A stretch of 64,000 bases of DNA from Neptunicella marina. Lineage in GTDB: Bacteria; Pseudomonadota; Gammaproteobacteria; Enterobacterales; Alteromonadaceae. The translations under genes were made by a program, and so were the position numbers. The stretch lies in the NCBI RefSeq assembly GCF_014270035.1, contig NZ_JACNEP010000001.1, forward strand, positions 62,001-126,000, in the 5' to 3' direction. The notes below the pieces were generated by a model. The model did no database searches. It was not told the DNA's origin and worked only from the letters and a program-made list of their open reading frames with translations. This document shows positions 1 to 64,000 of this stretch, piece by piece (positions within the stretch are counted from its first letter, which is position 1; each line of letters starts with the position of its first letter).

Positions 1-146
1 CCCGTTTCTGTTTGTTCACACCCGGCAGATACAGGTTTAAACCCCACTACCTGATGTCGTCTGTCGGCCAGTTCTTTCATAATGGCTTGTGCCATAAAGG
101 TTTTACCGGCATCGGTATCAGTAGCTGTGATAAATAGTTTTTTCAC
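1..146 (-). CDS. bioD: Dethiobiotin synthetase, N-terminal part (cut by window edge)
   Basis: About 48 N-terminal residues are visible, starting KKLFITATDTDAGKT, which contains the P-loop of the BioD ATPase fold, followed by GFKPVSAG, a conserved BioD strand. The enzyme closes the ureido ring of dethiobiotin from diaminopelargonate, CO2 and ATP in the cytoplasm. The start is read as GTG at 146, preceded by an AAGAGG ribosome-binding site. It is the last gene of the leftward bioB-F-C-D run, 38 bp after bioC. The rest lies outside the window, so integrity of the C-terminus cannot be judged. Confidence 0.9.
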   Translation of the reverse strand, partial: MKKLFITATDTDAGKTFMAQAIMKELADRRHQVVGFKPVSAGCEQTET

Positions 147-184
147 CCTAACCTCTTAATATCTCACTGAAATTGTGCCAGTTG

Positions 185-973
185 TTATTTTGTCAGTTGT
201 ACCATACTAATTTGATAACTTAGCGGCAACATGCCATTTTGCTTTCTAAGCAATTCATAGTTCTCACTTAATTGACTCAAAGTCTGTCGGGTTAACTGAG
301 CGTTATGATTTTTCTGTGTTACAACATTCGCTCCCACCGCTTTAATGGAGCCAAGCAACTCGCGTACATTAAGATGTTCACTATTGTACTGGCGGTTTTC
401 TGCCTTCACCTCAAATCCACATTGCTGAGCGGCTTTTACAATATGTTCATGGGCCATAAAACGATTAACCGCAGAATAGCCATTTAACGGCCAGCTTTGT
501 GCTAATTGCCAAAATGAATCTTGTACCATAATGGCTAAAACTGCTTTGCCGCCAGGTTTTAATACCCGGTAGATTTCCGCAAGGCAGTTTTCAATGGAGT
601 AACACCACTGCAGCACCATGGATGAAAATACTCCACTTACAGTCTCATTCAATAGTGGCAATTGTTCGGCGTCTCCAGCTACCCATTGAATGCCATTGAT
701 GCTTTGTTCCCGGGCAAAGCGCAACATACCTTCAGCAATATCAATGCCGATTACCGATTCAGTTTGCTTCGACAATAAACGGGTAATACGGCCGGTTCCA
801 CATCCAAGGTCCACCGTCATGCCTGATTTGACATCAAATAGGCTGAGCGCATCATTTGCCACCTGCCACTGAATTGGTGCATGCTGATCATACTGCACAG
901 CGGCACGACTAAACTGATTAGCGATTCGCTGTTTAAGCAGATTATCAGTTGTTGAAGATGTAACATTCATCAT
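185..973 (-). CDS. bioC: Malonyl-ACP O-methyltransferase BioC
   Basis: This is a class I SAM-dependent methyltransferase of about 262 residues. The SAM-binding motif I reads VDLGCGTGRIT, followed by GIDIAEGML, and a QWCY/CLAEIYRVLKPGG segment typical of BioC. BioC methylates malonyl-ACP so that the fatty-acid machinery can build the pimeloyl chain of biotin. I chose the ATG at 973, whose A is shared with the bioF TAA stop (TAATG) and which has AAGGTG upstream; a GTG nine bases earlier is less likely. Its place between bioF and bioD supports the call. The partner esterase BioH is not seen in this window. Confidence 0.93.
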   Translation of the reverse strand: MMNVTSSTTDNLLKQRIANQFSRAAVQYDQHAPIQWQVANDALSLFDVKSGMTVDLGCGTGRITRLLSKQTESVIGIDIAEGMLRFAREQSINGIQWVAGDAEQLPLLNETVSGVFSSMVLQWCYSIENCLAEIYRVLKPGGKAVLAIMVQDSFWQLAQSWPLNGYSAVNRFMAHEHIVKAAQQCGFEVKAENRQYNSEHLNVRELLGSIKAVGANVVTQKNHNAQLTRQTLSQLSENYELLRKQNGMLPLSYQISMVQLTK

Positions 974-2100
974 TACGCACACCTTTTGATTGCATCTGCC
1001 AATGCCGTAACCAGCGCCTGAATCTGTTGTTCAGAATGCGCGGCTGAAATTGTTATGCGTAACCTGTCAGTCCCCTTAGGCACAGTGGGATAACGTATTG
1101 CTCCCACCTGAAAACCAGCCTTAGTTAAAAACTGAGAAACATTAAGCACGCGCTCAGCATTATTAAGTGCGACAGGCTGAATCGCGGTATCGGATGGCAG
1201 TAAATTAATCCCGGCTATCTCACACGCAGACTTAAACAATTCAATATTGCTAAACAGTTTATTACGCAGTTGCGGTTCGTTTTCAATACGCTTGAGGTTA
1301 TATAAGGTGATCGCTGCCTGAACCGGTGACATATGGGTACTGTAGACGTAATGGCGTGCGAAATTTACCAGATATTCAATCAGCTGTTTGGAGCCAGCAA
1401 CAAACGCTCCGGCAGAGCCTGCCGCTTTGCCAAATGTTGCCATTATCACGGGCACTTGTTTCGTATCTAACCCGGCTTGTTCGATACTTCCCATACCTGT
1501 TTCACCCAAAACACCAAATCCATGCGCATCATCAACCATTAACCAACTGTTATGTTGCTGAGCTAGATGCGCCATATCTGCCAACGGCGCCCTATCCCCA
1601 TCCATGCTATACACGCCTTCACACACCACTAAACGATTATCCGATGGTGTTTTTAATAAGGTTTGCAGATGTGACAGATCATTATGTTTAAAGCGCTTAA
1701 ACTCGGCACTACTGGCCATTGCGCCATCAATTAGCGATGCATGGCTTAACTTATCTGCCACAATGCTACCGCCTTGCAACATTAATGCATGGCATAACGC
1801 CTGATTGGCAGCAAAACCCGAATTAAATAACAGCACGGCTTCACGATTAAGTCTTTGAGCCAGATAATTTTCGAGCCCGGCATGAATATCCTTATATCCA
1901 CACACTAAGGGCGAGGCAGCACTGCCAACAGCATAATGTTTTATTTCATTAAGAAGCTCAGGCTGTTTTAATGATTGTGCTGCCAGTCCTAAATAGTCAT
2001 TTCCGGCAAAATCCACACAATGTCGCTTTAGCCGACGCTCTCTTAATAAAAATTGATCATGTCGGCTTTGTAACTGCTGCGGGATAAAATCAAACGGCAT
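973..2100 (-). CDS. bioF: 8-amino-7-oxononanoate synthase
   Basis: At 375 residues this is a full-length alpha-oxoamine synthase, a PLP fold-type I enzyme that condenses pimeloyl-ACP with L-alanine. Visible family marks are FAGNDYLGLA near residue 31, the VDDAHGFG strand with the PLP-contacting Asp and His (about 189-193), and the Schiff-base lysine in ATFGKAAGSAGAF (about K225). It follows bioB by 5 bp and overlaps the bioC start by one base, so the genes are probably translationally coupled. Confidence 0.95.
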   Translation of the reverse strand: MPFDFIPQQLQSRHDQFLLRERRLKRHCVDFAGNDYLGLAAQSLKQPELLNEIKHYAVGSAASPLVCGYKDIHAGLENYLAQRLNREAVLLFNSGFAANQALCHALMLQGGSIVADKLSHASLIDGAMASSAEFKRFKHNDLSHLQTLLKTPSDNRLVVCEGVYSMDGDRAPLADMAHLAQQHNSWLMVDDAHGFGVLGETGMGSIEQAGLDTKQVPVIMATFGKAAGSAGAFVAGSKQLIEYLVNFARHYVYSTHMSPVQAAITLYNLKRIENEPQLRNKLFSNIELFKSACEIAGINLLPSDTAIQPVALNNAERVLNVSQFLTKAGFQVGAIRYPTVPKGTDRLRITISAAHSEQQIQALVTALADAIKRCA

Positions 2101-2105
2101 AACGC

Positions 2106-3155
2106 TTATTTAGCAGCGTCGTAAAACAGAGCTGGCTCGGATTGTTCGGCGATTGCGTCATTTATCACCGTTTCATGCACTGCATCAGAGAAGCCTTCAC
2201 GCGCTTCCGGACGAATGCCTAATTTTTTAAACAACATCTGATCGCTGTCGGCTTCAGGATTGGCTGTGGTCAGCAGCTTACAACCATAAAATATTGAGTT
2301 AGCTCCCGCGAAGAAACACAGCGCCTGCATTTGCTCGTTCATTTCTTCACGACCTGCCGACAAACGCACATGCGACTGCGGCATCATAATACGAGCCACC
2401 GCAATGGTGCGGATAAACTCAAAAGGATCGAGATCGTTTTCGTCCTGTAAAGGTGTGCCTTCGACTTTCACCAACATGTTAATTGGCACACTTTCAGGTT
2501 GTTGTGGCAAATTGGCTAACTGCACCAATAATGCCGAGCGGTCGTTTGCACTTTCGCCCAATCCCACAATACCGCCAGAGCAGATCTTCATGCCGGAATC
2601 ACGCACATTTTGCAGCGTATTTAAACGATCAGCATAGGTACGTGTTGTGATAATTTCACCGTAAAATTCCGGTGAGGTATCCAGGTTGTGATTGTAGTAG
2701 TCAAGGCCTGCTTCTTTTAACATTGCCGCTTGTTCACGGGATAACATGCCCAGCGTCATGCAGGATTCCAGACCTAAGGCTTTAACACCTTTAACCATTT
2801 CAACGATGTAAGGCATATCGCGATCTTTCGGGTTTCGCCAAGCAGCGCCCATACAGAAACGCGTTGAACCAAGTTCTTTGGCTTTTTTGGCTTCGTCGAG
2901 TACTTTTTGAACTTCCATTAAACGCTCTTTTTCCACATCTGTGGTGTAGTGCGCGCTTTGCGGGCAATATTTGCAGTCTTCCGGGCAAGCGCCGGTTTTA
3001 ATCGATAATAAGGTACTCACCTGTACTTCATTGGGATCAAAATGCTGGCGGTGAATGCTTTGCGCCTGAAAAAGTAAATCATTAAAAGGCAACGCGAAAA
3101 GAGCGTTAACTTCGGCGACCGTCCAGTCGTTACGGATCTGTGCTGTACCTGCCAT
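2106..3155 (-). CDS. bioB: Biotin synthase (radical SAM)
   Basis: The protein has 349 residues and carries the radical-SAM cluster motif in [12 protein letters not shown] (cysteines about 57, 61 and 64), plus YYNHNLDTS and the SAGREEM segment typical of BioB. It inserts sulfur into dethiobiotin using a [4Fe-4S] and an auxiliary [2Fe-2S] cluster. It is the first gene of the leftward bio operon, 29 bp after the predicted promoter -10 box, and is divergent from bioA. Expression is probably repressed by BirA through the operator between bioB and bioA. Confidence 0.97.
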
Positions 3156-3187
3156 ACTGTACCTTTACAATTTGAAAATGCTGGCTT

Positions 3188-3215
3188 AGTCTATTGCGCC
3201 CCTCGCCCCTGTCAA
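3188..3215 (-). promoter_or_regulatory. Predicted sigma-70 promoter of bioBFCD
   Basis: Read leftward, a perfect -35 hexamer TTGACA (3215-3210) is followed after 16 bases by TAGACT (3193-3188), an acceptable -10. The -35 box lies inside the left half of the BirA-type operator, so repressor binding would block RNA polymerase. Confidence 0.55.
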
Positions 3216-3241
3216 CCTAATTGTATTAAAAAGGTTTACAG
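3209..3241. promoter_or_regulatory. BirA-type biotin operator
   Basis: The half-sites CTGTCAACC (3209-3217) and GGTTTACAG (3233-3241) are inverted repeats with one mismatch, separated by 15 bases. This matches the known proteobacterial BirA site (TTGTAAACC, spacer of 14-16, GGTTTACAA). It sits between the divergent bioB and bioA genes, as in E. coli. The assignment rests on motif and context; no birA gene is in the window. Confidence 0.85.
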
Positions 3242-3280
3242 GCGGTCAGATTTTCAACAAACAATAAAAGCAGGATGGTT

Positions 3281-4543
3281 ATGGACCTTCAGTTTGACCA
3301 ACAACATATCTGGCACCCTTATACGTCAGCATTAAATCCGCTGCCCTGTTACCCGGTTGAATCTGCCGATGGCGTATATATTCAGTTGGAAAATGGCCAG
3401 CGCTTGGTCGATGGTATGTCGTCCTGGTGGTCAACCATTCACGGTTACAACCACCCTGCCCTGAATGAAGCAGCCAAAAACCAGCTGGATAAAATGTCAC
3501 ATGTGATGTTTGGTGGATTAACCCATCAGCCTGCTATTGATATATCTAAAAAGCTGTTAGAGGTTGCACCGCAAGGTTTAAACCGGGTATTTCTGGCGGA
3601 TTCCGGTTCCGTATCGGTGGAAGTCGCGATGAAAATGGCGCTGCAATACTGGGCTTGCCAGGGCAATAGCCATAAACATCAGTTTATTACGGTACGTAAT
3701 GGTTATCATGGCGATACCTTTGCCGCTATGTCGGTGTGTGACCCGGTTAATGGCATGCACAGTTTGTTTTCAAATGTGTTGGCGAAACAGATTTTTGCCC
3801 CTGCACCACAAACCCGATTTGACCAGTCATGGAATGAAGATGACTTTTTGCCGATGCAGGAACTGGTAGAACGCCATCATAATCAACTTGCCGCCCTTAT
3901 TTTAGAGCCGATCGTTCAGGGCGCTGGTGGCATGCGTTTTTATCACCCAGAGTATTTAAAACGTTGCCGTCAGTTATGTGATGACTACAACTTACTGCTC
4001 GTTTGCGATGAAATTGCTACTGGCTTTGGTCGCACCGGGAAGTATTTTGCTTGTGAGCATGCTGATATTAGTCCGGATATTTTATGTTTAGGCAAAGGTA
4101 TGACCGGTGGTTATATGACACTAGCCGCGACTTTATGCACCGAAGATGTAGCAGCAGGCGTGTGTGAAGGTGCACCTGGGGTGTTTATGCATGGCCCCAC
4201 TTTTATGGGCAATCCACTGGCCTGTGCGGTTGCCAGTGCCAGCTTAGACATTCTGGCCACAGGTCAATGGCAACAGCAGGTTGCCGATATTGAGCAGCAG
4301 CTAAAACAAGAACTGATGCCATGCAAAACCTTGTCAGCGGTGAAAGATGTCAGAGTATTAGGTGCAATCGGCGTGGTAGAAACCCGCCAGCCGGTGGATA
4401 TAGCGATGATTCAAAAAGCCTTTGTAAAAAGCGGGGTGTGGATCCGCCCGTTTGGCAAGCTGGTGTACATTATGCCACCTTACATCATCCAGCCTGAGCA
4501 ACTGTCTCAATTAACCTCAGCGATTTATCAGGCGCTGCGCTAA
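3281..4543 (+). CDS. bioA: Adenosylmethionine-8-amino-7-oxononanoate aminotransferase
   Basis: This class III PLP aminotransferase of about 420 residues converts 8-amino-7-oxononanoate to 7,8-diaminopelargonate with SAM as amino donor. The N-terminus HIWHPYTS, the [11 protein letters not shown] stretch, [12 protein letters not shown] and the PLP lysine in [10 protein letters not shown] are BioA hallmarks. I prefer the ATG at 3281 because the GCAGGATGG stretch then lies at ribosome-binding distance; the ATG at 3275 would add two residues. It is divergent from bioB and shares the BirA-type operator. Its last 4 bp overlap the convergent membrane-protein gene. Confidence 0.95.
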
Positions 4544-4929
4544 AGGTCTACGTCGGCGTTTATCCACAAATATATCAGTGATATCACTGAGGTAATGACC
4601 AGAAAAAACACATTGGCCCAAACGCCGTCGGTTCGGCGCCGGGCCCGTCGTTTACGAATTAAGATTACCAAAGTAGACAACAAGACGCAGCCGCACAGCA
4701 GTAAAAACATCCAGTTCACCAGATAACTGTTCCAGCTGGTACGGGAATAGACATTTAAAAACCGTCCAAAACCGGTTTCCAGTTCAGGTCTGGCAAAGTG
4801 AAACATGCACATCACAATGACAAAGATCAGCCATGCAAAGATGTTAATACCCACCATCGCGCGGTATAAAAAGTCTCTTCCTGAGCGCCTGTCGGTAAAA
4901 TTGTGATTTTTATTGTTATTCTGCATCAT
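4540..4929 (-). CDS. Small inner-membrane protein of unknown function
   Basis: About 129 residues with three clear hydrophobic helices (near the N-terminal third, the middle and the C-terminus) and a very basic loop, [11 protein letters not shown], between helices two and three. The N-terminus is hydrophilic and Asn-rich. I do not recognise the family. The start is uncertain: tandem ATGs lie at 4929 and 4926 and a TTG at 4956, none with a good ribosome-binding site. It converges on bioA with a 4 bp overlap and is divergent from asnS. Confidence 0.65.
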
Positions 4930-5092
4930 TTTTACTTGAGTCTGTTGCCCAGCCAAGTAACATTACTGGTTTGGTTAATTGAGCTCTATCTTGGCATTGA
5001 AAAGCACACATTTCATCCCTAATTAGCAAAAACTGGCTCAACTCTTAAACATTACAATGATTAATTCGCATTGCGCTCGATTGGAGAAATAC

Positions 5093-6490
5093 ATGACGCA
5101 TTCCCCGGTAGCTGAAGTGCTGTCTGGCAAATTTGCCGAAGGTACCGACGTGGTTATTAAAGGCTGGATCCGCACTCGCCGTGATTCAAAAGCTGGTTTG
5201 TCATTTTTGGCTGTACACGATGGCAGCTGTTTTGACCCTGTTCAGGTTATCGCCTTAAATTCACTGAATAACTACGAAGACATTAAAAAGCTGACTACCG
5301 GTTGCTCTGTAGAAGTAAAAGGTACCATCAAAGCATCACAAGGTCAGGGACAGGCATGGGAAATTGATGCCACTGAGGTCACCATTATTGGCTGGGTAGA
5401 AAATCCAGATACTTACCCGATGGCAGCTAAACGCCACTCAATCGAGTATTTACGTGAACATGCTCATTTACGTCCCCGTACTAATATTATTGGTGCGGTA
5501 GCGCGTGTACGTAACTGTTTATCGCAGGCACTGCATCGCTTTTTCCATGAAAATGGTTATGTGTGGGTCAGCACGCCGATTTTGACCGCCAGTGATACCG
5601 AAGGCGCGGGAGAAATGTTCCGTGTCTCCACGCTGGATATGAATAACCTGCCTCGCACTGACAAAGGCGACGTGGATTACAGCGAAGACTTTTTTGGTAA
5701 AGAAACCTACCTGACGGTATCTGGCCAGTTAAACGGTGAAACTTACGCCTGTGCCTTATCTAAAATTTATACCTTCGGTCCGACTTTCCGTGCAGAAAAC
5801 TCCAATACCAGTCGTCACTTAGCTGAATTCTGGATGATTGAGCCGGAAGTGGCTTTTGCTGAATTAAAAGACATCGCGCAGCTATCTGAAGATATGCTCA
5901 AATACGTGTTCAAAGCGGTACTTGAAGAGCGTGCTGATGATATGGCGTTTTTTGCTGAGCGTGTTAATAAAGAAGCCATCACACGTTTACAAAAAGTGAT
6001 TGAACAGGATTTTGTACGCATGGATTACACCGATGCCATCGAAATTCTTAAAAACAGCGGTAAAGACTTTGAGTTCCCGGTTGACTGGGGTGTGGATTTA
6101 TCCTCTGAGCACGAACGTTATCTGGCGGAAGAGCATGTCGGTGCGCCTATCATTATGCAAAACTACCCTAAAGATATTAAAGCCTTTTACATGCGTTTAA
6201 ATGACGATGGTAAAACCGTTGCTGCAATGGACGTATTAGCGCCGGGTATTGGTGAAATCATCGGTGGCTCTCAGCGTGAAGAGCGTCTGGATGTATTTGA
6301 TGCGCGTCTGGAAGAAATGGGCTTAGATAAAGAAGATTACGGCTGGTATCGCGACCTGCGTCGTTATGGCACAGTGCCACACGCCGGATTTGGCTTAGGT
6401 TTTGAACGTTTAGTGGCTTATGTAACCGGCGTACAAAACGTACGTGATGTGATTCCGTTCCCACGTACACCGGGCAATGCCAACTACTAA
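5093..6490 (+). CDS. asnS: Asparaginyl-tRNA synthetase
   Basis: A class IIb aminoacyl-tRNA synthetase of 465 residues, the usual length for bacterial AsnRS. The N-terminal OB-fold anticodon domain ([14 protein letters not shown]) is followed by the catalytic core: motif 2 around [21 protein letters not shown] and motif 3 in [15 protein letters not shown]. It charges tRNA-Asn with asparagine in the cytoplasm. I chose the ATG at 5093 because GGAG lies 6 bases upstream; an in-frame ATG at 5057 would add 12 residues unlike the family. A terminator follows directly, so it is probably monocistronic. Confidence 0.96.
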
Positions 6491-6515
6491 TTGATAAAAA
6501 AACAGCTAAAACTAT

Positions 6516-6541
6516 AAAAGCGTCCATCAGGACGCTTTTTT
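6516..6541 (+). terminator. Rho-independent terminator of asnS
   Basis: The stem AAAAGCGTCC / GGACGCTTTT closes an ATCA loop and runs into a T tract. It begins 25 bases after the asnS stop. Confidence 0.9.
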
Positions 6542-6572
6542 ATTACCTTACATAAAATAACAGCGCAGTACG

Positions 6573-7124
6573 TTAGTCCCAAAAGGTAAAATACTGAGAG
6601 GTATCTTTGGCGGGATGTGTTGGCCCTTCAGTTGCGGGTGTACCCAAATACAGATAACCCACAATTTCATCCTGCTCCGCTAAATTAAGTGCCTGTTTCA
6701 CTTCATCCATTTGTGCATAAGCACCGGTGCGCCAAATACCATTAAAACCTTGTGCCAGCGCTGCCATTTGCATGGCATGCACCGAACATGACGCTGATGC
6801 CACCTGCTCTACCCAGGGCACTTTAGGGTGATCGACATATTTCGCAATGGCTACAATCACCATAGGTGCACGCAGCGGTAAGTCACTGGCGCGTTGTATG
6901 TCTTTTTCTGACATATCGTTGGCAATCGCCGCCGTTTCATAAATATCCCCCAGTTTGCGTAAACCCGCACCGGTGCAAACGATAAACTGCCAGGGTGTTA
7001 ATGCAGCATGGTCGGGCGCGCGCAGCGCCGCCTGCATTATATTTTCCAGCGCCTCACCTGATGGCGCCGGCTCATGTAATCGGGGTTGAGAAGAACGATG
7101 AAGTAACAACTCAAGAGCTTGCAT
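6573..7124 (-). CDS. ydjA: NAD(P)H nitroreductase, YdjA type
   Basis: A compact FMN-dependent nitroreductase-family protein of 183 residues, the length of E. coli YdjA. The N-terminus LLLHRSSQPRL, the APDHAALTPWQF segment near residue 36 and GFNGIWRTGAYA match that subfamily and its FMN contacts. The family reduces nitro and quinone compounds with NAD(P)H in the cytoplasm; the physiological substrate is not known. It stands alone, converging on asnS, with the MITE-like element about 70 bp upstream. Confidence 0.88.
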   Translation of the reverse strand: MQALELLLHRSSQPRLHEPAPSGEALENIMQAALRAPDHAALTPWQFIVCTGAGLRKLGDIYETAAIANDMSEKDIQRASDLPLRAPMVIVAIAKYVDHPKVPWVEQVASASCSVHAMQMAALAQGFNGIWRTGAYAQMDEVKQALNLAEQDEIVGYLYLGTPATEGPTHPAKDTSQYFTFWD

Positions 7125-7195
7125 AATTGGCCTTATGTATTGCTAAAATTCCTGATTAACTTAGAAAAAGCGCATTAAGTTCGCAACTATTATTT

Positions 7196-7534
7196 TAGAG
7201 CGTGTTGATCTTTGCGGTATATTTTTGCAACGAATTGCGCGGTATTTAAACAATGAAGCACAAATGTGGTGTAGTTGTTCTACATAAATGAGTGCTGAAG
7301 CACTAGAAATACCGCGCAAACGTTGCCCGAAGGGTTCGTCCTAAACACTTTTCACTCTTTATGAAAGACTCCTGTCTTTCACCGCTTCGCGGCCAGCTAA
7401 AGCTGTTTTATGGCGTTCCCTACGCCATAATGTTACTTATTTTTGACTTAATCCATTAGGTCTGCAAATAAGCGTCGCGATTAAAAAGCATTTAGTTAGA
7501 ACAAAATTCATACAGCAAAGTTCAGCACGCTCTA
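7196..7534. mobile_element. MITE-like element with TA flanks and inverted ends
   Basis: This fills most of the 407 bp gap between ydjA and the DoxX gene. The ends are inverted repeats matching at 20 of 23 positions: GAGCGTGTTGATCTTTGC from 7198 rightward and GAGCGTGCTGAACTTTGC from 7532 leftward. Each is flanked by TA (7196-7197 and 7533-7534), as expected for Tc1/IS630-type target duplication. The interior has no convincing gene. It holds several hairpins: TTGCGCGGTATTT with its exact complement at 7235-7247 / 7307-7319, AGTGC/GCACT at 7291-7304, GAAAGAC/GTCTTTC at 7363-7380 and TTATGGCGT/ACGCCATAA at 7408-7430. I infer a non-autonomous element; copy number elsewhere is unknown. Confidence 0.65.
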
Positions 7535-8164
7535 ATTTACGTCCTGTTTTTTTAACCAACCGACTAACCAGTAATCAATACTGACAAATCGACCACCACC
7601 GCTAAAAAACAGTGTCAGTAACATCACAAAATAGGTCGCCGCAAACTCAATACCATTATTCAGAATCACGAAGTTACCGCTACTGGTCAGCCAGTCGTAG
7701 TGGCCATATTGCTGTAACAGCTCTTTTGCCCTGGCTAATTTATCGGCAGCGGCCATTACATTTTCGTTGTACAAAATTGTGCCATCGGCTAACCAGCTAG
7801 TGCCATCGGCAATTGCCAGCCAGCCGTTTGGCCAGTGCACTGAAAAGATCGCCACTAACATAGTTATCATTAGTGGAATACTGACTAAACGTGTTGCAAT
7901 ACCAAGCAACAGCAATACACCGCCGATTAATTCAGCAGCCACTGCCAGTGTTGCCAGTAACACAGGAAATGGCAAACCCAGCCCCCAGTCACTGTTGCCA
8001 AACCAGGCAGCTGTGTCGTCAAACGCCAGATATTTAGTCCAGCCAGCCTGAATCATAATGGGAGCTAAATACAAGCGCAGTAATAAGGGAGCAAGTCCAT
8101 CAGCAACTGAAATGTTATTAATAGTCGAACGATAAAATTGGGACAAACGTATAATTAACGCCAT
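7532..8164 (-). CDS. DoxX family membrane protein
   Basis: The 210-residue product has the DoxX signature: a first helix LLLRLYLAPIMIQAGWTKY, then LAVAAELIGGVLLLLGIATRL, a third helix, and a last helix near the C-terminus. A longer polar loop (roughly 115-165) separates helices three and four. DoxX proteins are small four-helix inner-membrane proteins, some linked to thiol or quinone redox; the role here is unknown. The TAG stop is made of the TA flank plus the first base of the adjacent MITE-like element, so the original C-terminus may have been longer. Confidence 0.85.
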   Translation of the reverse strand: MALIIRLSQFYRSTINNISVADGLAPLLLRLYLAPIMIQAGWTKYLAFDDTAAWFGNSDWGLGLPFPVLLATLAVAAELIGGVLLLLGIATRLVSIPLMITMLVAIFSVHWPNGWLAIADGTSWLADGTILYNENVMAAADKLARAKELLQQYGHYDWLTSSGNFVILNNGIEFAATYFVMLLTLFFSGGGRFVSIDYWLVGWLKKQDVN

Positions 8165-8263
8165 AGTGCTTCCTGCGATTAAAAGTTATTCTTAGTACAG
8201 GAAAGTATCAAAGACCTTAAACTTTCAATGATCACGAAATATCGTAAAAAGAGGTGTGGATTA

Positions 8264-8473
8264 ATGAGTCAGGATAAAAAAAGCCCATTGCATAATCTTT
8301 TCGCGCGCCAGCAACCTAAAGTGGCCGCCAAAAAGAAAGTGGGTAAATTACTGACCAGCATGGCCGAAGAAGACCATAAACGCATCGCTTTATTAATAAA
8401 AAAGTGGTTAGAACAAGATGAAGCTCGCGCAGCTAAAAAGCTGGCGAACTCCAATAAACCTAAAATCCGCTAG
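8264..8473 (+). CDS. Small basic protein of unknown function
   Basis: A 69-residue lysine-rich product starting at an ATG with GAGGTG 7 bases upstream. The middle part, LLTSMAEEDHKRIALLIKKWLEQDE, looks like an amphipathic helix followed by a basic tail. I do not recognise the family. It is divergent from the DoxX gene, and its last 14 bp overlap the 3' end of the convergent RND pump gene. Confidence 0.6.
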   Translation: MSQDKKSPLHNLFARQQPKVAAKKKVGKLLTSMAEEDHKRIALLIKKWLEQDEARAAKKLANSNKPKIR

Positions 8474-11400
8474 ACCGCTTTTGTCCTGAAAAGACCGGAT
8501 ACAATAAAGGCAAAATAATCAGTGTAAGAAAGGTCGCACTGACAATGCCTCCCACAATCACAGTGGCTAAAGGACGCTGAATTTCAGCACCTACCCCAGT
8601 TGAACTTAATACCGGAATTAAACCCAAGGCAGAGGTTATGGCCGTCATTAAAACCGGTCGTAATCGGCTCGCTGCGCCACTTAACACCGCTTCGTTTAAA
8701 GCTATTCCACTGCCAAGTCGTGCATTGATGCTATCCACCATCACCACACCGTTAAGCACAGCCACCCCAAACAAGGTAATAAAGCCAACTGAAGCAGGCA
8801 CAGAAATATACAATCCGGATACGTACAAACTAACAATGCCGCCTATCATAGCCAGTGGCACATTAATTAAAATTAACGCCACCTGTGACCAGCTCGCAAA
8901 TGTAATAAATAGCAACAGTGCTATTAATGCCAGTGACACCGGCACCATCAGCATTAAACGTTTTTCTGCCCGTTGTTGCGATTCAAACTGCCCGCCAATC
9001 ACCACAGAATAACCAGCGGGTAAATCCAGCTTGTTATTCACCCTTTGCCTGATATCAGCGACGACACTGCCCATATCCCGTCCCTGAACATTCGCTTCAA
9101 CGACCAATCTGCGCTGCACATCGTCCCGACGAATTTGCGGTAATCCGGATTGTATTTTAACTTGAGCAACATCCTGCACTCTAACCCAGGCCCCACTGGG
9201 TGAACGTAAAATAAGTGCATTTATTGCGTCTATCTGATCGCGGTATTCAGCAGCCAGACGCACATAAATATCATAACGTTCATTGCCTTCTATCACCGAA
9301 CCCGCACTCACGCCACCAATGCCCTGACTCACTAACTGCATAAGGTCAGCCACCGACAAGCCATAACGGGATAAGGCCTCCCGGTCAGGCTCAACGATCA
9401 GTTGCGCTTCACCTTTGTTTTGTTCAAGCGCTACATCACGAGTTCCTGTCACATCCAGCACTAGCTGTTCTAATTGCTGCCCTTTTTGCGCTAACACCTC
9501 AAGGTCTGGTCCAAACAGCTTTATAGCCAGTTGAGATTTTACCCCGGATAATAACTCGTCTACCCGCGTGGCAATGGGTTGTGAAAAGGTAAACAACAAT
9601 CCCGGATGCTGTTCCAACTGTTGTTGCATTTTATGTTGCAGTTCAAATCGATTAGTGGCGCTGGTCCACTGACTGACTGGCAATAATCCAATGTAGATTT
9701 CGATATTATTCACCGGCTCAGGATCACCACCGATTTCTGCTCTGCCTATCCGGCTTAAGGCATAAGTTACTTCGGGGAATGTCATCAGCATAGCTTCCAG
9801 TTTTGGCGCAACGGTTAACGCTGTATCTAAACTGGCAGACGGGGCAAGTGTGACCCTTAGATTAATTGTGCCTTCTTCCAGTTCCGGCACAAATTCACTG
9901 CCGAGCTTACTGGCTAACACCAGAGACAGTGCAAACAACCCCATGGTTAATAAGACGATTTTATTGCGGTGTCTGGTTAAACGGAAAAGCAGTTGCCGAT
10001 AGCCGTTTTCCAATCTCAGCATAATGGGATTTACCCGGGTTTTATTGGTGCGTAAAGTCAAACTGGCTAATGCGGGGATCAACACCAATGCCACTGCCAC
10101 AGCCGCAACTATCGCCAGCATTATACTGATGGCCATTGGCTCAAACAGCTTAGCTTCAACACCTTCAAAACTGAACAAGGGTAAAAACACCACCAGTATA
10201 ATCAGTGCGGCAAAAAAAACCGGTTTTGCAACGGCTGATGCCGCATTGATAAAGTCGGTTTGCCGGGCGTTATTGCCGTGGCTTAATAGGTTTTCAACCA
10301 TCACCACCGAACCATCGACTAACATACCAATGGCAACCGCAATGCCACCTAACGACATTAAATTGGCTGACATACCAAACAGCGACATTACCAATAACGC
10401 TAATGCAATAGAGATTGGGACAGACAGGATCACTAACAAGGTCGCTTTAAGATCGAGTAAAAACAGTAACAACACCAGTAGAATAAAGACAAAGGCAATC
10501 AATAAAGCCTTAACCACGGTATTGACCGCCTGCTCTACCAAATTAGACTGGTCATAAAAAGGTCTGAAGCTCACACCCTGTGGCAACGCCTGCTGGATCA
10601 GAGTTACGCGCTGTTTAATATCGTCTATTGTCGCTTTGGTATTGGCGCCGGTTCTTTTGAGCACTATGCCGGACACCACTTCCCCCAAAGCCTGCACTTG
10701 TCCATGTTTATCCCGCTGTGTCATGGTGACAGCGCCCTGGCGAATTTCAGCCCCCCATTCCACCTGCGCCAGGTCGGACACAGTTACGACGGTACCATCA
10801 AGGGTTTTAACCGGAATTTGGGCTATTTGCTTCAGTCCTAATTCACCGGCTTGCAGCCAGCCGATCCCCCGGACAACCAGCTGTTGCTCGGCTCTTGAAA
10901 TATACCAGCCCCCCGCATTCATATTGTTATTTTCAACGGCCTGCAGCACATCCTGTTGTGATAAGCCGTACGCCAGCAATTTATCGGCATTGAGATTGAC
11001 CTGAAACTGGCGAACTTCTCCACCAAATGACAATACCTCAGTCACCCCCTGAACCGGCATTAATAAAAGCTTAACCACCCAGTCATTCAGGCTGCGTAAC
11101 TGCATCAGATCATAACCACTATCCTCATCGGCTAATAATAAGTATTGATACACCTGCCCTAAACCGGATGAATTAGGTCCCATGGTGGGTGTGCCCGCCT
11201 CTTTTGGAATTTGATTCACCGCAGTTTGTAACTGCTCAAATACCTGCTGCCTTGCAAAATAAATATCGGTGACATCGTTGAATACCACTGTCACCACAGA
11301 CAATCCATTTTTAGAAATGGAACGCACTTGCTCGACATCGGGCAAACTATACATTACCGATTCGATAGGAAAGGAAATCAGCTTTTCAACCTCTTCCGCC

Positions 11401-11573
11401 CCTAATCCTTTCGCTTCGGTGTTTATCGAAACCTGCACATTTGTTACGTCGGGGAAGGCATCCAGTTTTAAATCAGGTAGTTGAAATGCCGCAATTACCA
11501 ACAAAATACAGCTTGTCAGCACCACCAGCATGCGCCGTTCCACTGACCATTTAATAATATTGTGAAATAACAT
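8460..11573 (-). CDS. Heavy-metal RND efflux pump, CzcA/CusA family
   Basis: The protein has 1037 residues with the usual RND layout: an N-terminal helix (residues about 12-30), a large periplasmic porter domain, a central helix block with GMLVDGSVVMVEN, a second porter domain and a C-terminal helix block. KLDAFPDVTNVQV and SFPIESVMYSLPDVEQVRS place it in the heavy-metal efflux branch rather than the drug branch. Such pumps use proton flux to extrude Zn, Co, Cd, Ni, Cu or Ag; the ion cannot be assigned here. The adaptor gene is 9 bp upstream, but no outer-membrane channel gene is adjacent. Confidence 0.93.
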   Translation of the reverse strand: MLFHNIIKWSVERRMLVVLTSCILLVIAAFQLPDLKLDAFPDVTNVQVSINTEAKGLGAEEVEKLISFPIESVMYSLPDVEQVRSISKNGLSVVTVVFNDVTDIYFARQQVFEQLQTAVNQIPKEAGTPTMGPNSSGLGQVYQYLLLADEDSGYDLMQLRSLNDWVVKLLLMPVQGVTEVLSFGGEVRQFQVNLNADKLLAYGLSQQDVLQAVENNNMNAGGWYISRAEQQLVVRGIGWLQAGELGLKQIAQIPVKTLDGTVVTVSDLAQVEWGAEIRQGAVTMTQRDKHGQVQALGEVVSGIVLKRTGANTKATIDDIKQRVTLIQQALPQGVSFRPFYDQSNLVEQAVNTVVKALLIAFVFILLVLLLFLLDLKATLLVILSVPISIALALLVMSLFGMSANLMSLGGIAVAIGMLVDGSVVMVENLLSHGNNARQTDFINAASAVAKPVFFAALIILVVFLPLFSFEGVEAKLFEPMAISIMLAIVAAVAVALVLIPALASLTLRTNKTRVNPIMLRLENGYRQLLFRLTRHRNKIVLLTMGLFALSLVLASKLGSEFVPELEEGTINLRVTLAPSASLDTALTVAPKLEAMLMTFPEVTYALSRIGRAEIGGDPEPVNNIEIYIGLLPVSQWTSATNRFELQHKMQQQLEQHPGLLFTFSQPIATRVDELLSGVKSQLAIKLFGPDLEVLAQKGQQLEQLVLDVTGTRDVALEQNKGEAQLIVEPDREALSRYGLSVADLMQLVSQGIGGVSAGSVIEGNERYDIYVRLAAEYRDQIDAINALILRSPSGAWVRVQDVAQVKIQSGLPQIRRDDVQRRLVVEANVQGRDMGSVVADIRQRVNNKLDLPAGYSVVIGGQFESQQRAEKRLMLMVPVSLALIALLLFITFASWSQVALILINVPLAMIGGIVSLYVSGLYISVPASVGFITLFGVAVLNGVVMVDSINARLGSGIALNEAVLSGAASRLRPVLMTAITSALGLIPVLSSTGVGAEIQRPLATVIVGGIVSATFLTLIILPLLYPVFSGQKRSSGF

Positions 11574-11582
11574 GGCCGCTCC

Positions 11583-12689
11583 TTAGTGGTTATGTGGATC
11601 AAAGCCACTTTTGGCCATTTGAGACTGTATAAAAAAAGCCCCCTGGCTAACAATCGACTCACCAACTTCTATTCCTGAAATTTCAACGTGCTGGCCTGAG
11701 CTACGTTTCAACTGCACTTCTTTCGCAGCAAAGTGTCCGGGCTCTGTTTGCACAAACACCATCCAGTCACCGTCGTCGCTTTGCATCAAGGCATGTTGCG
11801 GGACAAAAATACCCGACACCTGTTCTGCAAACAGGGCTTTGGCAAACATGCCTGGATGTAACTGATGGCCATGATTTTCAAGCTGCAAACGAATAATACG
11901 GGTGCGGGTTTGTGCATCAATAATGTGCGATTGCTGACTCAGTGAAGCGTTATATTGCTTGCCCGCCACATCCACTGAAACAGCTAATGAACTTAAAGGT
12001 GGCAGTTCAGCTTGTGGAGCAATGCGTGCCTCAACCCACAATACCGATTCTTCAGCAATATCCATTAATGCCTGACCGGCCTCAACCCGTTGCCCCTGAC
12101 GAAAGTCATCGTTTAATACAGTACCGGAGAGCCTCGCAGGCAAAGTATATTCCCCCAGCGCTGTGCTGTTATCCTCGACCAGCTTTTTGATGCTATCGTC
12201 ATCCAGTCCATAGGCGATTAAACGCGCTTTAGCAGCAATGTACCGGGTTTGGGCATCACGTCTGGATTTCTCGCTCACGGTTGAGCTTTCTAACGTTTTT
12301 AAACGCTGCCAGTCAGCAAAGGCGATACGGTATTGCGCCTGCGCTTCGGCAACTTTGTCACTGAACAAGGTAATCAAAGGCTGATTCACCGCCACATGTT
12401 CACCCAGTGAAACATGACGCTTTAGCACCACAGATTCGACTCTGGGCGAAACCACATAGCTGGTATAACCATTGGCTTTTATTTCTGCCGGTGCCCTAAA
12501 AACTAATTTAGCGCCGGTGTTTTTGATGGGTTGAATTTTTATGCCCGCGGTCTCAATTTGGCTGGCCGACAGTTCAATAACATTTTCCCGCTGATGCTGA
12601 TGTGATTCATTAGCCCGTGACGCACCAGCGTAAATAAACATAAAACCAATTGCACACAATGCAACCGGCTTATAAAAAGCAGTTATCAT
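11583..12689 (-). CDS. RND efflux periplasmic adaptor, CzcB/CusB type
   Basis: A 368-residue membrane-fusion protein. An N-terminal signal segment is followed by a short His-rich stretch (ESHQHQREN), then a lipoyl/barrel-sandwich half (SYVVSPRVESVVLKRHVSLGEHV), a helical hairpin (about 110-165), the second half (LPARLSGTVLNDDFRQGQRV) and a beta-barrel with QLHPGMFAKALF. It links the inner-membrane pump to an outer-membrane channel. It lies directly upstream of the pump on the same strand and is almost certainly co-transcribed with it. Confidence 0.92.
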   Translation of the reverse strand: MITAFYKPVALCAIGFMFIYAGASRANESHQHQRENVIELSASQIETAGIKIQPIKNTGAKLVFRAPAEIKANGYTSYVVSPRVESVVLKRHVSLGEHVAVNQPLITLFSDKVAEAQAQYRIAFADWQRLKTLESSTVSEKSRRDAQTRYIAAKARLIAYGLDDDSIKKLVEDNSTALGEYTLPARLSGTVLNDDFRQGQRVEAGQALMDIAEESVLWVEARIAPQAELPPLSSLAVSVDVAGKQYNASLSQQSHIIDAQTRTRIIRLQLENHGHQLHPGMFAKALFAEQVSGIFVPQHALMQSDDGDWMVFVQTEPGHFAAKEVQLKRSSGQHVEISGIEVGESIVSQGAFFIQSQMAKSGFDPHNH

Positions 12690-12791
12690 TTTTTAATTCC
12701 CATAGCCAGCAGCACACCAAAAGTGTGATTTAACGCCAGCTATTTTTAAGTTTTAAACGATGACATCAAAGCAGTTGATGCCTTTTAACGG

Positions 12792-13160
12792 TTAAACGGA
12801 TTGGGAATTTTTAATCGGAGGTCTGAGTAAATTATCGGGGATATATTCCGGAATAAACTGGCTAAAGCCAGGACTTTTTCCTTGTTTAATCGGACTGCTA
12901 TTTAAAGTAGCACTGACCAAAATGGCAGAGTTAGCGTGATTACCCTGACAATGACCACAGTGGTGACAATCCTGAATATTGTGTTGTGAATTGTAGCCAT
13001 CAGCTATATCAGATTGCGGGGTACTATCCTGTTGATGTGAGTGAACCGTTTGTAAATGTGTTTTATCCAGCTGATGAGGTAAAGATGCATTCGCCACCGC
13101 AATGCAAGACTGCACCACCGGTGCGACAAAGACAACAAGACTAATCAGGCATTTATTCAT
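12792..13160 (-). CDS. Cys/His-rich secreted protein, putative metal binding
   Basis: The 122-residue product begins with a signal-peptide-like segment (residues 1-24). The middle is rich in His and Gln (about 28-62) and is followed by DCHHCGHCQGNH, a dense cluster of potential metal ligands. The C-terminal third is unremarkable. It resembles in design the small periplasmic proteins found beside copper/zinc export genes, but I cannot name the family. It lies 102 bp upstream of the adaptor gene on the same strand, so a role in metal sensing or buffering is inferred from position and composition. Confidence 0.6.
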   Translation of the reverse strand: MNKCLISLVVFVAPVVQSCIAVANASLPHQLDKTHLQTVHSHQQDSTPQSDIADGYNSQHNIQDCHHCGHCQGNHANSAILVSATLNSSPIKQGKSPGFSQFIPEYIPDNLLRPPIKNSQSV

Positions 13161-13181
13161 TGTTTTTTCAGTTACTCAACA

Positions 13182-14402
13182 CTACGGGGCCAGCTTAACA
13201 CAGTTTCGGCCAGCCGCCTTAGCTTTGTATAAGGCGCCGTCTGCCGCTTTCATCACATCATCAAATTCTGTTAACTGCTGACCACATTCAGCCACACCAA
13301 AACTGGCGGTAACAAATACCTGCTGGCTTTTCTTGGGTGGATTTTTACGTTGTTTTGAGTTGGACTTTGGCCTGTCCTGATCGCGTAATAAAAAGGGTCG
13401 AGCCCCAATTGTTTCACGCACAGCCTCAACAAACACTTTAGCTTGTTGTGCGGATTTATTGGCAAACACTATGGTAAATTCTTCGCCACCATAACGAAAC
13501 GCGCGCCCACCACCGCCTACTTTGTCTACGCAACTGGCGACCATTTTTAATACCTGATCTCCCACATCGTGGCCGTATTTATCGTTAAAAGACTTAAATT
13601 TATCCACGTCTGCCATCACCACAACATACTTTTTACCCAGTGTTGCGGCATATTGCATTAACGCACGGCGACCTTTAATACCGGTTAACTCATCTTTAAA
13701 CGCCATGTTGTAGCTATCGTGCAGGATCAACACACAAAAAGCAGCAGCCAGCATGCTTAACATTAACTGAGGCAAAATCATGCCAAAATACAGCATCATG
13801 CCCGAGACACTTAGAGTCGCCAGCATCAAAGCGGCATGACGATTGGTCGGCGCCAGTATAAAACGAATAATACCGATGATTTGAATCATCACTAATAACA
13901 ACAATTCAGCACCGCTGAATTTCATTTTGGCTATACTGGGCGGCTGTAATAGCTGATTCAACCACTCTGCTGACGTCATATGCAACGACATACTGGCAAT
14001 AATAACCGCGGCATTAGCGCACACCAGCAGTACAAGAGCACTTAATAATGCCACTGGGCTGAAACCCCTTTCCTTATCCCACATTAGAGTGGTCATAGAC
14101 GTCACCAGTACAATTGGCAGGAAATGCTGAACTTGAAGAGGGTCAATAAACCCTGCAGGGATAGCTGGCAAATATAAACTGGCCAACAACAGTAACGAAG
14201 CAATAAACAAGCGGCTGTAACCAAATTGCACCGACATTACTGCTGCGACCAGTAACAAAGAGTGCGGCAACCATTGCAGTTTTTGCATATATTGGCCAAG
14301 CAAAATGGGAAGCTTATCGACACTCACAATAAGCAACACAATAAATACCAGTTGTCCAAGAAGCGATTTCACCGCAAAACGTGCTGTTTCTAACAGATTC
14401 AA
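13182..14402 (-). CDS. Membrane-bound diguanylate cyclase (GGDEF)
   Basis: The 406-residue protein has seven or so hydrophobic helices in residues 10-228 and a C-terminal GGDEF domain starting at KDELTGIKGRRAL. The active-site motif GGEEF is at 305-309. The inhibitory RxxD site five residues upstream is replaced by GGGG, so product inhibition at that site is unlikely. A lysine-rich insert (about 341-360, RPKSNSKQRKNPPKK) interrupts the domain before VTASFGVAE. It makes c-di-GMP from two GTP. It lies 21 bp from the Cys/His-rich gene, so read-through into the metal genes is possible. Confidence 0.9.
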   Translation of the reverse strand: MNLLETARFAVKSLLGQLVFIVLLIVSVDKLPILLGQYMQKLQWLPHSLLLVAAVMSVQFGYSRLFIASLLLLASLYLPAIPAGFIDPLQVQHFLPIVLVTSMTTLMWDKERGFSPVALLSALVLLVCANAAVIIASMSLHMTSAEWLNQLLQPPSIAKMKFSGAELLLLVMIQIIGIIRFILAPTNRHAALMLATLSVSGMMLYFGMILPQLMLSMLAAAFCVLILHDSYNMAFKDELTGIKGRRALMQYAATLGKKYVVVMADVDKFKSFNDKYGHDVGDQVLKMVASCVDKVGGGGRAFRYGGEEFTIVFANKSAQQAKVFVEAVRETIGARPFLLRDQDRPKSNSKQRKNPPKKSQQVFVTASFGVAECGQQLTEFDDVMKAADGALYKAKAAGRNCVKLAP

Positions 14403-14557
14403 TGGATGCCCTTTAATGTCGAATTGTTGCTAATGTGCACACTGTTAATGCCAGTGTATTATGTTGCCAGATTACTGAATAAATTGAAAAAACCTTGTGA
14501 ATTTTATTTATACCCAAGCCGGGCTTTTAATACCTGAACAATTTGTAATTGAGGGAA

Positions 14558-14584
14558 CAAAAAGCCGGACACAATGTCCGGCTT
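14558..14584 (-). terminator. Terminator of fadH
   Basis: Read leftward, a 10 bp perfect stem AAGCCGGACA / TGTCCGGCTT closes a three-base loop and ends in a T run. It lies 26 bases past the fadH stop. Confidence 0.9.
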
Positions 14585-14609
14585 CAGTCTGTTCTTGAAA
14601 GAGTATTAA

Positions 14610-16718
<2,109 letters not shown>

Positions 16719-16828
16719 CTAAATAGCCAGAATAAAAAGCGCAAGATCATATTTAATTACATTTAGGATTTCGTAATCACTAATCATATGGTTAGAATGA
16801 AGGATTGCAAAAATATAGGTGGTACTAA

Positions 16829-18682
16829 ATGGCATCAGGTAATAGCTGGACTAAAGCCCTTTTCGTCGGAATATGGAACGTTCTCAACTTCATTCGAAGT
16901 GCATTTTTTAACATTATTTTCATCGTTATCGTTATATTTATCATCAGCGCCGCCTTCTCCGGTGATGATAAGATTACCGTGCCAGTGAAATCGGCGCTGG
17001 TTTTAAACATTAAAGGTAATGTTGTTATTCAAAAAGAGGCAGTTGATCCGCTTCAAACCTTTGTCGAAGACGCCACCGGTCATAAAGACACACCAAACGA
17101 AGAATTATTAGACGATATTATCTTTGCAATCAATAATGCCAAGGAAGATCAGCGTATTAAAACGCTGGTACTGGATTTGGAAAACATGCGTGGCGCCGGT
17201 CTGGACAAACTTGAGCAGATTGCTGCCGCGATCGATGACTTTAAACAAAGTGGCAAACCGGTATTTGCCATCGCCGACAACTATTCTCAAGGCCAGTATT
17301 ACCTGGCGGCCCATGCCGATCACCTTTATTTGAATCCGATGGGCACAGTGTTATTTGAAGGATTTGGTCGTTATGGCATGTATTTCAAAAGCGCATTGGA
17401 AAAATTAAAAGCCAATGCCCATATTTTCCGGGTCGGAACCTTTAAATCTGCGGTTGAGCCATTCATTCGTGATGATATGTCAGATGCCGCCAAAGAGGCC
17501 AACAACGCCTGGTTATCTGCCATGTGGCAGCAGTATAAAGAATCGGTTGCGAATGCGCGTAATGTCGACATCAGCAACTTCGATGAAAAGGCCGATGTTT
17601 TGCTAGCCAAGCTTGAAGAAGCCAACGGTGATTTCGCCCAGTATGCTCTCAATAATCAGTGGGTTGACGCATTAAAAACGCGTCAGCAAGTCGTAAATGA
17701 TATTAGCGACATCGTGGGAAAATCCGATAGTAAGCGTGGTTACACTAATATCGATTTAGATGACTATTTAGATGTTATTCGCTCGCCTTTTCCATCAAAA
17801 AGTAAGACAGATAACGTTGCGATCGTGGTAGCCAAAGGCGAAATTTTAGATGGCAGCAAGCAACCGGGTACCATTGGTGGTGATAGTACTGCCCGTTTAT
17901 TGCGTAAAGCTCGTTTGGATGACAGCGTAAAAGCGGTAGTGCTTTATGTAGATTCACCCGGTGGCAGCGCATTTGCGTCAGAAGTTATCCGTCAGGAAAT
18001 TGAAAGCTTAAAAGCGGCAGGCAAACCCGTCGTTGCACAAATGAGCAGCGTCGCAGCCTCTGGCGGTTACTGGATTTCAGCCAGTGCCGATGAAATATGG
18101 GCAGCTCCCTCAACCATTACTGGCTCAATTGGTATATTTGGCATGTTCCTGACCTTTGAAAACTCACTTGAACATATTGGTATCCACACCGATGGCATTG
18201 CCACCACTGAGCTGGCTGGTATTTCACAATACCGGGCCCTCGATCCTAAAGTGGGTGCTATTTTCCAGCGTTCAATTGAAAATGGTTACGATAAATTTAT
18301 ATCCATGGTGGCTGAAAACCGCCATATGACCAAAGAACAGGTTGATCAAATCGCACAAGGTCGTGTGTGGATTGGTGAAGCAGCAAAAGATTTGGGACTG
18401 GTTGATCATCTTGGTTATATCAACGATGCGATTGCTTCCGCCGCCAAGCTGGCTGGTCTGGAAAAATACGATACTAAAACCATCGAAAAAGAGTTGTCGC
18501 CTCAGCAAAAATTTATGCAAAAGTTATTTGGCAAAGCTTCAGCCATAGTTAAGTCCGATATTTCCAGCGAGCCAAATGCACTGGTCAAGTTACTAAACAG
18601 TGTATTGGGAGATATTAAGCCGGTAACCGAGCTAAATGATCCAAACGGTATTTATGCAAGGTGTTTGGCCTGTGAAATCTAA
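16829..18682 (+). CDS. sppA: Signal peptide peptidase SppA, 67 kDa type
   Basis: The 617-residue protein is the long, duplicated form of protease IV. One membrane helix (about 25-43) anchors it with the bulk in the periplasm. The catalytic lysine is in VGTFKSAVEPF (about K206) and the nucleophile in SSVAASGGYW (about S411), one from each half, as in E. coli SppA. It degrades cleaved signal peptides in the inner membrane. AGGTGG lies upstream of the ATG. It precedes ansA, as in enterobacteria, but a strong hairpin separates the two. Confidence 0.95.
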   Translation: MASGNSWTKALFVGIWNVLNFIRSAFFNIIFIVIVIFIISAAFSGDDKITVPVKSALVLNIKGNVVIQKEAVDPLQTFVEDATGHKDTPNEELLDDIIFAINNAKEDQRIKTLVLDLENMRGAGLDKLEQIAAAIDDFKQSGKPVFAIADNYSQGQYYLAAHADHLYLNPMGTVLFEGFGRYGMYFKSALEKLKANAHIFRVGTFKSAVEPFIRDDMSDAAKEANNAWLSAMWQQYKESVANARNVDISNFDEKADVLLAKLEEANGDFAQYALNNQWVDALKTRQQVVNDISDIVGKSDSKRGYTNIDLDDYLDVIRSPFPSKSKTDNVAIVVAKGEILDGSKQPGTIGGDSTARLLRKARLDDSVKAVVLYVDSPGGSAFASEVIRQEIESLKAAGKPVVAQMSSVAASGGYWISASADEIWAAPSTITGSIGIFGMFLTFENSLEHIGIHTDGIATTELAGISQYRALDPKVGAIFQRSIENGYDKFISMVAENRHMTKEQVDQIAQGRVWIGEAAKDLGLVDHLGYINDAIASAAKLAGLEKYDTKTIEKELSPQQKFMQKLFGKASAIVKSDISSEPNALVKLLNSVLGDIKPVTELNDPNGIYARCLACEI

Positions 18683-18710
18683 CCTGTAAATATCAGGTAA
18701 CAGAAATCAG

Positions 18711-18741
18711 TCAGGCTCACTTCGGTGGGCCTGATTTGTTT
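18711..18741 (+). terminator. Terminator or attenuator between sppA and ansA
   Basis: TCAGGCTCAC and GTGGGCCTGA form a 10 bp stem (one G-T pair) around a stable TTCG tetraloop, followed by TTTGTTT. Confidence 0.75.
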
Positions 18742-18813
18742 CACAGACACAGCAAAGCGAACAAGGTATTATAGCGGGCTAACCTGCGCCAAATAACAGA
18801 TAAAAAATATTCG

Positions 18814-19821
18814 ATGAAAAAACACATTTATATCGCTTACACTGGTGGCACAATCGGTATGAGACCTTCCAGCAAAGGTTATGTGCCCGCAGCGGGATTT
18901 TTAAGCCAGACGCTGGCAAATATGCCGGAATTTCACCGCAAGGAGATGCCGGACTTTACTATCCATGAATACCCTTGTTTGATTGATTCATCAGATATGT
19001 CGCCAGCAGACTGGCAACTTATCGCTGATGATGTTCAGCAAAATTACCATGAGTATGATGGTTTTATTATCCTGCATGGTACAGATACTATGGCATACAC
19101 CGCATCTGCCCTGTCGTTTATGCTGGAAAACTTAAGTAAACCGGTAATCGTTACCGGCTCACAAATCCCGCTGGCAGAATTGCGCTCAGATGGTCAGGTC
19201 AATTTGCTTAATTCGCTCTATTTGGCAGCTAACTACCCTATTCCGGAAGTGAGTTTATTTTTTAACAATAAATTGCTGCGCGGCAATCGAAGCAAAAAAA
19301 TTCACGCCGATGGTTTTGGTGCATTTGATTCACCTAACTTTCCACCATTACTGGAAGCGGGCATAAACATTGAAGTCATCAAAGGGGAAGTAAAAGCAGC
19401 AATTGACCAACCTCTGAAGGTCACACCAGTTACACCGCAACCTATCGGTGTAGTGACTCTCTATCCGGGAATCAGTGCCGATGTGCTGCGTAATGTCATC
19501 CAGCAGCCAGTTAATGCTCTTATTTTATTAAGTTACGGTGTCGGCAATGCGCCACAAAATGAAGCCTTATTAGCACAACTTAAACATGCAGATGAGCAAG
19601 GCATAGTGGTGGTTAATTGCACTCAGTGTTTAAAAGGCAAAGTCAATATGGCCGGTTATGCCACAGGTAACGCACTTGCACAGCTTGGCGTGATATCGGC
19701 CGGTGATATGACAATGGAAGCCTGCCTGACCAAGTTACATTATTTGCTGTCACAAAACTTACCGGTTGAGCAGGTAAAATCTCTGATTGGCCAGAACTTA
19801 CGTGGCGAACGCGCCAGCTAA
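18814..19821 (+). CDS. ansA: L-asparaginase I, cytoplasmic type
   Basis: A 335-residue asparaginase with no signal peptide. The two catalytic threonine motifs are present: YTGGTIGM near residue 9 and ILHGTDTMAYTASAL near residue 87. Length and the absence of an export signal fit type I (AnsA) rather than the periplasmic type II enzyme. It hydrolyses L-asparagine to aspartate and ammonia. The position after sppA repeats the E. coli order. Confidence 0.94.
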   Translation: MKKHIYIAYTGGTIGMRPSSKGYVPAAGFLSQTLANMPEFHRKEMPDFTIHEYPCLIDSSDMSPADWQLIADDVQQNYHEYDGFIILHGTDTMAYTASALSFMLENLSKPVIVTGSQIPLAELRSDGQVNLLNSLYLAANYPIPEVSLFFNNKLLRGNRSKKIHADGFGAFDSPNFPPLLEAGINIEVIKGEVKAAIDQPLKVTPVTPQPIGVVTLYPGISADVLRNVIQQPVNALILLSYGVGNAPQNEALLAQLKHADEQGIVVVNCTQCLKGKVNMAGYATGNALAQLGVISAGDMTMEACLTKLHYLLSQNLPVEQVKSLIGQNLRGERAS

Positions 19822-19892
19822 TACATTGTTAGTTTTACAGGTGTTTCCGGCTGAACCTGTCGCAATCAGCCAATTTTAATTTTTGAGGTAAC

Positions 19893-21122
19893 ATGCCCCC
19901 CATTCAGTCTTCACTGACACCGCAGGAAAATAAGATGTCCCTGCCGGAATTTATTGCGTTAATGGCCTTTATGACGTCGTTGGTGGCGCTCAGTATCGAC
20001 GCAATGCTGCCCGCCCTCGATTTAATCGGGCAGGCACTTAATTCACCAGAGCCACAACAGACCCATCTGATTGTCTCGTTGTTCTTTTTTGGCATGGCGT
20101 TAGGCCAACTGTATTACGGCCCGTATTCTGATACTAAAGGGCGTCGTCGCGCAGTGTTATCCGGTTTATTTATTTATCTGTTGGGCACAGTTATTTGTTT
20201 AATGTCGCAGGATTTAAACTGGTTACTGTTTGGCCGTGTTGTGCAGGCGTTTGGAGTATCAGGCCCTCGTGTTGCCACCTTAGCGTTAATCCGCGATCAG
20301 TATCAGGGTGAAGCTATGGCACGCGTGATGTCATTTATTATGATGGTGTTTATTTTAGTGCCTATGATCGCACCGGTTGTGGGACAGGCCGTACTGGAGT
20401 TTTTCCACTGGCGACATATCTTCACTCTGTTTTTACTCATAACGGTCACACTGGGATTTTGGTTCTTTGTGCGTCAACCAGAAACACTACCACCAGAAAG
20501 ACGGCGGATATTTAGTTGGTCTGATTTAGCCAAATCAAGCAAATATATTCTTACTCATTTTGAAGTAATGGGCTTTACGGTGGCAATGGGGATTATTTTT
20601 GGAGCCTTTTTAGCCTACATCAGTACATCACAAACTATCTTCCAGTCGATTTATCAAACCGGTGACTTATTCCCTGCATACTTTGCATTACTGGCGTTTT
20701 CGGTCGGTTTTGCCTCTTTTGCCAATGGCATGCTGGTCATGCGTCACGGTATGTTAAAACTCAGTAAGCTCGCTATGGTTGGTTTATTTGTAGGCAGTAT
20801 TATTTTACTGGTGCTGTGTGTTAATACAGCTGGCAAACCACCATTGTGGCAATTACTCTGCTTATTATTCCCCATGTATTTTTGTGTGGGGATCCTGTTT
20901 GGAAATTTAAATTCGCTGGCGATGCAGCCCTTGGGTGATATGGCAGGATTAGGTGCTGCGATTATTGGTTCACTTAGCAGCTTGTTATCCGTGCCTGTGG
21001 CGATTTTTATTGGCCAGTTTGTTGAAACAGGTGTAACCGCTATCGCGATGGGGTTTGTTGGAATGAGTCTGCTGGCCTACATTTTGGTCACCCTAGCATC
21101 TAAACAACGTACGAGTATGTAA
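19893..21122 (+). CDS. Bcr/CflA family drug-resistance MFS transporter
   Basis: The 409-residue product has twelve hydrophobic segments. ALSIDAMLPALDLIG in helix one and GQLYYGPYSDTKGRRRAV (MFS motif A, between helices two and three) are typical of the Bcr/CflA branch. Members export bicyclomycin, sulfonamides or other small molecules by proton antiport; the substrate is not predictable here. A GAGG ribosome-binding site precedes the ATG. It lies 71 bp after ansA on the same strand. Confidence 0.88.
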   Translation: MPPIQSSLTPQENKMSLPEFIALMAFMTSLVALSIDAMLPALDLIGQALNSPEPQQTHLIVSLFFFGMALGQLYYGPYSDTKGRRRAVLSGLFIYLLGTVICLMSQDLNWLLFGRVVQAFGVSGPRVATLALIRDQYQGEAMARVMSFIMMVFILVPMIAPVVGQAVLEFFHWRHIFTLFLLITVTLGFWFFVRQPETLPPERRRIFSWSDLAKSSKYILTHFEVMGFTVAMGIIFGAFLAYISTSQTIFQSIYQTGDLFPAYFALLAFSVGFASFANGMLVMRHGMLKLSKLAMVGLFVGSIILLVLCVNTAGKPPLWQLLCLLFPMYFCVGILFGNLNSLAMQPLGDMAGLGAAIIGSLSSLLSVPVAIFIGQFVETGVTAIAMGFVGMSLLAYILVTLASKQRTSM

Positions 21123-21130
21123 CATCACTT

Positions 21131-21177
21131 GCGATGACAGCCGCACACTTTGTTCAAAAGTTAAACACTGTCATCGC
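21131..21177. repeat. Perfect 10 bp inverted repeat
   Basis: GCGATGACAG (21131-21140) and CTGTCATCGC (21168-21177) are exact complements separated by 27 bases. It lies just after the Bcr/CflA gene and has no T tract, so it is a weak terminator candidate or an operator for the carboxypeptidase gene that follows. Confidence 0.5.
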
Positions 21178-21276
21178 TGTCGTCGTATCTTTGATAAAAA
21201 TCCTTTTATTTCAATGCTAGTATCAATGCTATTGACTCATAGCCATATATAACCGGCTTAGAAATAAGGATCCCTG

Positions 21277-22413
21277 ATGCGGGTAGTGTTGTTTTTTACT
21301 TTGCTGTTAGCTAATTATGTTTTTTCTTCCAGTGCTTTTAGCGCATGTCAGTTTGATAACATTCAATTCAATCGTGATTTCAGTGCAGCAAGATTATCTG
21401 ACTGCGAAAAATTAACGGATAAACATTACTTACTCAGCATTTTGCCTGAAAAAACAGATGTAAATCCCAGCCCCTGGTTTAGTTTTAAGCTGCACAAACC
21501 AAGCCAGACAGCACTTACTTTAACCCTCGATTTTGGCAAATACCGGGCGCGTTATTTACCTAAAATAAGTAACGATAACGGCTATAACTGGCACACCGTT
21601 AAATTCGATGTCGAAAAAAACAAAATGACATTCACCATTAATGACGAGCAATCAGATATTTGGGTTACAGCTCAGCCGCCCGTGGTTGAACAGGATTACC
21701 TGAAATTTGAGAAAGACTTAGTAAAACAACATCCCTATTTAAAAAAGGATTCACTGGGCAAATCGGTAAAAGGGCGGGATATCACTGCACTAATTTCTAC
21801 CACGCCGGATTCCAATAATTGGCTAGTGATGATAGGAAGACAACATCCGCCGGAAACCACCGGTGCTATTGCATTACAGGCATTTACCCAAACATTACTA
21901 AATCAAAATAACGTCGCCACAAAATTTAATATTCTACTGGTTCCTCTGGTTAATCCCGATGGGGTAAACGAAGGCAACTGGCGCAGTAATGTCAATGGTA
22001 TTGATTTAAACCGGGATTGGTATCGGTTCAGTCAGCCTGAAACTAAAGCCATTAGAGATAAACTTCAGCAAATCACTACCACTGGCGGCAAAATCGTCTT
22101 TGCACTGGATTTCCACTCTACTTATGAAGATGTGTTTTACACCATGCCTGACGACAAAATTAACTTATCGCCCAGTGGCTTTACCGATAAGTGGTTAGAT
22201 GATGTGCAAAAGCGCACACGTTGGACACTTAAGTTACAACGAAAGGCAGGCTACAAAAAGAACAGTGGTGTATTCAAACAATATATTGCCGATACCTATG
22301 GTGTGCATGCGGTAACCTATGAAGTGGCAGACAATAATCCACCAGCACGCATTGATTATATTGCCCGGGAGGCAGCAAAAAGTCTGGCGGAATTACTGAA
22401 TAAAACCTTCTAA
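21277..22413 (+). CDS. Secreted M14 family zinc carboxypeptidase, cytosolic-CP-like
   Basis: The 378-residue protein has a signal peptide (about 1-23), an N-terminal beta domain with LDFGKYRARYLP, and an M14 catalytic domain. Zinc ligands fit HPPE (H190, E193) and DFHST (H280), and the catalytic glutamate fits TYEVADN (E349). The NPDGVNEGNWRSNVNGIDLNRDW stretch carries the substrate-binding Asn-Arg. The extra N-terminal domain is typical of the cytosolic carboxypeptidase-like group, yet this copy is exported. Its substrate, perhaps a peptide or murein fragment, is unknown. AAGGA precedes the ATG. Confidence 0.85.
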   Translation: MRVVLFFTLLLANYVFSSSAFSACQFDNIQFNRDFSAARLSDCEKLTDKHYLLSILPEKTDVNPSPWFSFKLHKPSQTALTLTLDFGKYRARYLPKISNDNGYNWHTVKFDVEKNKMTFTINDEQSDIWVTAQPPVVEQDYLKFEKDLVKQHPYLKKDSLGKSVKGRDITALISTTPDSNNWLVMIGRQHPPETTGAIALQAFTQTLLNQNNVATKFNILLVPLVNPDGVNEGNWRSNVNGIDLNRDWYRFSQPETKAIRDKLQQITTTGGKIVFALDFHSTYEDVFYTMPDDKINLSPSGFTDKWLDDVQKRTRWTLKLQRKAGYKKNSGVFKQYIADTYGVHAVTYEVADNNPPARIDYIAREAAKSLAELLNKTF

Positions 22414-22432
22414 CATCATCGTTTCAACCACA

Positions 22433-22457
22433 CAAAAAAGGCGCCGGTCGGCGCCTT
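22433..22457 (-). terminator. Terminator of the cupredoxin to DUF192 operon
   Basis: AAGGCGCC and GGCGCCTT pair around a GGTC loop. Read leftward the stem runs into TTTTTT, so it serves the DUF192 end; in the other direction there is no T tract. Confidence 0.85.
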
Positions 22458-22474
22458 AACTTCATCATAAATTT

Positions 22475-22909
22475 TTAATTATCGAACTCGATCTTATCGC
22501 CAACTTTGACATTATTTTTGGCAAACCAACCTAACTCCATTTCCAGTGCAGCAATCACTTTGCCCGGCGATGGATGTGTGGTTTCGTCCAGAGCTTTCAT
22601 CTGAATAATTGAAGTGATCACGCCATTTTCGTCAATATAAGCCAAATCCAGTGGGATCAAAGTATTTGCCATCCAGAAAGCCGTTTGTCTGGGATAAGGA
22701 TAAACAAACAACATGCCCGGCTTGGCATCTTTACGCTCCATCAGGCCTTTAGCCCGTTCCTGCGGAGTATCAGCCAGTTCTACTTCAAGATGTTGCTGAT
22801 TCACTCTGATTTTGACCAATTCCAGCGGCTCAGCACTGACCTGAGTCATCAGACCCAACCATACCGAGCACATTCCCGTAACCAACCATTTAAAACTGTA
22901 TTTGTTCAC
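22475..22909 (-). CDS. Exported DUF192 family protein
   Basis: A 144-residue protein with an N-terminal signal segment and a DUF192 domain: VELADTPQERAKGLMERK, then GMLFVYPYPRQTAFWMANTLIPLDLAYID and LEMELGWFAKNNVKVGD. The domain is widespread and its biochemical role is not established. It is the last gene of the five-gene leftward operon, 21 bp after the haemoglobin-like gene, and is followed by a terminator. Confidence 0.88.
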   Translation of the reverse strand: MNKYSFKWLVTGMCSVWLGLMTQVSAEPLELVKIRVNQQHLEVELADTPQERAKGLMERKDAKPGMLFVYPYPRQTAFWMANTLIPLDLAYIDENGVITSIIQMKALDETTHPSPGKVIAALEMELGWFAKNNVKVGDKIEFDN

Positions 22910-22930
22910 TTCAACCTCGTAATGCGGGTA

Positions 22931-23359
22931 CTAACGATAAATAATCCCGGAGCGCAACGGTGCCAATCTGGCTAACAAGGCATTTTGCACAGGTGTTTCA
23001 ATTCCACTGTCGTCCATTGCATTAATCAACAATTCAACCACGTGATTAAAATCACCTTCTTTAACCATCATGCCAGTGTGAATATCCACCATACTGTCAC
23101 CGGTGTAACGGCATGGGCCATCAGACACTGCACACAAATGCTGTATAAATCCCTGACGAAAATGGCTAATTTTAGAATCAGCAAAGAAATGAAAAATTTG
23201 TTTATCGTGACCAATCTGATTAATAAAATTATCAACCAGTTTTTCAACCCCCTGCTGTCCTCCCAATCTTTGATACAACGTTTGCTCCGGAGTATTCTGA
23301 CAGCCACCAAGCATAATAGTTGCAAACAACCCAATTACACATTTACGCCACATGCTCAT
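22931..23359 (-). CDS. Lipoprotein with group 1 truncated haemoglobin domain
   Basis: The 142-residue protein starts with a lipoprotein signal ending MLGGC (lipid-modified Cys about 20). From residue 27 it is a truncated haemoglobin: LYQRLGGQQGVEKLVDNF, a shortened 2-on-2 fold and the proximal haem histidine in DIHTGMMV (about H94). Such domains bind O2 or NO. The predicted envelope location is unusual, since most are cytoplasmic. It overlaps the DUF3034 gene by 4 bp, indicating translational coupling. Confidence 0.85.
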   Translation of the reverse strand: MSMWRKCVIGLFATIMLGGCQNTPEQTLYQRLGGQQGVEKLVDNFINQIGHDKQIFHFFADSKISHFRQGFIQHLCAVSDGPCRYTGDSMVDIHTGMMVKEGDFNHVVELLINAMDDSGIETPVQNALLARLAPLRSGIIYR

Positions 23360-24192
23360 AAGGCTCCCGATATCGAAAGGTACCAGCCAGTTTGTTTTTC
23401 AGCACCTGCGATATCACCCAAATTTAACCATGCAGCCGTCACAGTAAAGTGCTTATTGGGGAACCAGGCAATAAAAACATCCTGCCAGTCATCTTCTTTA
23501 ATGGCCATATTATCGGGCTTCTGACGATATTCCGTTCCCACCGCCCAATTCGGATTTAGAAAAACCGCAGCAGCTCCCTCAAGCTGGATACTCCGATGTT
23601 GTCCCTCAGCGCCAAAACCTAACAGACCTAACTGGTTGGCGTCGGTATAACGAGCAGTGACGTTCCAAAAAAAGTTATAACCCGCCAATGCACCGAGGTG
23701 CAATTTGCTGGCGGCTACATAGAAATCATCACCACGGGTATCTTTTGCGCCTAATAAGTTTGCAATCGTGCCATCTTTAAGTGATTTATGTTGCCATCCA
23801 ACACTAATCTGAGGGAGTGCCGAATACAGGATATCCCCATATAACCTGACTTTAACCCCTGCAATATCCTGTTTAATCTGCATATTAAGTGCAGGCACAT
23901 CAAAGGTTTGTTTAGCGACCGACAATTCTACCCTGTCATACAAATTAAGCTGAGCGCCGCATACGTCAAGTTGATAGTCATCTAATCCCGCACGGCTACA
24001 AAAGCCATTTACCGCGATTTCATCACGCGAGGCGTACCCGGCTAATTGCGCCCAGGGTACAATACCTCCACCACCAGCTCCTTCTGCTTGTGATACACCG
24101 GGCGTGGCCAAAATCTTTCCCTGCCCAGCCATCGCCGACACACAATAGCCCAATATGCCCAGAATGATGCAAATTGTGTTAGTGATTTTCAT
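23356..24192 (-). CDS. DUF3034 family outer-membrane-type protein
   Basis: The 278-residue product has a signal peptide (cleavage near AMAG, residue 23), a glycine-rich GAGGGGIVPWAQLAGYA segment and alternating beta-rich sequence ending in an aromatic strand, as in porin-like or channel proteins. I recognise it as DUF3034, whose function is unknown. It overlaps the upstream GGDEF-EAL gene by 14 bp and the downstream haemoglobin gene by 4 bp, so the three are probably made together. Confidence 0.82.
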   Translation of the reverse strand: MKITNTICIILGILGYCVSAMAGQGKILATPGVSQAEGAGGGGIVPWAQLAGYASRDEIAVNGFCSRAGLDDYQLDVCGAQLNLYDRVELSVAKQTFDVPALNMQIKQDIAGVKVRLYGDILYSALPQISVGWQHKSLKDGTIANLLGAKDTRGDDFYVAASKLHLGALAGYNFFWNVTARYTDANQLGLLGFGAEGQHRSIQLEGAAAVFLNPNWAVGTEYRQKPDNMAIKEDDWQDVFIAWFPNKHFTVTAAWLNLGDIAGAEKQTGWYLSISGAL

Positions 24193-26494
24193 AATTCGCT
24201 AACCATTGTATAAAATCGGCCGCACTGAGCGGACGACTAATAAAATAACCTTGCAGTTGGTCACAACCAAATTCTTTCAGCAAATTGTATGAAGCGAGAT
24301 TTTCAACCCCTTCAGCGACCATAGTAAAACCAAGTTCATGGCCGAGCAAAATAGTTGATTTGACAATAATCTGGTCTCCCGGACTTTGATCAAGCGTTAA
24401 AATAAAACTTTTATCGATCTTTAATTCATCCAGTGGCAACTGCTTTAATTTGGATAGTGATGATTGCCCAACCCCATAATCGTCTACCGACAATGTAAAC
24501 CCATGCGACTTTAATTGCTCGACCACTGCCAGAGCTTTTTGTTCGTCCTCCATCATATCGCGCTCGGTTAGTTCAATCGTAATAAAACCTGCATCAAGCT
24601 GATGGAACTCAATACAACTTTGCAGATATTCGAGAAAATCTGCATGGGTAAGGTCCTGTGCAGAGACATTAATTGAGGCATTAATAAACACATCCTGCTG
24701 TTGCCAGCTTTTGATCTGCGCGACAACCGTATTAATCACCCATTGGGTTAACTGAATAATTAGACCTGCCTGTTCTGCCAATTCAATAAACACATCTGGC
24801 GGGATAAATTTCCCATCCTTGTTTATCCAACGAATAAGCGCTTCAACCTTTTCCACCTTACCATTTGTCGCACGTACTTTTGGCTGATACGCCATAAATA
24901 ACTGGCCATCATCCATTTCAATGGCATTTTTCAGGTCTTCAACGATGGCGATACGTTCCAGATGCGCTTCATCCTCACCGGCCTGATAGAAACGCAAAGG
25001 CAGATTGGCATTGGACGCGGCATCACAGGCTATAGTGGCACGTCTTAAGATAGATTTAGCATCTGCAGCATCCTGTGGATACTTAACCACCCCACAACTA
25101 ATTTGCAAAGAAAGGGATAAATCGCGCACACGATAAGGTTGTGCCAGCTTGTCTAATAAATTATCTACCTGAATATCGGGATTATGCAAAGACGCGACCG
25201 GCAGTACCATCAGAAACTCGTCACCACCGATTCTGGCATTATGTTCCTCGTTACCATCACAGAAATTAACCAGTCGTTTAGCTAATACCTGAATACAATC
25301 ATCGCCTATTTGAGGTCCCAGTTTGTCGTTGATCTGTTTCAAGCCTTTAATGTCCAACACCAACACCCAAAACGGCTCGGCAGCATCAACCAGCTTCTCA
25401 ATATGAAGCTGAATAACGTGGCGATTAAACAGTCCGGTTAAGCTGTCGTGTTGTGACTGATATAAAATTTGTTGCTCACGCTGCTGAATTTCATTCCCCA
25501 TATCGGAAAACGCAGCAAATAACTCACGAATTTCACTGCTGTTGCGATTATCTTCCTGCTCGCTGGCATAATCCCCCCGAGCAAAGCGGCGTGCAGTCAC
25601 CACCAATCTGGACAAAGGAACCGTTAAGTTTCTGGCGAGCAGACTGCTAATTAATAAACATAACACCATTGCTACAGCAGCCAGTGCAACGAAGGTCAGT
25701 AACAACCGATCAAATTCATCATAATTTTGCTGCAAACTGGCACTTAATAAAATGCTAACCGGCTCCTCAGGTAAACTGTTAAGTGCAATGGTTCGGTTAA
25801 CATATGCGACGCGCTGCCCCAGCAAACCTCTGACTTTGTGTTCGGTAAAATAGTCAACCAAATTTCCATCAACCGAGCGCTCCAGTGAACTGCTAAATAC
25901 ATGTTTTTGAGGACCAATAAAACTGACTTCCAGACCCGTGACTTGTTTTAGATCGTCAGTTACCTGCTGATTGATACGAAAACCAATTAAGTTGAATGCT
26001 ATCGCTCTGGGAGCTTTAACGGGCAAAATAATCACCTGATAAAGCACATTATCAAACTGGATAAAACGTGCGTGGAAATCGCTGGCTAATAAAGTTTTCA
26101 CCACATTTGCCATATCCGTACCGGCGATAAATTCCTGCGAACTGGAAGACACCAACCTGCCCTGCAAATCCGTCAATAGCATCAAATCGGCCTGAATCCT
26201 TTGACCATGATTAGTTAACACACTGGCAATGGTTTCGGCATCGTTGGTAGCCACCGCTGTTTTAAAACCAAAATCAGCGGTTAATACTCTTGCCGCAGTG
26301 ATCAGTAAGTTCTCTTTAGCTGCCAGATATTGTTCATACACGTTTTCAGCGTTATCAATATCCATTTCAATGCGTTTTTCATTATATTCGCTGGTCGACC
26401 ACCAAAAGCTGGCAAGACTGGTAACAGAAGTAATTAGCACCACAATGGCGCTGAATAAAATAATCTGATTCTTAAGACTGGTTTGAAATGTCAT
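24179..26494 (-). CDS. Membrane GGDEF-EAL cyclic-di-GMP receptor protein
   Basis: The 771-residue protein has a helix at 11-31, a periplasmic Cache-like sensor region (about 35-258), a second helix at 262-284, a HAMP linker (about 285-340), a GGDEF domain with intact GGDEF at 421-425 and an EAL domain (EAL at 549-551) with SINVSAQDL, ELTERDMM, DDYG, LKIDKSF and VAEGVEN. The EAL metal and catalytic residues are kept, so phosphodiesterase activity is likely; the GGDEF half may bind GTP or be active. It overlaps both operon neighbours, pointing to a shared envelope signal. Confidence 0.92.
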   Translation of the reverse strand: MTFQTSLKNQIILFSAIVVLITSVTSLASFWWSTSEYNEKRIEMDIDNAENVYEQYLAAKENLLITAARVLTADFGFKTAVATNDAETIASVLTNHGQRIQADLMLLTDLQGRLVSSSSQEFIAGTDMANVVKTLLASDFHARFIQFDNVLYQVIILPVKAPRAIAFNLIGFRINQQVTDDLKQVTGLEVSFIGPQKHVFSSSLERSVDGNLVDYFTEHKVRGLLGQRVAYVNRTIALNSLPEEPVSILLSASLQQNYDEFDRLLLTFVALAAVAMVLCLLISSLLARNLTVPLSRLVVTARRFARGDYASEQEDNRNSSEIRELFAAFSDMGNEIQQREQQILYQSQHDSLTGLFNRHVIQLHIEKLVDAAEPFWVLVLDIKGLKQINDKLGPQIGDDCIQVLAKRLVNFCDGNEEHNARIGGDEFLMVLPVASLHNPDIQVDNLLDKLAQPYRVRDLSLSLQISCGVVKYPQDAADAKSILRRATIACDAASNANLPLRFYQAGEDEAHLERIAIVEDLKNAIEMDDGQLFMAYQPKVRATNGKVEKVEALIRWINKDGKFIPPDVFIELAEQAGLIIQLTQWVINTVVAQIKSWQQQDVFINASINVSAQDLTHADFLEYLQSCIEFHQLDAGFITIELTERDMMEDEQKALAVVEQLKSHGFTLSVDDYGVGQSSLSKLKQLPLDELKIDKSFILTLDQSPGDQIIVKSTILLGHELGFTMVAEGVENLASYNLLKEFGCDQLQGYFISRPLSAADFIQWLANYENH

Positions 26495-27144
26495 TGCAAC
26501 TGGAACTTATCACCAAACGTATCACGGACTTTGGGCTCGGCAGTGTTTAAGATTAAGATGTACGCGCCCTCTTTTGAATTGAGTGTAGACAAGGTTACTT
26601 TCTTACGACTCTCTGCGCCATTTACACTTAAACTATGCCACACATAAACACTTTGGTCTGGATCGGCATCCAATTGAGCATCACCATTTAAGTCAGTCAT
26701 AACGGCATGTTCTGACTGAGCAATATATATGTACCCGACCATAGAATCATGAATATTACAGCCCAGTACAGCCACACCTGCATGTTCAAACGGGATCGGC
26801 GCTTTGGGTTTTCCCGCATATAATTTCAGCTCGAAAGGTTTAGCTCGCGAAAAAGAATAAACATGGTGACGAATATCATCACTATTTGGAAACTGAACAG
26901 ACTGCCCCTGTTGAATTAATAATACCTGGGGAGCAAATTGTTTATCTACTTGATCCATAACGGCAATGGGCAGCTGAGACTTCGTTGTATCCTGTTTGGA
27001 ACCAGCCAACTCAATAACAGCATGGGCTAAGCTATTGCCATGTTGATCCTGAACGTGAAACGATGCTGCATTCAATGGCATGCAAACAAGCATCAACATA
27101 ACTAACATTACGCAAGGATGCGAATAGGTATTAACGCGCGTCAA
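26491..27144 (-). CDS. Periplasmic cupredoxin-like protein (methylamine-utilisation type)
   Basis: The 217-residue protein has a signal peptide (about 1-27) and a plastocyanin-like fold. Candidate type 1 copper ligands are His in IRHHVYSF (H93/H94) and Cys, His and Met in VLGCNIHDSMVGYI (C129, H132, M135). Relatives are often annotated as methylamine utilisation proteins, but no methylamine dehydrogenase genes are here. It is the first gene of the operon and overlaps the GGDEF-EAL gene by 4 bp (ATGA), suggesting that it feeds the sensor. That role is inferred. Confidence 0.82.
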   Translation of the reverse strand: MTRVNTYSHPCVMLVMLMLVCMPLNAASFHVQDQHGNSLAHAVIELAGSKQDTTKSQLPIAVMDQVDKQFAPQVLLIQQGQSVQFPNSDDIRHHVYSFSRAKPFELKLYAGKPKAPIPFEHAGVAVLGCNIHDSMVGYIYIAQSEHAVMTDLNGDAQLDADPDQSVYVWHSLSVNGAESRKKVTLSTLNSKEGAYILILNTAEPKVRDTFGDKFQLQ

Positions 27145-27214
27145 ATGTGTATCCCATCATTATCTCGCCTCGATTACTGACATTGTGCGGTATCAGGATA
27201 ATTTTATCCACTGT

Positions 27215-27296
27215 CAGACCGGCTTTGGGTCTGAATAGACAGACTAATTATGACTGCACCGTAACCAAATAAAATTATTATTTTTCTGTAGGTTAC
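27215..27296. promoter_or_regulatory. Inverted repeats upstream of the cupredoxin operon
   Basis: In the 186 bp gap upstream of the cupredoxin gene, CAGACC/GGTCTG (27215-27233, 7-base loop) and GTAACC/GGTTAC (27261-27266 and 27291-27296) are exact inverted repeats. They could be operator half-sites for the operon or stem-loops behind the patatin gene; no T tract follows. Confidence 0.3.
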
Positions 27297-27330
27297 AAGC
27301 TACTGTCTGTAATTTGTTTGTCAACCGAAT

Positions 27331-28398
27331 TCAGCAAAAGCCAATCGGTTTTACCATGGCACTAATATCACGCTGCAATTTCATTTGGCACAACGCCTCT
27401 CCCAACTGTTCCGAACGTTTTATCACCTCCTGCCAGTAGGGAATGCGAATGTCCGCGGTCATGGTTTCAAAATCCTTACGGTCAGGGATTTTGTTATAAG
27501 GCAATTGCTGAATAAAGTTATCCGAAGGCACCAGCATCACAACATTGTCGTAACTGGATGCATGTACTTTTCGTTTACTGCTTTTATCAAACCAACCCGG
27601 TGCGGGATACTTAAAAAAATGCGGATACAACACTAACCCGTTTTGATTAGAAATAAGCTGTAAGTCAAAGTGGTAATCAATAATGCCTCCGTCACGGTAC
27701 ATGCCGGGATTAGCGCCGGTAATGTCTTGAACGCCTTTAAGGATAAGCGGGATCGCGCCCGATGCCACCAATGCCTGCTGACAGTTTTGCTCTGTTATCC
27801 ACTGCTGTTCAGTTGGTATTTTATAAGGGTCTTTAAATTCTAAAGCGTGTCCGGATGCAGAAAAAATCACTCTGTGGTAAAAGTGCTTAAGTAATTTACG
27901 ACTTAACTTATTGGCTGCCGCACTGGCCAGTAATCCGGTTAATTGTTTAGCCTTGTTTTCACTTTCGGTTAAACCTAAACATCTGGCTACGATAAAATGT
28001 GCACGAATCAACTTATTATGCGCAATTTGCCTTGCGCCATCGTCCCCCAACACCTCCTCAAGTAACTGCCAGGCTTTTTGACTAATTTCATGAGTGGTAG
28101 GTTTATCAGAATATACCGTATGTGAATAATGGTAAGCCAGGTTATCGATTGCCTGCTGAGGATTCTGTTGGGTATAACAGGAAAAACGGAAAGAGCCGGC
28201 AGATGAACCCACAACATCCAGAGGTGTCGAACGACCTGCAAAAAAGTCGCTCACCATAATGCGATCTATACCACTTAAAACAAACCATTTGGGACCACCT
28301 GACGCCCCTAGCATAAAATCAAACAAATCCGGGTGGAAACCTTCTTCCCTGATACGTTTTAATGCAGCAGGACCTGCATATATATCTAAAACAGACAA
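27331..28398 (-). CDS. Patatin-like phospholipase family protein
   Basis: At 355 residues, the protein shows the patatin elements: a glycine-rich oxyanion loop in GASGGPKW (about 32-39), the nucleophile elbow GSSAGSF (Ser about 66) and the Asp of the dyad in DGGIIDYHFD (near 230). No signal peptide is evident, so it is probably cytoplasmic or secreted by another route. Patatins hydrolyse acyl ester bonds in lipids; the substrate is unknown. It is a single gene. Confidence 0.85.
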   Translation of the reverse strand: MSVLDIYAGPAALKRIREEGFHPDLFDFMLGASGGPKWFVLSGIDRIMVSDFFAGRSTPLDVVGSSAGSFRFSCYTQQNPQQAIDNLAYHYSHTVYSDKPTTHEISQKAWQLLEEVLGDDGARQIAHNKLIRAHFIVARCLGLTESENKAKQLTGLLASAAANKLSRKLLKHFYHRVIFSASGHALEFKDPYKIPTEQQWITEQNCQQALVASGAIPLILKGVQDITGANPGMYRDGGIIDYHFDLQLISNQNGLVLYPHFFKYPAPGWFDKSSKRKVHASSYDNVVMLVPSDNFIQQLPYNKIPDRKDFETMTADIRIPYWQEVIKRSEQLGEALCQMKLQRDISAMVKPIGFC

Positions 28399-28823
28399 AT
28401 TATCTTCCTCAAATCCGTTGTCACCCGTTTAAATGGCCCAGTAATCAACTCATTCTGCGACAGAATCACACTATACATTGTGCATAAGTACCATTAAAAC
28501 GTCATTTTACCCAAAGTTATTAACAGTTAAACTTTAACCAGCACACTTCTTAACCACAATGTTGATATTTAACCCACACTGAAGGCTTTTTATGCATTTT
28601 GATCAGACTTCAATCAGCTCGATTTTTGTGCTGAACAAAATAAAAACAAGCCATTATATTTATATTTTTCAACGCCTTATAAAACAATACATGAGTACTC
28701 AACAACTTTATCCACAGCTTTAGTGGATAAACGACAAATTAATCACAGCTGCGTATTTCACGTTAATATTAATCTGAGATAACATGCCAGCCATAATAAC
28801 TGACTTATTTTACTGGTTGTGTA
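28399..28823. other. AT-rich intergenic gap with a DnaA-box pair
   Basis: This 425 bp divergent gap contains no open frame I can support. It is AT-rich and must hold the patatin promoter on one side and that of the EIIA-like gene on the other. Its one notable feature is a perfect DnaA-box sequence TTATCCACA at 28708-28716 facing an inverted near-copy AGTGGATAA at 28722-28730, five bases apart. Confidence 0.5.
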
Positions 28824-29288
28824 TTGGCTAACAACAAATCCATTGTACTCAGTCCCTTAAGCGGCACTGTGTTCAATATTGAGCAACTGGATCACCCTTT
28901 GTATGGCATGCAATTTCTTGGCTTTGGCGTCGGACTAAAACTTAGTGGCTCGGTTCTGATCGCACCTTTTAATGGCGAATTAAGCAATCTGTCCTTAGTG
29001 CAACGTTGTGTGCAGATACGTGCAACAAATGGCCTGATGATGCAGATCCAGATTGGGATTAATCAACCTTTCCAGCACGGTGAAGGTCTTAACACTCAAT
29101 TAAAAAAACAAACTAACATCAAGCGCGGTGAGCGGTTATTTGAGTTTAATCTGCATCAGTTAAAACAACACAGCTCAGATATAATATGTGCCATAACCAT
29201 ATTGAACAGCCATAAATTGACTGATATTTTGCCGCACTACCACACAGTGATGGCCGGCCAGGATCCCCTGTTTACTGTGACTGTATAA
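28824..29288 (+). CDS. PTS glucose EIIA-like protein without catalytic histidines
   Basis: The 154-residue product matches EIIA-Glc (Crr) in layout: SPLSGTVFNIEQLDHPLYG, LIAPFNGELSNL and the RGERLFEFNL turn. However, the phosphorylated histidine of the FVHFGID motif aligns with Gln (QIQIGIN, about Q76), and the second active-site His (HAFSIES) aligns with Arg61. It therefore cannot act as a standard phosphocarrier. The start is TTG, since the first in-frame ATG is at residue 29, inside the fold. It is 27 bp before yffB. A role as a regulatory or structural paralogue is inferred. Confidence 0.75.
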   Translation: MANNKSIVLSPLSGTVFNIEQLDHPLYGMQFLGFGVGLKLSGSVLIAPFNGELSNLSLVQRCVQIRATNGLMMQIQIGINQPFQHGEGLNTQLKKQTNIKRGERLFEFNLHQLKQHSSDIICAITILNSHKLTDILPHYHTVMAGQDPLFTVTV

Positions 29289-29315
29289 TTTTTACCTATA
29301 ACAACGAGATGTATC

Positions 29316-29660
29316 ATGACAACAATGTACGGAATCAAAAACTGCGACACCATAAAAAAAGCACGTAAATGGCTGGAACAACAAAATATCGAATATACAT
29401 TTCATGATTATCGCGCAGATGGTATTGATAAAAGCTGGCTACAGGATGTATGTAACAACGTTGACTGGCAAGCCTTGCTGAACACACGTGGAACCACATA
29501 CCGCCAGTTATCAGACCAACAAAAATCGGATATGAACCAGTCTAAAGCTATTGAACTTATGCTTGAGTATCCCGCCATGATAAAACGCCCGCTTTTGCTC
29601 AGCAAAGGCACTTACCAGTTAGGTTTTAAACCCGAACAATATCAGGATTTGTTTGCATGA
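29316..29660 (+). CDS. yffB: ArsC/Spx-like thioredoxin-fold protein YffB
   Basis: The 114-residue protein starts [20 protein letters not shown], the single-Cys ArsC/Spx-type active-site region, and ends with [21 protein letters not shown], which holds the conserved RP-(L/V) element. Relatives are called glutathione-dependent thiol reductases, but the in vivo substrate is unclear. Its stop overlaps the dapE start by 4 bp; the yffB-dapE pairing is conserved in E. coli. Confidence 0.88.
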
Positions 29661-30790
29661 AAACAGATGTACTGCAAATCACCAAAGATCTGATTAACCG
29701 TCCTTCGGTCACTCCGGAAGATGCGGGATGCCAACCAATGATGGCCAATATTCTGACAGCGGCTGGATTTAATATCGAAACAATGGTGTTTAATGACACC
29801 ACCAATATGTGGGCACGCAGAGGTCAGCAAAAACCGGTTTTCTGTTTTGCGGGACATACTGATGTTGTGCCATCTGGTCCTGCAGAAAAGTGGGATACGC
29901 CCCCTTTTGAAGCCACCGAAAAAAATGGCATTTTATATGGACGCGGTGCTGCCGATATGAAAGGCAGCCTGGCGGCCATGTTAGTTGCCACTGAACAATT
30001 TGTACTGGATTATCCTGACCATAAAGGATCTATCGCATTTTTAATTACCAGCGACGAAGAAGGTCCCTTTATTAACGGTACAACACGGGTTATCGATACA
30101 CTGGAAGCACGCAATGAAAAGATTGATATGTGTATAGTGGGCGAACCTTCCAGCACGCATCAGCTGGGTGACGTGATTAAAAACGGGCGACGCGGTTCGT
30201 TAACAGGTGATTTAGTGGTTAAGGGCATACAGGGCCACGTTGCTTATCCCCACCTCGCCAGAAATCCGGTTCATATTGCAGCAAAAGCATTAGATGAGCT
30301 GGCTTCAACAGAATGGGACAAGGGTAACGATTATTTCCCGCCAACCAGCTTTCAAATATCTAATATTCATGCTGGTACGGGTGCAGGAAACGTTATCCCC
30401 GGTCATATGGATGTGTGCTTTAACTTCCGTTACTCCACGGAAACCACTGCGGAACAACTCATTGAGCGTGTGACAAAGGTTCTGGATCATCATCAGCTTG
30501 ATTACGACATTAAGTGGACCTTCAATGGCCTGCCATTTTTAACCGATAAAGGCAGTCTGGTTGATGCAACCTGCCATGCCATTAAATATGTAACCGGACT
30601 GGATACCGAATTATCCACCGCTGGCGGCACGTCGGACGGACGCTTTATTGCACCAACCGGGGCTCAGGTAGTGGAACTGGGTCCGCAAAATGCCACTATT
30701 CACAAAATTAACGAACAAGTTGCAATAAAAGAGTTATATCAGTTAGCCGATATTTATTATCAGGTATTGGTTGAGCTTCTCGCATCTTAA
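29657..30790 (+). CDS. dapE: Succinyl-diaminopimelate desuccinylase
   Basis: A 377-residue M20 family di-zinc hydrolase. Metal and catalytic residues are visible in [23 protein letters not shown] and TSDEEGPF, and the dimerisation lid follows. It splits N-succinyl-LL-diaminopimelate in the lysine and peptidoglycan precursor pathway. The ATG overlaps the yffB stop (ATGA), so translation is coupled. The DUF2897 gene follows 20 bp downstream. Confidence 0.96.
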
Positions 30791-30810
30791 CCAGAAAAGA
30801 GGATAAACTT

Positions 30811-30978
30811 GTGAGCACAACCGTTATCATTCTTGTTGTTGTTTTAATATTTGGCGTTATCGTCGGTAACTTATTGTGGTTAAAAAGTACCGCAAAAACT
30901 AAAATGCCAAGCCTTAAGGATTATGAATCCAACAACAAAAAGTGGGACGAGGAAGATAGAAAAGATGATGACTGGTAA
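30811..30978 (+). CDS. DUF2897 family small membrane protein
   Basis: This short gene encodes 55 residues: one N-terminal helix (VIILVVVLIFGVIVGNLLWL) and a charged tail ending KKWDEEDRKDDDW. It starts with GTG after an AGAGGA ribosome-binding site. Small DUF2897 proteins sit next to dapE in related marine gammaproteobacteria; the function is unknown. It is probably the last gene of the yffB-dapE unit. Confidence 0.75.
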   Translation: MSTTVIILVVVLIFGVIVGNLLWLKSTAKTKMPSLKDYESNNKKWDEEDRKDDDW

Positions 30979-30993
30979 CAGCGGTGTTACCAG
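30972..30993. terminator. Hairpin between convergent DUF2897 and ybjQ genes
   Basis: CTGGTAACA and TGTTACCAG form a perfect 9 bp stem around GCGG, overlapping the DUF2897 stop codon. There is no T tract on either strand, so intrinsic termination is uncertain. Confidence 0.45.
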
Positions 30994-31013
30994 AAATATC
31001 ACCCATTTATGAA

Positions 31014-31334
31014 TTATTCATAGCGTACGGCAGTACCATTAATGCTCACCATTAACATACTGCCATGCTTACCTACTACTTCATAATCTATATCCACACC
31101 AATCACCGCATTTGCACCTATACTCATGGCTTCATTTTCCAGTTCCTGAAACGCAATTTTACGCGCGCGGGTGAACACATTTTCATAGGCACCAGAACGG
31201 CCACCAACAATGTCACTGATAGAGGCAAAAATGTCGCGGAACATATTAGCGCCCATCACCGCCTCTCCGACGACAACGCCTTTATATTCAACAATGTTTT
31301 TTCCCTGAAGCGTATTGGTTGTTGCAATAATCAT
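31014..31334 (-). CDS. YbjQ/UPF0145 family protein
   Basis: The 106-residue protein has the family pattern: [26 protein letters not shown], then [29 protein letters not shown]. Members form small oligomers and some are linked to heavy-metal binding, but the function is unsettled. It overlaps the HIT gene by 4 bp, as the last gene of the astE-HIT-ybjQ run. Confidence 0.88.
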
Positions 31335-31768
31335 CTGTTTTCCTTGTACTGGTCAAAGTTATTATGTTGAAAGTACTGCTCTATTTTATAAATGCACTGT
31401 CTGGCTTCATCTGAGGAATAAGCCTGCATTGGCAATTGCCCCCATACGGGTTTAGGCCAGCCTGCATCCTGTTTATATCGTGCAATATGATGAAGATGTA
31501 ATTGCGGTACCATGTTGCCAATCGCCGCCACATTCAACTTGTCAGGTTTAAACACAGTTCGCAACATCTGACAAATGTAAGAGGATTCCCAAAATAGCAT
31601 CTGTTGCAGCTCTGCGGATAAATCGATGCACTCGCTAATATCCGGCACTCGCGGTACCAGAATAACCCAGGGGTACTGGCTGTCATTAATTAAACGAACC
31701 TCGCTAAGTGGCAGGGTTGTAATCGGTAAACTGTCTCGTTCCAGTTGCGGGTGTAATCTAAATTCCAT
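31331..31768 (-). CDS. HIT domain protein
   Basis: The protein is about 145 residues with the histidine triad in [10 protein letters not shown] (near residue 90-99). It starts [12 protein letters not shown], as in HIT proteins of this size in gammaproteobacteria. HIT enzymes hydrolyse or transfer nucleotides bound to phosphate or other groups. I take the ATG at 31768; an alternative GTG at 31774 overlaps the astE stop by one base (TAGTG). It overlaps the ybjQ-like gene by 4 bp. Confidence 0.85.
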
Positions 31769-31773
31769 GACCA

Positions 31774-32805
31774 CTATTCCATGTCCAGTTGAACCGGGTC
31801 GACCGGAATCACGGTTAATAACGCGCGTTGACCCAACGCAACATCGGCGTTGGGAAAGACAATCGCCTCACCATCTTGTTCAGTGCAATATTCATTGCCG
31901 GATTCACTGGCCAGCACGGTTCCTTTAGCAAAGTCGGTAAAGTTAGGAATATCATCCGAAAAGTGCAATTTAAAGTCCGGATGGGTTTTATTTATCACCT
32001 GATTGATTTTGTATAAAAGAGCTGTCTCATCAACGTCACTGGCGAAATTTGGGGTAATTTCACATATCAAACGACGCAAACAACGATCGGCAGCCGCAAA
32101 GCGGCTCATGTCATTTTGGCCAAAGGGTTTAACTTTACCCAGTTCAACGGTAAAGGCATGCGCGCCAAACTGATGTGATGAAAAATAACTAAACGTAGTT
32201 GTAGGCGAGCCGGATAATAAAAAGGTATTTACGCCACATGCCTGTAAAAATTCGATTTGTGATCGGTTCCATTTTTTGCCATGCAAATAAGGATAAACCG
32301 CAAATTTTTCATTTTTAGATGCGCGAATGGCGGTATGTAAATCGTAATGAAAGCGCGGTAAATTATTTTTAGTAAAAAACTGTTCGACCAGCTCTTCCAA
32401 CAACTTTGCCCGTTGTCGCTCAGCATTATCTACCCCACCTTGCGCGTGTGCACCGCTAAACAAACGATTCATATTTTCCTCAACAAATCGTTCCGCAATA
32501 TCCATTGCAGGCAGGTTGCCAAATAAAAACAGGACGCGATGTTGCACACGAAGTTTGCTTGTCAGAATATCTCTGACCATCGCATCACAAATCTCAATCG
32601 GCGCAGTTTCATTGCCGTGAATGCCACAGGAATATACAATGCTTTTAGTTGGAGACTTGGGCTCAAACTGAATAATACCCGGTGCCCAAATCGTCACTTC
32701 GGTATGATCAGAAATCCAAAAAAGAGAAGCTTGTTCAAAATATTCAGGTGAAGTCCGGCTTAAGTTTAAAAACGCGCCTTGTTCTATTAATTGCTGGATG
32801 GGCAT
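31774..32805 (-). CDS. astE: Succinylglutamate desuccinylase
   Basis: The 343-residue M14-like zinc hydrolase has GIHGNETAPIEICDAM (zinc His and Glu, near residues 60-75) and HYDLHTAIR (third zinc ligand). AstE releases glutamate and succinate in the last step of the arginine succinyltransferase pathway. Other ast genes are not in this window, so the gene is uncoupled from its usual cluster and instead leads a run with HIT and YbjQ genes. A related aspartoacylase-type role cannot be fully excluded. Confidence 0.83.
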   Translation of the reverse strand: MPIQQLIEQGAFLNLSRTSPEYFEQASLFWISDHTEVTIWAPGIIQFEPKSPTKSIVYSCGIHGNETAPIEICDAMVRDILTSKLRVQHRVLFLFGNLPAMDIAERFVEENMNRLFSGAHAQGGVDNAERQRAKLLEELVEQFFTKNNLPRFHYDLHTAIRASKNEKFAVYPYLHGKKWNRSQIEFLQACGVNTFLLSGSPTTTFSYFSSHQFGAHAFTVELGKVKPFGQNDMSRFAAADRCLRRLICEITPNFASDVDETALLYKINQVINKTHPDFKLHFSDDIPNFTDFAKGTVLASESGNEYCTEQDGEAIVFPNADVALGQRALLTVIPVDPVQLDME

Positions 32806-32873
32806 AACACACTAATAACAATAAAAAGATGTGTCTATTGTACCCAATTTAGAAATGAAAAACTGTTAAAGCT

Positions 32874-34199
32874 TTAGGCTCTTCGATGTTGAAAAGACAA
32901 AGAGTCGCCGACCATAATATCGCTGTAGGTCAGCTGAACAAAATCTTCCAGACATACCGCTTTGGAAAACAGAAACCCTTGTCCGGTTTTAATGCCCATA
33001 TCCCGTAATTCATGCAAATGCGACAGACTTTCGATACCTTCCGCCACAATATCTGCGTTCATGGATTCTGCAATTAAACGGGTTGCCTGAATAATGGCCT
33101 TATTGACCGGGTTATCATCCAGATTCATCACAAAGGTTTTATCGATTTTAATGGTATCGATTTCTAAATCGCGCATATAGGCAAGATTGGAGTATCCTTT
33201 ACCAAAATCATCAATAGCAATGTGAAACCCTAAACTTCGCAGCTCGGTAAGCTGCTTATGAACCATTAGCGAATTTGATAAAGCAATATCTTCGGTTAGT
33301 TCGAGCTCGATATTGCTGGCATCCACCTGATAAGTCGCGAGTAATAAGTTAAGATTTTCGACAAATTTCGAATCGTATAACTGAGTAGGTGACATATTGA
33401 CTGATAAACGAATATTGATACCTCGTTGCTGAAATTCCAGCAGGCTTTTCACTGCATTTTCCAGTACCCAGTAACCCATTTCGTTCATCATATTATACGA
33501 TTCTGCCGCTTCGAGTAATGGACCCGGAAAGATCACACCGTCTAACGGATGATGCCAGCGCAATAAACACTCAGCACCGGTAATTTGCAAATTACGTAAA
33601 TCAATTTTCGGCTGAAAATACAGCTCCAACTCGTTCTGCTCAAAAGCGCGTTTTAAATCAGCCTTTAAGGTTAACCGACGACTGGTTTCCAGCCGTTCCT
33701 GCAATTCAATAGCATGGAAGTTATCGTATTTATTTTGTTTGGCTTGCTTTAATGCAGCTTCTGCTCGCGAAAATAGTTCGTGAATGTTGTGGTTGCCCGG
33801 ACTATTGGCTACAGCCCCCACATTGAAATCTGCAATAAAAGAATGGTCATCGAACGCAATTGGGGTTTTAAAATGGTGTACCAGATAGTAATACTGTTCC
33901 TGTAACTGCTGAACTGAAAATCGTCCCGGTAACACTGCGCCAAAAATATCACCGCTAACACGTCCCAGAATGACATTTTCGCCAAGCAATAACTGAATAC
34001 GTGAGGCAATTTCAGACAGGATAAAGTCCCCTGCCCTGTAACCAAGGCTGGAACTCACATCTGAAAATCGTACAACGTCGATCAACAGCAAAGACACGTC
34101 AGGATTTTGGCTGACGGATTTCTCTATGCGGTCTAAAAAAGCGTAGCGATTTGGGATTGTAGCTAATGATTGATAAACCAGATTCATCGAGTACTTCAT
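32874..34199 (-). CDS. Cytoplasmic EAL phosphodiesterase with degenerate GGDEF domain
   Basis: The 441-residue protein has no membrane helix or sensor domain. The N-terminal GGDEF-like domain (about 15-165) has SGDIF at 82-86 in place of GGDEF and so is unlikely to be a cyclase. The EAL domain (about 175-425) reads ECLLRW at the signature (ECL for EAL) but keeps SVNMSPTQL, ELTEDIAL, IDDFGKGYSN, IKIDKTFV and VAEGIES, so c-di-GMP hydrolysis is plausible. It stands alone between astE and pgm. Confidence 0.88.
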   Translation of the reverse strand: MKYSMNLVYQSLATIPNRYAFLDRIEKSVSQNPDVSLLLIDVVRFSDVSSSLGYRAGDFILSEIASRIQLLLGENVILGRVSGDIFGAVLPGRFSVQQLQEQYYYLVHHFKTPIAFDDHSFIADFNVGAVANSPGNHNIHELFSRAEAALKQAKQNKYDNFHAIELQERLETSRRLTLKADLKRAFEQNELELYFQPKIDLRNLQITGAECLLRWHHPLDGVIFPGPLLEAAESYNMMNEMGYWVLENAVKSLLEFQQRGINIRLSVNMSPTQLYDSKFVENLNLLLATYQVDASNIELELTEDIALSNSLMVHKQLTELRSLGFHIAIDDFGKGYSNLAYMRDLEIDTIKIDKTFVMNLDDNPVNKAIIQATRLIAESMNADIVAEGIESLSHLHELRDMGIKTGQGFLFSKAVCLEDFVQLTYSDIMVGDSLSFQHRRA

Positions 34200-34313
34200 G
34201 ACCTCACTCTCTCAGGGCCGGGATTTTACTGATTTTTTCTACAAATAAAAGCATTTACTTGCCCGTTCACGACATATGCCGCCCCGTTATTGAAAGAAAG
34301 TGCAATGATTTTT

Positions 34314-35957
34314 TTACACTCCGGCGTGCTCAAACACCTGACTGACGAGTTGCTCCGCTTCACTAACCAATTGATTTAGATGATCTTCTCCCAGAAAACT
34401 CTCTGCATAAATTTTGTAAACATTTTCGGTACCTGACGGTCTGGCAGCAAACCAGCCATTTTGTGCGCACACTTTCACGCCTCCAATTGCAGCGTTATTC
34501 CCCGGTGCATGCGTCATAACCGCTTCAATCTTTTCACCCGCAAGTTCGGTGGCTTTGACGTCTTGTTTGTTCAACTGAGATAGGATCTGTTTTTGCTCGA
34601 GGCTGGCCGCCACATCGATACGTTTGTAACTTGGCTTGGCATATTGTTCGACCAGTTTTAAGTAATATTGCCCCGGTGTCATGCCTGTTACTGCAGTAAT
34701 TTCAGCAGCTAGCAGGCATAAAATGATGCCGTCTTTATCTGTGGCCCAGCAATTACCGTCACGGCGCAAATAAATCCCCCCTGCACTTTCTTCACCAGCA
34801 AAGCCAATGGTACCGTTTAACATACCATCCACAAACCATTTGAACCCAACAGGCATTTCGGCCAGTTCACGGTTTAATCCGTTAGCAACCCGATCAATTA
34901 AGCTGCTGGAAACCAGCGTTTTGCCTATCTTCAGTTTGTCGGACCAATTAGGGCGATGGCGGTATAAATAATCAATCGCCACCGCTAAATAATGATTGGG
35001 GTTCATTAAACCAAGGTGCGGATCGACAATACCATGGCGATCAAAGTCCGGATCATTGCCAAAGGCCAAATCATAGCCATCCTTTAAATCGATTAAACCT
35101 GCCATCGCGTAGGGAGATGAGCAATCCATGCGGATTTTTCCGTCTTTATCCAGGCGCATAAAGGAAAACGTGGGATCGACTTTTTCATTCACCACCTCAA
35201 TATTTAACCCGTATTTTTCGGCGATTTTGGCCCAATAAGCCATACCTGCACCACCGAGAGGATCGGTAGCCAGTTTCAGCTTAGCATTGGCGATTGCCTG
35301 CATATCGACCACATTAGCAAGGTCTGCAATATAAGCCTCTGAAAAATCTTCTTGTGTGACCTGTTGCAATGCGTCGGCAAAAGGCTGACGTTTTACCTCC
35401 TTATTACCATTGGCAATAATCTGATTAGCACGCTGCTGAATAACACTGGTAATGTCGGTTTCAGCTGGCCCACCGTGCACCGCATTATATTTAAAACCAC
35501 CGTCTTCAGGTGGATTATGTGATGGCGTAATCACTATACCATCGGCTTTATCACTTTGAGTGGCATTGTGTTGAAGAATGCGATGTGAAATAACCGGCGT
35601 TGGGGTATAACCGTTATCCGTTTGTACAACCAGTTTAATGTCATTGGCACTTAATACTTCCACAGCGGTACTAAAAGCAGCTTCTGACAAGGCGTGAGTA
35701 TCTTTGCCGATAAACAAAGGACCGGTAATGTTTTGCTGTTCACGGTATTCAACCAGTGCCTGACATATAGCCGCGATATGTGTATCGGTAAAACTGCTGT
35801 TTAAAGAACTCCCCCGATGCCCGGACGTCCCAAACGCCACCTGTTGTGACACGTCTGACACATCTGGCCTGAAAGTGTAATACCGACTAATTAACGCAGG
35901 TACATTAACTAATTGCTGCTGCGGGGCTGGCTTTCCGGCCAAAGGGTGAATACTCAA
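34314..35957 (-). CDS. pgm: Phosphoglucomutase, alpha-D-glucose specific
   Basis: At 547 residues, about the length of E. coli Pgm. The phosphoserine loop is TPSHNPPEDGGFKYN (Ser about 146), the metal loop is GNDPDFDRHG and the phosphate-binding loop is ARPSGTENVYK near the C-terminus; GTSGHRGSS sits near residue 43. It interconverts glucose 1- and 6-phosphate for glycogen and sugar-nucleotide synthesis. In enterobacteria seqA lies directly beside pgm; here only 168 bp separate pgm from ybfF and no seqA is present. Confidence 0.95.
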   Translation of the reverse strand: MSIHPLAGKPAPQQQLVNVPALISRYYTFRPDVSDVSQQVAFGTSGHRGSSLNSSFTDTHIAAICQALVEYREQQNITGPLFIGKDTHALSEAAFSTAVEVLSANDIKLVVQTDNGYTPTPVISHRILQHNATQSDKADGIVITPSHNPPEDGGFKYNAVHGGPAETDITSVIQQRANQIIANGNKEVKRQPFADALQQVTQEDFSEAYIADLANVVDMQAIANAKLKLATDPLGGAGMAYWAKIAEKYGLNIEVVNEKVDPTFSFMRLDKDGKIRMDCSSPYAMAGLIDLKDGYDLAFGNDPDFDRHGIVDPHLGLMNPNHYLAVAIDYLYRHRPNWSDKLKIGKTLVSSSLIDRVANGLNRELAEMPVGFKWFVDGMLNGTIGFAGEESAGGIYLRRDGNCWATDKDGIILCLLAAEITAVTGMTPGQYYLKLVEQYAKPSYKRIDVAASLEQKQILSQLNKQDVKATELAGEKIEAVMTHAPGNNAAIGGVKVCAQNGWFAARPSGTENVYKIYAESFLGEDHLNQLVSEAEQLVSQVFEHAGV

Positions 35958-36125
35958 GTTATCCTCTCCGGGTGATGTGTCATTTTATTCTCTTATCTGA
36001 TCCAGGATATGAGATCCTGCATACAGATTGGTGTAAACTGCGTTTATATAATTCAACTTGCTGATTTGATTACCATTACCAATATGCACAATGAAGTCAA
36101 GCACTCTGTAAATAACGGATAAAAA

Positions 36126-36890
36126 TTGAATTTCCTTAACTATAAAATCACAGGAAGCGGCCAGTCACTGGTATTGATACATGGCTTATTTGGTAGTCTT
36201 GAAAATCTCGGCATGATCGCCCGTGAATTGCAGGATAAATATCAGATAATTTCAATAGATTTACCGGATCATGGTCAGTCTTTTCGTACCGAAAACTTTA
36301 GTTATGACACCTATGCCAGTGCAGTAATGCAAACGCTTGATCACATTGGCATTCAACGTACGACAATTCTTGGACACTCAATGGGCGGCAAAGTCGCAAT
36401 GAATATTGCCCTTACCCAGCCAGATTTAATAGAAAAGTTAATTATTGCGGATATTGCCCCAGTAAAATACGGTTCGCACCATACCAAGGTATTTGCCGGA
36501 TTAAATGCGGTTAATCTTCAACACATTAACAACCGCAACGAGGCTGACCAGATGATGCAAACGCATATCAAAGAATTAGGCGTTCGTCAGTTTCTGTTAA
36601 AAAGTTTGTATACGGACAATGGGACATTTGCCTGGCGCTTTAACCTGCCATTATTACAGCGAGACTACGATAGAATTAGCGCTGAGATTGATGCAGATCA
36701 GCCTTTTACCGGTGACGTACTCTTTATTAAAGGCGCAAACTCTGATTATATTCGCGCAGAATATCGCAGTGCGATTGAAAAACTATTTCCAAATGCACGA
36801 GCGCAAATAATGCAGGATTGCGGGCATTGGCTACATGCCGAAAAACCGCAACAATTCAGTCGTATCGTGGACAAATTTATCCAGTCATAA
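36126..36890 (+). CDS. ybfF: Alpha/beta hydrolase YbfF
   Basis: A 254-residue esterase-type hydrolase with an oxyanion segment LVLIHGLFGSLENLG, nucleophile elbow GHSMGGK (Ser about 91), a lid region and the catalytic His in DCGHWLHAEKP. It starts with TTG: an in-frame TAA ends just before it (36120-36122), and the first ATG is too far inside the fold. It heads ybfF-DUF2788-fldA, an order close to ybfF-ybfE-fldA in E. coli. The substrate is unknown. Confidence 0.88.
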   Translation: MNFLNYKITGSGQSLVLIHGLFGSLENLGMIARELQDKYQIISIDLPDHGQSFRTENFSYDTYASAVMQTLDHIGIQRTTILGHSMGGKVAMNIALTQPDLIEKLIIADIAPVKYGSHHTKVFAGLNAVNLQHINNRNEADQMMQTHIKELGVRQFLLKSLYTDNGTFAWRFNLPLLQRDYDRISAEIDADQPFTGDVLFIKGANSDYIRAEYRSAIEKLFPNARAQIMQDCGHWLHAEKPQQFSRIVDKFIQS

Positions 36891-36958
36891 AGTGCATTAG
36901 ACCACGCTTTATGCTATAGTCCGCGCCGATTTTTAATCGTCCAAAGAGCGTCTGTAAC

Positions 36959-37168
36959 GTGTTAAGTCAGTATTATGAACAGATTGATGCCATTTCTCTC
37001 GATCTGTGTTTAGTAGTATTGTTTGCTTTAATGGGTATGGCTATTCATGATGTTCTGAAAAAGAACGATGTGCCAAAAATAGGCCGCTACATTACCTTTG
37101 GCGTACTGATGTTTGGCGCATTCGGCTTTTTAGTTAAAGGGATCATTAAGCTGGTACTGGCAAACTAA
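36959..37168 (+). CDS. DUF2788 family small membrane protein
   Basis: The 69-residue product has two hydrophobic helices (about 14-30 and 45-66) joined by KKNDVPKIGRY. It starts with GTG. I recognise the DUF2788 pattern, found beside fldA in related bacteria; the role is unknown. It lies 49 bp before fldA. Confidence 0.8.
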   Translation: MLSQYYEQIDAISLDLCLVVLFALMGMAIHDVLKKNDVPKIGRYITFGVLMFGAFGFLVKGIIKLVLAN

Positions 37169-37217
37169 AGCAACAAAAAATTGTAACGTAAAAACTAGTT
37201 GAAAGGTTAAAACGCAT

Positions 37218-37742
37218 ATGGCAAGTGTTGGACTATTTTTTGGTAGTGACACAGGTAACACAGAGCATGTTGCCAAAATGATCCAGAAAGAACTGGGCAA
37301 AAACCTGATTGATGTAAAAGATATCGCCAAAAGTACCAAAGAGCAGATTGCAGAGTTTGATCTGTTATTATTTGGCATTCCAACCTGGTATTACGGTGAA
37401 GCGCAGTGCGACTGGGATGATTTTTTTCCGGAACTGGAAGAAATTGATTTCACTGATAAATTGGTTGCCATTTTTGGTTGTGGGGATCAGGAAGATTACG
37501 CCGAATACTTCCTCGATGCGATGGGCATGATCCGAGACATCGTTGAAGCCCGTGGTGCGATAATCGTTGGAAACTGGCCCACCGAAAGTTACGACTTTGA
37601 AGCGTCCAAAGGTTTAGCTGACCCAAACCATTTTGTGGGGTTAGGTATTGACGAAGATCGCCAGCCAGAACTGACAGAGTCACGTGTGAAACAGTGGTGT
37701 AAGCAAATCCATGAAGAAATGTGTTTAGCCGAATTGGGCTAA
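37218..37742 (+). CDS. fldA: Flavodoxin FldA
   Basis: A 174-residue long-chain flavodoxin with the FMN phosphate loop FGSDTGNTEHVA at residues 8-19 and the isoalloxazine-flanking stretches GIPTWYYGEAQCDW and FGCGDQEDYAEYF. It carries single electrons to enzymes such as biotin synthase, which is encoded in this window, and IspG/IspH. In E. coli fur follows fldA; here a terminator and a helicase gene follow instead. Confidence 0.96.
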   Translation: MASVGLFFGSDTGNTEHVAKMIQKELGKNLIDVKDIAKSTKEQIAEFDLLLFGIPTWYYGEAQCDWDDFFPELEEIDFTDKLVAIFGCGDQEDYAEYFLDAMGMIRDIVEARGAIIVGNWPTESYDFEASKGLADPNHFVGLGIDEDRQPELTESRVKQWCKQIHEEMCLAELG

Positions 37743-37757
37743 AATAAACCACGATGT

Positions 37758-37786
37758 AAAAAAGGAAGCCGTTGCTTCCTTTTTTA
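37758..37786 (+). terminator. Terminator of fldA
   Basis: GGAAGC and GCTTCC pair around CGTT, extended by flanking A and T runs (AAAAAA before, TTTTTT after). It starts 16 bases past the fldA stop. Confidence 0.88.
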
Positions 37787-37903
37787 TTGAGTAATTCCGG
37801 TTATATTTTCTGATACAAAATAGTCACAGGCAACAACGAATAAAGTGCTTATTTCTGCGCCGCATTTGCTATACTCGCGAAAATTTATCCTGAGGGTTAT
37901 TCG

Positions 37904-39223
37904 TTGCTTTTTACCGATTTACCGCTAGATCATCGCATCTTACATTTTCTGTCTCGCAAACAATTTCAAAACGCGACCGATATTCAAAGTCAGGCAATTC
38001 CACATGCTTTGCTGGGCAAAGATTTAATTGCGTCATCTAAAACAGGTTCTGGTAAAACACTGGCTTACCTAATCCCCGCTTTGCAACGCGTACTTAAAAC
38101 CCGCTCTTTAAGCAAAAAAGATCCCCGTGTATTAATTTTGGCTCCAACCCGCGAATTGGCTAAACAAGTATTTTTGCAGCTAAGGGCATTATTAGATGGT
38201 ATGTCAACCAATGCCGTGCTGATTTTAGGCGGTGAAAATTTTAATGATCAGGTCAAGGCGCTGCGCCGTAATCCTCAGTTTGTGGTGGGCACGGCTGGTC
38301 GTGTTGCCGACCATTTGCAGGATAAATCCCTGTTTTTAAATGGTCTGGAATTGCTGATTCTGGATGAAGCTGATCGTATGCTTGATATGGGTTTTGCTGA
38401 ACAACTTAAATTTATTAATGCCATGGCAGATCATCGTAAACGTCAAACACTGATGTTTTCCGCCACCATGGACAATACCGAGTTACACTATCTGACCAAA
38501 ACCATGTTAAAAGCCCCACAACGCATTAGTATTGGCAGCGCGGGCGAAGAACACAAAGATATCGTTCAGCAGTTTTATTTTGCTGATCACCTCACCCACA
38601 AGGAACAATTATTAAAAGCCCTGTTAGATAAACAGGATTTTAATCAGGCAATTATTTTCACTGCAACACGGGAAGACAGTGAACGGTTATCGGCGTTACT
38701 GAAAGAGTTGCAGTTTGATAGTATCGCTTTAAGCGGTGATTTAACTCAGTCGCAGCGTAATAATATTATGAATGCCTTTTCCCGTGGTCAGCATCAGATT
38801 CTGGTCACAACCGACGTCGCATCACGCGGTCTCGATTTACTGAATGTCTCGTTAGTAATTAATTTTGATTTACCTAAGCTGGCCGATGAATATGTGCATC
38901 GTATTGGCAGAACGGGTCGTGCTGGTAATAAAGGCGCTGCGGTATCATTGGTGGGACCAAAAGACTGGAAAAGTTTTGTTGCCATTCGTTCTTTTTTGGA
39001 TCAACAAATTGCGTTTAGCGAACTACAGGGACTGGAGGCCACATTTAGCGGTTTTAAACAGGTTAAAAAACGTCCATCAAGTAGCACAAACAGCAAAAAT
39101 GCAGCAAAACATAAAATCAAACAGGTTATTCGCCCCAAAAAACGTATTGATACCACAGCCGGTAAAGATATCGGCGATGCACCACTACTTCGTAAAAAAA
39201 TTAAAAATAACATGGATGATTAA
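37904..39223 (+). CDS. DEAD-box ATP-dependent RNA helicase
   Basis: The 439-residue helicase has the Q motif (DIQSQAIP), motif I SKTGSGKT, Ia PTRELAKQV, II LDEADRML, III SATMD, IV IIFTATRED, V TTDVASRGLD and VI HRIGRTGRAG. The C-terminal 70 residues are strongly basic (KKRPSSSTNSK and RPKKR), fitting RNA binding. It resembles SrmB/RhlE-type helicases of ribosome assembly or RNA decay, but I cannot assign the exact orthologue. It starts with TTG after TGAGGG; the first ATG lies over 100 residues in. Confidence 0.92.
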   Translation: MLFTDLPLDHRILHFLSRKQFQNATDIQSQAIPHALLGKDLIASSKTGSGKTLAYLIPALQRVLKTRSLSKKDPRVLILAPTRELAKQVFLQLRALLDGMSTNAVLILGGENFNDQVKALRRNPQFVVGTAGRVADHLQDKSLFLNGLELLILDEADRMLDMGFAEQLKFINAMADHRKRQTLMFSATMDNTELHYLTKTMLKAPQRISIGSAGEEHKDIVQQFYFADHLTHKEQLLKALLDKQDFNQAIIFTATREDSERLSALLKELQFDSIALSGDLTQSQRNNIMNAFSRGQHQILVTTDVASRGLDLLNVSLVINFDLPKLADEYVHRIGRTGRAGNKGAAVSLVGPKDWKSFVAIRSFLDQQIAFSELQGLEATFSGFKQVKKRPSSSTNSKNAAKHKIKQVIRPKKRIDTTAGKDIGDAPLLRKKIKNNMDD

Positions 39224-39297
39224 TCGGTCTGTATCAAACGTATGTCACTGATATTTCCGTTACACCAATAACAATATTTAAGGAAAACCTGCGCACT

Positions 39298-41976
39298 ATG
39301 CCTATCACAAAATTATTACAGCTGTTTGCTTTAACGATGTTTTCAGTCGTTTGTATTGCGCAGCCGAATGAAGCAAAAGTAATAGATGCCGTTGTGAATA
39401 TTCACGTTAATCAGGTCCGGGCCTGGGACGATAGCTACAATAACGCCACCCTGGGGACGGGTTTTGTTATTGATGCAGAGCAGGGACTCATTTTAAGCAA
39501 TAAACATATTGTCGAAACCGGTCCCGTTGTCGCATATGCCGAATTTTCCAATAAAAAACAAATTGAACTTATTCCAATCTACCGCGACCCGGTACATGAT
39601 TTTGGTGTATTCAAATACGATCCCGATGAACTTGATGGGCTGATCATCAGTGCTATTGAATTAAACAGCGAAGCAAGCGTGGGTTCACCTATTCGTTTAT
39701 ATGGCAATGACGGGGGGGAAGATTTATCCATTATTGAAGGGGTATTATCACGAATTGACCGCCCCGCCCCGGATTACCGCAATACCAATACCGACTTTAA
39801 TACCTTTTATTATCAGGCGGCACTGGGAAGTAGCGGTGGCTCATCTGGTTCGCCCATTTTAAACAGTGAAAATCAGGCAATCGCAATTAATGCCGGTGCC
39901 CGTCGGGATGCCGACACGGCTTTTTTTCTGCCGATGCAGATGATTATTCCCACTGTAGAAAAACTAAGACACCAGCGAAAGGTAACGCGCGGCACATTGC
40001 AAACTGAATTTTCGCATACCCCGTTTAATCGTCTGCGTACGCTGGGAATGGACGAAGATACCGTAAACCAGCAAATGAAACGCGCCCCAGGTTCTACCGG
40101 CAAGTTAGTTGTATCGCATGTGTTGCCTCAGGGGCCTGCCGATGGTGTGTTTGAGCCGGGTGATATTTTACTCAGTATTAATTTGGTGCCGGTTTCAACT
40201 TTTTTCGAACTTGAAACCCTGTTAAATGGTCATGTTAACAAAACAATCAGTGTCAGTTTTTATCGTAACGGCGATAAAATGCAACGCGAAATTAAAGTTA
40301 ATGACCTGTTTGCTCTGACGCCCAGTGAGTTTATCGAATATGGAAATGCCAGTATCATTCCTGTTGGCATCAACTTAGCGCGTCTGTTTAATATTCCCGT
40401 AAAAGGCGTAACTCTGGCCGACGCGGGGCCTCTGTTTGGTAGCCAGAACATCAAACGTTTTGCGCTGATTGAAGAAATTAATAATCAGGCAGTGAATGAT
40501 CTGGATGATGTGGAACAACTGCTTAGTAATATTGCTGTTGGGGCCAAATTTAGCGTTAGATACCGTTATCCATTTGATGTTGCCGTTCAACAATATAAAC
40601 AATTAACCGATTACACGGACTGGTTTGATAATCAGCGTTGTAAAAATATAAACGGTGAACGTCACTGGCAATGTAAAACACTGCATAAAAAAGCCAATGC
40701 CGATGGTAAATACCATTTTGACTCCGACAAGGTGGTTACTTCTCCGATTGTGGACATCAATGTTTTCCGCCCGGTACTGGTTAACAGCCAAAATGATGTT
40801 AATCGCCGCGGACAAGGTGCCATAGTAGATAGAAAAGCAGGGTTGATTCTGACCGATAAAAGCGTAATTGACAGTTCGCTGGCAATGGTCAATATCACCT
40901 TTAACAATGGGGTTAGTTTGCCAGCAACGGTTGTTGCAGTGCATCCCTTTTTAAACCTGGCGATGATAAAAACCGACTTATCCGGTGTTACATTTAAAGA
41001 GAACATTCTGCCGGTGCTGGATGATACACAGGCTCAGCCTGGCCAGCCCTATCACTTTATCGGTAAATCATCGATGCTGGATTTTCAAATAAACGCAGCG
41101 GCACTTTGGCCCATTGTGATTTATAACGAGGCCTACCACGATAGCTTTGAATACTCACCTCTTTCAGATAGTTTTGGCTTGTATCTGACTGAAAAACAAA
41201 AGGTTGTCGCTGTAAATACCCATTTTGAATACGACGATTCCAGCATGAATGACATCATCCCTGCCTCACTGGTAATGGACTTTGTTCATGCAGTCAAACG
41301 ACAAAAAGATGGTATGTATATACTCGAAAGTAACTTTAGTTACACCAGTTACGCCGATGCGCTGGAGCTGGGAATTGAGCAGGTAAAAGTTAACAATACC
41401 AGCCGTGTGGTCAGCGTTTATAGTGTGGAATCGTTAGGCGGCAGCAACCTGTTACCGGGTGATATTATTTTAAAAGTGAATGATAAAAGTGTTTCCGCAA
41501 TTAACCAGATATATAACGCCATACATCACCCTGAGGCCACGTTGAGTATTTTACGTAATGGCAAGGTACAAACGGTTGCTGCAAAAGCACGTTTTAAAGA
41601 TTTTAACGCTTTTCATGATGTGGTGTTCTGGGGAGGGGCTGTTATTCATAAAGTAGATGATAAAGTCAACCTGCCAGAAGGTCCGGTGGAAGGCTGCCTG
41701 CGAATTAGCGTATTTTATTTTGGTAGTCCGGTACATAGCTCTGGCATTACCAACGGTAGCTGCATTTACGCGATAGACGGTAAAAAAGTACAAACTATTG
41801 ATGACATTGTGAATATTACCCAGGACAAAGAGGCGGGTGATTACACTCGTGTACAGACTATTGAAATGAATAACAACTTCAGAATTGCGGAGTTTCGTTT
41901 ACGCGAGGACCCTTATTACTGGCCAATAAAACACTGGTCACTTGAAGATAATGGCTGGCAACGCGAAAGTAACTAA
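39298..41976 (+). CDS. Periplasmic tandem trypsin-like protease/PDZ protein, Nma111/Deg7-like
   Basis: The 892-residue protein has a signal peptide (about 1-21). The first protease domain has a full triad: H70 (LSNKHIVE), D101 (YRDPVHDFG) and S183 (GSSGGSSGSPIL). PDZ domains follow (about 260-345 and 365-455). The second protease domain (about 500-680) is degenerate, with LTDKSV for the His motif and no GxSG. Further PDZ regions complete the chain. YRDPVHDFG, GNDGGEDLSIIEGVLSRIDR and the order of domains match yeast Nma111 and plant Deg7, not DegP or DegS. It probably cleaves or holds misfolded envelope proteins. Confidence 0.85.
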   Translation: MPITKLLQLFALTMFSVVCIAQPNEAKVIDAVVNIHVNQVRAWDDSYNNATLGTGFVIDAEQGLILSNKHIVETGPVVAYAEFSNKKQIELIPIYRDPVHDFGVFKYDPDELDGLIISAIELNSEASVGSPIRLYGNDGGEDLSIIEGVLSRIDRPAPDYRNTNTDFNTFYYQAALGSSGGSSGSPILNSENQAIAINAGARRDADTAFFLPMQMIIPTVEKLRHQRKVTRGTLQTEFSHTPFNRLRTLGMDEDTVNQQMKRAPGSTGKLVVSHVLPQGPADGVFEPGDILLSINLVPVSTFFELETLLNGHVNKTISVSFYRNGDKMQREIKVNDLFALTPSEFIEYGNASIIPVGINLARLFNIPVKGVTLADAGPLFGSQNIKRFALIEEINNQAVNDLDDVEQLLSNIAVGAKFSVRYRYPFDVAVQQYKQLTDYTDWFDNQRCKNINGERHWQCKTLHKKANADGKYHFDSDKVVTSPIVDINVFRPVLVNSQNDVNRRGQGAIVDRKAGLILTDKSVIDSSLAMVNITFNNGVSLPATVVAVHPFLNLAMIKTDLSGVTFKENILPVLDDTQAQPGQPYHFIGKSSMLDFQINAAALWPIVIYNEAYHDSFEYSPLSDSFGLYLTEKQKVVAVNTHFEYDDSSMNDIIPASLVMDFVHAVKRQKDGMYILESNFSYTSYADALELGIEQVKVNNTSRVVSVYSVESLGGSNLLPGDIILKVNDKSVSAINQIYNAIHHPEATLSILRNGKVQTVAAKARFKDFNAFHDVVFWGGAVIHKVDDKVNLPEGPVEGCLRISVFYFGSPVHSSGITNGSCIYAIDGKKVQTIDDIVNITQDKEAGDYTRVQTIEMNNNFRIAEFRLREDPYYWPIKHWSLEDNGWQRESN

Positions 41977-42010
41977 AACCAGTAAACTTATATAACCGGT
42001 TAACAACGAT

Positions 42011-42040
42011 AAAAAAACCACCTTGAAAGGTGGTTTTTTT
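42011..42040. terminator. Bidirectional terminator between protease and etfA genes
   Basis: The stem CCACC/GGTGG, extended by A7 on one side and T7 on the other, is a near-perfect palindrome. It serves the rightward protease gene and the leftward etfBA operon. Confidence 0.93.
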
Positions 42041-42065
42041 GTTCTAAAGGACGCGAGTTTATGTT

Positions 42066-42995
42066 TTAAAGTGCCTGTTCTAACTGAGGTAAGATCTCAA
42101 ATAAATCCCCAACCAGCCCATAATCAGCCACCTGAAAAATCGGCGCTTCTTCATCTTTATTTATGGCAACAATCACTTTAGAGTCTTTCATGCCGGCTAA
42201 ATGCTGGATGGCACCGGAAATCCCCACAGCAATGTACAAGTCTGGCGCCACAATTTTACCTGTTTGACCTACTTGCATATCATTTGCCACAAACCCCGCA
42301 TCAACCGCTGCGCGAGATGCACCAATCGCCGCACCTAATTTATCAGCAATGCCTTCAAGTAATGCAAAATTGTCACCGTTTTGCATGCCTCGGCCACCGG
42401 AAATAACCACATTCGCGGCGGTTAACTCAGGACGTTCAGATTCTGTCAGTTCAGCGCTGACAAACGCGCTGATATTATTCGCTTTTACATTGGATAGCGT
42501 CTCAATGTTCGCAGCGCCGTCGGTTTCTGCAGCATCAAAAGCTGACGTTCGTACCGTTAATACTTTAACTTTGTCTGTCGTTTGCACCGTGGCAATCGCG
42601 TTACCGGCATAAATGGGACGCACAAAGGTATCTTCTGCAACAACGTCAATAATGTCGGAAATTTGCTCAACATCCAGCAAAGCTGCAACACGAGGCAACA
42701 CATTTTTACCTGTTGTCGTTGCCGCAGCTAAAATATGAGTAATATCTCCGGTCACCATATCAACTATCAAATCAGCAGTATTCTCAGGTAACTGGTGTGC
42801 ATATACTTCATCAGAAACCAGTATAACCTTGTGTACACCGCTTATTTTGGCAGCTTGCTCTGCAACAGCCTGGCAATCATGTCCCACAACCAATAGCTGA
42901 ATATTTTCAGCAAGTTTATTCGCAGCGTTAACCAGCTTTAAGGTTTCTGGTTTTAGTTGCTGGTTATCATGCTCTGCAATAATCAGTACGCTCAT
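42066..42995 (-). CDS. etfA: Electron transfer flavoprotein alpha subunit
   Basis: The 309-residue subunit has the N-terminal ETF half and the C-terminal FAD domain with [54 protein letters not shown] and a final [13 protein letters not shown]. It takes electrons from acyl-CoA and other dehydrogenases and passes them to ETF-ubiquinone oxidoreductase. It overlaps etfB by 4 bp. Confidence 0.96.
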
Positions 42996-43744
42996 GCAAT
43001 CACCTTTGCTTCGTTTTTCAGTTTATCGATCAGTTCGGCTACATCGGCAACTTTGATACCGGCACTACGTTGTGCAGGAGGCGTTACTTTAAGCGTTTTC
43101 ACATTCGATTCCAGAGCGATGCCCAGGTCGGCCGCAGCAATAATATCGAGCGGTTTGCGCTTGGCTTTCATAATATTGGGTAAGGTAGCGTAGCGAGGTT
43201 CATTTAAACGCAAATCTGTGGTCACAATCGCAGGAAGTGACAGCTTAACCGTCTGCAAACCACCATCAATTTCACGAGTAACGGCAACGCTTCCATCAGC
43301 GACGTCCACTTTAGAAGCAAAAGTTCCCTGTGGTAACTTGCTTAATGCGGCAAGCATTTGACCCGTTTGGTTATTATCCGAATCAATGGATTGTTTGCCT
43401 AAAATCACCAAATCCGGTTGCTCTTTTTGCATCACCTGCTGCAACAATTTCGCCACCTGAAGTGAACCCAGTTTTGCATCGGTCTCAACCTGAATAGCAC
43501 GATCAGCGCCTAATGCTAAAGCGGTTCTTAATTGCTCCTGACACGCTTTATCACCGATAGACACCACCACGACCTCAGTGGCGGTTCCCTGCTCTTTCAA
43601 GCGAATGGCCTCTTCGACCGCAATTTCACAGAAGGGATTCATTGCCATTTTTGTATTGGTTAAATCCACATCGGTATTGTCAGATTTAACTCTAACCTTC
43701 ACGTTATAATCGATTACACGCTTAATCGGCACCAGAATTTTCAT
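42992..43744 (-). CDS. etfB: Electron transfer flavoprotein beta subunit
   Basis: The 250-residue subunit starts [19 protein letters not shown] and contains [19 protein letters not shown] and the [10 protein letters not shown] nucleotide-binding segment, with [31 protein letters not shown] as the recognition-loop region. GAGGAA precedes the chosen ATG; an in-frame start 18 bases upstream has no family support. It forms a heterodimer with EtfA. It is divergent from the ETF-QO gene and shares the palindrome between them. Confidence 0.96.
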
Positions 43745-43822
43745 ACATTCCTCAACGATCAAATTGTCATGACTAAGTTATAGTGTATGACAGTTGCTTA
43801 TGTTGGGAGCAATGTACTTCCT

Positions 43823-43840
43823 GTTGACGTAAACGTCAAC
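43823..43840. promoter_or_regulatory. Palindromic operator between etfBA and ETF-QO genes
   Basis: GTTGACGT and ACGTCAAC are exact inverted repeats around AA. The palindrome supplies TTGACG as a -35 box on both strands: with 17-base spacers, the -10 candidates are TACATT (leftward, 43816-43811) and TACCCT (rightward, 43847-43852). A bound repressor would block both promoters. The ACGT-N2-ACGT core resembles operators I recall for LiuR/LiuQ-type regulators of branched-chain amino-acid and fatty-acid catabolism; that identity is an inference. Confidence 0.6.
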
Positions 43841-43940
43841 CAACACTACCCTATCCACAAATGAATTAATTAACCTGAAATTAACTATTCAGGGAATAAA
43901 TCTTTACACTTTATCTGACAAAAACAATGAGGAGACCCCG

Positions 43941-45584
43941 ATGGAAAGAGAATCAATGGAATTTGATGTAGTAATCGTTGGTGCTGGTCCAGCCGGGTTA
44001 TCTGCTGCATGTCGCCTGATGCAACAAGCACAGGAAGCGCAACAGGAACTAATGGTATGTGTGGTTGAAAAAGGTTCTGAAGTAGGCGCGCATATTTTAT
44101 CCGGAGCCGTATTTGAACCCCGCGCCCTAAATGAACTATTCCCTGACTGGCAGAAAAAACAAGCTCCTCTGAACGTAGAAGTTCAGCAAGATCAAATTTA
44201 TCTGTTAAAAAATCAGCACACAGCAACCCGCTTACCAAACTTCGCGACACCTAAGTCAATGCATAACAAAGGTAACTATATCGTCAGTATGGGTAACGTT
44301 TGTCGCTGGTTAGCAGAGCAAGCTGAACAACTTGGGGTTGAAATATTTCCGGGGTTTGCGGCTGCCGAGGTTTTATATAATGAAGATGGCAGTGTTGGTG
44401 GAATAATAACCGGTGATATGGGCGTTGATGCTAACGGGCAGCCCAAAGACAGTTTTATGCCTGGCATGGAATTAAAAGCTAAATACACCATATTTGCAGA
44501 AGGTTGCCGTGGCCATTTAGGTAAACAGTTAATCGAAAAATACCAATTAGATAAAAACGCCGAACCTCAGCACTATGGTATCGGCTTTAAAGAAATCTGG
44601 GACATTCCGGCAGAAAAACATCAACCCGGTTTAGTTATTCATACTGGTGGCTGGCCGTTAACTGACGCCAATGGTGGTGGCTATTTATATCATGCGGAAA
44701 ATAATCAGGTACTGGTTGGATTAATTGTTGATTTAAATTATGCCAACCCACACTTAAGTCCGTTTGATGAATTTCAACAATTAAAACACCACCCCGTATT
44801 TTCTCAGTATCTTGAAGGCGGCACGCGTGTAAGTTACGGCGCAAGAGCCATTGCTAAAGGCGGTTTAAACTCGCTGGTTAAAACCACAATGCCAGGGGCA
44901 ATGTTAGTTGGCTGCAATGCAGGTACACTTAATTTTGCCAAGATTAAAGGTAATCATACCGCGATGAAATCCGGCATGTTGGCGGCAGAAACTATTTTCA
45001 ATGCAATTAAAGATGAAAAAGTGTCTGCTGATTTAACCGAGTTCGAAGACACCTTCAAACAGAGCTGGTTATATGATGATTTGTATCGGGCACGTAATTT
45101 TGGTGCGGCCATGCATAAATGGGGAAGTATTTTAGGTGGAGCATTTAATACCATTGAGCAAAACTGGTTTGGTGGTAAAAGTCCTTTCCATTTAACGGAC
45201 AACTCAGTGGATTATAAACAGCTGAAAAAAGCCAGTGAGTGCAATAAAATTAATTATCCAAAGCCAGATGGCAAACTAAGCTTCGATAAATTATCGTCCG
45301 TGTTTATTTCCAATACTAATCACGAGGAAGATCAGCCCTGTCATTTGCGTTTAAAAGACAATTTAATTCCAGTGTCTCAAAATTTACCTTTATACGATGA
45401 GCCAGCTCAGCGTTATTGTCCTGCCGGGGTATATGAGATAGTGGAAGAAAATAATCAACCTCAATTACAGATTAATGCACAAAACTGTATTCATTGTAAA
45501 ACCTGCGATATTAAAGACCCGTCACAAAATATTAACTGGATAGTTCCTGAGGGTGCAGGTGGCCCCAATTATCCCAACATGTAA
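43941..45584 (+). CDS. Electron transfer flavoprotein-ubiquinone oxidoreductase
   Basis: The 547-residue enzyme has an N-terminal FAD site ([17 protein letters not shown]), a mid-chain quinone/membrane region around GCNAGTLNFAKIKGNHTAMKSG and a C-terminal [4Fe-4S] domain with CPAGVYE and NCIHCKTCDIKDPSQNINWI. It moves electrons from reduced ETF into the quinone pool at the inner membrane. GAGGAG precedes the ATG. It is divergent from etfBA, so the whole ETF branch is encoded here. Confidence 0.96.
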   Translation: MERESMEFDVVIVGAGPAGLSAACRLMQQAQEAQQELMVCVVEKGSEVGAHILSGAVFEPRALNELFPDWQKKQAPLNVEVQQDQIYLLKNQHTATRLPNFATPKSMHNKGNYIVSMGNVCRWLAEQAEQLGVEIFPGFAAAEVLYNEDGSVGGIITGDMGVDANGQPKDSFMPGMELKAKYTIFAEGCRGHLGKQLIEKYQLDKNAEPQHYGIGFKEIWDIPAEKHQPGLVIHTGGWPLTDANGGGYLYHAENNQVLVGLIVDLNYANPHLSPFDEFQQLKHHPVFSQYLEGGTRVSYGARAIAKGGLNSLVKTTMPGAMLVGCNAGTLNFAKIKGNHTAMKSGMLAAETIFNAIKDEKVSADLTEFEDTFKQSWLYDDLYRARNFGAAMHKWGSILGGAFNTIEQNWFGGKSPFHLTDNSVDYKQLKKASECNKINYPKPDGKLSFDKLSSVFISNTNHEEDQPCHLRLKDNLIPVSQNLPLYDEPAQRYCPAGVYEIVEENNQPQLQINAQNCIHCKTCDIKDPSQNINWIVPEGAGGPNYPNM

Positions 45585-45594
45585 AAAGAACAGT

Positions 45595-45623
45595 AAAAAG
45601 TTTAAGGATAAACTTTTTATTTT
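45595..45623 (+). terminator. Terminator of the ETF-QO gene
   Basis: AAAAAGTTTA and TAAACTTTTT pair around AGGA and continue into ATTTTT. The stem is AT-rich but uninterrupted. Confidence 0.7.
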
Positions 45624-45664
45624 TAATTACATTTTTCTTTTTTAATTTAAATAAACTATTATTG

Positions 45665-45695
45665 AGTCCTGCTTAAAACTTTCTTTTACAGGACT
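45665..45695 (+). promoter_or_regulatory. hns leader hairpin overlapping the ribosome-binding site
   Basis: AGTCCTG (45665-45671) is complementary to CAGGACT (45689-45695), with a 17-base loop. The second arm contains the AGGA ribosome-binding site, 9 bases before the hns ATG. If it forms in the mRNA, the site is masked, giving a possible translational switch. Confidence 0.5.
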
Positions 45696-45702
45696 ACGAT
45701 TA

Positions 45703-46104
45703 ATGAGTGAATTTTTAGCAACATTAACCCACGGAAGAAAATTACAAGGAGCAGTGAAGGAACTACCTCTGGATGAGTTAAAACTGGTAGCAGAAAAGCT
45801 ACAAAACATTATAGAAAAAAGACAACAGAAAGAAGCTGAATTACAACAATTGCAGCAACAGAAAAAACAAAAAATCGAAGAGTTACGTCAACAAATTGAA
45901 GATGCGGGTCTCGATTTATCAGACTTTGAAGCATTAAATGGTAAAACCAGCAAACCAGCAAAACCTCAGAAAAAGCGTCCGGTAAAATATCGCATTAAAG
46001 GTGATGATGGCCAAATAACAGAATGGACCGGTATAGGAAGAATGCCTGTTGTATTTACCAAAGCCTTAAAAGCAGGTAAATCTCTGGAAGATTTCAGTAT
46101 TTAA
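45703..46104 (+). CDS. hns: H-NS family nucleoid-associated protein
   Basis: The 133-residue protein has an N-terminal coiled-coil oligomerisation region rich in Glu/Gln/Lys (about 20-70), a flexible linker with KPAKPQKKRP and a C-terminal DNA-binding domain KYRIKGDDGQITEWTGIGRMP, with GRMP at the AT-hook-like core (standard QGR changed to IGR). It binds curved AT-rich DNA and silences transcription. It is a single gene with its own terminators on both sides. Confidence 0.92.
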   Translation: MSEFLATLTHGRKLQGAVKELPLDELKLVAEKLQNIIEKRQQKEAELQQLQQQKKQKIEELRQQIEDAGLDLSDFEALNGKTSKPAKPQKKRPVKYRIKGDDGQITEWTGIGRMPVVFTKALKAGKSLEDFSI

Positions 46105-46120
46105 CGCCTTACTGCATAGC

Positions 46121-46161
46121 TAAGCCATTAATTTTTTTAACAATTAATGGCTTAATTTTTT
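46121..46161 (+). terminator. Terminator of hns
   Basis: TAAGCCATTAATT and AATTAATGGCTTA form a perfect 13 bp stem with an 8-base loop, followed by ATTTTTTAT. Confidence 0.88.
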
Positions 46162-46224
46162 ATACAGCAGCAAAATCCTTCCTATACTTAACAGCACGCT
46201 GTTCAATAAAGGAAGTTGAATTTC

Positions 46225-48792
46225 ATGAGTATATCGGGAGTACAGGGCATACAACGCGGGTTTGTGCGTAGTTTTGTTCAGTTAGTCCTGCCCTCACTGG
46301 TTGTCCTTGCGTTAGCTATTAGTATTTTTTATCGCAATGAAGTTGAATCATTAAAACAAATCATTTCTATTGATGAATCTCACACAGTCAAACTGGCAAC
46401 TAAAAGTATTAACCTCGAGTTAAGTGGTGTCCTTAGTGATTTACAATATTTAAAAAACCAGCCTTTATTCCGCCAGTATATTAATAATCCACACTCCAAT
46501 CGAAAAAGTCTGCAACAGGACTGGCTAACATTTAGTACACATAGAAAAATATATGATCAAATTCGTTTTATAGACAAAGACGGTAATGAAGCAATAAGAG
46601 TCAATAATGATAATAATATTGCCGTGGTGGTTGCGGATGAACAATTACAATACAAAGGTCATCGCCATTATGTATCCGATACATTGGTGTTGAATAATGA
46701 CGATATATACGTTTCTGATTTAACATTAAATATTGAGCAGCAAGAAATTGAAATTCCCTACTCACCGGTAATAAGAGTTTCCACACCAATATTTAACAAC
46801 AATAACCAGTTACAGGGCTTATTAATTTTAAATTATCAGGCACACACCTTACTCGATAAGTTACGTAAGCTGACAGTAAACGGTCAAAGTGAATTCTGGT
46901 TACTTAATCATGATGGATATTGGTTATTAAGTGACGATCAATTAATGGAGTGGGGATTTTTACACAACCAGACCACAGTAAGTAATTTCGCTACTATCTA
47001 CCCTACCGTTTGGCAAAAGATGTTATTTGGCCCGCCAACCGGACAAATTCAGGGACCTGCCTATACTTTCACCTACCAAAGAATTGACGGTGAATCTTCC
47101 CCCTTAGGCAAACATGCCGAAACCTGGATTCTAATTTCGGCTCTTCCTCAAAAAACCTGGTCACGATTAACTGCAGAAAAACTTAACAATAATTTGTTTA
47201 GTTTTATTTTATACGCACTTATTTTAAGTTTAATTGCACTTATTATTGCCAGTAAAAATATGGCTAACCGTCGTATTCAATTAAATTTACGTCGAAGTGA
47301 AGCCAAGTTCAGAGGATTACTTGACGCAGCACCAGACGCCATAATTATAGTAAATCAAAAAGGCCGGATTATTTTAAGTAGCTCCCATGCACAAAAAACG
47401 CTGGGGTATTCCAAAGAAGAGTTAAACAACCTGCCTGTTGAACATCTATTACCACTGCGATTACGTAAACAGCATATCAAACATCGTAAAAGCTACACAT
47501 CCCGACCTGTTGTCAGAGAAATGGGCGGCCAACTGGAGTTATTTGCTGTACATAAAAATGGCAGAGAAATTCCTGTTGAAATCAGCTTGAGTCCGATTCA
47601 GGTTGAACAGGAGTTACTGACCATTAGTATTTTACGTGATGTAACCAACCGAAAAAAAATCGAAAGACAAAAGCTGGATGCGGAAAAACGCTTTCACTCG
47701 TTGGTGGACAACTTACCCATTGGGGTGTTCCGCTGTCGTTTTTTTGATTCAAGTTTTACTGAAGTTAACCCCTCAGTGATTCAGATCCTTGCTGCCGGCA
47801 ATAATACCCAATTACTCGGACAGCCCTTTGCTAACCGGTTTAAATCATCATCAGACTGGCGCCGTCTGGAACAAGCTCTGCACGACGAACACAAAATAAC
47901 AGCCATGGAAGTAGAATTATGTGGTTTGGATAACCAATATTTTGCAGCCAGTATCAGTGCTGCGGTTAAAACAGATAGTGAAGGTATCAAATTCATCGAT
48001 GGCACTATCGAAAATATCAGTATACGTAAACAAAAAGACCAAAAAATTAAAGAGCTAAATAAGCGACTACATAGCTATACACAAGAACTTGAAGCTGCAA
48101 ATAATGAGCTGGAGGCCTTTAGTTACTCAGTATCACACGATTTACGCGCACCACTAAGGGCTATGGATGGTTTTAGTCAGACGTTACTCGAACAATATCA
48201 GTCCCGGCTGGATGATAAAGGGATAGACAGACTCAAACGCATCCGTTCAGCTGCCGGCCGCATGGCCGAGCTTGTTGAGTCTTTGATCGATTTGGCCAAA
48301 GTATCACGTGCCACTATAAATCGACAAAAGGTGAACATATCGTCGACTGCGACAGACGTTGTTAATGAGTTACGAATGCAGTTTCCAGGCAAACAACAGG
48401 TGTCGGTGCAAGAAAACCTGATATGTCAGACAGATCCGGCACTTATCAGAATAGTTCTAAATAATCTGTTAGGAAACGCCTGGAAGTTTTCGGCCAAACA
48501 GCCTCAACCCGTTATTGCTTTTGGTCTATCCCACTACATAGATAACACTGCTGTTTATTTTGTCAGGGACAATGGTGTCGGTTTTGATATGGATTACGCA
48601 GAGCGTTTATTTCAGCCATTTCAGCGTTTACATACCGTCAAAGACTACCCCGGAACCGGAATTGGGCTGGCGACAGTTCACCGTATAATTCGCAAACATG
48701 GGGGGAAAATATGGGCACAAAGCCAGATTAATCAGGGAAGCACATTTTATTTTACACTTTCACAGAATAATCATATGTCGTCTGACAAATAA
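46225..48792 (+). CDS. Membrane sensor histidine kinase with PAS domains
   Basis: About 855 residues. A helix at about 13-33 and another near 335-355 enclose a Cache-like periplasmic sensor (about 40-320). Two PAS domains follow (about 370-490 and 495-610), then a coiled coil and a kinase core with H-box SHDLRAPL, N-box LNNLLGNAWKFS, G1 DNGVGFD and G2 GTGIGLAT. There is no receiver domain in the chain. The ATG at 46225 is chosen, with AAAGGAAG upstream; a TTG at 46216 is too close to it. The next gene is a receiver-domain c-di-GMP protein, a likely partner. Confidence 0.9.
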   Translation: MSISGVQGIQRGFVRSFVQLVLPSLVVLALAISIFYRNEVESLKQIISIDESHTVKLATKSINLELSGVLSDLQYLKNQPLFRQYINNPHSNRKSLQQDWLTFSTHRKIYDQIRFIDKDGNEAIRVNNDNNIAVVVADEQLQYKGHRHYVSDTLVLNNDDIYVSDLTLNIEQQEIEIPYSPVIRVSTPIFNNNNQLQGLLILNYQAHTLLDKLRKLTVNGQSEFWLLNHDGYWLLSDDQLMEWGFLHNQTTVSNFATIYPTVWQKMLFGPPTGQIQGPAYTFTYQRIDGESSPLGKHAETWILISALPQKTWSRLTAEKLNNNLFSFILYALILSLIALIIASKNMANRRIQLNLRRSEAKFRGLLDAAPDAIIIVNQKGRIILSSSHAQKTLGYSKEELNNLPVEHLLPLRLRKQHIKHRKSYTSRPVVREMGGQLELFAVHKNGREIPVEISLSPIQVEQELLTISILRDVTNRKKIERQKLDAEKRFHSLVDNLPIGVFRCRFFDSSFTEVNPSVIQILAAGNNTQLLGQPFANRFKSSSDWRRLEQALHDEHKITAMEVELCGLDNQYFAASISAAVKTDSEGIKFIDGTIENISIRKQKDQKIKELNKRLHSYTQELEAANNELEAFSYSVSHDLRAPLRAMDGFSQTLLEQYQSRLDDKGIDRLKRIRSAAGRMAELVESLIDLAKVSRATINRQKVNISSTATDVVNELRMQFPGKQQVSVQENLICQTDPALIRIVLNNLLGNAWKFSAKQPQPVIAFGLSHYIDNTAVYFVRDNGVGFDMDYAERLFQPFQRLHTVKDYPGTGIGLATVHRIIRKHGGKIWAQSQINQGSTFYFTLSQNNHMSSDK

Positions 48793-48987
48793 CAACTGGA
48801 TGCAATCAAAAAAATGCCAGTAAACAAGAAAAGCACGCAAATGCTTCCTATACTGTTGAAATTGTAACACTAGTTGGTAGGTGTCTAACTTAAAAAGCCA
48901 TGAATTCAATGTTATCAGAAGCACTGATTACCAAGATGGTAAGCGAGCAACATCTGATTGATACGCGTTTTGCAAGGAGTTAAACGA

Positions 48988-51441
48988 ATGAAGTCCGGCC
49001 AGGAAAAAGTCGATAAACATATCAAAGCACTGATTATTGAAGATATGGAAGATGATGCGATTATTTTAATCGACTATCTTGAACGCTTTGACTATTCGCT
49101 GAACTGGGTGCGCGTAGACACCCCGGAACAACTCAAAACCAAATTACATGAAGACTGGGATATTATTTTCTCAGATTTCACCATGCCCGCATTTTCGGGT
49201 CTGGATGCGTTAAAAATTGTGCGCCAGTGTACCCGCGAAATTCCTTTTATATTTGTGTCGGGTTCCATGGGTGAAGATCACGCCGTTGACGCAATCAGGA
49301 ATGGGGCTCAGGATTTTATTATTAAAGGCCAGTTTAGACGGTTACTGCCTTCGTTAGAACGTGAACTGCAGGAACGCGAACGGACTCAAAAGCACCGTTT
49401 ATCTGAAGAAATGGTTCAAAAGTTAACTGCTGCCATCGAACAAACCACTGATAGTGTCATTATCACAGATGCAGATTTTGTAGTGGAATATGTAAACCAC
49501 GCATTTGAAGCCCACAACAAAAGTCACAATTCAAACTTAATTGGTCAGTGTTTTTTTAACTGGTATGAAAAACACAGCGAAGACAATATCAGTGATGTAA
49601 AAAAATTGCTGCAGCAAGGATATACCTATCAAGGCTACCTAAAACGCACCGACCAAGATGGAAGTCAAAGCACAGAAGAGCTGGTGATTTCCCCATTGAA
49701 AAACAGTAAAGGCCAGCCAGACCATTTTGTTTGTACCAGCCGCGATATAACCGCGCGCTTGCGGTCGGAAGAGTCGACCAGGCGGTTATCCTCTATTTTA
49801 GAGGCCTCACCCGATATTGTTGTTACCATGTCTCCACAATGTGAATTTGATTACATAAATGCAGCTGCCAAACATATTCTAACCGACGATGAAGGAATCA
49901 GGCTTAATCATCTGGTTGATTTATTTTCTCCGACAAATGCCCATTCAATGGTCGCCAGCATGCAATCGGTTGTGGAAGAGTTTGGTGTCTGGACAGGTGA
50001 AACCCAGATTATCACCGCAAATAAAGAAAGCCTGCCCGTTTCGGCTGTAATGTTGTCTCATACCAATAATAATGGCGAGATTCAGTATTATTCGTTAATC
50101 GCTCGAGATATAAGCGAACGTAAATATTTTGAAAATGAACTTCAGCATCACAGTACTCACGACGCTTTGACCGGCTTACCTAATCGTTTCTTTTTATTAA
50201 GTAACGCTAAAATGATGCTGGATAAAAATAATCACTTTAATAAATATGGCGCGGTATTTTCCCTTAATATTGACAACTTCAGGCGCATTAACGACAGTTT
50301 AGGCCACGCTGAAGGGGATCATTTACTGATTCAGATTGCCAACAGACTGTCTGCTCAACTTAAACCCAGTGACCTTATTTCACGCCAGAGTGGTGACGAA
50401 TTTACCATTTTACTGAGTGATCTGAACAAACCAGAAGAAGCACACAAGGTCGTTAAACGCTTAAAAGATGCATTCAAACAACCATTAAACACACTTGAAC
50501 ATGAATTTTTTATCACTTTCCGGGTTGGAATAGCCATTTATCCCAATGACAGCAAAGACATAGAAGATTTACTTGTCTGTGCAGATACCGCGCTACATCA
50601 AACAAAATCGCTCGGTGTAGGCCATTATTGTTTTTATGAAACCAATATGAATGCGCGTAGCCATGAAATATTAAAACTTGAAGCAGACTTGCAACGCGCA
50701 TTGGATAACGATGAATTTTTACTTTATTACCAACCCCAAATAGATTTACATAGCCAACAAATCGTTGGCGTGGAAGCGTTAATCCGCTGGCAACATCCAC
50801 ACTTTGGTCTGGTATCACCCGCAGACTTTGTTGAACTACTTGAATCGTCCGGATTAATTGTACCCGTGGGCGAATGGGTGGTGCGTCAGGCCTGTACGCT
50901 TCATCAGCAATTTCGTAGCATGGGATACGACCATGTTCGTATGTCAGTCAATGTTTCAACCGTGCAATTTGCTGAAAAAGACTTTCTGGTCCGGGTTCAA
51001 CGTGCGTTACAGGAGTTGCAAATGCCAGCGCATATGCTCGAGCTGGAAATAACAGAGAACCTGATGATGAAAAACCCCAAAAAGACCACTACCATCTTAA
51101 ACGCATTGCGCGCCATGGGGGTACGTTCTGCCATAGATGATTTTGGCACGGGTTATTCATCTATGTCTTACCTTAAATTATTTCCGGTAGATACGCTTAA
51201 AATAGACAGGGCATTTATTCGCGACATCACCAGCGACAGCCGTGATGAAGCGATTGTTGAAGCCAGTGTGTCGCTGGCTCAAAAAATGGGGCTACAAACG
51301 GTTGCAGAAGGCGTGGAGACCCAACAACAACTGAACAGCTTACAAAAACTCGGTTGTAGCCATGTTCAGGGATTTTTCTTTAGCAAACCCGTTGATGAGA
51401 CTACTATTAAAAATTTACTTAAACGCGGCATACATTATTAG
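48988..51441 (+). CDS. REC-PAS-PAS-GGDEF-EAL response regulator
   Basis: At 817 residues, the chain has a receiver domain (IIEDMEDDA; phospho-acceptor D63 in IIFSDFTMP; K113 in FIIKGQ), two PAS domains (about 145-275 and 280-395), a GGDEF domain with SGDEF in place of GGDEF, and an EAL domain starting at VEALIRWQHP with SVNVSTVQF, ELEITENL, IDDFGTGYSS, LKIDRAF and VAEGVET. The EAL residues are intact, so it probably hydrolyses c-di-GMP. The ATG at 48988 has AAGGAG 8 bases upstream. The preceding kinase is the likely phosphodonor. Confidence 0.9.
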   Translation: MKSGQEKVDKHIKALIIEDMEDDAIILIDYLERFDYSLNWVRVDTPEQLKTKLHEDWDIIFSDFTMPAFSGLDALKIVRQCTREIPFIFVSGSMGEDHAVDAIRNGAQDFIIKGQFRRLLPSLERELQERERTQKHRLSEEMVQKLTAAIEQTTDSVIITDADFVVEYVNHAFEAHNKSHNSNLIGQCFFNWYEKHSEDNISDVKKLLQQGYTYQGYLKRTDQDGSQSTEELVISPLKNSKGQPDHFVCTSRDITARLRSEESTRRLSSILEASPDIVVTMSPQCEFDYINAAAKHILTDDEGIRLNHLVDLFSPTNAHSMVASMQSVVEEFGVWTGETQIITANKESLPVSAVMLSHTNNNGEIQYYSLIARDISERKYFENELQHHSTHDALTGLPNRFFLLSNAKMMLDKNNHFNKYGAVFSLNIDNFRRINDSLGHAEGDHLLIQIANRLSAQLKPSDLISRQSGDEFTILLSDLNKPEEAHKVVKRLKDAFKQPLNTLEHEFFITFRVGIAIYPNDSKDIEDLLVCADTALHQTKSLGVGHYCFYETNMNARSHEILKLEADLQRALDNDEFLLYYQPQIDLHSQQIVGVEALIRWQHPHFGLVSPADFVELLESSGLIVPVGEWVVRQACTLHQQFRSMGYDHVRMSVNVSTVQFAEKDFLVRVQRALQELQMPAHMLELEITENLMMKNPKKTTTILNALRAMGVRSAIDDFGTGYSSMSYLKLFPVDTLKIDRAFIRDITSDSRDEAIVEASVSLAQKMGLQTVAEGVETQQQLNSLQKLGCSHVQGFFFSKPVDETTIKNLLKRGIHY

Positions 51442-51544
51442 TGTCAAGGACAATGGTTTGGGTTTAGATAGTCAAATTAATACCTATGATTATCTGCCAA
51501 CGTTTAAGCTTGAGGTTGTGCAAGGTAGAGTCGGGTTATCGTAA
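51437..51544 (+). pseudogene. Relic of a histidine-kinase ATPase domain
   Basis: In the gap after the GGDEF-EAL gene, one frame reads ISVKDNGLGLDSQIN, an excellent G1 box of a HATPase domain, and about 24 residues later GRVGLS, which resembles a damaged G2 box, then stops at TAA. It has no start, no H-box and no upstream kinase sequence in frame; upstream it runs into the coding region of the EAL gene in another frame. I infer the remnant of a kinase gene lost by deletion. Confidence 0.5.
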
Positions 51545-51572
51545 ATAAAGGAATCTTGTTACCGGAGAAATT

Positions 51573-52496
51573 GTGTCTTTTTCTGCACTTATAGATCAAT
51601 CACTGGAAAATATCGATTCATTAATTATTGGCAAACGACATCAAATAAAACTGGCGTTAACCTGTTTGCTGGCCGGTGGACACTTATTGATAGAAGACTT
51701 ACCTGGCATGGGAAAAACCACCTTATCCCATGCGCTGGCTGAAGTACTGGGTCTTAAATTTTCCAGGGTTCAGTTTACCTCAGATTTACTTCCGGCTGAC
51801 TTACTTGGGGTAAATATATTTGAGCCCCAAAAACAACGTTTTCAATTTCATCAGGGGCCACTGTTTAACAATCTGGTACTTGCTGACGAAATAAATCGAG
51901 CCAGCCCCAAAACCCAAAGTGCGTTGCTGGAGGCTATGGAAGAGCACCAGGTTAGTGTTGATGGAACAACGCATCAACTCCCCTCGCCCTTTTTTGTAAT
52001 TGCCACCCAAAATCCGGTAAATCAATCAGGCACCTATCCGCTGCCCGAATCACAACTTGACCGGTTTTTAATGAAAATAGAACTGGGATATCCGGACGAG
52101 GCTTCTGAAAGAGCAATGCTGAAGGAACAAATAAACGGAGAAAAGCCAGCACTCGATTGTATTATTACACCTGAAAAATTGAATCAGGCACAACAGGCTA
52201 CCGCTAATTTACATGCCAGCGACGCGATTATCAGTTATGTATTAAAGTTGGTGCAACAAAGTCGTCAGTCTGCTGATTTTCCTCACCCTTTGTCTCCCAG
52301 AGCGTCTAAAGCTATTTTAAAATGCAGTAAAAGCTGGGCTTATATCGCTGGCCGTGACCATGTCATCCCGGAAGATGTTCAGGCTGTATTAGGTGCTGTC
52401 GCTGAACACCGTTTACGCCACAATCAGCTACTAAGTCAGCAAACCACTCCTTATAGCCAGTTATTGCTTGAACGTGTCGATCCTGTCTCGGATTAA
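51573..52496 (+). CDS. MoxR family AAA+ ATPase
   Basis: The 307-residue AAA+ protein has Walker A DLPGMGKTTLSHAL, Walker B VLADEINRASPKTQSALLEAMEE, sensor 1 VIATQNP and PLPESQLDRF, and a C-terminal lid domain. It starts with GTG after a GGAG site. MoxR ATPases act as chaperones for assembly of protein complexes. Here it leads a moxR-DUF58-transglutaminase operon seen in many proteobacteria; the shared function is not established. Confidence 0.93.
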   Translation: MSFSALIDQSLENIDSLIIGKRHQIKLALTCLLAGGHLLIEDLPGMGKTTLSHALAEVLGLKFSRVQFTSDLLPADLLGVNIFEPQKQRFQFHQGPLFNNLVLADEINRASPKTQSALLEAMEEHQVSVDGTTHQLPSPFFVIATQNPVNQSGTYPLPESQLDRFLMKIELGYPDEASERAMLKEQINGEKPALDCIITPEKLNQAQQATANLHASDAIISYVLKLVQQSRQSADFPHPLSPRASKAILKCSKSWAYIAGRDHVIPEDVQAVLGAVAEHRLRHNQLLSQQTTPYSQLLLERVDPVSD

Positions 52497-52501
52497 TCGC
52501 A

Positions 52502-53467
52502 TTGAAAATATTCAAAAATGGGCGTTTTTTTAGCAACCACTGGCTAAATAAACGAATTCCCAGACAGGACGAAATCACCTTATCTCACCGCCATATATTT
52601 ATTCTGCCTAGTCGCTTTGGCGCCAGCTACGTTGGGTTGTGTATTTTATTGTTTGTGATGGCAACCAACTTTCAAAATAACCTGATGCTTTTACTTTGCT
52701 ATTTTCTGGTAGGTATTTTTCTTCTTAGTTTATTCCGCTGCTATCAGAACTTTGTTGGTTTAACACTACGCATACAATCTGCCTCCCCTGTTTTTGTGGG
52801 AGAAACTGTCACCATCCCATTGCTGATAAAGGCGGAATCAACGCTGGGACAAATCAAAATGAGTATAAACAACCAAACAGCTGTTTTTGTTAATGCTGGT
52901 AATTCAAATATAACCACAGCAGCAAAAATGTTGGCTACATATCGCGGGCAAACGCAGTGTCCCAGAATAAAAATCGAAAGTTTTTACCCGCTGGGGCTTT
53001 TTCACTGCTGGAGTATGATTGCCTCAGATCAACCATTGTTGGTGTATCCAGCACCTGTTAAGTGCCCCATACCTGCTGCAGATGTGACCACACTCAAGCA
53101 GGGCGAAACCCAGTCAGCACCCACACAGGACAAAGAGGAGTATTACCAACTGCGCCCACATCAAACAGGAGAACCTTTGCATCATATTGCCTGGAAACAG
53201 ATGGCTATGGGACGTGGCACGCTTACCAAACAATTTTCCGGCTATAGCAGTCAGAATATCCGGCTCATAGTACCCAATGAATTAACAGGCTTAGCGCTGG
53301 AAAAACATTTAAGTGAATTAACCTTCATCATTTTAATATTAAGCCAGCAACAGCAGCCATTTTCCCTGCAACTTGGTGATAAATTTTTCGACGCGGATAA
53401 CACTGAATGGCATAGCAAGGTTTGCCTAAAAGCACTTGCTACATGGAAACAAAACGATGGCATCTAA
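52502..53467 (+). CDS. DUF58 domain membrane protein
   Basis: The 321-residue product has a basic N-terminus, two adjacent helices (about 40-58 and 61-78), a beta-rich middle and the DUF58 core DKEEYYQLRPHQTGEPLHHIAWKQMA, followed by KQFSGYS. DUF58 proteins often have a von Willebrand-like fold. The start is TTG, 5 bases after the moxR stop, with no clear ribosome-binding site, suggesting coupling to moxR translation. The next gene begins 11 bp before this one ends. Confidence 0.87.
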   Translation: MKIFKNGRFFSNHWLNKRIPRQDEITLSHRHIFILPSRFGASYVGLCILLFVMATNFQNNLMLLLCYFLVGIFLLSLFRCYQNFVGLTLRIQSASPVFVGETVTIPLLIKAESTLGQIKMSINNQTAVFVNAGNSNITTAAKMLATYRGQTQCPRIKIESFYPLGLFHCWSMIASDQPLLVYPAPVKCPIPAADVTTLKQGETQSAPTQDKEEYYQLRPHQTGEPLHHIAWKQMAMGRGTLTKQFSGYSSQNIRLIVPNELTGLALEKHLSELTFIILILSQQQQPFSLQLGDKFFDADNTEWHSKVCLKALATWKQNDGI

Positions 53468-55442
53468 TCGTCAACAACTGCTATTAACCTGCTGCCTGTT
53501 ATTATCCTGCATAGCATTATTTGATGTGTTACTTATCTGGGTTAGCGGGTTACTCATAATTAGTGGCATTATTCGCATATCTCTGTTGAGACACACTCAA
53601 AAACACACTATTACCCAACGTACACTTAATTTACTGGCGGTGCTAAGTCTGGTCGTGCTGTTCTGGTATGGCTGGCAAATTGGTCTGATGAACAGCATGC
53701 TTAATTTATTAGTTCTGGCCTGCGCATTTAAACTGATAAAGCTCGAAAACCACAAAGATTTTCTACAACTGTCATTAAGTACCTTATTTATTATCGCCTG
53801 CGGTTTTATGTTCTATCAGCAAATCATTGCCGTAGTATTTTACAGTCTGCTGGTTATTGCTCTGTTATTTGCATTGCAAAGCCACTTTCAACCGAATCGG
53901 ACATTGCCTGATTTATCAACTGAACTGATTAAACAAATAAGCTTTGCTATTCCCGTTTCGCTGTTACTGTTCATCGCATTACCTCACTTACCCCCACTTT
54001 GGCAAATGCCGGGCATGAATCAGGCGCAGTCCGGATTATCTGACACACTCAATCCAGGCGATCTGTCCCGGGTCGCGCAATCAGCTGAACTGGCTTTTAG
54101 TGCAGAGTTTCAACAAAAACTACCAACCCGAACTCAGCTATACTGGCGCGCACAGGTGATGGAAGTTTTTAATGGCAAACAATGGTCACGTCATCCCTAT
54201 CGACTAAGACAACAACAGCAGTTACAGTTTAGTCAACACTATAATCCCAGAGTCTTTGGCGAACATTATCGCTATAGCGTAGTTGCTCAACCAACAGGCA
54301 TGAACTTGCTCTATGCACTGGATGTTGCCACTCCTGTTTCAGATGATGTTATCGCTAACCCCAGCTATCAATTAACCAGTAAATTTCCGCTTGTAAGTAC
54401 CATTAGTTATGAAGTTATCAGTTGGTATCAGACACCGTTGGATCAGGCATCCTCATTTGATCTGGTGCTTAATTTACAACTTCCTCCCAATGGAAATCCG
54501 CGAGCCCGGGCATTTGCTAAACAACTGGCCGCCAATAACCCAACCGTACAACAAAAAATAAGGGCGGTATTGCAATACTATAAGCAACAGTCATTTGTTT
54601 ACAGTTTGCAACCTGATGTGATGCCAGACAATATGGTGGACACCTTTTTGTTTGAGAAGAAAAAGGGCTTTTGTGCGCACTATGCAGCTAGTATGGCGTA
54701 TCTTTTGCGCTTAATGGGGATTCCAGCACGTGTCGTCACCGGCTATATGGGCGGCGAAAATCAATCTGGTAACAGGATTAATGTTTATCAGTTTGACGCA
54801 CACGCCTGGGTTGAAGCCTGGCATGAAGATAAAGGCTGGGTAAGATATGATCCAACAGCGGTCGTTTCTCCAGAACGATTGTTATACGGCCTTGAACAAG
54901 CTGTAGCCTACGAAAACAGCTTTCTGACTGAACAGCCTTTTTCTCTAATGAAATTTAAATCTGTGCGTTGGCTTAATCAGTTACGACTCGCTTTTGCCCA
55001 GATGGACTATTGGTGGAACAGTTGGGTGGTAGGCTTTAACCAGCGGCAGCAACTATCTATTATTTCCGCAATATTTGGCTCTGCAACACTAACCAATATT
55101 GGTTTATTTACTCTGGGTGCGCTTGGTATTATTTTATTTATAGTTGCCGTATATATTTGGAAAAACAAACCTAAATCAACGTCACCTGTCGCCGTTAAGT
55201 ATTATTTACACGCACTTAAAATATTGAAAAAACATGGCTACCAACGCCAATACTCGCAGGGACCTGAGGACTATTATCAACAAATAAAAACCAGCAGTCC
55301 GTTACCGGTATTCAATGTATTTAAACGCCTGCATAATAATTACATGCATTATCAATATGCAGGAAAGCCCTCCATGTCGCCTAAAAGATTAAAGGCTGAA
55401 TTGAAGCAACTTAAGCATGTATTAAGAACAAGCCAAAGTTAA
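53457..55442 (+). CDS. TgpA-like transglutaminase membrane protein
   Basis: The 661-residue protein has about six N-terminal helices (DUF3488 region, about 10-190), a periplasmic transglutaminase domain with the triad in KKGFCAHYAASMAYLL (Cys), FDAHAWVEAW (His) and VRYDPTAVV (Asp), a helix near 550-570 and a C-terminal cytoplasmic DUF4129-like tail. TgpA of Pseudomonas has this layout and is important for viability. The ATG overlaps the DUF58 gene by 11 bp; a TTG 21 bases upstream is less likely. The cross-linked or hydrolysed substrate is unknown. Confidence 0.9.
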   Translation: MASNRQQLLLTCCLLLSCIALFDVLLIWVSGLLIISGIIRISLLRHTQKHTITQRTLNLLAVLSLVVLFWYGWQIGLMNSMLNLLVLACAFKLIKLENHKDFLQLSLSTLFIIACGFMFYQQIIAVVFYSLLVIALLFALQSHFQPNRTLPDLSTELIKQISFAIPVSLLLFIALPHLPPLWQMPGMNQAQSGLSDTLNPGDLSRVAQSAELAFSAEFQQKLPTRTQLYWRAQVMEVFNGKQWSRHPYRLRQQQQLQFSQHYNPRVFGEHYRYSVVAQPTGMNLLYALDVATPVSDDVIANPSYQLTSKFPLVSTISYEVISWYQTPLDQASSFDLVLNLQLPPNGNPRARAFAKQLAANNPTVQQKIRAVLQYYKQQSFVYSLQPDVMPDNMVDTFLFEKKKGFCAHYAASMAYLLRLMGIPARVVTGYMGGENQSGNRINVYQFDAHAWVEAWHEDKGWVRYDPTAVVSPERLLYGLEQAVAYENSFLTEQPFSLMKFKSVRWLNQLRLAFAQMDYWWNSWVVGFNQRQQLSIISAIFGSATLTNIGLFTLGALGIILFIVAVYIWKNKPKSTSPVAVKYYLHALKILKKHGYQRQYSQGPEDYYQQIKTSSPLPVFNVFKRLHNNYMHYQYAGKPSMSPKRLKAELKQLKHVLRTSQS

Positions 55443-55507
55443 TCTTTATTAATAATTGCCTAAAAGCGCTGGGGCGTGTTTATCTTCGCAATATGAATTT
55501 GTAAGCC

Positions 55508-56575
55508 CTACAGAGCTCGCAAATGAAGAGTAATTTCTTCCCGATCGTGATAAAGGTGTTTTGCTTTTAATCTGTAGCGAACGGGGTCTTTTCCCTGCAA
55601 TTCATCATGAATGATCTTTACTGCTTGCTGATAGCTTTCAAAACGGCGCTTCATTGGTAATTTCAGATTAAAAATTGCTTCTTTACAGTCTCCATCGCGT
55701 AACCAACGCGCCATTAATCGGGCGACTTTATCCGGTTTTTCAATCATATCGCACACTAACCAGTGTACGTTTTTCTTTTTTGGGCGGAATTTAAAGCCAT
55801 CTTCTTCAAAATGTTTTACCTGACCACTCTCCATCAGACTTTCAGCCATCGCACCATTATCGACAGCTTGCACAAACAATCCACGTTTAACCAATTGATA
55901 GGTCCATCCTCCCGGACAAGCCCCTAAGTCCACCGCATTCATGCCCGATTTAAAGCGTAACTCCTGCTCTTCTTTATCAAGAAAAACATGAATGGCTTCT
56001 TCCAGTTTTAACGTTGAACGGCTGGGTGCTTCATTAGGAAATTTCAAACGCATAATGCCTAAAGGCAAGGGTGAATTATTATTACTGAAACTGTATCCAA
56101 CATAGGCATTGCGACCGTCAACAAAAAACACATGCATGACCGGCACATAAACATTAAGTTTGTCACTTAACTGGCTGGTTTTACGCAGCGCCTGACGTAA
56201 AGGCACAGTAAACTTTTTACAAAAACGCGATAGCTCGCGCCCTTCGGTGGTATCAGGGTATTCCACTCTTAATTCACCACAACCAGGAAAGCTCATACTC
56301 GCTTCAATAACGGGTCCAATACGATCAGCAGGATCTAAATCCTGCAAATGTTGACTGTAGGCAAAAAACTGACGCGCAAAAACCAGTTCATCAAGCGGTA
56401 ACTGTTTAATCAGACGAAAGGCATCTTCGGGGTTATAACATTGATACTGCACATAACCACTATTGGCATTTAGTTTTACAAAACCATAAATATCTATCTC
56501 AGCGGCTTTTTGCTGAATTTCATTGGCGGTATCATTTTCGAAACCTGCGCGACAATAAAGGATCACCCCTGCCAT
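55508..56575 (-). CDS. rlmM: 23S rRNA 2'-O-ribose methyltransferase RlmM
   Basis: The 355-residue enzyme has an N-terminal THUMP-like part and a Rossmann methyltransferase core with VDLGACPGGWTYQLVKRG and FNLKLPMKRR, the latter holding the catalytic lysine. RlmM methylates C2498 of 23S rRNA. It starts directly after the ygdD stop and ends the kdsA-gcvA-hydrolase-ygdD-rlmM run; gcvA-ygdD-rlmM is also the E. coli order. Confidence 0.95.
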   Translation of the reverse strand: MAGVILYCRAGFENDTANEIQQKAAEIDIYGFVKLNANSGYVQYQCYNPEDAFRLIKQLPLDELVFARQFFAYSQHLQDLDPADRIGPVIEASMSFPGCGELRVEYPDTTEGRELSRFCKKFTVPLRQALRKTSQLSDKLNVYVPVMHVFFVDGRNAYVGYSFSNNNSPLPLGIMRLKFPNEAPSRSTLKLEEAIHVFLDKEEQELRFKSGMNAVDLGACPGGWTYQLVKRGLFVQAVDNGAMAESLMESGQVKHFEEDGFKFRPKKKNVHWLVCDMIEKPDKVARLMARWLRDGDCKEAIFNLKLPMKRRFESYQQAVKIIHDELQGKDPVRYRLKAKHLYHDREEITLHLRAL

Positions 56576-56953
56576 TTAATTTTCCTGTTTTGCGTTGTAT
56601 GCAAAGATAAGCAGGCTCAACCAACCGGCCATCAATAATAATCCACCTAAAGGTGTGACCGGCCCCAGAAATGACCATCCACAAAGCAACAACAAATAAA
56701 TACTGCCGCTAAATGCAAATGTGCCACTTAAAAATAAAACCGCAGCACGTTTTAACCAAATACTCATTTGATGTCGATGTAACAACACCGTAATAAACAT
56801 GGCGAAGCAATGATAAAACTGAAACCGAACAGCGGTTTGCCAGCTATCCAACTGGCTTGCAGTTAACACACTCTTTAAGGCATGAGCGCCTAATGCGCCG
56901 AAAATCGTGGCAGTTAAACCAAGTATCGCTGCCATAACTAAATAGAATCTCAT
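56576..56953 (-). CDS. ygdD: DUF423 family membrane protein YgdD
   Basis: The 125-residue product has four hydrophobic helices and the DUF423 marks FGALGAHAL near residue 18 and GPVTPLGGLLLMAGW near the C-terminus. Its function is unknown. It overlaps the hydrolase gene upstream by 4 bp and abuts rlmM downstream. Confidence 0.9.
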   Translation of the reverse strand: MRFYLVMAAILGLTATIFGALGAHALKSVLTASQLDSWQTAVRFQFYHCFAMFITVLLHRHQMSIWLKRAAVLFLSGTFAFSGSIYLLLLCGWSFLGPVTPLGGLLLMAGWLSLLIFAYNAKQEN

Positions 56954-57552
56954 ACTAAACCTTGTATAAACTGAGCAATATTATTTGCCGCCTGACGCAT
57001 ATAGTCGTGCTGGGTAAAGCCCGTTCGTTTAGGTGGTTTTAAGCTGTGATCGGCTTCGGCGAAAAATTGTAGTTGGATACTGTTTGACAAAGCATAACGT
57101 TCAACCTCATCACGTTTACCAAAGGTGTCCTTCTCGCCCTGTAAAATCAGGCAAGGTTTTTCAAAAGTCGCCAGATGTTGAGTGCGTAGTTTTTCTGGTT
57201 TGCCCGGTGGATGAAAAGGGTAGCCCAAACAAAAAACACCTTTAACGGCTATATTATCCGCCACATGTGTTGCCACACGACCTCCCATAGACTTACCACC
57301 AATAAACAAGGGTAAGTCACTCGAAAAATGCGCAATTTGTTGATTAAAATACTGTTCGAGTATTGGCATTCTATCTGGTGGACGGCGTTTTCCGGTCTGC
57401 TGCATCTGTTGCATATACGGAAAATCAATCGACTCAACTGCGAGTGAATGTTGACGCAATAACGTTGCAATTTGTTGCATAAAGTCACTGTCACTTCCGG
57501 CGCCTGCGCCATGAGCCAACAACACTCTTGCCACAGGATTATTCAATACCAT
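56950..57552 (-). CDS. Alpha/beta hydrolase, KANL3/Tex30-like
   Basis: The 200-residue protein starts VARVLLAHGAGAGSDSDFM, then shows PYMQQMQQTGKRRPPDR, the nucleophile elbow GGKSMGGR (Ser about 89), the acid in LQGEKDTFG and the histidine in EADHSLKPPK. These are the marks of the small KANL3/Tex30-like alpha/beta family. The substrate is unknown. It overlaps gcvA by 14 bp and ygdD by 4 bp; it is inserted between gcvA and ygdD relative to E. coli. Confidence 0.85.
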   Translation of the reverse strand: MVLNNPVARVLLAHGAGAGSDSDFMQQIATLLRQHSLAVESIDFPYMQQMQQTGKRRPPDRMPILEQYFNQQIAHFSSDLPLFIGGKSMGGRVATHVADNIAVKGVFCLGYPFHPPGKPEKLRTQHLATFEKPCLILQGEKDTFGKRDEVERYALSNSIQLQFFAEADHSLKPPKRTGFTQHDYMRQAANNIAQFIQGLV

Positions 57553-58446
57553 AAATATCCTGTTCTTGTTCTACCTGAGACATTAACCAGTCACGAAAAT
57601 GCACAATTTTTCCCAATTCAGCCTGAGACTGATGACATACAAAATAATAAGCCTGACGACTTTCCATTTTTTCCGCAAAAGGACAAATTAAACGTCCGGA
57701 AGTAATTTCAGGGCGGGCTAAAACACTATGACCTAACGCAACTCCCTGTCCTATCGCTGCTGCCTGCAATACCAACATAGAGTGGCTGAATATTGGGCCA
57801 TGATTTACGTTTACCCCAGACACATCAAAATGTTTAATCCAGTCTTTCCAGCCTTGTCTTGAATGGTCATGCAATAATGTATGATGTTTTAAATCATCCA
57901 GACTGTTTAATGGTTTATCACCCTGAAACAAAATCGGTGAACACATGGGGGTAAGGTATTCGGTCTGTAATTTTTCGCAGTACAAACCCGGCCACTTTCC
58001 GCGTCCGTAATAAATGGCCACATCCACATCGTCGGTCAAAAAACCTTCGTCGAAATCCACCGCTTTAATGCGCACGTCAATATCAGGATGTACTTTGGCA
58101 AAATCATGAATGCGTGGAACCAGCCACTGCGCTGCAAAACTCGGCGGCAAGGATACCGTAATCGTACCTTTAGCACCGCGGGCTAATAAACGCTGGGTTG
58201 CATCATGTAACCCATTAAAAATATCTTTAATATCAAGGTAATATCCCTGCCCCTCTTCGGTTAACAACAAATTACGGTTTTTTCGTAAAAACAGTTTTAT
58301 ACCGAGGTGTTCTTCCAACGCTTTAATTTGATGGCTAACCGCAGCCTGGGTAACAAACAGCTCCTCCGCTGCCCGGGTGAAACTTAGATGACGGGCTGCA
58401 GACTCGAATGCACGAAGCGAATTAAGCGGAGGAAGACGTTGTGCCA

Positions 58447-58447
<1 letters not shown>
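57539..58447 (-). CDS. gcvA: LysR-type transcriptional regulator GcvA
   Basis: The 302-residue regulator has a helix-turn-helix in HLSFTRAAEELFVTQAAVSHQIKALE (about 18-43) and a C-terminal effector domain. The LPPLNSLRAFESAARHLSF start is typical of GcvA, which controls the glycine cleavage operon in E. coli. The gcv genes are not in this window. Its ATG shares a base with the kdsA stop (TAATG). Assignment to gcvA rather than another close LysR group rests on sequence feel plus the ygdD-rlmM neighbours. Confidence 0.83.
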
Positions 58448-59334
<887 letters not shown>

Positions 59335-59429
59335 TTAGATGTGTGGACTTTAACACAAGTTGCAGAAGTGTTGACTGGCCTAACGCAAAAATTGCCGGTA
59401 TTAATACAACAAACCGACAATCTGACGCA

Positions 59430-60236
59430 TTAATGAAACACAACCGGCAATGGTTGCAAATGTTTAAGCTGCAGTTTAAGAATTTGTGCCGCAGGATCGG
59501 TGGGACACTCTTTGATAAAGTGCCGGTAATCAGCCAATGCCACCTGAAAACAATTCAATTGATGCAACAAAAAACCGCGGTCACGACGTTCATAAGGATC
59601 ATCTGGGCATAGCGCAATAAGTAAATCACTACATTGGAGGGCTAATGAAAAATGTTGTTCGTCCATTAGCGCAACTTTTAAATTATTGAGTAGCCGCACA
59701 ATTACCTGCTTTGTGTCGCAAGGTGTGAGCAAATTGTTATCAAATTCGTCTTCATCAACTATGGCAAAATACAGCTTTTCCAAGTCTTCATATGACAACA
59801 AATTGCCATTTAGCGGGTCAAGATAAAACTGACGTGTAGCATTTTGCTGCCAGCATAATAAAAAATGACCGGGAAAATTAATACCATGCACGTCAAAACC
59901 CAGTCTTCGGGCCAGAAAACTAAATACAATGGCAAGAGAAACGGACATGCCCTGACGTAGCTCAAGCACATGGTTCATTAAACACAATTCTGGTGATGTT
60001 TTTGATAACCTTGGCGCGCTAAATAACAACTCTCGGTAAAATAAACTAACAAACGATTTAAACGCGCTTAGATCTGTTTTACCTGATAATTCAATACGGC
60101 ACTGCTCGACCAGAGAATCCAATAACAGATGATAATGATCAATATCGACGTCTTGTTCCAGTTGCTGACATATAACAAGCGCTGCCCAAAAGGGATCCTC
60201 ATGCTCCAGCATGTCTAAAATAGAATCTTGCATCAT
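59430..60236 (-). CDS. SirB1 family transglutaminase-like/TPR protein
   Basis: The 268-residue product has a transglutaminase-like N-terminal domain with FVSLFYRELLFS, LRQGMSVSLAIVFSFLARRLGFDVHGINFPGHFLLCW and FYLDPLNG, then a TPR-like C-terminal part (CSDLLIALCPDDPYERRDRGFLLHQLNC). The usual catalytic Cys position in this family is not obvious, so enzymatic activity is doubtful. It corresponds to E. coli YchA (SirB1) and lies 3 bp after sirB2 and before kdsA. Confidence 0.87.
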   Translation of the reverse strand: MMQDSILDMLEHEDPFWAALVICQQLEQDVDIDHYHLLLDSLVEQCRIELSGKTDLSAFKSFVSLFYRELLFSAPRLSKTSPELCLMNHVLELRQGMSVSLAIVFSFLARRLGFDVHGINFPGHFLLCWQQNATRQFYLDPLNGNLLSYEDLEKLYFAIVDEDEFDNNLLTPCDTKQVIVRLLNNLKVALMDEQHFSLALQCSDLLIALCPDDPYERRDRGFLLHQLNCFQVALADYRHFIKECPTDPAAQILKLQLKHLQPLPVVFH

Positions 60237-60239
60237 GAA

Positions 60240-60617
60240 TTAGGACAATAAAAATGCTTGCTTGCTAATCGCTAAATTAACAATGAAATAAATACAGGCC
60301 ATTGCTAAAGCAAATGCGCCCCATTGCCCGGCTCTGGTTTGTGCTTTTTTAAGCGCAAATACACCAAAAACGATATAGGCAATCAGCAGTAAAAATTTCT
60401 CGGTCAGCCACCCCGTTGCAAAGGGATATTGAGAAATGACAAAACATAACGCAAAAGCACTGACTAACAATAAAGTGTCAACGATATGAGGTAATATTTT
60501 AACGATTTTCTTCTGTAGCAGCGCACTATCCGTAATACGCCAGACAAAACGCACAATAAAAAACACAATGCTGATGACTGCAAAAGTCATATGCAGATGT
60601 TTAAACATTAAATACAT
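60240..60617 (-). CDS. SirB2 family membrane protein
   Basis: About 125 residues with four hydrophobic helices; FKHLHMTFAVISIVFFIVRFVWR and KKIVKILPHIVDTLLLVSAFAL match the SirB2/YchQ family. The function is unknown. I chose the ATG at 60617; an ATG at 60608 or a TTG at 60638 is also possible, and no site has a strong ribosome-binding site. It is adjacent to sirB1, as in enterobacteria. Confidence 0.85.
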   Translation of the reverse strand: MYLMFKHLHMTFAVISIVFFIVRFVWRITDSALLQKKIVKILPHIVDTLLLVSAFALCFVISQYPFATGWLTEKFLLLIAYIVFGVFALKKAQTRAGQWGAFALAMACIYFIVNLAISKQAFLLS

Positions 60618-60739
60618 GAAAATACCCGTGAGTAACAACGACTGTAATTCTTATTATGCGCTCTACTTTAAAGGCATTTAACGTTAAAATCGACAGCTAA
60701 ATGACTTTAGATAGCTAACCCAATGAAACAGCGATGTAT

Positions 60740-62302
60740 TTAACTTTCTGACTTGTCAGCAAGCTCAACCACAATTTGTTCAATATCGTCTATTTTCTGC
60801 ATGAAAATATCGATCAGGAAAGGGTCAAACTGCTTGCCGCGTTGTTGCTGCATATAACGCTGTGCTTCTGCATCGCTCCAGGATTCTTTATATACACGCT
60901 GGCTGCGTAGCGAATCATATACATCAGCAATCGCTGTAATACGACTAAAAACAGAAATCTCTTCTCCTTTTAATCCACGAGGATACCCCTGGCCATCCCA
61001 GTGTTCATGATGGTCCCTCGCTATAAGAGCAGCCGCTTTAATCACCGGACGTTTTGAGTTTTTAAGAATGTTGTAACCTATTTTGGTATGGTTTTTGACC
61101 ATAGCAGCTTCATCATCACTTAATTTACTTGGCTTGTTAATGATGCTTTGTGGAATTGCAATTTTACCAATATCGTGCAAAGGCACGGCAATACGCAGAG
61201 TTTTAACTTCATCTTCACTTAAACCAAAAGATTTACCAAGGATTTCAGAAATCAGGATAACTCTTTTTATATGATTCCCCTGCTGGAAAGTGGCATCATC
61301 AATCGCCTGTCCTAAACGTTCAATCACCTCTTTTTGCGTATCTTCAATATCTTTTGTCAGTAATACATTATCAAAGGCAATTTGCACGTTCTGTGCGAAG
61401 ATATCAATCATGCTGCGATCAAGGTCACTTAAGCGACGAGGCAATCCTGACATATACAGCAATGCGCCGCGCTCAAACTTACTTTTACAGAATGCGACAA
61501 CGTGGTCATCACCATAAACAATATTTTTACTGCTCAGGGCTTTTCGGCAGCTTTCCAGCCTTGGACCAGAGAGCACCTCAGCTAGTTTTTTTCCTTCATA
61601 ACGGCTGTATTCACCGCTGCCGGAAAACACCAGATATTCACCGGATTCAATATTGTCGATCGGACTGGGACCTGCCACTGCAGAGGTCATATATACGGCA
61701 TCTTCTGTACCGCCAAGTAAAGACGATAGCTGCTGCACAATGCCTTCAATAAACTGTTCGAGTGAATGTAAACTAAATAAATTTGCCGAGGATTTAATAA
61801 TTTTTTCCAGCCCCTGACGACTTTCGTCTATCACAACAATGTCACGGTAAGAGCGCAGGGTGGAAATAATGACAGTAAAGAGCTTTTGTGCTGTGAGTTC
61901 TGTTTTAGATTTGTAGTCATTAATATCATAATTGATAATAACATCGCGCTCAGGAGCCTGTCCTGGCTGCCCAGTACGAAGAATGATACGGGTATAGTTA
62001 TTTTTCAGATCTTCCCGGATATATTTAGCCACTTCCAGTCCTGCATGGTCGCTTTCCATCACCACATCAAGCAGTACAATGGCAATATCACTGTGATCAC
62101 GAAATGCCTGTTTAGCTTCTTCGCCGGAATAAGCACTGACAAATTCCAGATGGCGTTCCTGAAAGGTAAAATCACTTAAGGCTAAACGTGTTACCGTGTG
62201 GATTTCAGGCTCATCATCAACAATCAGAATTTTCCATGTATTCCGTCCGTCAAACTCTTCAACATCATTTGTTTCTTCAGCAAATAGGAAGTCGTCAGAC
62301 AC
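60740..62302 (-). CDS. Response regulator with DUF3369 and HD-GYP domains
   Basis: The 520-residue protein has an N-terminal receiver domain (ILIVDDEPE; phospho-acceptor D79 in VLLDVVM; K131 or K133 near YKSKTEL), a GAF-like DUF3369 domain (about 165-315) and an HD-GYP phosphodiesterase domain with GNHIKRV, LHDIGKIAIP (376-382), RDHHEHWDGQGYPRG (GYP at 439-441). Metal ligands are present, so c-di-GMP hydrolysis is expected. It sits between prmC and sirB2, which are adjacent in E. coli, and its cognate kinase is not adjacent. Confidence 0.92.
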   Translation of the reverse strand: MSDDFLFAEETNDVEEFDGRNTWKILIVDDEPEIHTVTRLALSDFTFQERHLEFVSAYSGEEAKQAFRDHSDIAIVLLDVVMESDHAGLEVAKYIREDLKNNYTRIILRTGQPGQAPERDVIINYDINDYKSKTELTAQKLFTVIISTLRSYRDIVVIDESRQGLEKIIKSSANLFSLHSLEQFIEGIVQQLSSLLGGTEDAVYMTSAVAGPSPIDNIESGEYLVFSGSGEYSRYEGKKLAEVLSGPRLESCRKALSSKNIVYGDDHVVAFCKSKFERGALLYMSGLPRRLSDLDRSMIDIFAQNVQIAFDNVLLTKDIEDTQKEVIERLGQAIDDATFQQGNHIKRVILISEILGKSFGLSEDEVKTLRIAVPLHDIGKIAIPQSIINKPSKLSDDEAAMVKNHTKIGYNILKNSKRPVIKAAALIARDHHEHWDGQGYPRGLKGEEISVFSRITAIADVYDSLRSQRVYKESWSDAEAQRYMQQQRGKQFDPFLIDIFMQKIDDIEQIVVELADKSES

Positions 62303-62364
62303 GTATCACTCCTTAATGTAAAAGAACAGTTTCTGCCCCTTTGTAGAGCATAAGCTTTTATAGA

Positions 62365-63219
62365 TTAAAGCTTATCTCCGGCATACTGCGCAACAGTCAC
62401 TCTGTCTAAATCTGCCAGATCTTTAATACAATGTATAGTCGAGAATCCTTTTGTTTCCAGTATGTTATTTATTGCATCCGCCTGCTGAAATCCATGTTCG
62501 AGCAATAAATAACCATTGTTCAGCAGATAGGAGCGACAAACGTCGCTAATATGACGGATATCACTTAACCCATCCATTCCTGAAGTCAGTGCCGATTTAG
62601 GTTCAAATCTTACATCGCCCAGTTCAAGCCAGGGGCTATTTTGTTCAACATAAGGAGGATTGGATACAATTAAGTCAAATTGTTGAATTGGAACCTGACT
62701 AAACCAGTCACTTTGAAAAAAACTCACATTTTTAATGCCAGCACTGGCGGCATTAAACTTCGCTAATTCGACAGCTTCAGGTTTAAAATCCACTGCAGAT
62801 ATCAGCCAGCCAGGCTTTTCACTGGCTAAAGCCAGCGCAATAGCGCCTGTACCGGTCCCTAAATCTAGAACTTTTGCTTTATCAGGCAGATTTAATTGCA
62901 AGGCCTGTTCAACCAATAATTCAGTTTCAGGACGTGGAATTAAGGTATGCTGATTGACCTTGAGCGACAAGGTCCAGAAATCACGGTAGCCGGTAATATA
63001 AGCGACTGGTGTGCCTGTTTTTCGGCTTGCAACAGAAAGCTGGTATTGCTCAATTTGCTCAGGGGCCGGCGTTTTATCCGGCCATGTCATTAAGTAGGTT
63101 TGATTGCATTGCAGAGCATGACAAAGTAAGACTCGGGCATCCGTTGCAGGGCAATCCGGACACTCGCTCTCCCCCAGCTCTTTTTTGCCCCAGTCCAGCA
63201 ATGACTGAATATTATTCAT
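62365..63219 (-). CDS. prmC: Release factor N5-glutamine methyltransferase
   Basis: The 284-residue enzyme has an N-terminal helical domain ([16 protein letters not shown] and YITGYRDFW) and a SAM-binding core with [16 protein letters not shown] and the catalytic NPPY motif ([12 protein letters not shown]). It methylates the GGQ glutamine of release factors 1 and 2. It overlaps prfA by 8 bp, so the enzyme and substrate are coupled. A weak hairpin (ATAAGCTTT / AAAGCTTAT, 62350-62375) overlaps its 3' end. Confidence 0.96.
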
Positions 63220-64000
63220 CCGATAATGACGCTAATAGATCAGCCTGATATTCCTGACGAATAGGTTCAAATATCAGATCCAGATCACCTTCAATGACTT
63301 CATCTAACTTATACAATGTCAGGTTAATTCTATGATCACTTACGCGACCTTGTGGAAAGTTATAGGTGCGAATGCGCTCTGAACGATCACCACTTCCCAC
63401 CAGACTTTTACGTGTTGATGCTTCTTCTGCATCGCGCTTATCCTGCTCCATGCGATTTAAACGCGCCTGTAGTACCGACATCGCTTTAGCACGATTTTTG
63501 TGCTGTGACCGTTCATCCTGACATTCAACCACTAATCCTGTCGGTAAGTGAGTGATACGAATCGCAGAATCAGTTTTATTTACATGCTGACCACCAGCGC
63601 CACTGGCACGGAAGGTATCAATACGTAAGTCCCCGGTATTAATTTCAATGGCTTCCGATTCAGGAATCTCCGGCAACACGGCAACAGTACAGGCCGAGGT
63701 ATGAATACGCCCCTGAGATTCGGTTTCTGGTACACGCTGCACCCGGTGACCACCGGACTCAAATTTGAGAACACCGTAAGCACCATCCCCTACCACATTC
63801 ACGATAATTTCTTTGTAACCACCATGTTCACCCAGGTTTGAGCTAACAACTTCCAGTTTCCAGCGTTGGGTTTCAGCATAACGGCTGTACATACGGAATA
63901 AATCACCAGCAAAAATCGCGGCTTCATCACCACCTGCCCCTGCACGAATTTCCAGAAAACAGCTGTGATCATCATTAGGATCTTTAGGTAACAATAAAAT
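63212..64000 (-). CDS. prfA: Peptide chain release factor 1, C-terminal part (cut by window edge)
   Basis: About 262 residues are visible, running to the window edge. They include [27 protein letters not shown], the GGQ loop in [22 protein letters not shown] and the C-terminal [16 protein letters not shown]1 reads UAA and UAG codons and releases the chain through the GGQ glutamine. The N-terminal domain and start lie outside the window. It overlaps prmC, as in E. coli. Confidence 0.95.

Follow-up and report, generated by a model that had tools for sequence, protein, structure and literature searches.

The window, a 64,000-nucleotide stretch of the Neptunicella marina genome, carries on its forward strand a gene for an 892-aa protein with two trypsin-like domains and interleaved PDZ regions; this description, given in an earlier note made from the letters of the DNA, was borne out by the open reading frame, by Pfam and by structure models. 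Upstream of it, 74 bases away and in the same orientation, lies a DEAD-box helicase gene, the best NCBIfam match of which was SrmB (386 versus a cut-off of 507). The congeneric genome with L140 retained the order helicase-protease-etf, whereas at L009, a relative of the same type, the downstream neighbour was different and the upstream side was a contig end; the order was not found at two loci of the lipoprotein type described below (L142 and L143). The features, all on the forward strand, are as follows.

39280..39284 (+), AAGGA, probable ribosome-binding site by its position 13 bases 5′ of the ATG
39298..41976 (+), whole gene of the 892-aa double HtrA protease, ATG start
39298..39357 (+), probable Sec signal peptide, residues 1-20, read by eye; lipobox pattern absent
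39379..39993 (+), protease domain 1, catalytic, about residues 28-232 (Pfam, alignment and model)
39505-39507, 39598-39600 and 39844-39846 (+), triad codons H70, D101 and S183 of protease domain 1
39994..40308 (+), PDZ 1, about residues 233-337 (Pfam, model and profile-profile comparison)
40309..40608 (+), PDZ 2, of the PDZ_1 type, with the PF12812 match at residues 339-412
40639..40674 (+), C448 to C459, invariant cysteine pair (alignment and model), likely forming a disulfide
40735..41313 (+), dead protease domain 2, about residues 480-672, with S522 and N553 and without catalytic Ser
41314..41607 (+), PDZ 3, about residues 673-770 (Pfam, model and profile-profile comparison)
41608..41907 (+), PDZ 4, about residues 771-870, containing C800 and C822, a putative disulfide

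Pfam, the model and profile-profile comparison gave the domain order protease-PDZ-PDZ_1-dead protease-PDZ-PDZ. Pfam matches on the protein were Trypsin_2 (83 bits, two stretches), PDZ_2 and PDZ_6 (four stretches each) and PDZ_1 (PF12812, 54.6 bits versus a cut-off of 28), and protease domain 2 was weak by sequence, its separate match having an E of 8.7e-4, under the family cut-off. Read by eye, the N-terminus shows the n, h and c regions typical of a signal peptide, in agreement with the earlier note, and a pattern search found no lipobox in the window protein. With the start codons chosen, the best 80 of at least 541 named relatives were 910-969 aa long, compared with 892 aa for the window protein. 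Plant Deg7 is about 1,000 aa long.

For the active sites, 83 proteins were aligned, namely the best 80 of at least 541 named relatives and three window-type proteins (the window protein, L008 and L009). H70, D101 and S183, which had been proposed as a complete triad, were invariant (83/83), and GGSSGSP was kept in all 83 apart from one S185A. The loss of His and Ser from the second domain was likewise confirmed in this alignment, and the Asp was found to be lost as well: the His position (S522) was Asn in 71, Ser in 9 and another residue in 3 of the 83, the Asp position (N553) was Asn in 83/83, and no G-x-S-G motif was present around residues 619-641. The same 83 proteins retained in domain 2 H549 and P550 (83/83) and G627 (82/83), and its mean identity was 65% versus 80% for domain 1 (30 of the 69 common-type proteins). 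Judged from these residues, domain 2 is catalytically dead yet constrained. Domain 1 was the best conserved part, being 80% identical between the window protein and L008 and 63% between the window protein and L009, whereas protease domain 2 and PDZ 3-4 of the window protein had 21-23% identity to the others, making the second half the most diverged; because of this strong divergence, unit 2 of the window protein may work otherwise.

Profile-profile comparison within the chain matched domain 1 with domain 2 at an E of 4.4e-19, PDZ1 with PDZ3 at 1.3e-19 and PDZ2 with PDZ4 at 9.2e-13, whereas the four cross pairs gave 1.9e-5 or worse. Against their DegP counterparts, the values were 7.5e-18 for domain 1, 2.4e-11 for domain 2, 1.2e-15 for PDZ1, 6.9e-15 for PDZ3, 3.8e-10 for PDZ2 and 1.6e-10 for PDZ4. 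From these values, the whole three-domain unit was doubled, with a wide margin in the case of domain 2 and a narrow one in that of domain 1. The whole-chain model was built from 27 sequences (pLDDT 78.8, pTM 0.77), and its unit 1 matched HtrA structures with Z of about 20-23. Unit 2 modelled alone (pLDDT 77.2) matched HtrA, DegQ and DegP chains with Z of 20.0-21.1 over 334-353 aligned residues, with a large rmsd (9.5-14) for the whole unit and an rmsd of 2.7-3.7 (Z 16.2-16.9) for its protease domain. Thus modelled, unit 2 alone is a full DegP-like unit; protease folds were predicted in both halves, and the outcome with a single protease domain, which the earlier note had named as contrary to its claim, was not seen.

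C448 and C459 were present in 83/83 aligned proteins (the best 80 of at least 541 and the three window-type proteins) and in 79 of these 83 the mature part has no other cysteine. In the whole-chain model they lie on adjacent strands (446-449 and 458-461), and the pair fits the pattern of a periplasmic disulfide. Four cysteines were found in three of the same 83 proteins; the extra ones of the window protein, C800 and C822, are located in the last PDZ domain, and an equivalent pair was read by eye in L008 and L009; a C800-C822 disulfide may be formed in the window branch.

The family profile was made from 33 common-type rows (32 different) and zero window-type rows. It matched the window protein end to end with 686 bits, L008 with 664 and L009 with 557, and it gave 1053 and 1104 bits to two lipoprotein-type rows, compared with 74 for EcDegP, 72 for a second DegP, 54 for EcDegQ, 47.5 for the DegP of N. 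marina itself and 21-35 for three DegS rows. A DegP-type profile gave the window protein 94 bits versus 481-521 for four DegP/DegQ rows. In a unit-1 tree of 39 rows, in which the program flagged the long branch of the one-unit protein L022, a 100/100 branch of length 2.64 parted the Deg7-like rows from DegP/DegQ/DegS, and a quick tree that included one-unit rows likewise placed the window protein outside DegP/DegQ/DegS (100 SH-aLRT). On the basis of the end-to-end profile match and the 100/100 branch, therefore, the window protein is a Deg7/Nma111-type HtrA outside the DegP/DegQ/DegS clade, in agreement with the claim of the earlier note that the likeness to Nma111 and Deg7 extends over the whole chain; the placement within a DegP/DegS clade that would have spoken against it did not appear in the phylogeny of domain 1. 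DegP, DegQ and DegS share with the window protein the HtrA unit, as reflected in the fold match of unit 1, but they have one unit only and scored 21-74 bits with the family profile (seven rows tested).

In a sample of Alteromonadaceae, relatives were detected at E <= 1e-20 in 14 of 118 genomes (own included) and 12 of 52 genera, with one double-protease gene per genome in 14/14, the copy in G004 consisting of two segments in one 975-aa frame. Three were of the window type (the window protein, L008 with 64% and L009 with 42% identity to it) and 11 were of another type, 30-34% identical to the window protein; a lipobox was read by eye in 10 of these 11 (L010-L020). A full or split double protein was present at E <= 1e-40 in 25 of 369 genomes and 19 of 272 genera of the class sample, or about 7% of the class genomes, and the phylum sample gave matches in 5 of 398 genomes, one being a one-unit protein; since two or three candidates were scored per genome in both surveys, absences in them are soft. 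The scan of named genomes yielded at least 541 relatives, and types were read in the best 80, of which 11 were of the lipoprotein type (Thalassotalea, Colwellia, Catenovulum and others) and 69 of the common gammaproteobacterial type (Woeseiaceae, Steroidobacteraceae, Thioalkalivibrio and others). Among the 11 named lipoprotein-type relatives (L023-L033, a set overlapping with L010-L020), a lipobox was found in 7 by the strict pattern and in 9 by eye. As most double proteins of the Alteromonadales type have a lipobox, lipid anchoring is possible for them, in contrast to the window type.

Of 59 sampled family genomes, 11 had a PDZ_1 match above the cut-off, the frame being 900-975 aa long each time; none of 14 control genomes had one, and Bacteroides ihuae alone among them gave a match below the cut-off. 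A 509-aa PDZ_1 frame in G002 turned out on reading to be a 495-aa DegP-like protein. A protein search of a plasmid collection with one common-type member gave no match, and the viral contigs scanned with the family alignment gave 18 pattern matches and zero relatives. In the quick tree that included one-unit rows, the first split was that of the window branch, and the other two types joined at 90; this branching order is not firm, and the 39-row unit-1 tree left it open. The window protein, as its sequence places it, is a member of a small, diverged side branch of the bacterial double family. The double-protease family is not special to N. marina and is not rare in Gammaproteobacteria.

Proteins with a single unit were also found. 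L022 (the same as L174), a 490-aa protein in the small genome G444, matched the first half of the family profile with 170 bits and the DegP profile with 75, and its PDZ_1 score of 15.5 bits was under the cut-off of 28. Within the order of G444, 19 of 131 genomes (own included) matched L022 at E <= 1e-15, and 12 genomes besides G444 did so at E below 1e-80; within its class, 3 of 240 genomes matched the family alignment at E <= 1e-25, in the first half only, absences in this survey being soft as well, with two or three candidates scored per genome. The one-unit open frames at 15 loci (L174-L186, L194 and L195) were 480-563 aa long and had no second unit. In one of the twelve genomes, some stretches shared about 90% identity with plasmids of Candidatus Megaera polyxenophila (Rickettsiales); a second one tested had no such match. 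The order is probably rickettsial. The 100-support branch places the one-unit relatives, like the window protein, with the Deg7-like rows, and they differ from the window protein in their short frames and in the missing second unit. In a tree of units, one-unit proteins, unit 1 and unit 2 shared a 100/100 branch against DegP/DegQ/DegS; unit 1 was joined with the one-unit proteins at 89/82, with a long-branch warning, and in AU tests neither a grouping of unit 1 with unit 2 (p 0.386) nor one of unit 2 with the one-unit proteins (p 0.383) was rejected.

The eukaryotic rows used for comparison were provisional sequences of yeast Nma111 and AtDeg7, so the comparison serves as a lead only. With the bacterial profile the provisional Nma111 scored 869 bits and the provisional AtDeg7 959 bits, both exceeding the window protein. 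Identity to the common type was 35-38% for the provisional Nma111 and 41-44% for the provisional Deg7, that of the two to the lipoprotein type was 31-36% and that to the window type was 24-30% (yeast 24-27%). In trees the provisional rows joined the common type with the window branch outside (97/97; 93 SH-aLRT; long branches flagged). As a lead, the common gammaproteobacterial type seems nearer than the window protein to Deg7/Nma111, and if verified sequences behave alike, the eukaryotic family adjoins the common bacterial type and the window protein is a more distant cousin. The C448/C459 pair is absent from both provisional sequences, and in the provisional Deg7 the dead domain is preceded by a longer linker. 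According to the accessible part of PMC3473262, Deg7 of plants and algae (clade III) resembles the window protein in having the order PD-PDZ-PDZ-inactive PD-PDZ-PDZ with the first triad intact and the second mutated, but it is located in the chloroplast stroma, whereas the window protein is probably exported. Yeast Nma111 (Ynm3) shares PDZ_1, which the available text of PMC5982838 describes in fungal proteins, and differs in being nuclear, as the title of a reference cited there has it. The nearest thing to a description of a bacterial double architecture in the literature searched, as far as the accessible text of the papers goes, was one sentence of PMC5982838, a paper of 2018, stating that some bacterial proteins are closer to the protease of yeast than they are to human HtrA. 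PMC2605481 describes Tryp-PDZ and Tryp-PDZ-PDZ among prokaryotes, the double architecture not being seen in its available portion, and a full-text literature search for three motif strings matched no paper.

Two other origins for the likeness to the eukaryotic enzymes have to be considered. A protein of the DegP/DegQ lineage could have doubled independently and come to resemble Deg7/Nma111 by convergence, which would fit with 1) a best NCBIfam match to the DegP subfamily TIGR02037 (121 bits), 2) a sequence search of solved structures (87 matches at E up to 10) in which the best 60 were all ordinary HtrA, with no Deg7 or Nma111 structure among them, and 3) the closeness of the domain 1 match with DegP to that with domain 2. 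However, the 121 bits are far under the cut-off of 416, TIGR02038 (63 versus 423) and NF008189 (51 versus 720) also fall short, and none of the 15 NCBIfam families listed reached its cut-off on the window protein; with the 100/100 branch against DegP/DegQ/DegS and 686 bits versus 94 for the two profiles, convergence is highly improbable. Acquisition of a eukaryotic Deg7/Nma111 gene by the bacterium, the transfer that the earlier note had offered as one of two origins, has in its favour an overall layout equal to that of the eukaryotic enzymes (available part of PMC3473262). Against it, the family was found in 25 of 369 class genomes and in at least 541 candidate stretches of named genomes, and the provisional eukaryotic rows adjoin the common bacterial type, away from the window protein. 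Since the bacterial family is wide and its cysteine pair, invariant in the 83 proteins (best 80 of at least 541 and three), is absent from the provisional eukaryotic rows, transfer from a eukaryote is not favoured, and we regard it as barely credible. The other origin idea, that of a bacterial lineage related to the ancestor of the eukaryotic family, holds in part only: on its diverged side branch, and with 28-33% identity to the best 80 of at least 541 named relatives, the window protein represents this ancestor poorly.

As many other bacteria carry relatives with the double layout, this layout need not have arisen in eukaryotes. It is possible, although we put it somewhat below even chances, that the doubled Deg7/Nma111 protease was an invention of the bacterial envelope that eukaryotes took over whole, with loss of the export signal and the disulfide and re-targeting to nucleus or plastid; the one-unit cousins would then share this lineage, perhaps preserving the condition that preceded the doubling, and the window branch would be a bacterial side line with an extra disulfide. 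The wide bacterial family makes the origin of Deg7/Nma111 testable by an ordinary tree, and its exported members offer simple models in which to ask what a dead protease domain is retained for; it is the family as a whole, more than the window copy, that is of interest.

As to function, we consider it probable that the window protein is an exported bacterial protease of the Deg7/Nma111 kind, with a tandemly doubled protease-PDZ-PDZ unit of which unit 1 is catalytic and unit 2 dead, and with a role in the envelope. By its N-terminus, read by eye, it would be secreted to the periplasm, where C448-C459 and, in the window branch, C800-C822 would form disulfides. The PDZ domains may bind unfolded or damaged envelope proteins, which unit 1 would cut, and by analogy with Arabidopsis Deg7, the inactive domain of which takes part in trimerisation (accessible part of PMC3473262), the dead unit 2 may serve assembly and perhaps substrate holding. 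The N. marina genome has its own DegP and DegS, so the window protein is an extra protease and would act beside them; envelope protein quality control is its likely function by analogy. That it is mainly a chaperone or scaffold, with proteolysis of little weight, might be argued from the dead protease unit, which makes up half of the chain, and from the chaperone activity of yeast Ynm3/Nma111 mentioned in the available text of PMC4877387; it seems unlikely, given that 83/83 proteins retain the first triad and GGSSGSP (one S185A; best 80 of at least 541 and three) and that conservation is highest in domain 1 (80% to L008, 63% to L009).

Two further frames of the N. marina genome were noticed: L005 (G000:C46:110689-111105), with a Trypsin_2 match of 43 bits, above the cut-off, in a 1919-aa frame, and L003 (G000:C42:123892-124377), a 274-aa Trypsin_2 frame whose branch in the HtrA tree is very long (7.87). 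It was also noticed by eye that the common-type genes (L034-L102, among the best 80 of at least 541) often lie just behind glycine-cleavage-like genes, and a related upstream gene was present at 54 of the 80 loci (the best 80 of at least 541).
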